Positions 1 to 48,126 of a stretch of 48,126 bases of DNA are shown here, piece by piece. The position numbers and the translations under genes are program-made. The stretch spans positions 1 through 48,126 of the forward strand of contig DATLGO010000018.1 of NCBI GenBank assembly GCA_035540375.1, read 5' to 3'. The first letter of the stretch is position 1; the number at the start of each line of letters is the position of its first letter. The notes below the pieces were generated by a model, which saw nothing but the letters and a program-made list of their open reading frames with translations, was not told the origin of the DNA and searched no databases. Origin of the DNA: Candidatus Thermoplasmatota archaeon. GTDB taxonomy: Archaea > Thermoplasmatota > SW-10-69-26 > JACQPN01 > JAJPHT01.

Positions 1-52
1 CCCGCTACGTTTATCTTGGGTTCCCGCCATGCCCCGCCAATCCGGTGAACTC

Positions 53-868
53 ATGGCCTCCACGACGACGAAGGGCGACCGCGAGATCGTCCATTACACG
101 GTCCAGGACGGCGTCGCGATCATCGAGCTCGACGACCCGCCCGCGAACACGTACACGCACGAGATGATGCGCCAGCTCGACGAGGCGATCCTCAAGGCCC
201 GCTTCGACGACTCGGTCCACGTCCTCCTCCTCACGGGCGCCGGGGACAAGTTCTTCAGCGCCGGCGCGAACATCAGCATGCTGAACTCGGTCACGCCGTC
301 GTTCAAGTACTGCTTCTGTCTCCACGCGAACGAGACGCTCAACCGCCTCATGCACACGCCGAAGCTCGTGATCGCCGCGCTCAACGGCCACACGGTCGGC
401 GGCGGCCTCGAGATCGCGATGGCGGCGGACCTCCGCATCGCCCGCAAGGACGGCGGCAAGATCGGCCTCCCCGAGGTCAACCTCGGCGTCCTCCCCGGAA
501 CGGGCGGCACGCAGCGCCTCGTCCGCATGGTCGGCAAGGCGAAGGCGATCCAGCTCATGGTCGAAGGCCGCAACTTCACCTTCGAGGAGGCCAAGGACTG
601 GGGCATCGTGAACGACATCATGGCCGGCGACGTGAAGGCGTTCCGCGCCGCGGTGCTCGACTACGCGCGCCAGTTCTGCCCGCCGAACAAGGCGAGCATG
701 GCCGTCGGCCACATCAAGCGCAGCGTCCAGACCGGCGCCGAGATCCCGCTCGAGGAAGCGCTCGCCGTCGAGCGCGAGCTGCAGAGCCTTCTCTTCAAGT
801 CCGAGGACGCGAAGGAAGGCATCGCGGCGTACGTCGAGAAGCGCGTCCCCAACTTTAAGGGCAAGTAG
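53..868 (+). CDS. Enoyl-CoA hydratase/isomerase (crotonase family)
   Basis: The protein belongs to the crotonase superfamily, whose members hydrate or isomerise enoyl-CoA thioesters, usually in fatty-acid or amino-acid breakdown in the cytoplasm. The CoA-binding segment FSAGANI and the oxyanion-hole segment NGHTVGGGLEIAMAADLR are both present. The next family landmark, GLPEVNLGVLPGTGGTQRL, is also intact and contains the Glu that acts as catalytic base in hydratases. Length (271 residues) is normal for a stand-alone member. An ATG at 29 is in frame, but the ATG at 53 is preferred because GGTGA lies 5 bases before it; the A/T-rich TTTATCTT at 10-17 is probably the promoter. A strong hairpin terminator follows, so the gene is probably monocistronic. 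Exact substrate cannot be told from sequence. Confidence 0.9.
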   Translation: MASTTTKGDREIVHYTVQDGVAIIELDDPPANTYTHEMMRQLDEAILKARFDDSVHVLLLTGAGDKFFSAGANISMLNSVTPSFKYCFCLHANETLNRLMHTPKLVIAALNGHTVGGGLEIAMAADLRIARKDGGKIGLPEVNLGVLPGTGGTQRLVRMVGKAKAIQLMVEGRNFTFEEAKDWGIVNDIMAGDVKAFRAAVLDYARQFCPPNKASMAVGHIKRSVQTGAEIPLEEALAVERELQSLLFKSEDAKEGIAAYVEKRVPNFKGK

Positions 869-888
869 GGGACGGGCTTCGATCCGAC

Positions 889-924
889 CCCGGGGCCGCG
901 CGGCCCCGGGTTCGAACCTTTTTC
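889..924 (+). terminator. Hairpin terminator after the enoyl-CoA hydratase
   Basis: CCCGGGGCCG pairs perfectly with CGGCCCCGGG (10-bp stem), and the sequence continues through TTCGAACC to a run of five T at 918-922. It starts 20 bases after the stop codon. The rest of the gap to 1107 holds only GC-rich inverted repeats such as GGCCCGCGGGCC near 1042; I see no gene there. Confidence 0.6.
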
Positions 925-1107
925 CATCCCTCTACGGTCGAGCGGCGGCTACGCCTCCGATAGCGGCTTACCGGGTGAGCGCCGACCGCCGGGCGCCTCG
1001 GCGCTCGGGCGTCGAACTCGTGTGGAATCTCGACGCGCCGGGCCCGCGGGCCGGTGGCGCGGCGTTCACGCCGGTCGGAGCAACGGCGATCTCGCCGAAG
1101 GGGAGGT

Positions 1108-2064
1108 TCACCCGAGGCTCACGGCGGACCCCACGACGCGCAGGTTCTTGTCGTCGAGGTTCCAAAGCGCGACGCGCTCGCCCTTCTCGATCGCGAAGGG
1201 CTTCTGCGGGCGGATGGTGATGCGGCCCTGGTTGCCGGGCGTGACGAAACCCGTCTCCACCTTCACGGGCACGAACTGCCAGTTCGAGGCGAGGTAGAGC
1301 ACGGCGCCGGGGTTGACGCCGGCCTTGAACCACTTCGAGACCCGCACCTCGAGGTCGCTCGTGTGCGCGGCCTCGAGGACGTTCATCGAGCCTTCGGGCG
1401 CGAGCGTGAAGCCGCGGTCGAGGTCCGCGTTCTGCAGGTTCTTGAGCGCGAGGCCGACGTGGTCGCCGAAAGTCGCCGTGGCGACGTCCACGTCGTGCAC
1501 CTGGATGGAGCGCACCTGCGCGGTTTTCTTCGTCGGGTACACGCGGAGGTCCGCGTGCTTCGCGACCTCGCCCTGCCGGACGAAGCCGAGGATGACGGTG
1601 CCGATGCCCTTCACGTCGAAGTGGTGGTCGATCGGGATGCGCGTCGGGCCCTCGCGGGGCGCGGGCGCGAGCTCCGCAAGCGCCTGGCGCACCTTGATCG
1701 GGTTGTCCTCGACGACCGTCCAGTTCTCGAGCGAGGTGCCCTTGAGGAGAGGTTTGAGCTGCTCGGGCGCGAGGTAGTTCTGCATCACGATGAGGCCGCG
1801 CGCGAGGCCGGAGGCGTCCGCCGCGACGACCGTCTCGCCGAGGACCTTGTCGAGGGCCGAGACGACGAGGAGGCCGACGTCGGCGGCGGCGAGCGCATAC
1901 GCGAGGGGCTGCGGCTTCTCGGGGTAGCGGATCGGGACGACCGTCGTGACGAACGTGTCGCCCTCCTTGTAGGCGTAGAGGGCGACGTCGCTCTCCGTGC
2001 TCTTCTTCCCGAGCTCCTGGGCGTAGGCGAGGTTGCCGAGCAGGGCCACCGTGACGCCGGGCAT
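1108..2064 (-). CDS. EF-Tu/EF1A-like protein with degenerate GTPase domain
   Basis: The fold order is that of translational GTPases: an N-terminal G-like domain (residues 1 to about 135), then a beta-barrel domain 2 (about 140-225, starting PIDHHFDVKGIGTVILGFV, the usual 'ID..F.v.G.GTV..G.v..G' pattern) and a third barrel. The G domain is clearly decayed: the P-loop position reads GNLAYAQELGKKST rather than GHVDHGKST, no DxxG is visible, and the NKxD position reads VMQNYL. It is therefore unlikely to hydrolyse GTP like EF1A or SelB and may bind RNA or another factor. The ATG at 2064 is chosen because a TATA-like box lies 29 bases upstream; the open frame extends further but would start inside the promoter. 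Length is 318 residues, shorter than EF1A (about 430). The exact role is unknown. Confidence 0.75.
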   Translation of the reverse strand: MPGVTVALLGNLAYAQELGKKSTESDVALYAYKEGDTFVTTVVPIRYPEKPQPLAYALAAADVGLLVVSALDKVLGETVVAADASGLARGLIVMQNYLAPEQLKPLLKGTSLENWTVVEDNPIKVRQALAELAPAPREGPTRIPIDHHFDVKGIGTVILGFVRQGEVAKHADLRVYPTKKTAQVRSIQVHDVDVATATFGDHVGLALKNLQNADLDRGFTLAPEGSMNVLEAAHTSDLEVRVSKWFKAGVNPGAVLYLASNWQFVPVKVETGFVTPGNQGRITIRPQKPFAIEKGERVALWNLDDKNLRVVGSAVSLG

Positions 2065-2088
2065 GATGCGGCGAAGCGGGGGCCGCGA

Positions 2089-2098
2089 GATAAAGCTT
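2089..2098 (-). promoter_or_regulatory. TATA-like box of the EF-Tu-like gene
   Basis: Minus-strand AAGCTTTATC, centred about 29 bases upstream of the ATG at 2064, which predicts a leaderless transcript. Confidence 0.55.
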
Positions 2099-2149
2099 GG
2101 GAGAGCCGTCCGAGGCAACGCCCTTGCACCGCGGCGACCATCGCCATCC

Positions 2150-2311
2150 ATGGCGGCGAAATCGACCGGCGTCTGCGTCCATTGCGGCGCGGTCCTCGAA
2201 GTCTCGCGCCTCGTGAGGCTCGACGGCGAGGGATACCGCTACACCTGCCAGGAATGCGCCTTCCTCGAGGACCCTTCCCGATCTTCGCGGCGCGCGGCCT
2301 CGCAAAGGTGA
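2150..2311 (+). CDS. Small zinc-ribbon protein
   Basis: This is a 53-residue protein with two Cys pairs, CVHCG near residue 10 and CQECA near residue 34, which form a treble-clef or zinc-ribbon site. Such small proteins are common in archaea and usually bind nucleic acid or a protein partner; no specific function can be assigned. It is read divergently from the EF-Tu-like gene. Its TGA stop overlaps an in-frame GTG of the following AhpD-like gene (GTGA at 2308-2311), so the two may be translationally coupled. The C-terminus is rich in Arg and Ser and may not be structured. Confidence 0.6.
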   Translation: MAAKSTGVCVHCGAVLEVSRLVRLDGEGYRYTCQECAFLEDPSRSSRRAASQR

Positions 2312-2337
2312 AGGCACGCGACGGCGTGGAACGCGCG

Positions 2338-2894
2338 ATGGCGCGCATCCGCATCATCCGGTCGGACGAAGCCGAGGGCCAGCTGAAGGAGGCCTACGCG
2401 CGCATCGCGAAGGAGCGCGGGAGCGTCGCGGAGGTCCATCAGGTGGCGAGCCTCCATCCCGAGCTGATGCTCGCGCACCTCGACTTCTACCTGACGCTCA
2501 TGTACGGCCGCGGGGGCCTCTCGCGGCGCGAGCGCGAGCTCGTCGGCACCGTCGTCTCGCGGACGAACCGCTGCGAATACTGCGTTACGCACCACGCGGA
2601 GGCGTTCGCCCGCTACGAGAAGGACGCGGCCCTCGTCGAGGCGCTCGCGCGGGACCCCGCGAGCGCGCCGCTCGCGCCGCGCGATCGCGCGCTTGCGGAT
2701 TTCGCAAAGCGGCTCACGCGCGACCCCGCAGGCATCCGCGACGAGGACGCGGACCGCCTCCGCGCGCTCGGCTTCGAGGACAAGGACATCCTCGCGGCGG
2801 GCGCCATCGCGGCCTCTTCAACTTCGTGAACCGCCTTGTCCTCTCGATGGACGTCGGCCTCGAGAAGGCCGAGGCGCGGCAGTACAAGTATTGA
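2338..2894 (+). pseudogene. AhpD-like/carboxymuconolactone decarboxylase-family gene with an apparent frameshift
   Basis: The family includes peroxidase-related disulfide enzymes. The redox motif is CEYCVTHH (Cys79, Cys82, His86), preceded by the characteristic LSRRERELVGTVVSR helix. The first frame stops at 2829 just after ILAAGAIAA, but the expected C-terminus, LFNFVNRLVLSMDVGLEKAE, is present in the next frame from about 2814 to the stop at 2892-2894. A one-base loss (or -1 shift) near 2805-2814 joins the two. Both parts look otherwise intact, so a sequencing or assembly error is as likely as a real mutation. The start is ATG at 2338; an in-frame GTG at 2308 overlaps the upstream stop and is an alternative. 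The intact protein would be about 185 residues, normal for this family. Confidence 0.75.
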
Positions 2895-3093
2895 TCACGC
2901 CGTCGCGGCGAGCCGGGCCTCGACGTCGCGGAGCCCGGTTTCGAGCGCGGTCGTCGCCTCGCGAGCGCGAGGCCCGCGCCGTCGACGGGCGTCGAGACGA
3001 ACTTCGAGCAAGCCCGGCGCGCGAGGAGGCGACGCATGGCGTCCCACGCGTCATGGGGGATTCGAGGGCATCCTCCGACCGTGGATCCCCGCC
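2895..3093. other. Intergenic gap, no convincing gene
   Basis: Several frames are open on both strands because the DNA is GC-rich, but none has a family match, a promoter or a ribosome site. A decayed minus-strand fragment cannot be ruled out. Confidence 0.4.
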
Positions 3094-3639
3094 TCACCGC
3101 CGGGGTTCGCGCGGGTCGAGGACGACCATCGTCCCACTCGCGAGGTCGCCCGTCCGCTGTTCGAGCTCTCCCGTCGCCATGAGCCAGAAGTCCGCGGCGA
3201 GGAAGACGGGCGCGAAAGGTCCGATCCAGAGCAGGCGCAGGAGGTTGCGGAGGAACGCGTCGAGGACGTCGGGCGGGCGCCCGTTCTCGACCTTCACGAC
3301 CTTGAGGCCGAGGAGGAGCTTCCCGAGGCTGCGGCCTCCCGCGAACCCTTCCGCGACCGTGAAGTAGAGGAGCGTCACCGGCAGGTCCACGAGCGCGAGG
3401 AGCCAGAGGAGACCGAGCGGCTCGCCGAGGTCGTTGCCCGCGACGTAGAGCGGCCGCACCTCCACGAGGCCGAGCGCGAGGAGCTCGATCGCGACGAGCC
3501 ACGTCAGGCTTGCAAGGATCGCGAGGTCGATCGCGAACGCGCCCGCGCGACGCGTGAGGCCGGGCTGGGGGACGGGCGTGGGCGGCCTGTGGCCGAAGCG
3601 CACGGCGAGCGCCGCGGGCGCGGGGGCGAGGACGTTCAC
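3094..3639 (-). CDS. RDD-family membrane protein
   Basis: This 181-residue protein shows the RDD-family pattern: an N-terminal 'RRAGAFAIDLAILASL' segment with the Arg and Asp that name the family, hydrophobic helices near residues 35-55 and 75-100, a 'GGRSLGKLLLGLKVV' loop, and a last helix near 135-155. RDD proteins are small integral membrane proteins; a few are linked to ion exchange but most are unassigned. The GTG start at 3639 overlaps the TGA stop of the upstream gene (GTGA), and a GGAGGGAG ribosome site lies just before it, so it is co-translated with the DUF1614-like protein. Confidence 0.75.
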   Translation of the reverse strand: MNVLAPAPAALAVRFGHRPPTPVPQPGLTRRAGAFAIDLAILASLTWLVAIELLALGLVEVRPLYVAGNDLGEPLGLLWLLALVDLPVTLLYFTVAEGFAGGRSLGKLLLGLKVVKVENGRPPDVLDAFLRNLLRLLWIGPFAPVFLAADFWLMATGELEQRTGDLASGTMVVLDPREPRR

Positions 3640-4715
3640 AGGCTCCCTCCGGGCAGGCGCTCGGTCTTCTCGTTCGCGGCGCGCGCGAGCGCGGCGACGA
3701 GGAACTTCGCGGCCTCGTTCGCGGCGAGCGCCTCGCGTCGTCCGAGGTCCGCGCGCGAGGAAAGCGCGTCGAGCGTCGCGACGTCGTCCTTGAAGTCGTC
3801 CGGCGTGACCTCCTCGAGAAGGCGCCCGATGGGCGGGTCGCCCGCGTGGAGGAGGCCCGCCACGCTCGCGTGCGCCCATCGGACGGCGCCCACGTCGTCG
3901 CCCGACGCGAGGGCCTCGTTCGAGCGGGCGAGGCCGGCGAGCGCGTGCTCTCCGGGCGTCGCGTCGCGAAGCTGGCCGAACGCGGCGAGGAGGCGGCGGG
4001 CGTTCCAGACCCGCGCGGGCCGGGCGCCGGGATACTGGACGGGAACGGCGCGTCTCTCGATCGGGATGACGATGACGAGGGCCGCGGCCATCGCGAGCGT
4101 GCCCGCGATGGAGACCATGTCGAAGACGCCCGCGCCGCCGAGGCTCACGAGGACGGACTCGCGCGCGCCGTCGCCCGCCCCGCCGTAGGCTTCGAGGAGG
4201 CGCGGCAGATTCAGGAGGTCGGCGCCCACGAGCGCGCCGATCGAGCCGGAGGCGTACGCGAGCGGCACGCTCCGGACGAGCCGCGCGGGGCTCATCGCGA
4301 CGGCGAAGAGGAGCGCCGCGATCGACGGAAGGAAGAAGCTCGGGAACGAGGCGACGATGCCGACCTGCGGATCGAAGCGGGCGATCGCGTGCGCGACGAA
4401 CGACACGATGGCGATCCCGAGAAGCGCGGACAGGGCGCCGAGGCGGCCCGTGCGGAGCCATCCGAGCACGAGGATGACGGGAACGAGCGCGCCGCCGAGG
4501 TTGACGGCGAGGTACGCGTCGCCGAGAGGCAAAACCGGGACGTTCACGACCCAGCCCGCGATGGACCCCAGGCAGAGGAGCGCGACCTCCCACCGTCCGA
4601 AGCCCGCCTCGGCAAGGAGGCTCTCCCGTCCCTTGAAGGCGAGCCAGAGAAGGCCCAGGCTCGAGAACGCGAGGATGAACGGCCAGGGCGCGCCCGCGAG
4701 GGCATCGAGCGCCAT
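3636..4715 (-). CDS. DUF1614-like polytopic membrane protein
   Basis: The 359-residue protein has about seven or eight hydrophobic helices in the first 240 residues and a soluble helical tail of about 120 residues. The segment PLGDAYLAVNLGGALVPVIL resembles the conserved core of DUF1614 proteins found in archaea and some bacteria; their function is unknown. A further acidic/small-residue membrane motif, YASGSIGALVGADLLNLP, fits the same family. It is the first gene of a two-gene unit with the RDD protein, and a TATA-like GCTTAAGC sits 28 bases before the ATG, so it should be leaderless. The family call is from memory of the motif, not a search. Confidence 0.6.
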   Translation of the reverse strand: MALDALAGAPWPFILAFSSLGLLWLAFKGRESLLAEAGFGRWEVALLCLGSIAGWVVNVPVLPLGDAYLAVNLGGALVPVILVLGWLRTGRLGALSALLGIAIVSFVAHAIARFDPQVGIVASFPSFFLPSIAALLFAVAMSPARLVRSVPLAYASGSIGALVGADLLNLPRLLEAYGGAGDGARESVLVSLGGAGVFDMVSIAGTLAMAAALVIVIPIERRAVPVQYPGARPARVWNARRLLAAFGQLRDATPGEHALAGLARSNEALASGDDVGAVRWAHASVAGLLHAGDPPIGRLLEEVTPDDFKDDVATLDALSSRADLGRREALAANEAAKFLVAALARAANEKTERLPGGSL

Positions 4716-4738
4716 CGCCCGAGGACGACCGCTTCGGG

Positions 4739-4746
4739 GCTTAAGC
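4739..4746 (-). promoter_or_regulatory. TATA-like box of the DUF1614/RDD unit
   Basis: GCTTAAGC, centred 28 bases upstream of the ATG at 4715, in an otherwise GC-rich flank. Confidence 0.5.
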
Positions 4747-4755
4747 GCTCGGATT

Positions 4756-5469
4756 CTACCAGGCCGGTCCGCGGCCGGGCGCCTGCCACACGCCGTTCAG
4801 GCCCTTCTGGACGCGGTAGAACGCGTACCACATCGCGACGAGGTTGAGGTACGGGACGGCGATGAACACGAGCATGAGCGCGGGGCTCAGGGGGGAGGGC
4901 GCGCCGCGGGCGCGTTCGTCCGCCTCGATGACCCTCCAGACGCGCCAGTGTCCGACGAGGAGCGCGACATATCCCGCGAGGGAGGCGATCAAGGCAAGCA
5001 GGACGAGGCCCACCCACGGCGCGACGGATTCGGCGAGGATCGCGGCTTCCTCGGGCGTCAACTCGCGGGACCCGTCGGCGACGGCGGGCGGAAGGCCCTC
5101 GACGAATCCGGCGAACATCATGACGTACGCCGGGAGCATGATCGCGATCGCGACGCCGGTGACGATCACGCCGATCTTGACCGGCGTCAGCGCGCGTCCG
5201 GGCGTCGCGGCGAACGCGTCCGTCTCCTTCGCGATGCGCCAGGACCAGAAAAAGTAATAGATGCCGAGCGTGACGAGGACGAGGACCGGGACGAGGACGG
5301 GGTCCTGGACGCGACCCGGGGGGCCGCCCGCAAGCGCGGGAGGAGCGGCCGGCGCGGACGGGGGCGACATGCGGGGCGCGGCGCTTCCGACTTCGACGAT
5401 CGCGCCGCATGCGGCGCAGAAGCGCGCGGTCGCGCCGAGGGGGGCGCCGCATCGCGTGCAATGGGTCAT
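4756..5469 (-). CDS. Zinc-ribbon membrane protein, DUF4234-like
   Basis: The 237-residue protein starts with a zinc ribbon (Cys4, Cys7, Cys18, Cys21), then a Pro/Ala-rich linker. The membrane part follows: a helix with the pattern VLVTLGIYYFFWSWRIAKE, typical of DUF4234 proteins, then three or four more helices ending in 'FIAVPYLNLVAMWYAFYRVQKGLNGVW'. Such proteins are membrane-embedded and unassigned. The ATG at 5469 has a TATA-like box (minus-strand CCTTTTCC) 27 bases upstream, so it is probably leaderless. It is divergent from a small gene that starts at 5557. Confidence 0.65.
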   Translation of the reverse strand: MTHCTRCGAPLGATARFCAACGAIVEVGSAAPRMSPPSAPAAPPALAGGPPGRVQDPVLVPVLVLVTLGIYYFFWSWRIAKETDAFAATPGRALTPVKIGVIVTGVAIAIMLPAYVMMFAGFVEGLPPAVADGSRELTPEEAAILAESVAPWVGLVLLALIASLAGYVALLVGHWRVWRVIEADERARGAPSPLSPALMLVFIAVPYLNLVAMWYAFYRVQKGLNGVWQAPGRGPAW

Positions 5470-5491
5470 GGGCGGTGACCGGCGCTGCGCC

Positions 5492-5499
5492 GGAAAAGG
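5492..5499 (-). promoter_or_regulatory. TATA-like box of the zinc-ribbon membrane protein gene
   Basis: Minus-strand CCTTTTCC, centred about 27 bases upstream of the ATG at 5469. Confidence 0.4.
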
Positions 5500-5556
5500 G
5501 CTCCTGTCCTGATCGCGGTCGCAAGCCTTAGAACCCCGCGCCGCCTCGCGGATCGC

Positions 5557-5874
5557 GTGGCGCCGATCCATCGCCGGTGGGTGTTCGAGTGCGACGCCGC
5601 GCTCGACCACTTCGACCACCGCCTGCGGAACGCGCTCGAGAAGCGCGGCCTCGCCCTTGGCCGCGCGCGCGTCTTCGACGCGAGCGTCGTCGGCCCCGGC
5701 GCGCGCGCCTGGTACCGCCTCGAGCCTGACGCGAAGGGGGTCGCCCTCGTCGCGAAGGTGAAGGGCGGCGTCTTCGCGTCGGCGACGCCCGCGGCGAAGG
5801 CGCTTGCGGAATCGATCCTTGCGGCCGGGCGCGAAGCGCAGGCCGCCATCCTCCAGGGCGACGAGCGGGCATGA
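5557..5874 (+). CDS. Conserved-looking small protein of unknown function
   Basis: This is a 105-residue soluble alpha/beta protein with no motif I recognise. It opens with PIHRRWVFECDAALDHFDHRL and ends in a long amphipathic helix (ATPAAKALAESILAAGREA). The GTG at 5557 is used because a TATA-like CCTTAGAAC is centred 27 bases upstream, matching the leaderless pattern of its neighbours. Codon use is like that of the flanking genes, which supports it as real. It lies between two zinc-ribbon membrane protein genes but does not overlap either. Confidence 0.55.
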   Translation: MAPIHRRWVFECDAALDHFDHRLRNALEKRGLALGRARVFDASVVGPGARAWYRLEPDAKGVALVAKVKGGVFASATPAAKALAESILAAGREAQAAILQGDERA

Positions 5875-5915
5875 GCGCAAAAGGTATTTGGCGGGCATCC
5901 GCGTAGCCCGCGACG

Positions 5916-7025
5916 ATGCTCGACTGCCCGCGCTGCGGCGGACGCGTTCCGGAGGTCCACGGCGCCGCGACGCAGGTGTGTCCCGCGTGCGGGCACGAGT
6001 CGTCGACGCCCGCCTCGCCCCCGGAGGCCGAGTTCCACGCCGAAAACGCGGTGGATCCCTGGACGGCGGTGAAGGCCGGTCTCGGGGCCGCCGCCCGGCA
6101 CTATCCGAAGTATCTCCTCTTCTGGCTTCCGATGGCCCTCCTTGGAACCGTCGTCGTCCTCGCCTCCGCCACGGTTCCGGCGCCATCCCCGCCCGCCGAG
6201 GGCGAGGCGCCCGACACCGCGGCCCTCGTCCGCTATGCGGGGGTGCTCGTGCCGCTCGCGCTCGTCGAGGAGCTGATGTTCATCGCGTTCTTCGGCGCCT
6301 CCGCGGTCCTCACGGCCCGCGCGCTCGAGGACGGTCGCGAGGTCCGCACGAGCGAGGCGTTCGAGACGCTCGTCAAGCGGCTCCCGAGGCTCCTTCTCCT
6401 CGGTCTCCTCGTCGTCGCCTTCGTGATCGGGGCCGCGATCCCGTCGCTCCTCGTCGCCGCGCTCGTCGCGAACGCCCTCGGGGGAGGTCCCGAGATCGCG
6501 TTCCTCGTCGCGCTTCTCGTGCTCGGGCCCGTCTACCTGTGGCTCGCGAGCCGGCTCCTCTTCGCTCCGGCCGCCGCCGCGCTCTCGTCCCGATCCGCCG
6601 TCGCCTCCCTCCGGCACGGGCGCGACCTCGCCGTCGCCGCGCGCACGATCGGATTCGCGCTCCTCGTCGTCCTCGCCTGGGTCGCGCTTTTCTTCGCCGC
6701 GCGCGCGGTGTCGGGCTTCGCGCTCGAGACAATGCGGTTCGCGACGGGCTTCGCGCCCACGCCCGAGGCCGTCGACGTCGCGGCCCTTCCGTTCCAATGG
6801 CTCGCCGCGCCCTTCGTTCCCGCGATGGTCACGGCGTATTACGTCCTTCTCGTCCGTCCCCCGCCCGCGCCCGCGGGAGCGGCGAGCCCCGTTCCGCGCG
6901 CGGCGCGGTTCCGCATGACGCGTTGCCCCGCCTGCGCCACCGTCATCCCCTACGAGACGACGGAAAGCGATACGAGGGTCGTGTGTCCCTCGTGCGGCAA
7001 GGCCGGCGTCGTGCGCGGCGGCTGA
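5916..7025 (+). CDS. Polytopic membrane protein with zinc ribbons at both ends
   Basis: The 369-residue protein has an N-terminal zinc ribbon (Cys4, Cys7, Cys22, Cys25) and a C-terminal one (CPAC near residue 337, CPSC near residue 357). Between them are about six hydrophobic helices, with amphipathic 'TSEAFETLVKRLPRLLLLGLLV' and 'SRSAVASLRHGRDLAVAARTIG' segments. This resembles the large group of archaeal glycerophosphoryl-diester-like or DUF-type six-helix membrane proteins that carry a zinc ribbon, but I cannot name the family. The ATG at 5916 has GTATTTGG centred 28 bases upstream. Its last 76 bases overlap the convergent lipoprotein gene. No transport motif is visible. Confidence 0.65.
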   Translation: MLDCPRCGGRVPEVHGAATQVCPACGHESSTPASPPEAEFHAENAVDPWTAVKAGLGAAARHYPKYLLFWLPMALLGTVVVLASATVPAPSPPAEGEAPDTAALVRYAGVLVPLALVEELMFIAFFGASAVLTARALEDGREVRTSEAFETLVKRLPRLLLLGLLVVAFVIGAAIPSLLVAALVANALGGGPEIAFLVALLVLGPVYLWLASRLLFAPAAAALSSRSAVASLRHGRDLAVAARTIGFALLVVLAWVALFFAARAVSGFALETMRFATGFAPTPEAVDVAALPFQWLAAPFVPAMVTAYYVLLVRPPPAPAGAASPVPRAARFRMTRCPACATVIPYETTESDTRVVCPSCGKAGVVRGG

Positions 7026-7990
7026 GCCGCGGCGAGGATCGCCGCGAGATCGACGCTCGCGTCGATGGGGGGGCTTTTCGAGGGAGCCCCCCGCGCCTCG
7101 ACCCCGAGCATCTCGAAATGGAGGCGCCCCACGCCGAGGCCGAGGACCTCGAGCTTCCAGAGCCCGGGCGCGACGTCGACGGCGCGCGACTCGTACGCGA
7201 CGCCGTACACGTGCACCTGCGCGGCCTGCTGGACGCGGTCGAAGGGGTCGAGAAGGCGCGCGCGGAACTCGCCCGCGCTCCCCTCGATGAGCATGAGCGC
7301 GGTAAGACGCTCGTAGCGCGGATCGACCTTCCACGAAGCTCCCGTCGTGGTGTCCGGGAAGCGGGCGTCGATCGTTCGCACCGGGACGGTCACGTAGTAA
7401 CCCGCGGAATAGGCGTCCCCGTGGTCGAGGAGCGTCGCTTCAACGACCTTCGCGCCGCCCTCGCCGGGGTCGAAGATGGCGAGCCGGGAGAAGAAGCCGG
7501 CGTCCGGGTCGTAGGTGTAGGTCATGATGCGCTGGCCGAACGAGGTCGCTTCGAGATCGAAGATCCCACCGTGCACGCCGACGACGCGAGCCACGAGCTC
7601 ATGGCCGAAGAGCGCATAGGTCCACGTCTTGCCGACCTCGAGGGGGAAGTCGAAAAGCCGCCAGGGCTCGCCGCCGAGCATCGGCTCGAGGTTCGGCCGC
7701 TTCACGGTCCCATTGAACGGCAGGCCGAAGAACCCGTTCGTCACGTTCGATCCGAGGATGTGGTGCGTGGGATGCGTCTCGGCGACGACGAGCGTCACGT
7801 CGAACGACTTCGCCTCGTCGTAGAGGACGCGGAACGACCACCACGACCCGGGGGACCAGGCCTCGACGGGCGCGTGGGCGACGTCGTCCTCCCCGCCCCC
7901 GCTTCCGGAGGTCCGCGCGGGGCCGCCGAGGCAACCGGCGGCCATGAGCGAAACGGCGAGCAGGCTGAGGCTCAAGGTGCTGCGGCTCAC
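6950..7990 (-). CDS. Predicted lipoprotein of unknown function
   Basis: The 346-residue protein begins with a signal peptide and a lipobox LMAAGC (Cys20), followed by a Gly/Ser-rich linker, so it is probably a lipid-anchored cell-surface protein. The body is beta-rich, with 'SPGSWWSFRVLYDEAKSFDVTL' and several Tyr/Thr-rich strands ('IMTYTYDPDAGFFSRLAIF', 'SAGYYVTVPVRTID'). No enzyme motif is seen. The start is GTG at 7990 because an upstream ATG is closed by a stop after four codons; no clear promoter is seen. The reading frame runs 76 bases into the convergent zinc-ribbon gene, and the tail encoded there (residues about 322-346) is the least certain part. Confidence 0.7.
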   Translation of the reverse strand: MSRSTLSLSLLAVSLMAAGCLGGPARTSGSGGGEDDVAHAPVEAWSPGSWWSFRVLYDEAKSFDVTLVVAETHPTHHILGSNVTNGFFGLPFNGTVKRPNLEPMLGGEPWRLFDFPLEVGKTWTYALFGHELVARVVGVHGGIFDLEATSFGQRIMTYTYDPDAGFFSRLAIFDPGEGGAKVVEATLLDHGDAYSAGYYVTVPVRTIDARFPDTTTGASWKVDPRYERLTALMLIEGSAGEFRARLLDPFDRVQQAAQVHVYGVAYESRAVDVAPGLWKLEVLGLGVGRLHFEMLGVEARGAPSKSPPIDASVDLAAILAAAQPPRTTPALPHEGHTTLVSLSVVS

Positions 7991-8063
7991 GAATCCCCCA
8001 TGCCCCGGCCGCGCCGCGAGGGCGCGAAGGGGCTTGTGGTACGACCGTCCAACCGTGGGGTCT

Positions 8064-8768
8064 TCAGCTTTGCGACGAAGTGCCCGAATCGTACCCTTCG
8101 GCCCTCGGGATATCGGCCTGCGCCGTCTCCGTCGGGGCTTCGCCCTCGAAGGCGGCGAGCTTCTTGTTGCCGCGGCCGTCGTCGTCCGGCAGCTTGATGC
8201 CCATGCGATCGGCGAGGAAGCGCTTGATGCCCTCGCGGTCCGTCGACGGGATGCCGAAGTACTCGGGGAAGCGCGGCGTCGTGACGAGCAGGAAGCTGCG
8301 GTCGTGCACGCGCTTCGTCACGAGGCCGGCCTCCTTCAGGTCGTGGACGTGGTCGTAGGCCTTCGCGCCCACCATCTCCACGAGATCGCTCTGGAGGAGC
8401 GGCTGGTGGTACGCGATGAGCGCGAGCGTCTTCAGGACGCGGACGGGGATCTCCATCGGCGCGAGGCGCTCCGCCGTGGGCGCGTAGGTCGCCTTGAGCT
8501 GCATGGCCCACTTGTCGCCCGCGCGCGCGATCTCGAGGGCGGTCTCGCGCGCGTCGTATTCCTTCGCGAGCGCCTTGAGCGCGTCGCGCGCGACGCCCGA
8601 GGTGAGCCCCGTGTTCTGGGCGATCTCGTCGAGCCCGAGAGGCTTCCCCGCGGAGAAGAGCGCCGCTTCGACCACGCGCACGGGATCGAGGCCCTCGGCG
8701 ATCTTGCGGTGGCCACCGCGCGGCGCGGTCTCGGGGGCGGAACCTTCCTCGGTCGCGGGGGAGAGCAT
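8064..8768 (-). CDS. scpB: Segregation and condensation protein B
   Basis: ScpB is the tandem winged-helix kite subunit that binds ScpA and completes the Smc condensin ring. The core VVEAALFSAGKPLGLDEIA (first winged helix) is followed by 'LKATYAPTAERLAPMEIPVRVLKTLALIAYHQPLLQSDLVEMVG', the family's most conserved stretch, and 'HDLKEAGLVTKRVHDRSFLLVTTPRFPEYFGI'. Length 234 residues is usual, with an acidic disordered tail. It is the last gene of the smc-scpA-scpB operon; the ATG at 8768 is 8 bases after the scpA stop and is preceded by AGGTGATCC, a near-perfect match to the 16S rRNA anti-Shine-Dalgarno sequence, which fixes the start. Confidence 0.92.
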   Translation of the reverse strand: MLSPATEEGSAPETAPRGGHRKIAEGLDPVRVVEAALFSAGKPLGLDEIAQNTGLTSGVARDALKALAKEYDARETALEIARAGDKWAMQLKATYAPTAERLAPMEIPVRVLKTLALIAYHQPLLQSDLVEMVGAKAYDHVHDLKEAGLVTKRVHDRSFLLVTTPRFPEYFGIPSTDREGIKRFLADRMGIKLPDDDGRGNKKLAAFEGEAPTETAQADIPRAEGYDSGTSSQS

Positions 8769-8776
8769 CGGATCAC

Positions 8777-9688
8777 CTAGTTCTGGACGGGGCCCTGGTT
8801 CTCGGTCTTCGCGAGCTCGGCGTTCTGCACGTAGATGGGGCCGTACGGGAAGTCGTCCTGCCAGAGCTTCACGCGGTTCTGCCGCGCGAGGAACAGGACG
8901 GAGACGAAGGTCTTCACGAGCTCGTCGCGCGTGCGGCCCTGCAGGTCGGTGATCGGGATCGGGTGGCCGTTGCGCCCGAGGATGCGTTCCCACACCTCGG
9001 CGACGTCGCGCTCCTGGTCTTCCTTGTGTACGCGGCCCTGGACCGATCCGCCCGCCTTCTCCTTGCGCAGGGCGCGCGCGGCCTCGCGCTCGACCGCGAG
9101 CGTCGCGCGGAGCTCGGCCTCGCGGCGCGCGTCCTCGAGCGCCTCGACCAGCTCGAAGAGCGTCACCTTGCGGTCGCCGTGGTGGCGGATCTTCTCGTCG
9201 AGCGGCGCCTCGCCCTCGATGACGCCGTGCGTGAACATGTAATCGGCCTCCTCGCCGGTGGCCGCCTCGACGCCGAACCATTCGTCCACGGGCTCGGGTT
9301 CCGGAGGCGGCGGCGGGGGCTCGGCGCGGGCCTTGGCCTCCTCGCTCTGGAGCTTGAGGATCGTCCAGGCCATCACGAGGAGCCGGCCCGCGGTGATGAG
9401 GTCGATCTCGGGACGCTGGCGGACCTGCTCGAGGTAGAGCGCCGCGAAGCGCGCAAGGTCGATGTCCCAGGGGTCCAAGTGCTCGGCGAGGACCAGCTCG
9501 AAGGCGAGCGCGAGGCTGCGATCGAAGGGATCCTTGATCGTGATGTGCTCGCCTTCCTTCGATTCCTTGAGGAGCGCGAGATACTGGTTGATGCGCTCGC
9601 CGGCGTCGCTTTCGCTGAGGAGGCTCTTGTGGAAGAGGAGGTGGCGGACGACCTCGCTGTCGTCGAGGGTCGTCGCGACGACCGTCAT
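8777..9688 (-). CDS. scpA: Segregation and condensation protein A (kleisin)
   Basis: ScpA is the kleisin that bridges the two Smc heads. The N-terminal domain is recognisable in 'ITIKDPFDRSLALAFELVLAEHLDPWDIDLARF' and 'DLITAGRLLVMAWTILKLQSEE'. The middle contains a Pro/Glu linker (PPPPPPEPEP) and the C-terminal winged helix ends with 'TRDELVKTFVSVLFLARQNRVKLWQDDFPYGPIYV'. Length is 303 residues. The ATG at 9688 overlaps the smc stop codon (ATGA), a translational coupling that should keep Smc and kleisin in step. Confidence 0.92.
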   Translation of the reverse strand: MTVVATTLDDSEVVRHLLFHKSLLSESDAGERINQYLALLKESKEGEHITIKDPFDRSLALAFELVLAEHLDPWDIDLARFAALYLEQVRQRPEIDLITAGRLLVMAWTILKLQSEEAKARAEPPPPPPEPEPVDEWFGVEAATGEEADYMFTHGVIEGEAPLDEKIRHHGDRKVTLFELVEALEDARREAELRATLAVEREAARALRKEKAGGSVQGRVHKEDQERDVAEVWERILGRNGHPIPITDLQGRTRDELVKTFVSVLFLARQNRVKLWQDDFPYGPIYVQNAELAKTENQGPVQN

Positions 9689-12600
9689 TCCGCGCCTCCG
9701 CCCACGGTCGCCTGCGGCGCGGGCTCCTCGACGATCTCGCTGATGCGGACCTCGCCGACGATCTCGGAGAGGCCGCTTTCGACCATCGTGACGCCGTACA
9801 CGTGCTCGGCCTCCTTGAGGGTGACCTTGCGGAGCGAGACCACGATGTGCTGGGCGTGGTGCGAGTTCGCCTTCACCATGCGCGCGAGCAGCTCGGAGTT
9901 GATGCCGTCGAGGTTCTGGTCGACCTCGTCGAGATAGTAGAACGGCGACGGGCTGTACTCCTGGATCGCGAAGATGAACGCCATCGAGGTGAGCGACTTC
10001 TCGCCGCCCGAGAGCGCTTCGAGGCGCGTGACCTTCTTGCCCTTCGGCTGGGCGCGCATCGTGAGGCCGCCCTGGAAGGGGTCCTCGGGGAACTCGAGGA
10101 CGAGCTCCGCCTTGCCGCCGTCCGAGAGGCGCGCGTACACGTCTCCGAAGTTCTTGTTGATCTCGTCGAACACCCGGAAGAAGCCCTCTTTCTTGCGGGC
10201 CACGATCTCCTCGACGAGCCTCGAGAGCTTCTCGCGCTCGACGTTCAGGTGCTCCGTCTCGGAGACGAGTTCCGTCTTGCGCGCGGCCTGGCGGTCGTAC
10301 TCCTCGAGCGCGAGCATGTTCACGTTGCCGAGACGCTCGAGCTCGTTCTCGCCGCGGCGGACCGCGGCCTTGAGCTCGTCGGCGGACTCGGGGAATTCGA
10401 CGGGCGGCTGGACGGCCATCAGGGCGAGCTCCGCGCGCGCCTCGGCGAGGGCCTCCTCGACCGCGGGGATGCGGGTCTTCAGTTGGAGGACGAGGTCGAA
10501 GCGGGCCTGCGCCTTCTCGCGGAGCTTCTCCGCGCGCTGGGCAAGATCGGTCTTGCGCTGGTAGGCGCGATCGCGCTCCGCGTGGAGGCCGCGCATCTCC
10601 TCGTTCTGCTGGGCTTCCATCGAGAGGAGGACCGCGAGCTCCTCCTCGCCGGCCTTGATGGCCTCCTCGGCCTCGGCGAGCGCCTTCTCGTGCGTCTCGC
10701 GCGCGGCCGTCATGGACTCGAGGCGCGCGGCGATCTCGGCTTTGCGCTCCTCGACGAGCACGCTCTCGCGCGCCTTCGTCTCGGCGGAGGAGCGCGCGCC
10801 GCGCGCTTCGTCCTTGAGCGTCTCGACCTCGGTCTGGAGGCGCGTGAGCTCCGCGGCGAGGTCCTTGTCCGTCGCCTGGAGCAGGAGCTTGCCCTTCGCG
10901 CCGCGCTCGGCCTCGATCTCGCCGAGGCGCGCGGTGAGCGTCGCAACGGAGTCCGCGAGCGCGGCGACCTCGGCCTCCGCGGCCGCAAGCTCGACGCGCT
11001 TCGCGTCCGCGTCGGCGACGAGGCCCGCGAGCTTCTCCTCGAAGGTCTTCCGCTTCTTCTCGAGCTCCGCGAGACGCGCGGTCTTCTCGGCCGTCGCGTG
11101 GCCCGCGTCGCGCAGCGTCTTCTCGAGCGACTCGATCTCGACGCGCAGGTCGGCGAGCTCCTGCGAGAGCGTCTCCTGGTGGGAGAGGGCGGCGCGGAGC
11201 TTCGAGGCGATCTTCTCGACGTCCTCGCGCGCGACGGCGCCGAACTTGAGCTTCGCGTCGCGGTCGCCGTCGTGGCCGCCCGTCATCGCGCCCGCGGCGT
11301 CGATGACCTCGCCCTCGAGCGTGACGAGGCGTACGCCGCCCATGAGGCGCCGAGCGGCGTCCATCCCGTTCACGATGACCGTGTCGCGGAAGACGTACCA
11401 GAACGCGGGGCGGTACTTGTCGTCGAACGAGATGAGGTCGATCGCGAAGCCCTCGGCCGAGGGGTCGCGGACCGCCATGAGCGGCTTGCCGGCCGGGCGG
11501 CCGGGCACCATCTTGCTCAGGGGGAGGAACGTGGCGCGGCCGAGGCGGTTGCGCTTCAGGAACTCGATCGCCTCCGCGGCGTCCGCGTCCGTCTCGGTCA
11601 CGATGGCCTGCATGCGCCCGCCCGCCGCGACCTCCATGGCGCGGGCGTGCTTCTTCTGCACGTCGGCGAGCTCCGCGACCGTGCCGCAGATGCCCTTGAG
11701 CTTGCCCTGGTCGCGCGCGGTCATGACCGCGTCGACGGCGCGCGTGTAGCCGCGCGAGACGGCCTCGGAGGCGTCCGCTTCGGCCTTGAGGCGCGAGTAG
11801 TCGTTCTGGAGCGACCGGATCGCGGGCTCGAGCTCGCGAAGCTCCTTGGAGACGTCGCTTTCGCGGCGCTTCTTCTCGAAGAGCGCCTTGCGGCGACCCT
11901 CGACGTCGCCCGTGGAGCCGTCCGTCTCCTTGCGGATCTCCTTCGCTTCCCACTCGATGTCGCGGATCTCGAACTCCGCGGTGCCCTTCGCCTCCTCGGC
12001 CTCGGCGAGGGCGGACTTGAGCCGGTCAACGCGGTCGACGGCGCGCTCGCGCGCGAGCGTCGCCTCGTGCAGCTCGGTGGACTTGGATTCGTGCTCGGCC
12101 CGCATCTTCGCGAGCTCGCGCTCGAGCTCCGCGGCGCGGCCCTGGCCCGAGGAGAGCGTCTCGCGGAGGGCCTTGAGGCCCGCATCCGCCGTCGCGAGCT
12201 TCGACTCCGCCTCGGAGGCCTTGGCCTCGAGCGCGGACTTCTCCTTGAGGAGCTTCGCGAGCTCCTTCTCGACGCGCTTGAAGTCGCCCTCGACGCCCGC
12301 GCGGTCCTTCTTGAGGTCGTCCATCTCCTGGCGCGCGTAGTTCGCGCGCTCCGTCGCGCGGACCGTGCGGGCGCGCAGATCCTCGATCTTCGCGCGGAGC
12401 GCCTGCGCCTCGGGGCCGCCGCGGTCGGCGATGCGGCGCTCGATCGCCGCGAGCGCCTCCTCGGCCTCGCGGATCTCGTCCTTCACGCCTTCGAGCGTCG
12501 TCTCGAGCTCCACGCGCTCGCGCTCGTGGCTCGCGAGGTCGCTCCCGAGCCGCGCGAGGTCCGCGACGAGCGCCTCCTCGCGGCGCTTGCCGAGCTTCGC

Positions 12601-13296
12601 CTTCGCGAGGTCGAGCGCCTCCTTCACGGTCTTGTACTTGAGCGCGGCGTCGCGCTCGCGCTCGAGCGTCGCGAGCTGGCGCTCGATCTCGTCGAGGATG
12701 ATGCGGATGCGGTCGAGGTTCTGCTCGACCTCGCCCTTCTGCGCGTTCGCCTTCGCGATGTCCTCGTCGAACGCGGTGATGCCCGCGATGTCGTCGAGGA
12801 TGCGGCGGCGGTCGAGCGGGGTCATCTCGACGATGCGCAGCACGTCGCCCTGGCGCACGATGTTGTAGCCGTCCGCGCTGATGCGCGAATGGGCGAGCAG
12901 CGTGTCGAACTCCGTGAGCGACGAGGGCTTGCCGTTCACGTAGAAGTAGGAGTAGTAGTTCTCGGGGTTGTTCTTCGAGAGCCGGATGAGGCGCGTGAGC
13001 GTCACCTCGTCCTCTTCGACGGGGATCACGCGGTCCGCGTTGTCGAAGACGAGCGACACGCGGCACATGTCGGCGGGCTTGCGCTCCTTGCCGCCGTTGA
13101 AGATGAGGTCCGTGAGCTTGCCCGCGCGGATCGCCTTGTTCGACTTCGGGCCGAGGACGAAGAGGATCGCGTCGCCGATGTTGCTTTTGCCCGAGCCGTT
13201 CGGCCCCGTGATGGCGGTGAACCCGTCGAGGAACGGGATCGTGAGCCGCCGACCGAAGCTCTTGAAGTTCTCGAGCTCGACGCGCTTCAGGTGCAA
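9685..13296 (-). CDS. smc: Chromosome segregation ATPase Smc
   Basis: This 1203-residue protein is a full-length Smc, the ATPase of condensin, which loops and compacts the chromosome. It has the N-terminal head with Walker A GPNGSGKSN (residues 31-39), a first coiled coil, a hinge near residues 520-680 ('GICGTVAELADVQKKHARAMEVAAGGRMQ' through 'LVTLEGEVIDAAGAMTGG'), a second coiled coil, and the C-terminal head with signature LSGGEKSLTSMAFIFAIQ and Walker B FYYLDEVDQNLD. The start is TTG at 13296, with GAGGTGA seven bases upstream; no better start is present. It leads the operon with scpA and scpB. Confidence 0.95.
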   Translation of the reverse strand: MHLKRVELENFKSFGRRLTIPFLDGFTAITGPNGSGKSNIGDAILFVLGPKSNKAIRAGKLTDLIFNGGKERKPADMCRVSLVFDNADRVIPVEEDEVTLTRLIRLSKNNPENYYSYFYVNGKPSSLTEFDTLLAHSRISADGYNIVRQGDVLRIVEMTPLDRRRILDDIAGITAFDEDIAKANAQKGEVEQNLDRIRIILDEIERQLATLERERDAALKYKTVKEALDLAKAKLGKRREEALVADLARLGSDLASHERERVELETTLEGVKDEIREAEEALAAIERRIADRGGPEAQALRAKIEDLRARTVRATERANYARQEMDDLKKDRAGVEGDFKRVEKELAKLLKEKSALEAKASEAESKLATADAGLKALRETLSSGQGRAAELERELAKMRAEHESKSTELHEATLARERAVDRVDRLKSALAEAEEAKGTAEFEIRDIEWEAKEIRKETDGSTGDVEGRRKALFEKKRRESDVSKELRELEPAIRSLQNDYSRLKAEADASEAVSRGYTRAVDAVMTARDQGKLKGICGTVAELADVQKKHARAMEVAAGGRMQAIVTETDADAAEAIEFLKRNRLGRATFLPLSKMVPGRPAGKPLMAVRDPSAEGFAIDLISFDDKYRPAFWYVFRDTVIVNGMDAARRLMGGVRLVTLEGEVIDAAGAMTGGHDGDRDAKLKFGAVAREDVEKIASKLRAALSHQETLSQELADLRVEIESLEKTLRDAGHATAEKTARLAELEKKRKTFEEKLAGLVADADAKRVELAAAEAEVAALADSVATLTARLGEIEAERGAKGKLLLQATDKDLAAELTRLQTEVETLKDEARGARSSAETKARESVLVEERKAEIAARLESMTAARETHEKALAEAEEAIKAGEEELAVLLSMEAQQNEEMRGLHAERDRAYQRKTDLAQRAEKLREKAQARFDLVLQLKTRIPAVEEALAEARAELALMAVQPPVEFPESADELKAAVRRGENELERLGNVNMLALEEYDRQAARKTELVSETEHLNVEREKLSRLVEEIVARKKEGFFRVFDEINKNFGDVYARLSDGGKAELVLEFPEDPFQGGLTMRAQPKGKKVTRLEALSGGEKSLTSMAFIFAIQEYSPSPFYYLDEVDQNLDGINSELLARMVKANSHHAQHIVVSLRKVTLKEAEHVYGVTMVESGLSEIVGEVRISEIVEEPAPQATVGGGAE

Positions 13297-13588
13297 GGCT
13301 TCACCTCAACGGGCGCGGCTCGCGGAGTGGCTTCTCCGACCACCCCAGGTGCAGCGTCCCATCCCGGGATGCGAAACGTTCCCTCGCTTTATGTACGTTT
13401 CCCAGGAAATTTCGAGGCCGTTTCCGGTGGAACCTCGCAAAATGCTGGAAACCAGCCCTGCGCGTGCGGCTTCGCGTGGAGCAGGCGTTTCGGGTGGAAC
13501 CTGCTGCGGGACCTCGCCCGGCCCTCCCGGTTCCCGAGGCCGGACGGGTCCAAGCTTCATGTCCGGGGCCCGACCATCCGATCCGTCC
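13297..13588. promoter_or_regulatory. Intergenic region between smc and the VOC gene, with short repeats
   Basis: The region has no credible gene. It holds an A/T-rich GCTTTATGT at 13386-13394, an inverted TTTCCCAGGAAA at 13399-13408, and two copies of GTTTCSGGTGGAACCT at 13420-13435 and 13487-13502 (one mismatch, 67 bases apart). The second copy lies inside an inverted GCAGG/CCTGC. These could be operators for smc or the divergent gene. Confidence 0.4.
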
Positions 13589-14404
13589 ATGGCCGCTCGC
13601 GACGCTCCTCCTTCCGGCCTCCGGGTCGCGGCGGCCGACCTCCTGGTGCGCGACCTCGACCGCGTCGCGGCGTTCTACCGCGACGTCCTCGGGTTCCGCC
13701 TGCACCGCCGCGCGGGCGACGTCGTCGAGCTCGGCGCGCGCGAGGTCCTCCTGCGCCTGCGGTCGGCGCCCGATGCCCGCCCGCGGGCGCGCGGCCAGGC
13801 GGGCCTCTTCCACGTCGCCTACCTCCTCCCCGGGCGGGCGGATCTCGGACGCGTCCTGGCCGCCCTCCTCCCCCGGGGCCTTCTGCACGGCGCGAGCGAC
13901 CACCGCGTGAGCGAGGCCCTCTACCTCGCCGACCCGGAGGGCAACGGGATCGAACTCTACCGCGACCGCCCCCGGGAGGCGTGGCCGCGCGGCGCGGAGG
14001 GCGCGATCGCGATGGCGACGGACCCGCTGGACGTCGACGCGGTCCTCGCGGCCGGCGACGGGGCGTGGACGGGCCTCCCGGACGCGGCGACGATCGGCCA
14101 CATCCACCTGAACGTGAACGACGTGCCCGCGGCGGAGCGGTTCTGGCGCGAGGCCGTCGGGCTCGACCTCATGGCGCGCTACGGCGCCGACGCGAGCTTC
14201 CTCGCCGCCGACGGCTACCATCACCATCTCGGCCTCAACGCCTGGGGCACGCGCGGCGGGCCGCCCGCGAATCCCGGCACGCTCGGCCTCGCGCGCTTCG
14301 ACCTTGCGCTCCCGGGGGCGGCGCGCGACGCGCTTGTCGTGCGGCTCGGCGGCGACGCGGCGGAGGACCCGTCCGGGAACCGGTTCCGGGTCGTGCCAGG
14401 ATGA
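13589..14404 (+). CDS. Two-domain VOC dioxygenase, catechol 2,3-dioxygenase-like (CatE type)
   Basis: The 271-residue protein has two vicinal-oxygen-chelate modules. The first begins 'VAAADLLVRDLDRVAAFYRDVLGF' and ends 'YLADPEGNGIELYRDRP'; the second begins 'IGHIHLNVNDVPAAERFWREAVGLDL' and contains YHHHLGLNAWG, the signature of CatE-type extradiol dioxygenases. The metal ligands expected from the family (His of GHIHL, His of HHLGLN and a C-terminal Glu) are plausible, though the last Glu is less clear. The reaction is either ring cleavage of a catechol or an unrelated VOC chemistry; substrate unknown. ATG at 13589 is used; an ATG at 13559 in the same frame is possible. It is divergent from smc. 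Confidence 0.8.
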   Translation: MAARDAPPSGLRVAAADLLVRDLDRVAAFYRDVLGFRLHRRAGDVVELGAREVLLRLRSAPDARPRARGQAGLFHVAYLLPGRADLGRVLAALLPRGLLHGASDHRVSEALYLADPEGNGIELYRDRPREAWPRGAEGAIAMATDPLDVDAVLAAGDGAWTGLPDAATIGHIHLNVNDVPAAERFWREAVGLDLMARYGADASFLAADGYHHHLGLNAWGTRGGPPANPGTLGLARFDLALPGAARDALVVRLGGDAAEDPSGNRFRVVPG

Positions 14405-14417
14405 TTCCGTCGCGGGT

Positions 14418-15128
14418 CTACGAGAGCGGCTCGCGCTCGCCAGGAAGCGCGCGCCCCGCAAGGGCCTCCTCCGCCACCCGCGGGAACCCGCGCTCGCGGG
14501 CCTTCGCGCGCACGTAGTCGAGGTCGATCTCCTCCTTCATCGCGGCCGCGACCGCGAGCGCGCGCTCCCAGTCGCGCGCGTCGCGCAGATCCCACCCGCT
14601 TTCCGCGTACGCGAGGAGCGTGTCCTCGGGCCCGCGCAGGATCACGGTCTGCGTCGCCGCGAGGGGCGCCCGCATGGCGACGTCGACGCGGAACACGCGC
14701 TCCGCGCGCGGGTCGAGGCTCAGCGCCTCGCCCACGATCTCAGCCGCGTACCCGAGGCCGGGAAACGTGAGGCCGCGGCTGAGCATCGTGCGCCCGTCCG
14801 CGTCCTCGCCGAGGCGTTCGATGCCCGCGTCGAGTTCGCGCGCAAGGCGTTCCTGGAGCGCGCGCACCGTGCCCGACGACGCGCTCACCGCGAACGCGAC
14901 GACGTCCACGTCGGCGCTCGCGCGCCACCGCGCGGGATACGCGGCGCTCGTGCCGGCGGCGCCCGCGGCGTAGAAGTCGACCGCCGTTCCGCCCGTCACG
15001 ATCGCGAGGAGTCCGAGGCGGTCCGCGACGCGCTGGATCGCGGCGGCGAGGAGGAGCCGCGCTTCGAGGTCGTCGCGGCTCGCTTTCGCGCGCTCAAGGA
15101 ACGCGCGGGCCACGTCGTCGGGCGGCAA
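14418..15128 (-). CDS. Nucleotidyltransferase-fold protein, probable toxin of a toxin-antitoxin-like pair
   Basis: The 236-residue protein carries a polymerase-beta-type nucleotidyltransferase core: GGTAVDFYAAG (Gly46-Gly47) and, 25 residues on, SADVDVV with Asp73 and Asp75 as the metal-binding pair, as in DUF6036/MNT-type proteins. Similar enzymes act as toxins that modify tRNA or as AMPylators neutralising a partner; which applies is unknown. The start is TTG at 15128: GGGAGGTGT lies about 8 bases upstream. It overlaps the upstream ORF by 35 bases, so the two are one transcript. It sits beside a scrambled tRNA-Phe locus, a common place for acquired modules. Confidence 0.65.
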   Translation of the reverse strand: MPPDDVARAFLERAKASRDDLEARLLLAAAIQRVADRLGLLAIVTGGTAVDFYAAGAAGTSAAYPARWRASADVDVVAFAVSASSGTVRALQERLARELDAGIERLGEDADGRTMLSRGLTFPGLGYAAEIVGEALSLDPRAERVFRVDVAMRAPLAATQTVILRGPEDTLLAYAESGWDLRDARDWERALAVAAAMKEEIDLDYVRAKARERGFPRVAEEALAGRALPGEREPLS

Positions 15129-15483
15129 TCGTCACACCTCCCGGCGCGGCGTCGTCGAGGTCGACGTTCCACGTGACCCGCCGCGGCCCGTCCTGCGTCA
15201 CTTTGCCGCGCGCTGTCCACGCGGCCCACCGCTCGCGCGCGGCGGCCGCGACGAGCCGCTGCTTCGACGCGGTGCGTCGAAGGGGGGCCCCGGTCCTCTC
15301 GAGACGCGTCCGGGCCGCCTCGCGGCGCGCTTCGAACCGCGCACGCAGCGCTTCGGGCGGCACCGCCTCGAGGAGCGCGCGCAGGAGGTCGTCGTAGGCG
15401 ACGCCGCGGAGCTTGGCTTCGTCCAACCGCGCTTTCGTCGAGCGGGCGAGCGAGACTGCAGTGTTGGCCGGCGACGAGGGCAT
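15094..15483 (-). CDS. Ribbon-helix-helix-like partner of the nucleotidyltransferase (candidate antitoxin)
   Basis: The 129-residue protein starts with 'NTAVSLARSTKARLDEAKLRGVAYDDLLRALLE', the layout of short DNA-binding antitoxins (strand, helix, helix), followed by an Arg/Ala-rich helix. The basic C-terminus (from about residue 60) has no family match. It is the first gene of the two-gene unit, starts at an ATG with a strong TATA box (TTTATATAA) 25 bases upstream, and overlaps the nucleotidyltransferase by 35 bases. Antitoxin-first order fits autoregulation, but toxicity and neutralisation are inferred, not shown. Confidence 0.55.
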   Translation of the reverse strand: MPSSPANTAVSLARSTKARLDEAKLRGVAYDDLLRALLEAVPPEALRARFEARREAARTRLERTGAPLRRTASKQRLVAAAARERWAAWTARGKVTQDGPRRVTWNVDLDDAAPGGVTIAARRRGPRVP

Positions 15484-15502
15484 GGCTCTATTTGATACTT
15501 AA

Positions 15503-15512
15503 GTTATATAAA
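15503..15512 (-). promoter_or_regulatory. Strong TATA box of the toxin-antitoxin-like unit
   Basis: Minus-strand TTTATATAAC within an unusually A/T-rich 35-base stretch; centred 25 bases upstream of the ATG at 15483, so the mRNA is probably leaderless. Confidence 0.7.
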
Positions 15513-15543
15513 TAGTGTTCGCTGCATCGATTCGTTCGGGTTT

Positions 15544-15674
15544 CGATCTTCAGTCATGCCTGGTAGCATGCGTTGGCGTGGGGCGAGCCGGGCTCGAACC
15601 GGCGAGACAGCGAGCGTGAGCGAGCGGCGAGGACGAATCCGCTGATTCGTCCGAGTCATGATCTTCAGTCATGC
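15544..15674 (-). repeat. Broken tRNA-Phe 3' copy with variable-loop insert, plus an extra anticodon-arm fragment
   Basis: Reading on the minus strand, 15674-15656 repeats the tRNA-Phe anticodon arm, then a 50-base insert (15655-15606) containing a 9-bp hairpin, GGACGAATC/GATTCGTCC, then an intact T arm and acceptor 3' strand (15605-15579). A further anticodon-arm copy lies at 15560-15544. The 61-base blocks 15545-15605 and 15660-15720 agree at all but three positions. There is no 5' half, so this is not a functional tRNA gene. Confidence 0.7.
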
Positions 15675-15693
15675 CTGGCGGCATGCGTTGGAG

Positions 15694-15767
15694 TGGGGCG
15701 AGCCGGGCTCGAACCGGCGACCTCATGATCTTCAGTCATGCGATCTCCCAAACTGATCTACCGCCCC
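15694..15767 (-). tRNA. tRNA-Phe (GAA)
   Basis: This 74-base gene folds as a complete tRNA. The acceptor GGGGCGG pairs with TCGCCCC (one G-T pair), the D arm is GATC/GATC, and the anticodon arm is CATGA-CTGAAGA-TCATG with anticodon GAA. The T arm is GCCGG-TTCGAGC-CCGGC, and the discriminator is A; CCA is not encoded. Its 5' half and flank are exactly repeated 172 bases upstream in a broken copy. Confidence 0.93.
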
Positions 15768-15792
15768 AGTTGGGTGTGTTGGCGTATGCTTT

Positions 15793-15812
15793 GGGAAGGC
15801 GTGAACCTTCCC
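15793..15812 (-). terminator. Hairpin between the broken and the intact tRNA-Phe copies
   Basis: GGGAAGG and CCTTCCC (7 bp, 6-base loop) form a stem between the two copies. It could end transcription of the upstream copy or mark a processing site; no T-run follows on the minus strand. Confidence 0.35.
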
Positions 15813-15822
15813 GATTCGCGCG

Positions 15823-15939
15823 TGCCGGGCTCGAACCGGCGACCCCGCGAGCCGCAGCGAGCGGCGAGCACGAATCCCTCAGGATTCGTGGGAGTCATGA
15901 TCTTCAGTCATGCGATCTCCCAAACTGATCTACCGCCCC
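15823..15939 (-). pseudogene. Degenerate tRNA-Phe copy with a hairpin insert in the variable loop
   Basis: The 5' acceptor strand, D arm and anticodon arm (15939-15895) are identical to the intact tRNA-Phe, including 10 bases of upstream flank. After the anticodon stem comes an insert of about 50 bases with two hairpins, CACGAATCC/GGATTCGTG and GCCGC/GCGGC, then the T arm (15840-15824). The 3' acceptor strand is replaced by ACGCGCG, which pairs poorly, so the copy is unlikely to give a working tRNA even if the insert were spliced. Confidence 0.75.
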
Positions 15940-16036
15940 AGTTGGGTGTCCGCTTGCGGATGCCCGCGCCCGTCAAAAAGCGAGCACGTTCGCCTCCGGA
16001 AAACCCGGCGGCGTACCCCCTCAAGCTGCCGCCGGT

Positions 16037-16483
16037 TCATAAGCGTTTCCCGCCGCCCGCGCGGTCCCCCAGGCGCTCGGCCAACGCTTCGAGCGCGGCC
16101 CGGTTCGCGGGGAAGTGCAGGCGCGCGAGGGCCTCGTCGAGGTCCATCCACCGGAGCGTGTCGTGCTCGGGGCTCGCCCGCGCTTCGGCGTCGTCCGGAA
16201 CCTCGACCGCGAAGGAGCGTTCCGTGTAGCGCCGTCCGTCGAGGCCCGTGAAGCTCTGGTCGAAACCCAGCTCGAGGACGCTCAGCGCGTCCTCGATGCC
16301 CGTCTCTTCGCGGACCTCGCGCAGCGCCGCGGCGACGGCGTCCGCGTCCGTCGCCTCCACTCGACCGGTGACCGGCTGCCACCACCCGCCGCGCGCGGCG
16401 ATGCGCCTGAGGAGGAGGTAGCGCGGCGCCTTGGTGCGGTGCACGAAGGCGGCGACGGTGGGGGCGGGACTGGCGGCATGCAC
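16037..16483 (-). CDS. Nudix hydrolase, NudB-like
   Basis: Nudix enzymes cleave a nucleoside diphosphate linked to another group. The 148-residue protein has a Nudix box, 'GRVEATDADAVAAALREVREETGI', with the REVREETG metal-binding core intact. The preceding 'GGWWQPVTG' is typical of the dihydroneopterin-triphosphate pyrophosphatase (NudB) branch, which suggests a pterin or nucleotide substrate, though housecleaning of damaged nucleotides is equally possible. The start is GTG at 16483; a weak TATA-like GACTTCATGA is 28 bases upstream. It reads in the same direction as the tRNA-Phe array below it. Confidence 0.85.
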   Translation of the reverse strand: MHAASPAPTVAAFVHRTKAPRYLLLRRIAARGGWWQPVTGRVEATDADAVAAALREVREETGIEDALSVLELGFDQSFTGLDGRRYTERSFAVEVPDDAEARASPEHDTLRWMDLDEALARLHFPANRAALEALAERLGDRAGGGKRL

Positions 16484-16577
16484 GGGGCGCCGAACGGACG
16501 CGCGCGCTCATGAAGTCGACGAATTCGCGGGGAAACGTTCAAGGCGGGCGGGGCGAGCTTCATGGCGAGGCATCCCC

Positions 16578-18329
16578 GTGCGCGTGACCCTGCCCCATCG
16601 GCTTCCACTCGTCGCCGCGCTCGTTCTTGCGGCGATGATCGCAGGCTGCGTCACGGGCGCACTCGACTACAAGTTCGACACGACGTTCGAGGCGGGGGAA
16701 TCCCACTTCGAGGGCCGTGAACACCAGCGCAACTGCATCCTCGAGGCTGCGGGCGGGTCCAGCAAGCCACCGTGCGCGCCCGAGCCGACTGGGAAAGCCT
16801 ATCCGGCTCAAGGTGTCCGCGTCCTTGAGAGCTTCTACGTCTCCTACGGCGCGCCGGGATCCCTCGACAACCTCGACAGCCTGAACTACGGCACGATCCT
16901 CGCGCTCGTTTCGGCCGGCAACTGGCACCGCGCGAGCAACGGAATCCTCCCCGACGTCATTTTCCCCGGGGCCGGCCATTACTACGCGGCCCTCGGATAC
17001 TGGCGCGACGTGCAGGCGGACGGCATCATCCACTTCAGCGTCGACGAGCGCGACATCCCGCGGATCGACAACGAGTGGGTCCCCATCGGACCCCGCCCGC
17101 TCCACGGCTACGTCGAGCCCGGAAGCCGCCCGGCCGCAACCTCGGCCATCGCCCCCGACGAACGGACGCCGGACTTCACGTACTCGTTCGCCCGCTATTA
17201 TTACGTCGCGGGCACCTCCTCGGGTTCCGAGATCGAAGGTCGACCGTTCATCACGGGCGCAAACAACGTGTTCCTCTTCCTCGACGGCTCGGTTCTTCAG
17301 GCCCTCAGGGTCACCACGGTGAGCGACGCCGTGCTTGCGCCCACGCCGGACGGTTCGCGGCCGTACACACCGCAAGCGCATTCGCTCATCGACGTGGACC
17401 GCTACGTGGCCATGGCGCCGGGCCCCGTCGAGGCGCTTTACGGGGGCATTCTCTGGCCTTTCGTCGCGCCGTTGGCGAGCCCGAGCTACGGCTCGTGCCC
17501 CAACGGCTGCGAGCTCGCGCCTTGGTTCCTGGAGAACGCCCCCGTGGACGTCGGTGACCTCGGGATCTATGGTCGCTACCCGTCCGAACTCGAGGAGGGG
17601 AGCGGTTCGACGCGCGTGGGGCTTCACGCGGTGCATCTCGAAGACTACGCGCCTTGGATCGATCTCGTGCCGCGGCAGAACCCCAAGGGGATCGAATTCG
17701 GCGGTTTCCTCGGGGCGCCGTACCTCCTCGACGCGCCCCTCCACGCGTCGTCGCGCGGCGGACTCACGATGCCGCCCGGCCACCTTGTCGCGGAGGTCTG
17801 GACCGGCGTCTGGATGGACCTCGACGGGGACGGATGGATCGGGGACGCGGACGACGCCGATCCTTATCAGGGCGGGACGCGGCCCCTCCCGCACGACTAT
17901 CGCCGGCCGTACGGCGAATTCCTCGGCGCCTTCGCCTCCGGTCCCAAGCCCGCCTCCGCGCTGTACAAGGCCAGCATCACGGTCACGGCGACGCCGCTCG
18001 ACCCCGTGACCGGATGGGGTCCCGCCGGGGTCTGGACGTCCTTCTTCGGCGCGCCCTATCCGATCTCGTCGGGCGGGAACCACTGCATCGAAAGCACGGA
18101 AGTCGTCGTGACGAAGCTGTGCACCTATCAAACGCACGGTCCAGTCACGTTGACGGCGTCCGCCGTGGGATCCACGGCGGGTCGCTATTACAGTCTCGGC
18201 CTGTTCCTCCCGCTCGGGTCCCCCGGGTTCTCCGTGTGCACGGAGTCGGTGCAGGTGACGTACCACCGCGACGGATCCCCGGTCACGGAAACGCTCTCGG
18301 ATTGCGACGTCATCGATCCGTGGCCCTGA
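16578..18329 (+). CDS. Large secreted lipoprotein with a calcium-binding-type repeat
   Basis: The 583-residue protein has a short basic N-terminus, a hydrophobic signal segment and a lipobox AAMIAGC, so it is probably lipid-anchored outside the membrane. Most of the body is beta-rich and aromatic, with many Tyr and several Cys (CILEAAGG, YGSCPNGCELAP, NHCIESTE) that could form disulfides. The segment DLDGDGWIGDADDADP looks like a calcium-binding loop of the dockerin or thrombospondin-3 kind. No catalytic motif is visible. GTG at 16578 and GTG at 16584 are both possible starts; a weak GGCGAGG precedes the first. Strand-like, low in Lys, this suits a surface protein of unknown role. Confidence 0.7.
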   Translation: MRVTLPHRLPLVAALVLAAMIAGCVTGALDYKFDTTFEAGESHFEGREHQRNCILEAAGGSSKPPCAPEPTGKAYPAQGVRVLESFYVSYGAPGSLDNLDSLNYGTILALVSAGNWHRASNGILPDVIFPGAGHYYAALGYWRDVQADGIIHFSVDERDIPRIDNEWVPIGPRPLHGYVEPGSRPAATSAIAPDERTPDFTYSFARYYYVAGTSSGSEIEGRPFITGANNVFLFLDGSVLQALRVTTVSDAVLAPTPDGSRPYTPQAHSLIDVDRYVAMAPGPVEALYGGILWPFVAPLASPSYGSCPNGCELAPWFLENAPVDVGDLGIYGRYPSELEEGSGSTRVGLHAVHLEDYAPWIDLVPRQNPKGIEFGGFLGAPYLLDAPLHASSRGGLTMPPGHLVAEVWTGVWMDLDGDGWIGDADDADPYQGGTRPLPHDYRRPYGEFLGAFASGPKPASALYKASITVTATPLDPVTGWGPAGVWTSFFGAPYPISSGGNHCIESTEVVVTKLCTYQTHGPVTLTASAVGSTAGRYYSLGLFLPLGSPGFSVCTESVQVTYHRDGSPVTETLSDCDVIDPWP

Positions 18330-18382
18330 CCGCGAGCAAGCCGCCGCAGCCTTGATCCCCCGTCCGCGCGCGAGCGGCGCGC

Positions 18383-21082
18383 ATGCCGCCCGCGTGGGAA
18401 ACGCTCGACGCGGACGCGACGCTCGCCCGGCTGGACGCCGTGGCCGGCGGCCTCAGCGCCGAGGCGGCGGCGGCGCGCCTCGCGCGGCACGGGCCGAACG
18501 CGCTTCCGCGCGCCCGCCGCGCGGGCCCCTTCTCGATCTTCGCGCGGCAGCTCGCGGGCCCGCTCGCGCTCCTCCTCGCCGCCGCCGCGGCCCTCTCGGT
18601 GTACGTCGGCGAGACGACGGACGCCTCGTTCATCGCGATCGTTCTCGCGCTGAACGCGCTCGTGGGCGGCGTGCAGGAATGGAAGGCGGAGCGCGGCGTC
18701 GAAGCGCTGCAGAAGCTCCTCCGACTCTCGGCCATCGCCGTCCGCGATCGTTCCGCCGCCGTCGTCGACGCGGAGGCGCTCGTGCCCGGCGACGTGGTCC
18801 GCATCGAGGCCGGCCAGCGCGTGCCCGCGGACCTGCGCCTGCTCGAGGCGCGCGGCCTCGAGATCGATGAATCCCTCCTCACGGGCGAATCGGCGCCCGT
18901 CGCGAAGGACGCCCGCTGGCGCGCGGCGGCTTCCACGCCGGTCTCGGATCGCCGCAACCTGGCGTTTGCGGGGACCGGCGTCGCGCGCGGGCGCGCGACC
19001 GGCGTGGTCGTCGCGACGGGCGGCGCGACCGAGGTCGGCCGCATCGCGCGCGAGGTCGGGGCCGCGTCCTCGCCGCCGCCCCCGCTCGTGCGACGCCTTG
19101 CGCGCTTCTCGGCGGCCCTCGCGTGGGCGACCGTCGTCGCGGCGGGCCTCCTCGGCCTCGTCGGCGTCGCCCAGGGGACCTCGCCCCGCGAGATGTTCCT
19201 CTTCGCGGTCGCGCTCGCGGTCGCGGTCGTGCCCGAGGGCCTTCCGGTCGCCGTCACGGTCGCCCTCGCGGTGGGGACGGCGCGCATGGCGCGGCGACGC
19301 GTCATCGTGCGCCGCCTCGCGGCCGTCGAGGGGCTGGGGTCGTGCACGCTCATCGCGACGGACAAGACGGGCACGCTCACCGAGAACGCGCTCGTCGTCC
19401 GCGAGGTCCGGCTCGCGGACGGGGCCGTCCTCGGCGTGACGGGCGAGGGATACGTCCCCGACGGGGCGATCCAGGCGCCGCCTTCGGCCGCCTCCGCCCG
19501 GACCCTCGCGCGCCTCCTGCACGCCGTGGCGCTCGCAAACGAGGCCTCGCTCGCGCCCGCCGACGGGGGTTGGCGCTCGCGCGGCGACCCCACGGACGTG
19601 GCGCTCCTTGCGCTCGCGCGGAAGGGAGGCGTGGACACGGAGGCGACGTCGGCGGGGGCGGCCTCGGCGGGCGAGATCGCGTTCGAGCCCGAACGCCGCT
19701 ACGCCGCTTCGTTCCGCCGCGAAGGGGGCGGGGTCCGGGTCTACGCCAAGGGCGCGCCGGAACGGATCGTCGCGATGTGCGCGGGCGCCGAGGGCGTCGG
19801 CCGTCCCGTCGCCGCATTCCTTGCGGAAGCGGAGGCGATGGCACGGAGCGGCTATCGCGTCCTCGCGGTCGCGGACGGCGTTGCAAGCGCCGAGGCCGCG
19901 CGGGACGGCGTCGAGCCCTCGGGGCTGACTTTCCTGGGCCTCGTCGGGATGATCGACCCGCCCCGGCGAGGCACGCGCGAGGCCGTGTCCACCGCGCGCG
20001 GCGCGGGGTTGCGCGTCGTGATGATCACGGGCGACCATCCCGTGACGGCGCTCGCGATCGCGCGCGACCTCGGGCTCGCGCGCGACGAGGCCGACGTCGC
20101 AACCGGCGTCGAATGCGACGCCGTGGGCGAGGCGGGTCTCGCGGGTCTCGTCGCGACGCGCTGCGTCTTCGCGCGGGTCGCGCCGCACCACAAGCTCGCC
20201 CTCGTGGAGGCCGCCCAGCGCGCGGGTCACGCGGTCGCTGTCACCGGAGACGGCGTGAACGACGCGCCCGCCCTCCGCGCGGCCGACCTCGGCGTCGCGA
20301 TGGGGAAGGGCGGGACCGACGTCGCCCGCGAGTCGGCGGACCTCGTCATCGCGGACGACGATTTCGCGAGCATCGTCGCCGGCATCGAGGAGGGCCGCAT
20401 CGCGAACGACAACATCCGGAAGGTCGTGTTCCTCCTCGTCTCGACCGGCGCGGCCGAGGTCGCGCTCGTGGCCCTCGCGCTCCTTGCGGGACTCCCGCTC
20501 GCGCTCCTTCCCGCCCAGCTCCTCTGGCTCAATCTCGTGACGAACGGCCTCCAGGACAAGGCGCTTGCGGCCGAGCCCGGCGAAGGCGACGTCCTCGCGC
20601 GCCAGGCGAAGAAACCGCCGAATCCCATCTTCGACCGCGTGATGATCGAGCGCGTGCTCGCGACCGGCCTCGCGATGGGGGTCGTGGCCTTTGCGGTTTT
20701 CGCGGCCGCCCTCTCGAGGGGGTTCGACGAGGCGGGCGCCCGCAACCTGACGCTCCTCCTCATGGTGATCTTCGAGAACCTCCAGATCGGCAACGCGCGT
20801 TCCGAAACGAAGAGCGCGTTCGCCCTCTCGCCGTTCCGCAATCCGTTCCTGCTCGCGACGGCCATCGGCGCCCAGCTCCTCCACCTCGCCGCGATGCAGA
20901 TCCCGATCACGCAGGACGTACTCGAGGTCGCGCCCGTCGATGCCGCCACGTGGCTCGCGCTCTTTGTTGCCGGACAATCGGTCGTGGTGGTCTCCGAGGT
21001 CCAGAAGGTCTTCCTCCGCCGCCGCGTCGCGCGCGCCAAACAACAAGGGTTTTCCCCCGAAGCGCCCGTGGCGCCGCCATGA
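18383..21082 (+). CDS. P2-type cation-transporting ATPase
   Basis: This 899-residue P-type ATPase pumps a cation across the cytoplasmic membrane. It has the actuator TGES (167-170), the phosphorylated Asp327 in DKTGTLT, the P-domain MITGDHP and GDGVNDAP (622-627), and a P2-type helix-4 motif VVPEGLPVAVTVALA. This places it with calcium- or Na/K-type pumps. Helix 6 reads NLVTNGLQDKALAAEPGE, with Asn where SERCA-type pumps have NLVTDG, as in a common prokaryotic subgroup of uncertain ion. Ten membrane helices are expected and fit. A weak TATA-like CCTTGATC lies 29 bases before the ATG. The stop overlaps the next gene's start (ATGA), so a coupled partner is likely. Confidence 0.9.
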   Translation: MPPAWETLDADATLARLDAVAGGLSAEAAAARLARHGPNALPRARRAGPFSIFARQLAGPLALLLAAAAALSVYVGETTDASFIAIVLALNALVGGVQEWKAERGVEALQKLLRLSAIAVRDRSAAVVDAEALVPGDVVRIEAGQRVPADLRLLEARGLEIDESLLTGESAPVAKDARWRAAASTPVSDRRNLAFAGTGVARGRATGVVVATGGATEVGRIAREVGAASSPPPPLVRRLARFSAALAWATVVAAGLLGLVGVAQGTSPREMFLFAVALAVAVVPEGLPVAVTVALAVGTARMARRRVIVRRLAAVEGLGSCTLIATDKTGTLTENALVVREVRLADGAVLGVTGEGYVPDGAIQAPPSAASARTLARLLHAVALANEASLAPADGGWRSRGDPTDVALLALARKGGVDTEATSAGAASAGEIAFEPERRYAASFRREGGGVRVYAKGAPERIVAMCAGAEGVGRPVAAFLAEAEAMARSGYRVLAVADGVASAEAARDGVEPSGLTFLGLVGMIDPPRRGTREAVSTARGAGLRVVMITGDHPVTALAIARDLGLARDEADVATGVECDAVGEAGLAGLVATRCVFARVAPHHKLALVEAAQRAGHAVAVTGDGVNDAPALRAADLGVAMGKGGTDVARESADLVIADDDFASIVAGIEEGRIANDNIRKVVFLLVSTGAAEVALVALALLAGLPLALLPAQLLWLNLVTNGLQDKALAAEPGEGDVLARQAKKPPNPIFDRVMIERVLATGLAMGVVAFAVFAAALSRGFDEAGARNLTLLLMVIFENLQIGNARSETKSAFALSPFRNPFLLATAIGAQLLHLAAMQIPITQDVLEVAPVDAATWLALFVAGQSVVVVSEVQKVFLRRRVARAKQQGFSPEAPVAPP

Positions 21083-22716
21083 GCCTCTACCAGTGGGTGC
21101 CCCGCTCCGGCAAGGTGAGCGCCCACGAGACGGCCCGCGCCGCCCGGCGGCACGTCGTCTTCTGGGGCGGCGCGGCCTTCGCGCTCCTTGCGTGGGCCGC
21201 AAGCCCCTTCGCCCCCCTCGGGGCCTCGCTCGGGCTCCTCGGCCTGGGGGCCTTCCTCGCGCTCCTCGCCGTCGCCCCCCGGGCGCGACGCGAGCCCGGC
21301 GCGCCCCGCTTCCTCCTCGACGCGGGTCTTGCCGTCGTCGCGGTCGGCCTCGCGCTCCTCGCTGGGGCCATGCTCGCCGCGGCTGCGCCAGGCTTCGTTC
21401 CGCGGGGCGCGCCCGCGGTCGCTGCGGCGGCCCTCGCGGCCCTCGCGCTCCTCGTCGTCGCGGGCGTCGCCTCGCGCGCGCTCGCGCTCGGCCTCGACGT
21501 GGGCGGCGCTTCCCCTCGGGCCGTGCCTTTCCTCGCCGCCCTCGTCGCCCGCGACCCGCGCGACCTCCTCGCGCCGCCGCGCCTCGGCGGATCCGCCGTC
21601 GTGCCCGGAGCCGTCTCGGCCGCCTTCGAGGCCGCCGCCGATTTCGCCCTCGTGGTCGTCGACGGCGCGCTCGCGCCGTTTGCGCGTCTCGCCGCGCGCC
21701 TCGCGGGGCGCGACCGCGAGCGCCTCCACGCGGCGGGCGACCTCGGCGCGGTCGCGCGCGCCCTCGAAGGCGCGGGCCTCCGCGCGCGCGTCGAGGGACG
21801 GGTCCTCGTCGTCGCGATGGGCGGCGGCGACGAGCCCTCGCGCGAGGTGTTCGCGCGCACCCGGCGCCTCCTGTTCCCCCGCGTCGAAGCCGATGCGCTC
21901 CTCGATCTCTCGGGCCCGCCGCGCGACGTCATCGCCGTCCGGCGCGCGCTCGAGAGCCTCGCCGCGTTCGACCTCGCGTTCGCGTGGTCGCGCGAGGCGC
22001 GGCGGCTCGAATCCCGGCTGAACGCCCTCGCGCGCGCCTCGCTCGAAGCCTCCACGATGGAGGACCGCGCGACGCTCCTCGACGAGGCTGAGCGGCTCGA
22101 AGCCTCGGCGCGCGCGCGGTCGCTCGCGGAGGACGAGTGGTCGCTCCTTGCGGGGTGGAAGGGCGCGGGCCTGCGCGCCGCGCTCGCCGAGCGCATGGCG
22201 CGCGACCCGCTCGGGGGCGCAACGCCGGGCCTCCAGGTTGCGCCGGGCGCGGTGCTCCCGGCGAACCTCGGCGCCGTCGTCGAGACGGGCGGCCTCGCGG
22301 CGCTCGGGCGCCTCGTGTACGTTCCCTACTTCGTCGTCCCCGTCGCGACGCCCGCGGGCGAGCTGGACGTCGCGGTGAACGCCTTCACGGGATTCGACCC
22401 CGCCGACTCGGAGGCGGTCCTCGCGCGCTTCGACGCGGAAGGGGCGAGTCACCTGGTCGAGAGCGAGCGTCGTCCCACGTTCATCCAGCTCAAGTCGCGC
22501 GCGCCGGGCGCGAAGTCCACCTCGGAGGCGCTCGCCGCGGCCTTCGGGGGGAAGCCGTCGCGCTACGCGCCGCTTACCCACGCGGCGACGGTGCTGAACG
22601 TCCCGTTCGTGGAGATGCCGGGCGGGGTCTTCGCAAGCGCGGTGACGGGCGCGACGCACGAGACCCTCGCCGCGAGGCTGCCCTCGACGCTCCCCCCGGG
22701 CGTCCTCGTCGAGTGA
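21079..22716 (+). CDS. Membrane protein of unknown function coupled to the P-type ATPase
   Basis: The 545-residue protein has four hydrophobic helices in its first 150 residues and a large soluble C-terminal part. That part includes 'VARALEGAGLRARVEGRVLVVAMGGG' and 'VIAVRRALESLAAFDLAFAWSREARRLESRLNALARAS', a long helical stretch likely to be coiled coil. I recognise no family. The ATG overlaps the ATPase TGA, and no independent promoter is seen, so the two proteins are made together; a regulator or scaffold of the pump is possible, but that is inference. It ends base-to-base with the convergent gatE gene. Confidence 0.55.
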   Translation: MSLYQWVPRSGKVSAHETARAARRHVVFWGGAAFALLAWAASPFAPLGASLGLLGLGAFLALLAVAPRARREPGAPRFLLDAGLAVVAVGLALLAGAMLAAAAPGFVPRGAPAVAAAALAALALLVVAGVASRALALGLDVGGASPRAVPFLAALVARDPRDLLAPPRLGGSAVVPGAVSAAFEAAADFALVVVDGALAPFARLAARLAGRDRERLHAAGDLGAVARALEGAGLRARVEGRVLVVAMGGGDEPSREVFARTRRLLFPRVEADALLDLSGPPRDVIAVRRALESLAAFDLAFAWSREARRLESRLNALARASLEASTMEDRATLLDEAERLEASARARSLAEDEWSLLAGWKGAGLRAALAERMARDPLGGATPGLQVAPGAVLPANLGAVVETGGLAALGRLVYVPYFVVPVATPAGELDVAVNAFTGFDPADSEAVLARFDAEGASHLVESERRPTFIQLKSRAPGAKSTSEALAAAFGGKPSRYAPLTHAATVLNVPFVEMPGGVFASAVTGATHETLAARLPSTLPPGVLVE

Positions 22717-24612
22717 TCAGCCATCGAGGAGGCGCTTCACGCGCTCGGCGACGAGCTTCGAGAGCGTCTCGCCCGGAACGCGTCCGCGGAATTTCGCCAT
22801 GAGGGGACCCATGAGCGCGGAGGCCGCGCCCGGGCCGCGCTCGCGGATGAAGGCCGCGCGCTCGGCGACGAGGGCGTCGACGGCGGCCTCGACCTCGCCC
22901 ATGTCGGCCGCGCCGAGCCCGAGCGACTCGGCGGCCTTCCTCGGCGGCAGGCCGTCCTTTGCGGCCTTCATGAGGACCGGCGCGAGCGCCTCCTTCGCGA
23001 AGGCGCCTTCCTTGAGCAGCGCGAACGTCTCCTCGAGGGTCGCATCCGCGATCCGATCGCGCGGAATCCCTTCGCGCTCGAGCTCGGGGAGCGTATGGAG
23101 GAGGACGCGGGCGGCTTCGCGCGGTAGGCCCGACGTCGAGGCGAGGCGCTCGAAGAGCGGCGCATCCTCGCCTCGCGCGAGCGCGCGGGCCTCCTCCGCG
23201 CCGAGGCCGTACTGCTTCGCGAAGCGCTTCTCCTTCGCGGGCCAGAGCTCGGGAAGCGCCGCGCCGATGCGCGCCCGCTTGTCGCTCGTCACGCGCTGCG
23301 GCGGGACGTCCGTCTCGGGATACATGCGCGCCCCGCCGGGAAGCGGCCTCAGGTAGCGCGACGATCCGTCGTCGGCCACCTCCCTCGTCTCCTCGGGAAC
23401 GCCGTCGAACGCGAGGCGTGCCCGGTCCGCCGCGGCTTCGAGGGCGCGCGCCGCGACGTCGGCCCTCTCGGCGACGAGGACGAACGCGTCCGCCGGCCCG
23501 AGGGCGAGGGCGGCGCGCACGGCGTCGACTTCCGCCTGCGTGACGCCGTACGCGGGAAGCTCGTCCGAGTGGAAGAGTCCCTTCACGCCGGCCCGGGCGC
23601 GCGCGTAGTCGGCGAGCTCCTTCCCGAGCCGAGGCTTCGGCGTCGTCTCGGCCGGGTCTTTCCGACCGAGGAGGCCCGCGAAGCCGTAGAGCGCCCGCGC
23701 CGCGACGCAGCCGCCCGCGTCGATCGTCCTGCGTACGGTCTTCGCCGAGGTCGAGGAGAAGGCGGGGGTCACGTCCACGTCCGCGTCCGCGACCCGGGCC
23801 TCCGCCGCGCGGAGCTTCGCGGGAAGTCCCGCGAGGAGGGCCTGGCGTCGCGCCTCGTATTCGATCGCGACGGGGATGATCCTGAGATCCTGCACGCCCT
23901 TGACCTCCACGCGCGCGCCGCCGCGGATGGAGACGTTCAGATCCTGCCGGATCGTGCCGAGGCCGCGCTTCACGCGGCCCGTCGCCCGGAGGACCATGCC
24001 GAGGGCTTCCGCGGTCTCCCGCGCGTGCTCCGGAGTGCGGATGTCCGGGAGCGTCGCGATCTCGACGAGCGGGATGCCGAGGCGGTCGAGCCGGTAGCGC
24101 ACGAGGCCATCGGCCGGATCGAGCTTGCGCGCGGAATCTTCCTCGAGACAAAGCGACTGGATGCCGACCCTCCCGTGCGGGGTTTCGACCGCGCCGCCCG
24201 CGGCGACGAGGCTCGTGCGCTGGAAGCCGGACGTGTTGCTCCCGTCGATCACGATCTTCCGCATCGTGTGGATCTCGTCGAGCGGCGTCATCCCGAGCAG
24301 GGTCGCGATGGTGAGCCCGACGTCGAGCGCCTCGGGGTTCATCGGGTGGGGCGGCTCCTCGTCGAGCTCCACGAGGCAGCTCGTCTCGCGCGAGGCGACG
24401 TACTGGAAGACGAGGTTCTTGCGAGCCTCCTCGAGCGCAGCGCGGTCGACCTCGCCGAGCTCGCTTTCCGTCGGCTTGAGGCGGCGCACGAACGTCTCGG
24501 TCGTCGCCTCGTCGAGCTGCGAGGCGCAGCGGCAGAAGAGCTTCGCCGTGTCGAGCTGCTGGTGGATCTCAAGTCCCACGACGAGGCCGATTACGTCGAG
24601 GTCCGACGTCAC
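22717..24612 (-). CDS. gatE: Glu-tRNA(Gln) amidotransferase subunit E
   Basis: GatE with GatD converts Glu-tRNA(Gln) to Gln-tRNA(Gln) in archaea; GatE phosphorylates and amidates the tRNA-bound Glu. The start 'GLVVGLEIHQQLDTAKLFCRC' and the 'VIDGSNTSGFQRT' and 'PLVEIATLPDI' stretches are diagnostic for the GatB/GatE catalytic cradle. The following AspRS-like GAD insertion (about residues 290-410) separates GatE from bacterial GatB, and a YqeY-like C-terminus ends in GETLSKLVAERVKRLL. Length 631 residues is normal. The GTG at 24612 has a TATA-like box 26 bases upstream. The partner gatD is 3.4 kb away rather than adjacent. Confidence 0.95.
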   Translation of the reverse strand: MTSDLDVIGLVVGLEIHQQLDTAKLFCRCASQLDEATTETFVRRLKPTESELGEVDRAALEEARKNLVFQYVASRETSCLVELDEEPPHPMNPEALDVGLTIATLLGMTPLDEIHTMRKIVIDGSNTSGFQRTSLVAAGGAVETPHGRVGIQSLCLEEDSARKLDPADGLVRYRLDRLGIPLVEIATLPDIRTPEHARETAEALGMVLRATGRVKRGLGTIRQDLNVSIRGGARVEVKGVQDLRIIPVAIEYEARRQALLAGLPAKLRAAEARVADADVDVTPAFSSTSAKTVRRTIDAGGCVAARALYGFAGLLGRKDPAETTPKPRLGKELADYARARAGVKGLFHSDELPAYGVTQAEVDAVRAALALGPADAFVLVAERADVAARALEAAADRARLAFDGVPEETREVADDGSSRYLRPLPGGARMYPETDVPPQRVTSDKRARIGAALPELWPAKEKRFAKQYGLGAEEARALARGEDAPLFERLASTSGLPREAARVLLHTLPELEREGIPRDRIADATLEETFALLKEGAFAKEALAPVLMKAAKDGLPPRKAAESLGLGAADMGEVEAAVDALVAERAAFIRERGPGAASALMGPLMAKFRGRVPGETLSKLVAERVKRLLDG

Positions 24613-24633
24613 GCGCCCCGCGAGGGCGTTTCC

Positions 24634-24641
24634 GGAAAAGA
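24634..24641 (-). promoter_or_regulatory. TATA-like box of gatE
   Basis: Minus-strand TCTTTTCC, centred about 26 bases upstream of the GTG at 24612. Confidence 0.45.
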
Positions 24642-24661
24642 AGGCTTCGCCCCGGAGGGCG

Positions 24662-24686
24662 GGCCGGCGCCGCGCAGGCGCCGGCC
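24662..24686 (-). terminator. Hairpin terminator after the DUF2795-like gene
   Basis: GGCCGGCGCC and GGCGCCGGCC form a perfect 10-bp stem with a 5-base loop, 11 bases after the stop at 24697 on the minus strand. It separates this gene from gatE, which has its own promoter. Confidence 0.5.
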
Positions 24687-24696
24687 GGAGACACGT

Positions 24697-25002
24697 TCAG
24701 CTTCGGCCGCCGCCGACGCCGCCACCGACGCCGCCGCCGCCGGTCTGGCCCGAGCGGAACTCGGGGACGTTGTTCTGGATCTCCCGGAGGAGGTCGTCCC
24801 GGGACTCGAACCGGTCCTTGGGGACGCGGTTGATGACGTCCTTGAGCGACATGTTGCGGTTCCCGAGCTTGATCTCCCGCGTGCCGACCTTCGTCACGAT
24901 GTCGTTCTTCGTCGCGGGGAAGTTCACATTCTCCAGCTCGCGGCGGATCTCGGTGACTCCCGTTCCGCCCGTCGTACCCTTTCCGACTCTGGATTCTTCC
25001 AT
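24697..25002 (-). CDS. Small DUF2795-like protein with a Gly-rich tail
   Basis: The 101-residue protein has a core, 'TEIRRELENVNFPATKNDIVTKVG', that resembles the DUF2795/DUF5789 fold seen in many archaea and actinobacteria (a small helical, possibly DNA-binding domain). It is followed by a charged helix 'SRDDLLREIQNNVPEFR' and a Gly/Val-rich tail (GGGGVGGGVGGG) of low complexity. The ATG at 25002 has a weak ribosome site (GAAGGG). A 7-bp hairpin lies 21-41 bases upstream. Function unknown; the family call rests on the PATK/DIV pattern. Confidence 0.6.
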   Translation of the reverse strand: MEESRVGKGTTGGTGVTEIRRELENVNFPATKNDIVTKVGTREIKLGNRNMSLKDVINRVPKDRFESRDDLLREIQNNVPEFRSGQTGGGGVGGGVGGGRS

Positions 25003-25022
25003 GGGGTTTCCCTTCGTGATGT

Positions 25023-25043
25023 TTCCCGGTCGCACGCCGGGAA
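25023..25043 (-). promoter_or_regulatory. Hairpin in the likely 5' leader of the DUF2795-like gene
   Basis: TTCCCGG (25023-25029) pairs with CCGGGAA (25037-25043), 7 bp with a 7-base loop. A TATA-like AATCCCTTACC near 25064-25074 would start transcription at the top of this stem. Confidence 0.3.
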
Positions 25044-25177
25044 CACCGTGTCCGTCTCCGGGGGGTAAGGGATTTGTCGAACGACCTCCGAACGGCCATG
25101 AAGGACCCGGGTCACGTCGAGGAGGGCGCACGTATCGTGCGTCAAGCCCATCAGGCGGGCAAGCCCCCTTCCGGGTC

Positions 25178-27022
25178 GTGTGCTCGATCGGGGGGGTGTA
25201 CCGCAGCGGATCCGTCGAGCCCGCGGACGCGACCGCGATCGAGGCGATCATGCAGTCGATGGCCGCGCGCGGCCCCGACCATGCGGCCGTCCGCCGCTTC
25301 GGCCCCGTCATCCTCGGGCACGGTCGTCTCGCGATCCGCGGTCTCACATCCCCGGCGGCGCTGCAGCCGATGGAGACCCCGGACGGCCGTCACGCGCTCG
25401 TCTTCAACGGCGAGATCTACAACCACGCGGAGATCGCCGATATCCTCGGGTTCAAACCGCGCTCCGGGAGCGACACCGAAGTCCTCCTCGAGCTTCTCGC
25501 GCGCCGAGGCGTCCAAGGTCTCGCGCTCGTCGAGGGTGACTTCGCGCTTGCGCATCTCGACCGCTCGACGGGCGAGCTGATCCTTGCGAGGGACCTTTTC
25601 GGCGTGAAGCCGCTGTGCTACGTGGAAACGGACGGCGGGTTCTGGTTCGCGAGCGTTCCGCAGGCCCTCCTTTCGCCCGCCGGCCCCGCGCTCCGCGTCG
25701 CGGACGAGGCGGCCGTGGCGGCGTTCCTCGTCGAAGGTCTCGCGGAGCTCCCGGGCCGCACGTTCTTCCGGGACGTCAAGAGCGTCCTTCCCGGCCACGC
25801 GCTCGTCGTGCGCGACGGGCGCGTCGTGCGCGCGGAGCGCTACGCGCCTTGTCCCGTCGAGGGTCCCGCGCGGATGCCGCTCGAGGCGGCGCTCGCGAAA
25901 AGCGTGGCGCTGCGGCTCGAAGCGGACGTCCCGGTCGGGGCCTCGCTTTCGGGCGGGCTCGATTCCGCCTTCGTGGTCGCGACCGCAACTCGGGGCCGCG
26001 CAGGGCTTCCGACCTTCACGGCGCTCATGCCGGACGGAGCGCCCGACGAATCGGGGCTCGCCGCGCTCACCGCGGCCGCATCCCGCGCCTCTCCGACCTG
26101 GGTGTACGTCGGGCCTCCGTCCCCCGATGAGCTGCGGGCGCTCGTGCGCGACCAGGGGGCTCCGTTCTCGACGCTGAGCGTGCACGCCCAGAGGCGCGTC
26201 GCAGCGGCCGCCCGGGCCGCGGGCGCCAAGGTCCTTCTCGACGGCCAAGGGGCGGACGAGGTCTTCGCGGGGTACCCGCACTACCGGGCGGCGCGCCTCG
26301 CGACGCTGCTTGCCCGAGGCCGTCTCGCGCGGTTTGCCCGCGAGGCGCGGGCGTGCGGCCTCGCGTCGACCGCGGAAGCCTTCTATCTCATCCTCCCGCG
26401 CCCGGTGCGCGATGCCGTCCGACGCGTCGCGCACCGGCGCGCGCGGAAGCGGCTCGACCCGGGGCTCGCAGCGCGTCACCCCCTCCCCCGCGCGCCCGGG
26501 CTCCGGGGGTCGAGCCTCCTCAAGGCCGTGCTCGCCGACGGGCTTCGGCGATCGAGCCTCCCGTCGCTTCTGCGGTTCGCGGATCGCAACACGATGGCGG
26601 AAGGGGTCGAGGGCCGCTATCCCTTCCTCGACCGCGACGTCGTGGCGGCCGCGTTCGCCCTCGAGGACGAACGCCTCGTCTCCGACAACTGGACGAAGCG
26701 CGCGCTCCGGGAGGCGGCCGCGGGGCTCGTCCCCGACGCGATCCGGTCGGCGCGCGCCAAGGTCGACTTCCGCACGCCGGACGAGGCGTGGTTCGCGGGA
26801 CCCCTCGCGAGATTGTTCGAGGAGCACCTGGGGGACGGCCGACTCGAGGAACGCGGATGGCTGGCGCCCGGCGAGGGCGCGCGTCTTCTCGCGGACCACG
26901 CCCGCGGCCGCGACAAGGGCATGGCCCGCCGGGCCTTCTTCCTCGAGGCCTGGGCGCGCGTCCACCTCGACGCACCCCAAGCGAGGATCGAACCCGGCGC
27001 GCTCCGGGCGCGCTCCGAATGA
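25178..27022 (+). CDS. asnB: Asparagine synthase (glutamine-hydrolysing)
   Basis: AsnB makes asparagine from aspartate, ATP and glutamine. The GTG start is followed at once by Cys2 (CSIGGVYR), the amidotransferase nucleophile, which fixes the start at 25178. The glutaminase domain has RGPDH, ALVFNGEIYNHAE and SDTEVLLELL. The synthetase domain has the ATP-binding loop SGGLDS (258-263) and DGQGADEVFAGYPHY, and it ends with 'FADRNTMAEGVEGRYPFLD'. The full length is 614 residues, as expected. It lies between gatE and gatD, which amidate tRNA-bound Glu. Some archaeal AsnB paralogues work on surface sugars or peptides instead; no sugar genes are adjacent here. Confidence 0.92.
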   Translation: MCSIGGVYRSGSVEPADATAIEAIMQSMAARGPDHAAVRRFGPVILGHGRLAIRGLTSPAALQPMETPDGRHALVFNGEIYNHAEIADILGFKPRSGSDTEVLLELLARRGVQGLALVEGDFALAHLDRSTGELILARDLFGVKPLCYVETDGGFWFASVPQALLSPAGPALRVADEAAVAAFLVEGLAELPGRTFFRDVKSVLPGHALVVRDGRVVRAERYAPCPVEGPARMPLEAALAKSVALRLEADVPVGASLSGGLDSAFVVATATRGRAGLPTFTALMPDGAPDESGLAALTAAASRASPTWVYVGPPSPDELRALVRDQGAPFSTLSVHAQRRVAAAARAAGAKVLLDGQGADEVFAGYPHYRAARLATLLARGRLARFAREARACGLASTAEAFYLILPRPVRDAVRRVAHRRARKRLDPGLAARHPLPRAPGLRGSSLLKAVLADGLRRSSLPSLLRFADRNTMAEGVEGRYPFLDRDVVAAAFALEDERLVSDNWTKRALREAAAGLVPDAIRSARAKVDFRTPDEAWFAGPLARLFEEHLGDGRLEERGWLAPGEGARLLADHARGRDKGMARRAFFLEAWARVHLDAPQARIEPGALRARSE

Positions 27023-27028
27023 CTTAGG
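27021..27028 (+). promoter_or_regulatory. TATA-like box of the membrane/winged-helix pair
   Basis: GACTTAGG, centred about 27 bases upstream of the GTG at 27052; it overlaps the asnB stop codon. Confidence 0.4.
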
Positions 27029-27051
27029 ATGAGCGTCGCGCTTATCGTCGC

Positions 27052-27726
27052 GTGGAGTGGTCCTCCGTCGCCCCCGGCGCCTTCGTCGTCCTCGACGTCG
27101 TGTCGCTCGCGCTCGCGGGGGCCGTGGCCCTCTTCTTCTGGCGGACCCACCGGCTCGTTCCCGACGCCGGCTACGCGGTCCTCGCGAGCGCCTTCGCGGT
27201 CCTGGGTCTGAGTTACCTCACGATCGGCGCCTCCGAGTTCGATCTCATCGACCCCGGCGCCGCGATCGTGGACGCGGCCCGCGTCGGAGGTCAATTCCTC
27301 GGCGTGGCCCTCATCTTCCTGAATTACGCCTCGCGGTTCTTCAACCTCGATCGACGATTCCTCACGGTCGCCTCGCGGGCGCTTGCCGCCGTCGCGGTCG
27401 TGTATCTCGTCATCTACGTCGCGCCCCCCGCATTCGAGCTGCCCGATCCGCGATCCTACCTCGGGACGCTCCGTTTCCTCGAGTTCATGCTCCTCGCCGC
27501 CGCCGCCGGTCTCGTCGCCGTGGGCGTGTCAGGCCGACGCTTCGCCGACTTCGCGGTTCCCGCGGCCTTCCTGCTCCTCGCCGTGAGCAAGTACACGTGG
27601 GCGATGATCGCGTGGTTCGGCGTCGACGACGCCGTTCCGCTTCCCTATCTGTGGCGCCTCGCGGCGCTCGGCATCCTTCTCGTCGTCGTGGCGCGCGCGG
27701 GGGGCGGTCCTCGTGCCGAGGCGTGA
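27052..27726 (+). CDS. Six-helix membrane protein, probable sensor partner
   Basis: The 224-residue protein has six or seven closely spaced hydrophobic helices with short loops and few charged residues, starting APGAFVVLDVVSLALAGAVAL and ending YLWRLAALGILLVVVARAG. No family motif is visible. The layout resembles membrane sensor parts of archaeal regulatory pairs. The next gene, a small winged-helix protein, starts 14 bases inside it, so the two are co-translated; a role as a membrane signal receiver is an inference from that linkage only. GTG at 27052 is chosen for its promoter spacing. Confidence 0.55.
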   Translation: MEWSSVAPGAFVVLDVVSLALAGAVALFFWRTHRLVPDAGYAVLASAFAVLGLSYLTIGASEFDLIDPGAAIVDAARVGGQFLGVALIFLNYASRFFNLDRRFLTVASRALAAVAVVYLVIYVAPPAFELPDPRSYLGTLRFLEFMLLAAAAGLVAVGVSGRRFADFAVPAAFLLLAVSKYTWAMIAWFGVDDAVPLPYLWRLAALGILLVVVARAGGGPRAEA

Positions 27727-28000
27727 GCGACAGACCCTGATCGGCGTCGTGCTCGCCGAGCTTTCGAGGGCCGCGGGCGACCGCGACGCCTCCGTCACGC
27801 AGGTGGCGGCCCGATGCAACATGCCCTACGACCGTTTCAAGGAGCTTCTCGAAGACCTCCGCGGCAAGGGGCTCATCCACGGCGACGACCCGTTCCGTCT
27901 GACGCCGGAGGGGCGCAAGCTCCTCGAGGCCTACCGCGCATGGCGGGAAGCCCTCCGGCTCTTCGGCATGTCGCCGGACGACGCGGATCGCCGCGGCTAG
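27713..28000 (+). CDS. Small winged-helix DNA-binding protein
   Basis: The 95-residue protein has a single winged-helix domain: 'GVVLAELSRAAGDRDASVTQVAARCNMPYDRFKELLEDLRGKGLI' (helix-turn-helix) followed by a short wing, 'HGDDPFRLTPEGRKLLEAYRAWREAL'. It resembles the archaeal one-domain transcriptional regulators of PF14947/PadR type. The GTG at 27713 is 14 bases inside the upstream membrane gene. Its TAG stop and that of the convergent gatD share a CTAG palindrome (4-base overlap). Confidence 0.75.
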   Translation: MPRRERQTLIGVVLAELSRAAGDRDASVTQVAARCNMPYDRFKELLEDLRGKGLIHGDDPFRLTPEGRKLLEAYRAWREALRLFGMSPDDADRRG

Positions 28001-29364
28001 GGCGCGAGGGGCTCGAAGGCGTCGACGGGCGTCCGCTCGTCGAGCTCGCCGACGACGTTCTCGCGCATGAGCCGACGGACCTCGGAGGGATCCTTCGTGC
28101 GGCCGAGGACCCACATGAGCTTGATGTAGGCCGTCTCGGCGAGCATGTCCTCCGCCGGGATGACGCCCGCCTCCAGGAGGTCGCGCCCGGTGGAATACAC
28201 GTTCATGTTGACGCGCCCGTTGAGGCACTGCGTCGCCATCACCACGAACGACGGACCGGCTTCGCGTCCGTCGTAGCGCAGGCGCGGCGAGCCGTCCGCG
28301 TGGCGGCCCGTCGAGATGGCGCGCACCATGTCGAGGTTGCGGCGCGCGACGTGGCCGAGCCCCGTGCCCACGAGGACGACGCCCTTCAAGACGACCTTCT
28401 CGAGGTGATCGGGCCAGAGGCCCGGGTAGCTCTGGATGATCGAAACCTCCTCGTCGAGGCGGTCGTCGAGGACGGCGGGCCCGGGCTTCGCGCGCCGGTA
28501 GGGCTCCGTGAGCGAGACCTTTCCGCCCTCGACGCGGCCGAGGGGACGGGCGTTGATCGAGACGAACGCGTCGCGGCGGGAGCTGTGCATCTTGCGCACG
28601 CGCGTTCCGCGGTGGACGAGACAGTGGTTGTCGCCCGTCTCGCCGTGCATCACCACGACGACCTCGCCGAGGTCGCTTTGCGCCGCGACGGCCACGGCGG
28701 CGTGGAGGTTCATGCCCGCGTCGCTCGACGGCCGGTCGCTCGAGCGCTGGGCGCCGACGAGCACGACCGGGCCGGGAAGGCCGTCCTTGAAGAAGAACGC
28801 GAGCGCGGCGGCCGTGTAGGACATCGTGTCCGTTCCGTGCGTCACGACGACGCCGCGCGCGCCCGCGTCGAACTCGCGCTTGACCTCCCTCGCGAGGGTC
28901 TGCCAGTGCTCCGGTTGGAGATCCTCGCTGAACATCGAGAAGACGATGCGCGGACGCACGTTCGCGAGGGCGTAGAGCTCGGGCACGGCGGCCGCGAGCT
29001 CCGCGGGCGTCGCGACGGGGTGGACCGCGCCCGTGCGGTAATCGACGAAGGACGCGATGGTGCCCCCCGTCGCGAGGATCGCGACCGGCGGAAGGCCGTC
29101 CTTCGAGGGCGTGGCGCGCGGCTTCGCGACGCGGGGATCGGCCTTCTTCGCGAGCGCGAGCTTCGATCCGGGACCCATGGCGAGCCCGACGTTGTATCCG
29201 CTCTTCAGCTTGAGAACGAGGATGTCGGGGCCGCTTGCGACGGTCCGTTCCATGACGACGCCCCGCTCGGTGCGGCCGTCCGGCACGGTCGCATCCACCG
29301 TGTCGCCCACCGCCGCGTTCGCGCCGTCGAGGAGCCTGCGCACGACGCCCTCGTACTCCGTCAT
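27997..29364 (-). CDS. gatD: Glu-tRNA(Gln) amidotransferase subunit D
   Basis: GatD is the asparaginase-like glutaminase that feeds ammonia to GatE. After an N-terminal beta barrel (residues 1-75), the asparaginase domain starts with LATGGTIASFVDYRTGAV, holding the nucleophilic Thr, then 'VVTHGTDTMSYTAAALAFF' with the second Thr/Asp pair and 'GAQRSSDRPSSDAGMNL'. The C-terminal 'VVMATQCLNGRVNMNVYSTGRDLLEAGVI' is typical. The length of 455 residues is normal with the start at ATG 29364 (MTEYEGVV). A longer open frame to 29430 would pass through a TATA box (GCTTTTATGG at 29391-29400). Confidence 0.93.
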   Translation of the reverse strand: MTEYEGVVRRLLDGANAAVGDTVDATVPDGRTERGVVMERTVASGPDILVLKLKSGYNVGLAMGPGSKLALAKKADPRVAKPRATPSKDGLPPVAILATGGTIASFVDYRTGAVHPVATPAELAAAVPELYALANVRPRIVFSMFSEDLQPEHWQTLAREVKREFDAGARGVVVTHGTDTMSYTAAALAFFFKDGLPGPVVLVGAQRSSDRPSSDAGMNLHAAVAVAAQSDLGEVVVVMHGETGDNHCLVHRGTRVRKMHSSRRDAFVSINARPLGRVEGGKVSLTEPYRRAKPGPAVLDDRLDEEVSIIQSYPGLWPDHLEKVVLKGVVLVGTGLGHVARRNLDMVRAISTGRHADGSPRLRYDGREAGPSFVVMATQCLNGRVNMNVYSTGRDLLEAGVIPAEDMLAETAYIKLMWVLGRTKDPSEVRRLMRENVVGELDERTPVDAFEPLAP

Positions 29365-29390
29365 GACGCGGGCGGCATGCGCCGCGAGGG

Positions 29391-29400
29391 CCATAAAAGC
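29391..29400 (-). promoter_or_regulatory. TATA box of gatD
   Basis: Minus-strand GCTTTTATGG, centred about 31 bases upstream of the ATG at 29364; predicts a leader of only a few bases. Confidence 0.55.
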
Positions 29401-29456
29401 GTTCCCCCTGCGGCCAGGCGAAGTCATCATGGTGTCGGACGGCGCAGGGGAACGGT

Positions 29457-30566
29457 ATGCGCGGCGAAGTCGTCTTCCTGTACGTCTACGACGTCGGCGC
29501 GGAGGTGGACCTCGACCGCGTCGGCAGCGTCCTCGACGAGCATCCCGCCTTCGAACCCGTCGAGATCCGCAAGACGGCGCCGAAGTACGTGGCGCTCGCG
29601 CGGCCGCTCACGCTCCGGTTTCCGGGGATCGAGCGCGAGACGAGCGTCGGGCGCCTCCGGTTCGACCTGACGGCGCGCATCTTCGAGATCGGGGCGGTGA
29701 GCCTGCAGGTCCGCGCTTCCTTCGAGGTCGAGACGCTCGGCGACCTCCACGCCTGGGGCAACCTCCGGGTGTACGGGGGCGCCGACCTCGTCTCGCCCCG
29801 GCACCTCGCGCAGACGTATCTCAAGGAGATGGTCGCCGGCCTCGGTGAAGCGCTCGTCAAGCGCTACGCCGACGTGTCGGAGCCCGAGACGTACACGGCC
29901 TACGCGATCACCGACCTCGGCAAGCTCGACATCCCCACGCTCCTCAAGAACGAACGTCGGGCCCTCGCGGGGCTCATCGCCTCCGAAAGCGACCCTGGGC
30001 GCCTATCGATGGACGAGGTCGAGGACAACCTGTACCACATGTACCGCTATTACGACGACGATCTCGTGGTCGCGGACTGGGACGTCGCTGTCGTCGTGGA
30101 ACCCTCCGGTCGCTACGAGGACGTCCTCTACGTGATGGAGCTCGCAAACCTCCAGCTCCTCGAGCTCCGCACCTACGATCAGTACCTCGACGGCGTCCTC
30201 GACAAGGCCTACGACGACCTCTCCCGCTTCTTCGAGACGGGAGCGAGGAGCCTCTTCCTCTCGGCCCGGGACGTGGTCGAGGACCTGGCCGACGCGCGCA
30301 TCGACCTCATCCGGGTGACCGACGAGATCAACAACATCGGAAAGATCTTCGGCGACTGGTACCTCGCGAAGCTCCACCGCGGCCTCGCGGAGCGTTTCCA
30401 CCTCGCGGAGTGGGAGACCATCGTGAAGGAGAAGATGGAGACGCTGAACGCGCTCTATGGTCTTGCGACGCACGAGGTCGAGCATCGCCGCGGCATCGTG
30501 CTCGAGGGCGCGATCGTGCTGCTCTTCATCGTCGACCTGGTGCTGGTCTTCCTGACGCTTCGCTGA
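29457..30566 (+). CDS. Tail-anchored coiled-coil protein, possibly RMD1/DUF155-like
   Basis: The 369-residue protein begins with a strand-rich N-terminus ('GEVVFLYVYDVGAEVDLDRV'). Long helices with 'YDQYLDGVLDKAYDDLSRFFE' and 'LTDEINNIG'-like spacing follow, and it ends with a single membrane helix at residues about 348-366 and a short positive tail. A coiled coil followed by one C-terminal anchor is the layout of RMD1/RMND1 (DUF155) proteins, but the match is structural and not certain. It would face the cytoplasm. Start is ATG at 29457; a weak TATA-like box is 30 bases upstream. Role unknown. Confidence 0.5.
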   Translation: MRGEVVFLYVYDVGAEVDLDRVGSVLDEHPAFEPVEIRKTAPKYVALARPLTLRFPGIERETSVGRLRFDLTARIFEIGAVSLQVRASFEVETLGDLHAWGNLRVYGGADLVSPRHLAQTYLKEMVAGLGEALVKRYADVSEPETYTAYAITDLGKLDIPTLLKNERRALAGLIASESDPGRLSMDEVEDNLYHMYRYYDDDLVVADWDVAVVVEPSGRYEDVLYVMELANLQLLELRTYDQYLDGVLDKAYDDLSRFFETGARSLFLSARDVVEDLADARIDLIRVTDEINNIGKIFGDWYLAKLHRGLAERFHLAEWETIVKEKMETLNALYGLATHEVEHRRGIVLEGAIVLLFIVDLVLVFLTLR

Positions 30567-30595
30567 TCCGAAAGGATCGCGCGATGCGCGAAAAG

Positions 30596-30668
30596 CGCCC
30601 CAGCCGAGATTTGAACTCGGGTCGGAGCCTCGACAGGGCTCCATGATAGGCCGCTACACCACTGGGGC
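30596..30668 (-). tRNA. tRNA-Asp (GTC)
   Basis: The 73-base gene folds completely: acceptor GCCCCAG/CTGGGGC, anticodon arm GAGCC-CTGTCGA-GGCTC with anticodon GTC, T arm CCGAG-TTCAAAT-CTCGG, discriminator G. A TATA-like CTTTATC (minus strand, 30698-30704) lies 34 bases upstream of the 5' end. No intron is present. Confidence 0.95.
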
Positions 30669-30754
30669 AACCGGGTCTGCCACGGGGGCAGGCAGCGGAT
30701 AAAGGAACATGCCCTATTTGAGCATTTGGGGCTGAGCGTTCGCCGCTTCGCGCG

Positions 30755-32152
30755 TCACGTCCGCGTCGCGCGCCCGGCGGCCTCGCTCGGCTTCTCGAGC
30801 GGGCGGGACGCGGCCTTCCACGCGGCCATCCCGCCCAGGAGGTTCGCAACGCGCGGGAAGCCGGCGCGCGCAAGGAGGCTCGCCGCGGTCGCGCTCCGGT
30901 AGCCGGAGCCGCACGTCACGGTCCACGCCGCGTCGCGGTCGAGCTCGTCGAAGCGGCTCGCGACGTCCTCGAGCGGGATCCACGTGGCGCCCGGCGCATG
31001 GCCCGCCTCCCACTCCGCTCGCGAACGCACGTCGAGGATCGGCGCGCGGGCCGCGTTCGCGGACACGCCCTCGAGCGTCGCGAAGGGAAGGCCGGCCGCG
31101 CGCCACGCGGGGAGGCCGCCTTCGAGCCACCCGCGCACGTCGAGGCCGCCCACGAGCGCGAGCGCCCTCACCGCGGCGGCGACCTGGTCCCCGTTCGGTC
31201 CCACGACGTAGATGGGCAGGCCGAGCTCCACGAGGTTCGCCGCCCGGGCGGGAAACGCGGCCTGCGAGAAGGGAACGTCCACGGATCCCGCGACGTGGTT
31301 CGCGCCGAAGGCGTCGGGCTCGCCGAGGTCGATGATGAGGACGTCGCGCCCGTCGCCCACCGCGTCCGCGAAGGCGCGCGGGTCGAGCGCGGGCACGGCC
31401 TCGCGGGTCGGCATCGCGACCGGCGGGCCTTCCCGGTTCAACTGCTTGATCCGGACGGCGTTTCCGGGCTTCGGGGGAAGGTCGTCGAGGACGCGCGCCG
31501 TGAACGCGGCGCGGTCGCGCTCGCCGAGGAAGCCGTTCGTCGCGCGCTCGTAACCGAAGCTCGATACGGTGAGGGGGCTCGCGATGGAGCCGCACGCGCT
31601 CCCGAGCCCGTGGCCGGGGTGGACGATCGTTCCGTCGGCGACGGGTCCAAGGACGCCCGAGAGCGTCGCGTGCAGGTCCGCCGCGAGCGCCCGCGCATCC
31701 GCCTCGCCCACGAGGTCGGGTCGGCCCACGCTCCCGACGAACAGCGTGTCGCCCGTGAACGCGGCGTAAGGGGGCGCGCCGGCCTCGCTCGCGAACAGGA
31801 CGAGATGCTCCGGCGTATGCCCGGGCGCGCGGCGCGCGAGGAGGGAGACGTCGCCCACGTCGATCGCGTCGCCGTCGGCGAGCGGCTCGTGGTCGAAGCG
31901 CACGCCCGCGTTCGCTGGCATGTGGATCGCGGCCCCGGTCTTGCGCCCAAGGGCGCGGACGCCGCTCACGTGGTCCGCGTGGAGGTGCGTGTCGACCACG
32001 TGACGGATCTCGACCTCCGCCTGCCGGGCCGCTTCGAGGACGGGTCCGACGTCGAGCACCGGGTCGATCACGACGCCCTCGCCCGCGCGCTCGTCCGCGA
32101 CGAGATGCGTCAGGCAGCCCAGCCCCTCCTGACGGAGCGATTGCACGAGCAT
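30755..32152 (-). CDS. Metallo-beta-lactamase protein with two rhodanese domains
   Basis: The 465-residue protein joins an N-terminal metallo-beta-lactamase domain to two rhodanese domains, a layout seen in persulfide dioxygenase-like sulfur enzymes. The metal motif THLHADH (His56, His58, Asp60, His61) is complete, with PGHTPEH and FTGDTLFVG following. The first rhodanese domain (about residues 270-355) lacks a catalytic Cys: the active-loop position reads VGPNGDQ. The second has TCGSGYRS with Cys414. It probably handles glutathione-like or low-molecular thiol persulfides. ATG at 32152 has a TATA-like box (minus-strand CGTTTTGC) 29 bases upstream. Confidence 0.85.
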   Translation of the reverse strand: MLVQSLRQEGLGCLTHLVADERAGEGVVIDPVLDVGPVLEAARQAEVEIRHVVDTHLHADHVSGVRALGRKTGAAIHMPANAGVRFDHEPLADGDAIDVGDVSLLARRAPGHTPEHLVLFASEAGAPPYAAFTGDTLFVGSVGRPDLVGEADARALAADLHATLSGVLGPVADGTIVHPGHGLGSACGSIASPLTVSSFGYERATNGFLGERDRAAFTARVLDDLPPKPGNAVRIKQLNREGPPVAMPTREAVPALDPRAFADAVGDGRDVLIIDLGEPDAFGANHVAGSVDVPFSQAAFPARAANLVELGLPIYVVGPNGDQVAAAVRALALVGGLDVRGWLEGGLPAWRAAGLPFATLEGVSANAARAPILDVRSRAEWEAGHAPGATWIPLEDVASRFDELDRDAAWTVTCGSGYRSATAASLLARAGFPRVANLLGGMAAWKAASRPLEKPSEAAGRATRT

Positions 32153-32237
32153 GGACGGGATGATTGACTTCGGGATGCAAAACGCCGATGGACGGCCCGT
32201 CCGGAAGTGGTTAGCCAGATCGGGTCCACGATGCCCC

Positions 32238-32813
32238 ATGCGTCTCGTCTTCATCGCCGGCAGCCCTCGACGCAAGTCGCGCACGCGCGTCCTCGTCGAG
32301 CGGGCCCGCGACCACGCTCGCAACGAGCACCCGGAATGCGAGACCGATCTCCTCGACCTCGCGGCGACGACCCCCGAGCCGTTCAAGGACTGGGAAACGG
32401 AATACTCGGACGCCACGCGGAATGTCGTTGAGCGCGTGCTCGCGTCCGATGCGATGGTCGTGGGATCGCCCGTGTTCAATGGCTCCTATTCTTCCGCGGT
32501 CAAGAACCTCTTCGAGCACATCGACTACAAGGAGCTCGAAGGGATGGTCGCGGGGTTCATCGTGGTGGGCGGCGGAGACCAGAGCTTCCTCCAGGTCCGC
32601 GCGCATCTCGCGCAGCTCATGGCCTACTACCGCGTGCCGGTCGTGCCGCGGGCGGTTTTCGCGACCGAGGAGCAGGTTGACGAGGGCCCGCCCGAAAAGA
32701 TCCTCAAGCGGATCGATCGCCTCGTCGACGCGACCTTCGCGGCGGCAACCGGCGCGCGCGCGGCCGCGGACGCTGAGCGGAAGATGGAGCGCGAGCACGC
32801 GCCTCAGGCTTGA
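32238..32813 (+). CDS. NADPH-dependent FMN reductase-like flavoprotein
   Basis: The 191-residue protein has the flavodoxin-like fold of the NAD(P)H-dependent FMN reductase family. 'LVFIAGSPRRKSRTRVLVERA' forms the phosphate-binding loop, and 'VVGSPVFNGSYSSAVKNLFEH' binds the isoalloxazine ring. A short acidic/basic tail closes it. Such proteins reduce FMN, quinones or metal ions; the substrate is not visible. ATG at 32238 has GGTTAGCC centred 26 bases upstream. It is divergent from the MBL/rhodanese gene and overlaps the convergent MFS gene by 10 bases. Confidence 0.85.
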   Translation: MRLVFIAGSPRRKSRTRVLVERARDHARNEHPECETDLLDLAATTPEPFKDWETEYSDATRNVVERVLASDAMVVGSPVFNGSYSSAVKNLFEHIDYKELEGMVAGFIVVGGGDQSFLQVRAHLAQLMAYYRVPVVPRAVFATEEQVDEGPPEKILKRIDRLVDATFAAATGARAAADAERKMEREHAPQA

Positions 32814-34336
32814 CGGTCGAGGTCGCGCCCGAACACGACCGCCACCGCGATCGACGTGCCGAGCATGGCGATGGCCGTCACCACGGCGACGGTCGCGAAG
32901 GCTTCGCCGAAGGCGGCCCTCGCGGCGGCGAGGAGCGGCTCCCCGAGGTCGGCGGGAAGTCCGCGAGCGATCTCGCGCGCGCGGGCGAGCGACTCCGCGG
33001 CCGCGCGCGCGTCCTCCGCGCCGAGGCCGGGCGGGGCAGTCGCCGCGAGCGACAGCCGATAGATGGCGACGCCGAGGCTCCCGAGCACCGCGATGCCGAG
33101 CGCGCCGCCCAGCTCCGCGCTCGTCTCGGACACGGCCGCCGCGGATCCCGCGCGCTCGGGCGCCGCCTGACGGAGGATGAGCTCCGTCGAGAACGTGAAC
33201 ACCGGTCCGAGCGCGAGGCCCACCAGGACCCACGCCGCGACGTAGAGCGCGAGGTCGGACGCAAGCGACGCCTGCACGAAGAGCGCGAGACCGACGCCCG
33301 CGGAGGCGTAGCCCGCGGCGATGAGGCGAGCGTGGTCGAAGCGCCGCCCCAGCGCGGGCGAGAGGAGGCCGCTCACGACGATGGCGGCCGCTCCGGGGAC
33401 GGACCAGAGTCCCGCCTCCTGGGGCGAGAAGCCGAGGTCGAGCTGGAGGAACTGCGCGCCGAAGAAGGAGATGGAGAACATGACCGTCGCGCTGAACATG
33501 AACGCGACGAGAAGCGTCGCGAAGCGGGTGGATCGCAGGAGGCGCAGGTCGATGAAAGGATGCTCGAGGCGGCGCTGACGGAGGACGAAGGCGCCGAGGA
33601 GGGCGAGGCCGATGACGACCGCGACGGCCGATGCGGTCCCCGCATCCCCTTCCGCGAGTCGCTTGACGCCGTAGATGACGCCGAGGACGCCCGCAAGCGA
33701 GAGCGCGGCGGAGGCGAGGTCGAGCCGCTCGGCGGACGGGTGGCGGAATTCCGGAAGGAGCCGCGGCGCGAGGAGGAAGAGCGCCGCCATGATCGGGACG
33801 TTGATGAGGAACACGGAGCCCCACCAGAAGCGCTCGAGCAGGAGTCCGCCGACGATCGGGCCGAGGATGCCGCCCACCGCGAAGCTCGTGCTCCAGATCG
33901 CGATCGCGGTCGTGAGGTCGCCGCGCTCCCGGAACATGTTGCGCAGCAGCGCGAGCGTGGAGGGGGCGAGCGTGGCGCCCGCGAGCCCCATGAGCGCGCG
34001 GGAGGCGATGAGCATCGCGGAGGACGACGAGAAGGCCGCGATCGCCGAGGCGAGCGCGAAAGCGACGGCGCCGATCCGCAGGAGCCGGCGCCGCCCGATG
34101 CGGTCGCCGAGCGTTCCCATCGTGATGAGGGCCCCCGCGACGAGGAAGCCGTAGATGTCGACGATCCAGAGGAGTTCCGCCGGCGACGGGGCGAGCGCCC
34201 GCGTGAGGCTGGGGACGGCGAGGTGGAGGACCGAGAGGTCCATGACCACGACGAGGCTCGTGAGCGAGAGAACGCCCAGGCCGATCCACTCGCGGCGCGT
34301 CGCGCGATCCGTCGCAATGTCCCCCGTCGCCGCCAC
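32804..34336 (-). CDS. MFS transporter, DHA2 (EmrB/QacA) type
   Basis: The 510-residue protein is a drug/proton antiporter-type exporter with 14 predicted helices. Motif A reads GTLGDRIGRRRLL in the loop after helix 2, the family's 'MDLSVLHLAVPSL' opens helix 1, and motif C-like 'GGILGPIVGGLLLERFWWGSVFLINVP' follows. Substrate unknown. The frame is open upstream through the tRNA-Pro gene, so the GTG at 34336 (VAATGD), the first start clear of the tRNA, is used. It starts 32 bases after the tRNA's 3' end, which suggests read-through from the tRNA promoter. Confidence 0.85.
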   Translation of the reverse strand: MAATGDIATDRATRREWIGLGVLSLTSLVVVMDLSVLHLAVPSLTRALAPSPAELLWIVDIYGFLVAGALITMGTLGDRIGRRRLLRIGAVAFALASAIAAFSSSSAMLIASRALMGLAGATLAPSTLALLRNMFRERGDLTTAIAIWSTSFAVGGILGPIVGGLLLERFWWGSVFLINVPIMAALFLLAPRLLPEFRHPSAERLDLASAALSLAGVLGVIYGVKRLAEGDAGTASAVAVVIGLALLGAFVLRQRRLEHPFIDLRLLRSTRFATLLVAFMFSATVMFSISFFGAQFLQLDLGFSPQEAGLWSVPGAAAIVVSGLLSPALGRRFDHARLIAAGYASAGVGLALFVQASLASDLALYVAAWVLVGLALGPVFTFSTELILRQAAPERAGSAAAVSETSAELGGALGIAVLGSLGVAIYRLSLAATAPPGLGAEDARAAAESLARAREIARGLPADLGEPLLAAARAAFGEAFATVAVVTAIAMLGTSIAVAVVFGRDLDRQA

Positions 34337-34368
34337 GCCGCTCCTTCCGACGCCGCGCGCGCGGCGAG

Positions 34369-34441
34369 TGGGTCCGCCCGGATTTGAACCGAGGTCAAAG
34401 GCTCCCAAAGCCCCTAGGATACCAAGCTACCCCACGGACCC
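34369..34441 (-). tRNA. tRNA-Pro (TGG)
   Basis: This 73-base gene folds fully: acceptor GGGTCCG/CGGACCC, anticodon arm GGGGC-TTTGGGA-GCCTT with anticodon TGG, T arm CTCGG-TTCAAAT-CCGGG, discriminator A. It lies 34 bases after the epimerase gene and just before the MFS gene, all on the minus strand. Confidence 0.94.
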
Positions 34442-34475
34442 GACTGTGGCGAGGATGGATCCCGGCCTCTTGTAC

Positions 34476-35438
34476 CTAACCTTGATCCGCGGCGGTCGCC
34501 ACGGCGGCGAGGCGGATCGCGTCCGCGCTCGTGTGGCGCGGCTTCCAGCCGAGCCCCTTGAGCTTGTCGATCGCGAGCCGCATGACCTTGACGTCGCCGC
34601 GCCAGCCGCGTCCGTCGACGCCGCCCGTGTAGCGGTATTCGACGTCCTTGAGCCCGAGCACCGACGCGCAGATGTCGGCGATCGACTTCACGTCGACGGC
34701 GTCCTCGCTCCCGATGTTGTAGACGTCGTACTTCCTCGTTTGCCGCTCGACCGCGTGGAGGAGCCCCTCCACGGTGTCGGCGACGGAGACGTACGATTTC
34801 GTCTGCTTGCCGTCGCCCAGGATCTCGAGGCGCTTCGGGTTCGCGCGGAGCTTGTGGATGAAGTCGTACGTGACGCCGTGGGTCGAGCGCGGCCCGACGA
34901 CGTTCGCGAAGCGGAAGCTCGCGCCCTGGAAGTCGAACGTGTGGCAGTACGCCGCGATGAGGGACTCCGCGCCGAGCTTCGCGGCGCCGTAGACCGAGAT
35001 GGGCTCGAGGGGGCCGTAGCCCTCGGGCGTCGGGATGATCGCCGCCTCGCCGTAGACCGTGCTCGTGGACGTGAAGGCGATGCGTTTCACGCCCGCGTCG
35101 CGCATGACGTCGAGCACCGTGTTCGTCGCCGTCACGTTCTGCCGCATGTGCTCGGCGGTGCGCTCGAAGCTCGTGCGCACGTCGGGGTCGGCCGCGACGT
35201 GGAAGACGATGTCCGAACCGGTGATGGCGGGACGCAGCGAGCGCGCGTCGAGGACGTCGCCCTGCACGAAGCGCACGCCGGGATTGCGCGCGAGGTGGCC
35301 CAGGAACGACGGGCTCCCCGTGGACAGGTTGTCGTAAACGGTGACGCGCGAGCCGCGCGCGACGAGCGCGTCGACGAGGTGGCTTCCGATGAAGCCCGCG
35401 CCGCCCGTGACGACGGCCGTCGCGCCCCGGAGGTCCAT
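34476..35438 (-). CDS. NAD-dependent sugar epimerase/dehydratase (UDP-glucose 4-epimerase-like)
   Basis: The 320-residue protein is an extended short-chain dehydrogenase. The NAD site TGGAGFIGSHLVDAL is at the N-terminus, then FHVAADPDVRTSFE, the Ser/Thr of STSTVYGE, and the catalytic YGAAK (Tyr-x3-Lys). It would epimerise or dehydrate a nucleotide sugar for surface glycans. The binding pocket does not tell which sugar. A TATA box GCTTTATC at 35463-35470 is 29 bases before the ATG, so the mRNA is leaderless. No glycosyltransferase is adjacent. Confidence 0.87.
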   Translation of the reverse strand: MDLRGATAVVTGGAGFIGSHLVDALVARGSRVTVYDNLSTGSPSFLGHLARNPGVRFVQGDVLDARSLRPAITGSDIVFHVAADPDVRTSFERTAEHMRQNVTATNTVLDVMRDAGVKRIAFTSTSTVYGEAAIIPTPEGYGPLEPISVYGAAKLGAESLIAAYCHTFDFQGASFRFANVVGPRSTHGVTYDFIHKLRANPKRLEILGDGKQTKSYVSVADTVEGLLHAVERQTRKYDVYNIGSEDAVDVKSIADICASVLGLKDVEYRYTGGVDGRGWRGDVKVMRLAIDKLKGLGWKPRHTSADAIRLAAVATAADQG

Positions 35439-35462
35439 GGCGCGGCTACGGCGGGCCTCTCC

Positions 35463-35470
35463 GATAAAGC
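35463..35470 (-). promoter_or_regulatory. TATA box of the sugar epimerase gene
   Basis: Minus-strand GCTTTATC, centred 29 bases upstream of the ATG at 35438. Confidence 0.55.
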
Positions 35471-35479
35471 TAGCCGATC

Positions 35480-36751
35480 CTACCCCTCGACCCGGATCGC
35501 GACGCGCGTCGTGACGGGCTTGCCGGACGGATTCACGAGCCCGACGTCCACCGTGTAGTCCCCGGGGGGCGCGGTCGCGTTCACGTAAAGCGGCACGTAG
35601 AGCGTCCCCTTCGGCGGGATCGTGGTCGTTCGGAGCGCGTCGTCGAGGAAGAAGAGCGTCGCGGCGTTCAGGAAATTCCGGATGATGAGCTCGGGAACGT
35701 CGAGGAGGGTGATCGCGGGGTCGTCGAACCAGTGGCCGGTCGAGGCGCGGAGGGCCGGCTCCGCGGCGGCGACGTGGGTCTTCACGCCGTAGGCCTGGCC
35801 GACGGCCGAAACCTCGCGGGCCGCGAGCCAGATCGCGGTCGCCTGCTCCCGCTTCGCGACGAAGCGTGGGACGGTATCGACGGGCTCGAGCGTGACGGAG
35901 GTTTCGAGCGCGGGTCCGAGCGCGTGGTGGAATTCGGAGGTCGTCGCATCGACGGTGGCGCCCTTCGGCCCGGCCACGATCTCCGCCTGGCCGACCACCT
36001 GGAGATCGCCAGGGATCGGCAGCTCCCCGACGCGCCAGCCCGATCCGGACCCGAGCGTCCAGGCCACGTCCGCCTCCTGAACGTCGACGCGCGTCGCGGC
36101 CGCGACGAGCCGCCCGCCCGCGACGGCGAGACCCTCGGCGCGGACCACTTCGAGCGTGCCGCGCCCGAGACGGTCGAGCACGATGCCCTCGAAGCGCTGC
36201 CGCTCTGCAAGCTCGAGGCGGATCGGCGCGCGCGTCTCGCCGCCCTCGGCGACGATCGCGTTCTCGGCGGCCGGCATCTCGACGACGATCTTCGTGCCGT
36301 CGAAACCGCCGACGTTTCCGCGCTCGATCGCGATCGCGCCGGCGATCGCGAGCGTGGGGGCGCCGACGAGCGTCGCGGACTCGCCCGCGAAGGAGCGCTG
36401 GCGTCCGTCGTCGCCGCTCCACGACCCGTTGAGGCCGAGGAACCGGACGCGGGCCTCGGAGAAACCGAACAGCGGCTCGATCGCGAGGCTCGCGACGTCG
36501 GCCTTGACCACGCCGCCGCGCCAGAGGACGCATGCGGGCGCGCCCGTGTATTCGAGGGCGTGGGGCGCGGTCTCGCCGAAGGCGGCCGTGATCTGCGGAC
36601 CCTTCACGATCGCGACGGGCTCGGGACAATCGAGGCCCGCGACCAAGGTTCCGTGCGGGAAGCCTGGGACGTTCTCCAGGTCGTCGATGGCGGCGAAGCA
36701 GCCGGCGAAGGTCGGGAGCGCGAGGACGAGCGCAAGGGCGGAGGCGCGCAT
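35480..36751 (-). CDS. Predicted lipoprotein of unknown function
   Basis: The 423-residue protein has a signal peptide and lipobox TFAGC (Cys18), so it is likely lipid-anchored outside. The rest is beta-rich with many short hydrophobic strands and no recognised domain. The C-terminal 100 residues ('IPPKGTLYVPLYVNATAPPGDYTVDVGLVNPSGKPVTTRVAIRVEG') look like an immunoglobulin-like or CARDB-type beta sandwich, common in archaeal surface proteins. ATG at 36751 has a TATA-like CGCTAAAC centred 28 bases upstream, overlapping the fibrillarin stop, so it is a separate unit. Confidence 0.65.
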   Translation of the reverse strand: MRASALALVLALPTFAGCFAAIDDLENVPGFPHGTLVAGLDCPEPVAIVKGPQITAAFGETAPHALEYTGAPACVLWRGGVVKADVASLAIEPLFGFSEARVRFLGLNGSWSGDDGRQRSFAGESATLVGAPTLAIAGAIAIERGNVGGFDGTKIVVEMPAAENAIVAEGGETRAPIRLELAERQRFEGIVLDRLGRGTLEVVRAEGLAVAGGRLVAAATRVDVQEADVAWTLGSGSGWRVGELPIPGDLQVVGQAEIVAGPKGATVDATTSEFHHALGPALETSVTLEPVDTVPRFVAKREQATAIWLAAREVSAVGQAYGVKTHVAAAEPALRASTGHWFDDPAITLLDVPELIIRNFLNAATLFFLDDALRTTTIPPKGTLYVPLYVNATAPPGDYTVDVGLVNPSGKPVTTRVAIRVEG

Positions 36752-36777
36752 CGGGTCGGCGACCGCCCGCCGGCCGT

Positions 36778-37461
36778 TTAGCGGTTCCGGCGCTCGCGCT
36801 CCGTCCTCGGCTTGAAGAGAAGCGCCGCGTGGTCGCGCTCGTAGGGGCCGAGGTCGACGCTCTCGACGAGCGCGTAGCCCGAATCGCGCTCGACCTCGTG
36901 CGCGACCTGGTCGTAGACCGCGCGCGGATCGGCCGCGACGTCGACGCTGCGGGCCTTCACCATGAACATGCCCCAGGCGGGCGCGAACACGCGGAGGTTG
37001 CGCGCGAAGATGGCGGCCTGGTGCCGCTGCGCGATGTCCTGGTAGAGGACCTCCACGTTGCCCGCGAAACGGCGGTAACGATCGGGCCTCCACGCGTCGC
37101 CCAGGATGGGCACGATGTTCGATCGGTGGTCCGCGACGGATACGAGGTCGCGGAAGGAGCGCGGCGAGAACTCGAGGCTGAAGACGACGCCCTTCGAGGC
37201 GATGTCGCTCACGTGCGACGGCGTCGTGCCGTTCGCCGCGCCGAGGTAGAGGACACGCGTCTGCGGCCCGATCGGCATCGAGCGGCCGCCCTTCAGGATG
37301 TAGGCGGCGAGCTTCGACCGCGTGGGGTTCCACGTGCGGTACTCGTCACCGCGCACGTTCACGAGATCTTCGTCGTACACCTTGCGTCCGGGCGCGAGGT
37401 TCCGCGTCGCGAGACGGGAATCCTCGAGCTGGACGACGTTCGCGTACAGCTCGCGCGTCAC
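36778..37461 (-). CDS. flpA: Fibrillarin, rRNA/tRNA 2'-O-methyltransferase
   Basis: Fibrillarin is the methyltransferase of box C/D sRNPs; guided by C/D RNAs it methylates ribose 2'-OH on rRNA and tRNA with S-adenosylmethionine. The 227-residue protein has YRTWNPTRSKLAAYILKG and the SAM motif VLYLGAANGTTPSHVSDI, then FSLEFSPRSFRDLV and 'GNVEVLYQDIAQRHQAAIFARN'. It lacks the Gly/Arg tail of eukaryotic fibrillarin, as archaeal ones do. The GTG at 37461 overlaps the nop5 stop (GTGA) and has GGAGGTGACC upstream, so it is co-translated with Nop5. Confidence 0.95.
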   Translation of the reverse strand: MTRELYANVVQLEDSRLATRNLAPGRKVYDEDLVNVRGDEYRTWNPTRSKLAAYILKGGRSMPIGPQTRVLYLGAANGTTPSHVSDIASKGVVFSLEFSPRSFRDLVSVADHRSNIVPILGDAWRPDRYRRFAGNVEVLYQDIAQRHQAAIFARNLRVFAPAWGMFMVKARSVDVAADPRAVYDQVAHEVERDSGYALVESVDLGPYERDHAALLFKPRTERERRNR

Positions 37462-39032
37462 GATCGGTCACCTCCGCGGCGGCGGTCGTATTTCTTGCCG
37501 GGGCGGTCGCCTCCGCCTCCACGGTCTTCGCGCGGTCGGTAGGGTCGGTCGCCGCCGCCTTCGCGCGGGCGGAAGCCGCCTTCGCGGGACGGGGGCGGGC
37601 CCCGGTCGTCGCGCGGTCGGTAGGGTCGGTCGCCGCCGCCTTCGCGCGGGCGGAAGCCGCCCTCGCGCGGCCGGAATCCGCCGCGGTCCTCGCGGGGCCG
37701 GAAGCCGCCGCCTTCGCGGGGCCTGAATCCGCCTTCGCGCGGCGTGTAGCCGCCCCGGTCCTCGCGGGGCCGGAATCCGCCGCGGTCCTCGCGGGGCCGG
37801 AAGGGCCGGTCGCCCGCGGCCTCCGCGGGGCGGAACCCGCCCCGTTCCTCGCGCGGCGCGAACGGACGTCCGCCTTCGCGGGGCCTGAAGCCGCCCCGCT
37901 CCTCGCGGGGCCGGAACCCGCCTTCCCGGCGGAATCCGCCGCCGCGCTCGGGCGGGCCGCGGCGATCGGGGGTCCGGCGCGGGCGCGTCTTGCGGCCCGC
38001 GGCGATTTCGCGCGCCCGGGCCTCGAACTCGTCGAGGAGGCGGGCGCCCGCGGTCTTGTCCTGCGTGAACGCGTCGGCGCGGGCCGCGAGGGCGACCTTC
38101 GCCGCGAGCGTGCGGGCGAGGGCGCCGCGCTGGTGGCGGCCCGCGCGGTGGATCGTGGGAACCTGGAAGAGGTGGCCGTGCTTCGGCGGCTTCTTGCCTT
38201 CCCGGATGTGGCGGAAGAGCGCCTTCTCGGCGCCGAGCGTCTGGATGGTGCCCGCGGGCATCGACGCGAGGCGGGCAAGGCCGCCCGCGCTCTTGAGCAG
38301 GCGCGCCGCGACGAGGGGACCGACGAGGATCGTGACGTTCGGCGCGATGATCGCGACGTTCTCGGTGAGGTACTTCTCGAGGTCGCCGCGCAGGCCGTAG
38401 AGGTTCGCCGTGACGCGCGCGAGGGCCTTGATCGCCTCCTCCTCGGCGGGGCCGAGCGTGCCGCCCATCGGATCGGCGGGGGCGAGCTCGGGCTTCGCCG
38501 CGACGATCCTCTCGCGGTTGCCGTGCTGGTTGATGAGCGCCGCGAACTCCTCGTGGCGCGCGACCGAATCCGCGAGCTCGGGGAAATGCAGGCCGAACCA
38601 CTCGCGCAGGCGCTCGGAGAGGATGTTCGCCTGCGCCATGACCTCGTCGATCGCGTCGACGCTCTGCAGGACGTGGAGGTCGCGCTTCGCGAGGGCGTGG
38701 CGAAGCGACGCGCGCGCGAGCACGAGGCTCGCGTCGTGGAGGAGGGCCGTCGTGAAGCCCCAGTCGGACGCTCGGCCCGCAAGGTCGGGGAGGGTGGAGG
38801 CGTCGGCGTCGAGGGCGAGGCGCGCGCCGGGAAGCCGGGCGAGGCGCTCCTCGGCGACGGTGAACGCGTCGGAACGGCGCGCGAGGTCCTTCTCCTCGTC
38901 GAGGACGTCGCCGCGCTCGATCCGCTCGAGAAGCCCCGCCAGGGCGCGGGCGTCGCGCGGGAAGAGGCGCTCGTCCACGATCCGGTCGCCTTCGACGAGG
39001 AAGGCCCCGAACCACGTGGTGAGAAGGAACAT
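37458..39032 (-). CDS. Nop5 (Nop56/58) with a long Arg/Gly/Phe-rich repeat tail
   Basis: Nop5 bridges L7Ae-bound C/D RNA and fibrillarin. Residues 1 to about 360 are a normal archaeal Nop5, with a fibrillarin-binding N-terminal domain, a coiled coil and the Nop domain ('ITENVAIIAPN'-type YLTENVAIIAPNVTILVGPL and 'GAEKALFRHIREGKKPPKHG'). Residues 364-524 are an unusual 161-residue disordered tail built of [F/Y]-R-P-R-E units: eight exact GFRPRE plus about six variants, interspersed with ERGG, EDRGG and GGGDRPY. Archaeal Nop5 normally ends in a short Lys-rich tail. At DNA level, 53 bases recur exactly at 37528 and 37609. The ATG at 39032 has a TATA box 29 bases upstream (leaderless). Confidence 0.93.
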   Translation of the reverse strand: MFLLTTWFGAFLVEGDRIVDERLFPRDARALAGLLERIERGDVLDEEKDLARRSDAFTVAEERLARLPGARLALDADASTLPDLAGRASDWGFTTALLHDASLVLARASLRHALAKRDLHVLQSVDAIDEVMAQANILSERLREWFGLHFPELADSVARHEEFAALINQHGNRERIVAAKPELAPADPMGGTLGPAEEEAIKALARVTANLYGLRGDLEKYLTENVAIIAPNVTILVGPLVAARLLKSAGGLARLASMPAGTIQTLGAEKALFRHIREGKKPPKHGHLFQVPTIHRAGRHQRGALARTLAAKVALAARADAFTQDKTAGARLLDEFEARAREIAAGRKTRPRRTPDRRGPPERGGGFRREGGFRPREERGGFRPREGGRPFAPREERGGFRPAEAAGDRPFRPREDRGGFRPREDRGGYTPREGGFRPREGGGFRPREDRGGFRPREGGFRPREGGGDRPYRPRDDRGPPPSREGGFRPREGGGDRPYRPREDRGGGGDRPGKKYDRRRGGDRS

Positions 39033-39056
39033 GGGGTGCGAACCCCCGGCCCCCTT

Positions 39057-39064
39057 CTTAAAGC
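39057..39064 (-). promoter_or_regulatory. TATA box of the nop5-fibrillarin operon
   Basis: Minus-strand GCTTTAAG, centred about 29 bases upstream of the ATG at 39032. Confidence 0.55.
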
Positions 39065-39072
39065 CTACCCGG

Positions 39073-41220
39073 CTACGCCTCGCACGCGTAGACGCCCGTC
39101 GCGACGCCGAAACGGCGCTTCTCGACGAGCCCCTTGCGCTCGAGGCGCGCGAGGCCGGCATGGATGGCCGACGGGGTGAGGCCGAGGCGCCGGGCGAGCT
39201 CCCTCTGGGACAGGCCGGGCTCCTCCCGGACGAGGTCGAAGAGGGCCTGCGACGACCCGGCAAGGAGCGTCGAGCGGCGCGTCATCTCGCCGTGCGGGAT
39301 GGACCCGGTCGCGAACCAGCGGATGTAGCGTCCCGCGTCGACCCGAGTGACGTGGTTCGTGCGGTGCAGCACCTCGAGGTGGTAGGTCATGGCGCCGTTG
39401 CCGCACGGCACGCGCCGGAGGAGCTCCGAGGTGTGGATGCCGGGCTGCTCGCGGATCGCCTCGAGGATCTGCTGGCGGGCGTCGTTCTCGAGCACGTCGC
39501 CCTTCGCGAGGCGCGTGTAGAGGGGGGCGAGGAGGCCGCGCGCAAGCAGCGCGCCGACGCCGTTCGCGAGGAGCGCGAGGAGCGTGAGGCTCGCGGCGGC
39601 CGCGGCCGCAAGCGCGAGCGGGGCGGGAACGTCGGAGGCGGTCGGCTTCGCGACCGTGCCGCGGGAAACCTTCGCGACGGGGAGGACGATGCGCGAAGGG
39701 GCGAATTCGGAGCGGTGGTCGCGGTCGAGAACGACGCCGTAGAGGACGGCGCCCGTCGCCGCGTCGAGCGCGACCTGGGCGCGCTCGTACCCGTTGTCGA
39801 TGCCGGCGTCCGCAAGCTGGGACTCGGTCCTGAGGTGGCCGACGACGACGATGGCGCCCTCGGGGGCCCACCGCGCTTCGATGAACGTGAGGGGCCGGTG
39901 GAGGGACGCAGGTTGATCGGCCCTCCAGACGGCGACGGCGCTTTCGAGCGTGAGGACCGTCGTCGGGAGCTTCGAGACGTCGAAGGGCGCGTGGCGCGAC
40001 TCCGAGCCGTCGCTCACGGTGTAGCTCGGCGGCGCGCCCGGGACGAGGGTCGAGGTGGCGCGCTCCGTGACGTACACCGTGCGGGCGACGCCGGCCGCGG
40101 GATCGGCCCACGTGAGCGTCCAGCTGCGCGCGGCGGGCGCCTGGACGGCGTCGCCGCGGGCGAAGCTCGAGCGGTCGTCGTAGCGCGCGACGACGAGGCG
40201 GGCCTCGGGATGCTCCTCGCGCCAGGCCTGGAAGCGCGTCGCGCGCGGGTCCTCGAGCGCCACCTCGACGGCGCGGGACAACGGGAACCGGATGGCGTCG
40301 CCCTCGCCGTCGGCCGCGCCCTCGCGGCCGAGGGGGGCGAATTCGGCGCGCGGCCGCCGCTCGGGCGCGGGCGCGGGATCGGCGGGGGCGAGGAGGGGCG
40401 CATCGCCCGCCTCGAGGCCGGACAGCGTCGCCGTCGTGGTCACGCGGAGGCCGGCGGACTCGGACTCGAAGACGGCCTGGGCGGGGTAGGCGACGCCGGG
40501 GGCGAGCCACCAGTCGTGGCGCTCGCGACCCTGTCGGACGTCGAAGGCGCCCGCGGAGTAGCGGAACGCGGCGCCCGCGGCCACCGTCTCCCAGCCGATG
40601 GGGTCGAGGGTGGCGCCTTCCCACGAGGGACCCGCCAGGGTGGCGAAGGGCGCGCGCGTGCGCGGGTCGGGGCAGGCTTCGGTGTACGGCCGGGCCAAGC
40701 CTTCGACCTCGCCGCCCTGCCACGCGGCGCGCGCGAGGCACTGGAGCGGGCCCCACCAGGCGTAGGTGCGGTATTGGCCGAGGAGGGAGTGCGTGTACGG
40801 GACCTCGAGAACGAAGAGGGTCCGTTCGGTCCCGCTGACGGAGGTGAAGTGCGTGACGTCGACCGCGAAGGGGGCGACGGACCCGCCGCGGAAGGCGAGC
40901 CGGAACGGCTGCGCCGCGGCATCGTGGTCGAGCGCCCGGATGGACCCGACGAGGAGGTCCCCCGTCGTGGGGACGCCGAGGGCGTCGCGCTCGACGACCG
41001 GGCCCGCCCACGTGAAGGTCATCTCGTAGAACCTCGAGGGGCCGCCGTCCTCGGTGACGTTGAGGACGTAGCTCACGACGTCGCCCCGCCGGGGCATCCC
41101 CACGGCGGGATCGCTGGAATCGCGTTCGTCCGCGAGCGCGCCGGCGCCGAGGGCGAGCCAGGACCCCGCAAGGAGGATCGTCGCAAGGGTGAGCGCGAGG
41201 AGCTTCGTCGATCGCCGCAT
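39073..41220 (-). CDS. Membrane-anchored one-component regulator: large outside domain, cytoplasmic winged helices
   Basis: The 715-residue protein has a signal peptide (residues 1-30), then about 500 residues of extracellular beta-rich domain. One membrane helix follows at about 535-565 ('PAPLALAAAAAASLTLLALLANGV'), and a cytoplasmic part ends the protein. That part has two winged helices: 'ILEAIREQPGIHTSELLRRVPCGNGAMTYHLEVLHRTNHV' and 'ALFDLVREEPGLSQRELARRLGLTPSAIHAGLARLERKGLV'. It should bind DNA at the membrane and respond to an outside signal. The second wing lies at the very C-terminus. ATG 41220 has GGGAGGT 5 bases upstream. Ligand and targets unknown. Confidence 0.75.
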   Translation of the reverse strand: MRRSTKLLALTLATILLAGSWLALGAGALADERDSSDPAVGMPRRGDVVSYVLNVTEDGGPSRFYEMTFTWAGPVVERDALGVPTTGDLLVGSIRALDHDAAAQPFRLAFRGGSVAPFAVDVTHFTSVSGTERTLFVLEVPYTHSLLGQYRTYAWWGPLQCLARAAWQGGEVEGLARPYTEACPDPRTRAPFATLAGPSWEGATLDPIGWETVAAGAAFRYSAGAFDVRQGRERHDWWLAPGVAYPAQAVFESESAGLRVTTTATLSGLEAGDAPLLAPADPAPAPERRPRAEFAPLGREGAADGEGDAIRFPLSRAVEVALEDPRATRFQAWREEHPEARLVVARYDDRSSFARGDAVQAPAARSWTLTWADPAAGVARTVYVTERATSTLVPGAPPSYTVSDGSESRHAPFDVSKLPTTVLTLESAVAVWRADQPASLHRPLTFIEARWAPEGAIVVVGHLRTESQLADAGIDNGYERAQVALDAATGAVLYGVVLDRDHRSEFAPSRIVLPVAKVSRGTVAKPTASDVPAPLALAAAAAASLTLLALLANGVGALLARGLLAPLYTRLAKGDVLENDARQQILEAIREQPGIHTSELLRRVPCGNGAMTYHLEVLHRTNHVTRVDAGRYIRWFATGSIPHGEMTRRSTLLAGSSQALFDLVREEPGLSQRELARRLGLTPSAIHAGLARLERKGLVEKRRFGVATGVYACEA

Positions 41221-41442
41221 GCCAGACCTCCCGGCGGGTCCGATGCGGGTTATGCCCTCTTGAATGCTTCGTCCGCCTGGACCCCCGCCGACAACGTTCT
41301 CCGGGGCCCGTGCGCAACCGGGCCTCCGCCTTCACCCGGCCCGTGGGCGGATGCCCGGGCGGGGCGCGTGAACCCCTCCGGGTCCAGGGGCCCCTTCCCG
41401 TGTCCGTCGACCGCCGTTTGCGGCCGCGGCGGGCCGAAGCCC

Positions 41443-41449
41443 TGATTTG
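41443..41449 (+). promoter_or_regulatory. TATA-like box of pyrD
   Basis: TGATTTG, centred 26 bases upstream of the GTG at 41472; it supports this start over the longer open frame. Confidence 0.45.
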
Positions 41450-41471
41450 TGGGGCCCGCCTTGCGCGGCGC

Positions 41472-42560
41472 GTGCTGTACGGCGTCGCGCGTCCGATCCT
41501 CTTCCGCGTGGACCCGGAGCGGGCCCACGAGTTCGCGGCGCGCCGCCTCGAGGGGCTTGCGCGGAGCCCGCGGGCCCTCAAGGCGGTGGCGGCGCTCTAC
41601 CGCTTCGAGGACCCGCGGCTCGAGTCCCAGGTGTGGGGCCTCCGCTTCCCGAACCCGGTGGGCCTCGCCGCGGGCTTCGACAAGGACGCGCGGATGGCGG
41701 CCGCCTTCCCGAGCCTGGGATTCGGCTTCCTCGAGGTCGGGACCGTGACGAGCGTCGCGCAGCCGGGGAACCCGAAGCCGCGCCTCTTCCGGCTGCCGGA
41801 GGACAGGGCGCTCCTGAACCGACTCGGCTTCAACAACGCGGGCGCGGACGCGGCCGCGCAGCGCCTCGCGCGCGCGGGGCGCCTCCCCATCCCCGTCGGC
41901 GTGAACATCGGCAAGGCGAAGGTCGTGCCGAACGAGGAGGCCGTGAAGGATTACGTCACGACGCTCGAGAAGGTGTTCCCGCACGCGGACTTCGTCGTCG
42001 TGAACGTCTCGTCCCCGAACACGCCCGGCCTGCGGGCGCTGCAGGACCGCGGGCCGCTCCTCGCGCTCCTCACGGCCCTGAAGGCCCGCGCGCGCGACCT
42101 CGCGTCGGCCGCGCGGCGACAGCCGCCGCCGATCCTCGTGAAGATCGCGCCCGACCTCGAGCCCGAGGCGCTCGCCGACGCGCTCGACGTCGCGCGCGCC
42201 GCGGACGTGAGCGGCCTCGTCGCGACGAACACGACGCTTTCGCGCGAGGGCCTCGCGCGCGCGATCGAGGGCCCCGGCGGCGTCTCGGGCGCGCCGCTTC
42301 GCGAGCGCGCAACCGCGTTCGTGCGCGAGGCGTGGCGCGCGACCGGCGGCGCGATCCCCATCGTGGGCGTCGGCGGCGTGTTCACGGCGCGGGACGCCTA
42401 CGAGAAGATCCGCGCCGGCGCGAGCCTCGTCGAGCTGTACACGGGCTTCATCTACGGCGGGCCGGCGACGGCGAAGCGGGTGAACAAGGGGCTCGCGGAT
42501 CTCCTCGCGCGCGACGGCTTCGCGTCCGTCGCGGAGGCGGTCGGCGCGGACCACGCGTGA
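41472..42560 (+). CDS. pyrD: Dihydroorotate dehydrogenase, class 2
   Basis: PyrD oxidises dihydroorotate to orotate in pyrimidine synthesis; class 2 enzymes sit on the membrane and reduce quinone. The N-terminus LYGVARPILFRVDPERAHE is the usual membrane-docking helix. The FMN site 'PNPVGLAAGFDKDARM' follows, with 'KPRLFRLPEDRALLNRLGFNNAG' and 'NVSSPNTPGLRALQ' holding the catalytic Ser, a hallmark of class 2. The C-terminal 'IPIVGVGGVFTARDAYEKIRAGASLVELYTGFIYGGP' binds the FMN phosphate. GTG 41472 gives a 362-residue protein, the usual size, with a promoter 26 bases upstream; the open frame to 41310 is not used. Confidence 0.93.
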   Translation: MLYGVARPILFRVDPERAHEFAARRLEGLARSPRALKAVAALYRFEDPRLESQVWGLRFPNPVGLAAGFDKDARMAAAFPSLGFGFLEVGTVTSVAQPGNPKPRLFRLPEDRALLNRLGFNNAGADAAAQRLARAGRLPIPVGVNIGKAKVVPNEEAVKDYVTTLEKVFPHADFVVVNVSSPNTPGLRALQDRGPLLALLTALKARARDLASAARRQPPPILVKIAPDLEPEALADALDVARAADVSGLVATNTTLSREGLARAIEGPGGVSGAPLRERATAFVREAWRATGGAIPIVGVGGVFTARDAYEKIRAGASLVELYTGFIYGGPATAKRVNKGLADLLARDGFASVAEAVGADHA

Positions 42561-42613
42561 CCCGGACGAACGCCGGAGCGCGCCCGCCCTCGCCGCCGAA
42601 CGGTACGAAATCG

Positions 42614-42621
42614 TCAAATAC
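42614..42621 (+). promoter_or_regulatory. TATA-like box of the Lrp-type gene
   Basis: CAAATACG, centred 28 bases upstream of the GTG at 42646. Confidence 0.4.
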
Positions 42622-42645
42622 GGACCCCCCCATTTCGCGGCGTCG

Positions 42646-42888
42646 GTGTCGGAAATGGCCGTGGGATTCGTCCTCATCAGCGCCGCTCCCTCGAAGGAGC
42701 ACGAGGTCTACAACGCGCTCCTCAAGGTGCCCGAGATCGTCGAACTCCACCCGCTCTTCGGCGAGTACGACCTTATCGCGAAGATCGAGGGCAGCGACTT
42801 CGACACGCTCGGCCACATCATCGTCAACAAGATCCGCACGATCGACGGCGTCATGGACACGAAGACGCTCACCGGCACGCGCTTCTGA
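42646..42888 (+). CDS. Stand-alone Lrp/AsnC ligand-binding (RAM) domain protein
   Basis: The 80-residue protein is a RAM domain without a helix-turn-helix: 'GFVLISAAPSKEHEVYNALLKVPEIVELHPLFGEYDLIAKIEG' and 'LGHIIVNKIRTIDGVMDTKTLTG', with the Gly/Asp positions that bind an amino acid at dimer interfaces. Such proteins may modulate Lrp-type regulators by mixed assembly. GTG at 42646 fits its promoter; ATG at 42655 is the alternative. It is followed after 10 bases by a small membrane protein gene. Confidence 0.85.
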   Translation: MSEMAVGFVLISAAPSKEHEVYNALLKVPEIVELHPLFGEYDLIAKIEGSDFDTLGHIIVNKIRTIDGVMDTKTLTGTRF

Positions 42889-42898
42889 GCTGGCACCC

Positions 42899-43201
42899 AT
42901 GGCCCTCGCCGACACCTTCGCCTCGATCCTCGTCCTGAGCTTCGGCTTCTTCATCCTCCTTGCCGGCCTCTTCACGGCCTACTTCGGCGCCGGCAAGAGC
43001 CGCAAGATCGGGCTCGCGCTCACGATGGTGGGCGTCCTCGCGCTCGTGGTCTTCACGAGCCTCGTCACGAACCTCTTCGGCCAGGACGCGGTCGTCTGGG
43101 ACCGCGAGATGGTCATCCAGGGCATCGTCGCCGTCATCGCCGCCACCGTGGGCGCGATGGTCGCGATGACGATGTTCCTCGTGAGCATCATGAGAGCTTA
43201 G
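42899..43201 (+). CDS. Small membrane protein of unknown function
   Basis: The 100-residue protein has three hydrophobic helices (about residues 8-30, 38-58 and 75-97) with short charged loops containing GAGKSRK and WDRE. No family is recognised. It starts 10 bases after the Lrp-type gene and probably shares its transcript; no separate promoter or clear ribosome site is seen. The hairpin cluster downstream begins 20 bases after the stop. Confidence 0.55.
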   Translation: MALADTFASILVLSFGFFILLAGLFTAYFGAGKSRKIGLALTMVGVLALVVFTSLVTNLFGQDAVVWDREMVIQGIVAVIAATVGAMVAMTMFLVSIMRA

Positions 43202-43221
43202 GGGTACGGGGCTTTACAGCG

Positions 43222-43382
43222 GGCACTCCGTCGCACCAGCCTGCGGGCTCGTGCGACTCCGTGCCAAGGAAGGGGGCTATCCGCCCCCTCCCTTGGATCC
43301 GCACGAACCTCTGGATTCGTGCTCGCCGCGGCGGCGTAACGCCGCGGCCCCTCCCGTGGACCAGGGGGCTCTCGCCCCCTGG
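43222..43382. repeat. Cluster of five consecutive hairpins
   Basis: Five inverted repeats lie end to end: GGCAC..GTCGCAC/GTGCGAC..GTGCC (43222-43265), CCAAGG..AGGGGG/CCCCCT..CCTTGG (43264-43296), CACGAA/TTCGTG (43302-43321), CCGCGGCG/CGCCGCGG (43326-43347) and CCAGGGGGC/GCCCCCTGG (43361-43382). The third and fourth share GGATTCGTGCTCGCCGC with the insert in the broken tRNA-Phe copy. I see no gene here; a terminator array or mobile repeat is possible. Confidence 0.65.
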
Positions 43383-43518
43383 ACCCCCGACCCAAACCCG
43401 CGTTGCTTTCTCGTACAGTGCCCGGGGTTCTTGGCCCCCTTCGCGAGCGCTTGTGTGGCGGCGCGTGGCTGCCTCCTGCGCCGGTCAACCTTCCGAACCG
43501 GGCGCGCGCACTGGCTGC

Positions 43519-43800
43519 GGTCCCGGTCCCGGACCCGCTCCCGGACCCGGACCCGACGCCCGACACCCGGACCCGACGCCCGGCGCCCGGCACCCGGCTC
43601 CCGGTCCCGAAGCCCGGTCCCGACACCCGACGCCCCGGTCCCGAGATCCGGTCCCGAATCCCGGCGCCCGGTCCCGGTCCCGAGACCCGGTCCCGAATCC
43701 CGGCGCCCGGTCCCGGTCCCGGTCCCGGTCCCGACTCCCGGCACCCGGTCCCGACACCCGGCGCCCGGTCCCGACGCCCGGCGCTCGGGACCCGACGCCC
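43519..43800. repeat. Low-complexity GC tract of CCCGNN hexamer-like units
   Basis: About 280 bases consist of CCCGGT, CCCGAC, CCCGGC and related hexamers with occasional 7-base steps, all without TA, so every frame is open. No start, promoter or codon bias supports a gene; together with the hairpin cluster this explains the 660-base gap before elp3. Confidence 0.75.
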
Positions 43801-43862
43801 ATCGACGGGCGGCGGTCCTCAAGCTATTTCAGGCATCGCCGCTCTGAGCGGCGCATCGGCGC

Positions 43863-45461
43863 ATGGCCTACATGAAGCTCCCGGACCCGGTCGTCCGCGC
43901 GGCGTTCGCGCGCCTGGCGGCCCTCGCGTCGCCGACGGCGGCGGACGTGCAGCGGCTCAAGGTGGAGCTCGCGGAAGCCTACAAGCTGGACGCGGTGCCG
44001 TCGAACGCGGACCTGCTTTCGGCGGCGACGGGCGAGGAGCGCGCGCGGTTCGAGAGCCTCCTGCGCACGAAGCCCACGCGGAGCCTGTCGGGCGTCGTCA
44101 TCGTCACGATCCAGTCGAGCCCGGAGGCGTGCCCGCACGGGCAGTGCACGTTCTGTCCGGGCGGCCCCGAATGGGGCACGGCGATGAGCTACACGGGGAA
44201 GGAGCCCGCGGCGCGGCGGGCGCTGCGGCACGCGTTCGACCCCTACGCGCAGACGGCGTCGCGCCTCGAGGACCTGCACGCGACGGGGCACCCTGTCGAC
44301 AAGGTGGATTTCATCGTGCAGGGCGGCACGTTCACGGCGCGCGATCCCGCGTACCAGACGGCGTTCCTCAAGGCCGCCTTCGATGCGATGAACGCATGGG
44401 GCGGCCACCGGCCCGACCGCGCCGCGACGCTCGAGGAGGCGATGCGCGCGAACGAGGACGCGCACGCACGCATGATCGGGCTCACGATCGAGACGAAGCC
44501 CGATTGGGCGCAGCGCGAGCACCTCGACCTCGCGCTCGACTACGGGACGACGCGCATCGAGCTCGGCCTCCAGACGACGGACGAGCGCGCGCTCGCCGCG
44601 ACGAACCGCGGCCACACGCTCGCGGAGAGCATCGAGGCGGTCGCGCTTGTGAAGGACGCGGGCCTCAAGCTCTGCGCGCACGTGATGCCGGGGCTCCCGG
44701 GCTCCTCCTACGAAAGCGACCTCGAGACCTTCCGCCGCATGTTCCAGGATCCCGATTTCCGCCCGGACATGCTGAAGATCTACCCGACGCTCGTCATCCC
44801 GGGGACGCCGCTCGCGCTTCTCCACGCGCGCGGCAGGTTCGAGCCCGTCGACGAGGCCTATTGCGCGAAGCTCCTCGCGGAGGCGAAGCGGCGCTTCGTC
44901 GAGCCCTGGTGCCGGATCCAGCGCATCGACCGGGACATCCCGTCGACGGAGATCGCGGCGGGCGTGAAGAAGCTGAACCTGCGGCAGCTCGTCCTCGCCG
45001 AGCTTGCGCGCGACGGTTCGCGCTGCCGCTGCATCCGCTGCCGCGAGGCCGGGCGCCGTCCGCGCTCGGACGGCGAGGTCGCGCTCGTCGAGCGCCGCTA
45101 CGCGGCCTCAGGCGGCGTTGAGCACTTCGCGAGCATCGAGGACGTCGAGGCGGACGCGATCCTCGGCTTCGTCCGCGTGCGCGAGCCCGGGCCGCGCGTG
45201 TGGCGTCCCGAGGCGGAGGGCGCCGCGTTCCTGCGCGAGCTGCGCGTCTACGGCTCGGAAGTCCCGATCGGCGCGGCGCCGGGCGATTCGCCCGCCCTCC
45301 AGCACCGCGGCCTCGGCGCGAGGCTCCTCGAGCGAGCCGAGGCCATCGCGCGCGGGGCCGGCTACCGCCGCCTTCTCGTCACGAGCGGCGTCGGCGTGCG
45401 CGCGTACTACGCGAAGCACGGGTACGAGCGCGCGGGCGCGTACATGGGGAAGACGCTGTGA
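43863..45461 (+). CDS. elp3: tRNA uridine(34) carboxymethyl acyltransferase Elp3
   Basis: Archaeal Elp3 adds an acetyl-derived carboxymethyl group to U34 in tRNA anticodons. It joins a radical-SAM domain with the iron-sulfur cysteines Cys90, Cys95 and Cys98 (CPHGQCTFC) and a C-terminal acetyltransferase domain ('LQHRGLGARLLERAEAIARGAGYRRLLVTSGVGVRAYYAKHGYE'). Between them are 'KLCAHVMPGLPGSSYESDLETF' and the zinc-site CRCIRC. The N-terminal tRNA-binding part is present. Length 532 residues is usual. ATG at 43863 or 43872 may start it; GCTATTTC lies 36 bases before the first. The downstream regulator overlaps its stop (GTGA). Confidence 0.95.
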   Translation: MAYMKLPDPVVRAAFARLAALASPTAADVQRLKVELAEAYKLDAVPSNADLLSAATGEERARFESLLRTKPTRSLSGVVIVTIQSSPEACPHGQCTFCPGGPEWGTAMSYTGKEPAARRALRHAFDPYAQTASRLEDLHATGHPVDKVDFIVQGGTFTARDPAYQTAFLKAAFDAMNAWGGHRPDRAATLEEAMRANEDAHARMIGLTIETKPDWAQREHLDLALDYGTTRIELGLQTTDERALAATNRGHTLAESIEAVALVKDAGLKLCAHVMPGLPGSSYESDLETFRRMFQDPDFRPDMLKIYPTLVIPGTPLALLHARGRFEPVDEAYCAKLLAEAKRRFVEPWCRIQRIDRDIPSTEIAAGVKKLNLRQLVLAELARDGSRCRCIRCREAGRRPRSDGEVALVERRYAASGGVEHFASIEDVEADAILGFVRVREPGPRVWRPEAEGAAFLRELRVYGSEVPIGAAPGDSPALQHRGLGARLLERAEAIARGAGYRRLLVTSGVGVRAYYAKHGYERAGAYMGKTL

Positions 45462-45955
45462 CGGCGCGCGAGGAGATCATCATCTTCCTGCGGACGCACC
45501 CGGGAAGCGCGATCGTCGACATCGCCGAGGCCGCGGGCCTTTCGCACGCGACGGCGCGCTACCACCTCGCCCAGCTCGAGTCGCGCCGCCGCGCGCTCTC
45601 GGAGCGGTGGGGCCATCGCCGGTTCTACTTCCCGCCCGGGTTCGACGCCTGGGAGCGCCGCGTCGCGACGCTGCTTGCGCCCCGCGAGGGCGCCGCGGTG
45701 CTGAAGGCCGTCGCGAAGGAACCCTGGCTCCATGCGCGCGAGATCGCCCGGCGCGAGCGCCTCTCGCGGCACACGGTCGCCGGGTATCTGCGCCGCTTCG
45801 CGGCGCTTGGCCTCGTGGCGCGCGCGCACGAGGGGCGGGAGCGCTACGTCGTGTTGGAGCGGCGCGCCTCGACGACGCGGCGCGCGACGGCGCTCGCCGA
45901 GAAGCTGCCGCGCGATCATCCGGGCCGCGCGGTCCTCGAGCGGTGGCGGCGCTAA
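45458..45955 (+). CDS. Two-winged-helix transcriptional regulator coupled to elp3
   Basis: The 165-residue protein has two winged-helix domains: 'IIIFLRTHPGSAIVDIAEAAGLSHATARYHLAQLESRR' and 'AVLKAVAKEPWLHAREIARRERLSRHTVAGYLRRFAALGLV'. This is the soluble counterpart of the tandem winged helices in the membrane protein at 39073-41220. GTG at 45458 overlaps the elp3 TGA, so the two are co-translated. Its TAA stop overlaps the TAG stop of the convergent exported protein by 4 bases. Target unknown. Confidence 0.8.
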   Translation: MTAREEIIIFLRTHPGSAIVDIAEAAGLSHATARYHLAQLESRRRALSERWGHRRFYFPPGFDAWERRVATLLAPREGAAVLKAVAKEPWLHAREIARRERLSRHTVAGYLRRFAALGLVARAHEGRERYVVLERRASTTRRATALAEKLPRDHPGRAVLERWRR

Positions 45956-48126
45956 GCGCGGCGGCGGAGCGCGAGGGCAGCCGCCGCGAGCGCGAGGCCG
46001 CCCGCGAGGGCGGGATGCGGGATCGCGAATCCCTGCGAAGGCGTCTCGACGGGCGGGACGTAGCCGCGCACGCCGTCGACGGGCGCATTCACGTACATCA
46101 TCTCGCCCGCTGCCTCGAACGTGATGTCGTCCGCGGTGCGGGCGCGCGCAAGCAGCGTGTAGTCGCCGGGCGCGAGGCCCGCGAGGTCGAGCGAGGCGCT
46201 TCCGACGCCCGTCGCCTCCTTGACCTTGCCGCCCGCGCGGTCCTCGAGCGCGAGGACGATCGGGACGCTTCCCGCGACGCCCGCGGGCGAGGCCTTGAAC
46301 GTGAACTGGCCCTTCCCGTCGGCGAAGACGGGGACGGGCACCGCGAGGACGGCGCGGCCCGTCGCGTCCTCGAGGCCGAAGGGCTGCGCGGACTGGCCGC
46401 GGGAGGCGAGCGCGAAGGTGGTCGGGAGCGTGACCTCGGGAAGGTCGGCGCCGACGGTCCGCACGCGCCACGTGACGGGCGTCGGCTCCACGATGGGCGC
46501 GGCCGCGCCGCGCGCGTGCGGGGTCGCGACGAAGAGCGTGAGCAGGTACTCGCCTGCGCGCGGGAACGTGGTCGAGAAGGCGGGGGCCGCGCCCTTCGCG
46601 CGCGCGAACGCGCTCGCCGCGACGAGATTCCCGTCGAGGTCCGTGAGGTGCGCGCTCACGAGGAGGTCGCCCGCAAGCGGCGCCTTCCCCACGATCGCGC
46701 TCGTCGCCGTCGTGGCCTCGAGCGCCGCCCAGAGGGCGGGCGATTCGGTGAACGGCGCGGTCCAGTTGTAGCCCGCGGCCTGCACCGTGACCGGCCCCTT
46801 CGACCGCGCGTCGGGAAGGAGGATCGGCTTGTCGTCGTACGTGACCTCGACCGCGAGGTTGTACTCGGGATGGCCCGGGCCGGGCGGCAGGAGGCCGAGG
46901 CCCTGGACGCGGAGGAAGTAGAGGCCCTCGCCCGGGAAGGCGCCGACGTTGAAGCGCTTCGCGGGATTCGCGGGATCGATCGTGCCCGTGAGGATCGTCG
47001 CCCCGTTCGGATCCACGACCGAGACCGCGAGGTTCGCGAGGCCGCGGTCGAGCGCGCGCTGGCCTTGCGTCGCGAGGCTGAACGCGACGTTCCCGCCCGC
47101 CGCGCCCTTGTGGACCGGAAGCGGGATCCACTTCTCGTACTGGTAGCCCGCGTTGTCGCTGCGCGTCGCGAACTGGTTGACGGGCTCCGTGTAGGACGCC
47201 TTGTAGATGGACGGGTACCGCACGGCCTTCGCCTCGACGGGGCCCGCGTCGAACGCGAACGCGACGGCGCCCATCGCGAAGCGCTCTGCCGCGTCGTCCG
47301 CGACGGCGACGAGCGTGTAGCGTCCGGCCTTCGCGAGCGTGAGGTTGAACGCGAGCGAGCCGGCGACGTCGCGGGCGCCCGTCGAGTAGAGGAGCGCGCC
47401 GTCGGGGCCGTAGAGGGCGGCCGCGAGGTGGCCCGGGCCCGGGTCCACGCCTTCGACCTTGAGCTTCCAGGCCGCGGGGCGCCAGGGCTCGACGAGCGCG
47501 GGCGGCTCGAGCGCGAGGCGCGCGCCCGAGGTGAGGTTGCGCGTCATCGGCGCGAACGCCTGCGGCGCGAGGTCGACGGGCGCGAGGCCGGCGAGCGGGT
47601 CCTCGATCGTGCTCGCGTCGACCGCGCCCTCGGGTCGGACCTTGACCTGCTTGATGCCGTAGGCAGCCTTGTAGAGGCCGCTCTCCGTGCTCTTCGCGAA
47701 GACGAGGAGCTTCGCGTGGTCGTAGCCCGTGGGCACGACCGGCTGGCCGACGATCTTGAACGAGACCTTGACCGGGACCTCGTACACGTAGGTGCCCTGC
47801 ACCTGCTGCGCGTTCGACGCGTCCGGCTTGAGGTACTGCGGCGAGATGGGGATCTTGATCTCGCGCGGCTCGATCGCGACGTCGGCCCACGCGGGCTTGC
47901 GCGGGAACTCGAAGGTGACGACGATGTCCTGCGCGGGGTCGTTCACCGCGAAGCCCTCGTTGACGGCGTCGAAGGTGAACGTGAGCTTCCCGTTCACCTC
48001 GAGGCCCGCCGCCCCGAGGTCGCGCACGTCGGTGCCTCCGTCGAGGTCGATGATGATGAGCGGATAGATGTAGCCGCACGGCGGGGCCGCCGCGCACGCC
48101 GGGGCGGGCTGGGCGGGGCCGAGGGC
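45952..48126 (-). CDS. Large exported beta-rich protein, N-terminus beyond the window
   Basis: At least 724 residues are visible; the frame is open through the right edge, so the signal peptide is missing from the window (an internal GTG at 48027 is not the true start). The body is a run of beta-sandwich modules with TGTYVYEV, 'AGRYTLVAVADD', 'GEYLLTLFVATPHARG' and 'APGDYTLLARARTADDI', as in archaeal surface proteins. The C-terminus is a hydrophobic helix after a Pro/Ser linker (PVETPSQGFAIPHPALAGG) ending LALRRRA, the layout of archaeosortase-processed tails, although the motif is not a standard PGF-CTERM. Two Cys lie near the N-terminal edge. Function unknown. Confidence 0.75.
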   Translation of the reverse strand, partial: ALGPAQPAPACAAAPPCGYIYPLIIIDLDGGTDVRDLGAAGLEVNGKLTFTFDAVNEGFAVNDPAQDIVVTFEFPRKPAWADVAIEPREIKIPISPQYLKPDASNAQQVQGTYVYEVPVKVSFKIVGQPVVPTGYDHAKLLVFAKSTESGLYKAAYGIKQVKVRPEGAVDASTIEDPLAGLAPVDLAPQAFAPMTRNLTSGARLALEPPALVEPWRPAAWKLKVEGVDPGPGHLAAALYGPDGALLYSTGARDVAGSLAFNLTLAKAGRYTLVAVADDAAERFAMGAVAFAFDAGPVEAKAVRYPSIYKASYTEPVNQFATRSDNAGYQYEKWIPLPVHKGAAGGNVAFSLATQGQRALDRGLANLAVSVVDPNGATILTGTIDPANPAKRFNVGAFPGEGLYFLRVQGLGLLPPGPGHPEYNLAVEVTYDDKPILLPDARSKGPVTVQAAGYNWTAPFTESPALWAALEATTATSAIVGKAPLAGDLLVSAHLTDLDGNLVAASAFARAKGAAPAFSTTFPRAGEYLLTLFVATPHARGAAAPIVEPTPVTWRVRTVGADLPEVTLPTTFALASRGQSAQPFGLEDATGRAVLAVPVPVFADGKGQFTFKASPAGVAGSVPIVLALEDRAGGKVKEATGVGSASLDLAGLAPGDYTLLARARTADDITFEAAGEMMYVNAPVDGVRGYVPPVETPSQGFAIPHPALAGGLALAAAALALRRRA

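Follow-up and report, generated by a model that had tools for sequence, protein, structure and literature searches.

At the Escherichia coli tyrT locus, tandem units that contain the tRNA 3' end are found downstream of the gene. Integration of SSV- or pNOB8-type elements leaves the inserted DNA bracketed by directly repeated copies of a tRNA end, and an intact gene is reconstituted. In Caldiarchaeum, a tRNA-Thr fragment and an intron were ascribed to a mobile element that encodes a recombinase (Sugahara et al. 2012, PMC3293823); this is the closest account that we found in the literature searched. Short hairpins dispersed in many copies are known in bacteria as REP/BIME (REP: PMC2817692) and as the hairpin ends of IS200/IS605-type elements, and archaeal tRNA genes can carry bulge-helix-bulge introns (PMC4090602).

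The locus described here lies in a window of 48,126 nucleotides (contig DATLGO010000018.1 of a Candidatus Thermoplasmatota archaeon), where four pieces of a tRNA-Phe gene follow one another on the minus strand in the order copy A, copy B, copy C, and fragment D. Copy B (15693-15767) is an intact tRNA-Phe(GAA), found by ARAGORN and by Rfam at 62.8 bits, and the genome holds no second strong tRNA-Phe match. An earlier note on this DNA had placed an intact gene between two incomplete copies, an arrangement that proved correct. The 5' part of copy A (15895-15949) comprises 10 bp of 5' flank (15940-15949) and tRNA-Phe positions 1-45 (15895-15939) and is identical to copy B; the 55-base blocks 15723-15777 and 15895-15949 are thus exact repeats, as had been read. 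An insert of 50 nt follows (15845-15894), made of the hairpin CACGAATCC-TGAG-GGATTCGTG and a GC-rich tail, and then the variable loop and T arm (positions 46-70; 15820-15844; 96% identity) with the T-arm stretch GGTCGCCGGTTCGAGCCCGGCACGC. Beyond it the acceptor strand is decayed or lost, and unrelated sequence begins. Copy C, also on the minus strand, consists of the anticodon arm (positions 27-45; 15656-15674), an insert of 50 nt (15606-15655; hairpin GGACGAATC-AGCG-GATTCGTCC, then a GC-rich tail), and the 3' half (positions 48-75; 15578-15605; 100% identity). Fragment D, a fourth piece that the earlier note did not include, has 15 nt of the anticodon arm (positions 27-41; 15545-15559, minus strand). 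The main pieces of the partial copies were matched with E values of 1.8e-20, 3.1e-11, and 5.6e-8, far above chance.

The remaining details of the first reading also hold. Three mismatches, and no more, separate the 61-base blocks 15545-15605 and 15660-15720; copy C is without its 5' half (positions 1-26 are missing) and copy A without its original 3' acceptor strand. Both hairpin inserts, reported as about 50 bases long and at one point, are placed between tRNA position 45 and the T arm (copy A resumes at 46 and copy C at 48), and they are related, each being a hairpin with a 4-nt loop and a GC-rich tail. An assembly artefact is unlikely to lie behind this array, because other contigs and other genomes show the same architecture. 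Rfam gave nothing but tRNA at this locus and at 18 related loci. Seven frames around the array, picked by length alone and possibly not genes, had no Pfam match, and no viral relatives were found of the translated stretch adjoining the locus. Split or permuted tRNA genes do not fit, since an intact tRNA-Phe is present and the halves do not supply one that is otherwise missing.

The array shares with the Caldiarchaeum locus a 5' tRNA fragment near an intact tRNA and a disruption that may be ascribed to a mobile element, but the insertion in that model is 1.8 kb long and encodes a recombinase (PMC3293823), whereas the inserts here are of about 50 nt and non-coding, and many tRNAs are involved. 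It differs from tyrT in that the copies are also interrupted by inserts, 5' ends are duplicated, and many tRNAs are affected. The att-like repeats that the earlier note had proposed to look for are present as a direct repeat of the tRNA end around the insert, with the intact gene restored. This is the SSV/pNOB8-type outcome, from which the locus departs in its tiny inserts, in the duplication of both 5' and 3' ends, in its several copies per locus, and in that no integrase was found in this genome.

A selected array, serving as regulatory tRNA-like decoys or as a processing signal, would be no scar at all. The perfect conservation of the 5' block speaks for it, as does the sequence upstream, read directly: an AT-rich octamer at a TATA-like distance precedes only copy A (CTTTTTGA, at -41), copy B has just a weak AAAGCATA at -25, and from these boxes the two copies may be co-transcribed. 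Truncation differs from locus to locus, however, the nearest relative has a single plain tRNA-Phe, and single-strand folding of copies A and C is no more stable than that of shuffled sequences; we regard a functional array as very improbable. An empty site for the Phe locus was not established, as the neighboring genes were unmatched to relatives within the fetched flanks; the sole neighborhood match recovered was between 9.7-14.5 kb of the window and locus L030 of genome G004.

Each fetched tRNA locus was searched for a truncated same-strand copy of its own tRNA within 800 bp or less, and other tRNAs on the same flanks served as the control. Such a copy was present at six of the 42 loci of the present genome (G000; mismatched controls, 2/326) and at 13 of 38 in G002, of the same order (controls, 3/295); in G001, of the same family, the counts were 3/21 for loci and 4/158 for controls. 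The six loci of the present genome are Phe, Met, Arg-CCG, Arg-TCG, Gln-TTG, and Gln-CTG, and Lys-CTT fell slightly below the cut. At every locus inspected in alignments, a hairpin adjoins the truncated copy. Copies of the 3' end lie downstream of the tRNA and copies of the 5' end upstream, separated by tens to about 250 bp. The similarity ends at the tRNA end in most G002 cases; in the present genome, at Phe, Met, Arg-CCG, and Gln-CTG, it continues into flanking sequence. At L077, a tRNA-Gln(TTG) precedes several copies of its 3' end, which have palindromic arms and in part lie in repeats of about 90 bp. The recurrence of hairpins with partial tRNAs at many loci supports, in general form, scarring by an inserting element.

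Inserts related to the two at Phe were found, by eye grouping, at Met and Arg-CCG; all four have GGACGA or CACGA stems and, after them, a GC-rich tail. They enter the variable loop in Phe, the D loop in Met, and the anticodon stem in Arg-CCG; Arg-TCG has a reversed relative of the hairpin (again grouped by eye) at the anticodon loop, and other hairpins occupy the T loop of Gln and Lys. A repeat that targets the variable loop, one of the earlier suggestions, is thus too narrow a description. The Phe insert hairpin GACTCC..CACGAATCC..GGATTCGTG..CTCGCCGC also has 89% identity over 35 nt to two further places in the genome, which are part of intergenic multi-hairpin repeats scattered over it. One such repeat matches 51 places in the genome, among them 43209-43403 of the window, where the hairpin is of the type seen in the Phe inserts. 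Directly past this hairpin repeat, at 43510-43600, there is a run of short repeats of the CCCGGA/CCCGAC type, and similar runs adjoin other hairpin repeats (L327, L331, L333, L334, and L342).

An account based on insertion draws support from the architecture of the array, from the return of this architecture at many tRNA loci, those of a same-order relative included, and from the dispersal of the insert hairpin. We give an even chance to the proposal that short non-autonomous hairpin elements built the Phe array by inserting repeatedly, with the struck gene end duplicated or restored. Elements of about 50-100 bp would repeatedly enter the tRNA gene, each event would leave a truncated copy beside an intact one, and selection would retain one working tRNA. 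The hairpins would be mobile, presumably moved by an enzyme acting in trans, and would either arrive with a duplicated gene end or trigger the duplication.

Alternatively, the partial copies might be att-site scars of ordinary elements of the integrase type (SSV or pNOB8), which use tRNA genes and would since have been mostly deleted. Many G002 tRNAs have partial 3' copies that end at the tRNA 3' end, like integrase att duplications; four of the five tyrosine integrases of that genome adjoin tRNA genes; and in a published model tRNA fragments and an intron derive from such an element (PMC3293823). In the present genome, which is 97% complete, no tyrosine integrase (PF00589) was found, near the locus or anywhere else, while the control was positive in all 14 genomes; the duplicates lie only tens to about 250 bp apart without a large element between them. 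An integrase is normally specific to one site, and here a single hairpin family is found at different tRNAs. We therefore regard this explanation as quite unlikely. The scar of an integrating element that the earlier note had proposed stands in its general form, as hairpin scars at many loci, but not as the work of a classical integrase, for which both the gene and spacers longer than tens to a few hundred bp are missing. The four G002 integrases (C5, C13, C18, and C25) are no more than about 600 bp from a tRNA gene; they mark ordinary integrated elements, which are a different thing from the short hairpin scars.

A second element, E2, better conserved and of similar architecture, is a junction hairpin at tRNA-Gln(CTG) and tRNA-Lys(CTT) of the present genome, with the core TTTCCGTNNACGCTTTT-stem-AAAAGGGTNN, also given as TTTCCGTNNACGCTTTT-stem-AAAAGGG. 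Its pattern occurs in 16 of the 390 genomes of the phylum, and the reversed-pattern control was zero in all. At least 117 E2 stretches were found in 84,980 prokaryote genomes; among the matches listed, 80 of 80 are archaeal, and the core is conserved across archaeal phyla. In 148 of 160 distinct copies (24.9 expected from the marginals), a dinucleotide inside E2 is the reverse complement of the one in the adjoining flank. E2 lies antisense in the interrupted tRNAs called by ARAGORN, one call excepted, and many of the E2-bearing interruptions are at position 37/38. By eye, it was also seen within 23S-like (L157, 215-261) and 16S-like sequence (L186, reverse complement, 4626-4672) of Aenigmatarchaeota, where it possibly represents tiny rRNA introns, and, apparently in frame, within IS200-type transposase-like frames (L145, a Methanophagales record, and L165). 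Other copies are positioned after apparent stop codons. No Rfam family was found for E2 among the loci tested, nor a paper naming an E2-like element in the literature searched, in which subscription papers and preprints were thinly covered.

The right flank is duplicated on the left in 25 of 157 E2 copies, with the duplicates 0-165 bp from E2 save for two outliers (813 and 5010 bp), and the flanks examined held no long element between duplicated ends. A comparison of the congeneric genomes G253 and G256 (L347 vs L140) showed the upstream region of the same gene with the E2 hairpin missing in G253, where a short remnant-like AAAAAGGGTTC is kept. At L264, on a contig that IMG/VR lists as viral, E2 adjoins a tRNA whose end is duplicated over 21 bp; the contig is possibly a vector or mis-binned archaeal DNA. 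The guide-hairpin-junction order of E2 is one that we take to resemble the right end of IS200/IS605. Y1 transposases (PF01797) are absent from G000, G002, G003, G016, G253, and G256; a Y1 (HUH) transposase was therefore rejected as the mover, since G002, G253, and G256 are E2-rich, and this sets the hairpins apart from the REP and IS200/IS605 types, with which they share their number, dispersal, and short length. Because the E2 core is not present in the Phe inserts, the link between them consists of architecture and the shared genome only. Membership of the Phe inserts in the E2 family is not claimed, although by analogy of architecture they may use the E2 mechanism.

Three protein genes have E2 between two copies of the gene end: one each in G002 and G003, and a guaA-like gene in L188 (these recoded tails are at loci L126, L127, and L188). 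All 18 codon changes between the copies are synonymous, where random single changes would be synonymous in 23%; a fourth case (L093) was left out of the count for a small indel. Neutral decay of one copy does not fit these numbers. They would fit a replacement end that was brought with E2 or derived from a diverged homologue, and synonymously recoded ends are expected if the replacement end came with E2.

The earlier note had also raised relics of a noncanonical intron, and copies A and C could be read as tRNA genes with a variable-loop intron cut out by the splicing endonuclease. Deleting exactly 50 nt from copy A rebuilds the tRNA as far as the T arm, and E2 elements do occur in interrupted tRNA genes elsewhere, a feature shared with archaeal bulge-helix-bulge introns (PMC4090602). 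Unlike such introns, the Phe inserts have no splice motif that restores the tRNA: a strict scan gave one motif in copy A, which does not, and none in copy C, and a relaxed scan gave none in either. As a negative the scan carries little weight, since tRNA interruptions with E2 mostly fail it too, the relaxed version recovering just 4 of 24 (1.1 expected after shuffling). Since copy A has no pairing acceptor strand and copy C no 5' half, neither alone could give a tRNA, and an intron is the most improbable of the explanations considered.

The main rival to hairpin insertion needs no mobile element. During replication or repair, the polymerase would fold back on the quasi-palindromic arms of the tRNA and re-copy the gene end. 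The adjacent arm is the reverse complement of the copy, at z > 3 against shuffled sequences, in 14 of 26 partial copies (for example, AGGAGGAGTTTGAAC / GTTCAAATCTCCTCCT), and many partial copies start in the T or anticodon loop. Reverse-complement arms are missing at the Phe copies, however, and template switching leaves unexplained the recurrence of one hairpin at dispersed intergenic sites, the E2 core across archaeal phyla, the dinucleotide matching, and the synonymously recoded gene ends. We consider it unlikely.

The origin of interrupted and fragmented archaeal tRNA genes is a long-standing open question. Tentatively, and with more doubt than confidence, we propose that the hairpins belong to an undescribed class of archaeal mobile hairpins with a built-in target-matching dinucleotide. 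These would spread via tRNA, rRNA, and protein genes and survive there by being spliced out or by supplying a replacement gene end; they may have seeded part of the archaeal tRNA introns, and within the class the Phe inserts would form a GC-rich branch. Scars at various stages are plentiful in the present genome and its relatives, and E2 is a searchable motif whose target matching can be measured. With these, strain comparison and RNA sequencing can directly test the idea that tRNA genes are disrupted, and introns seeded, by small mobile hairpins.
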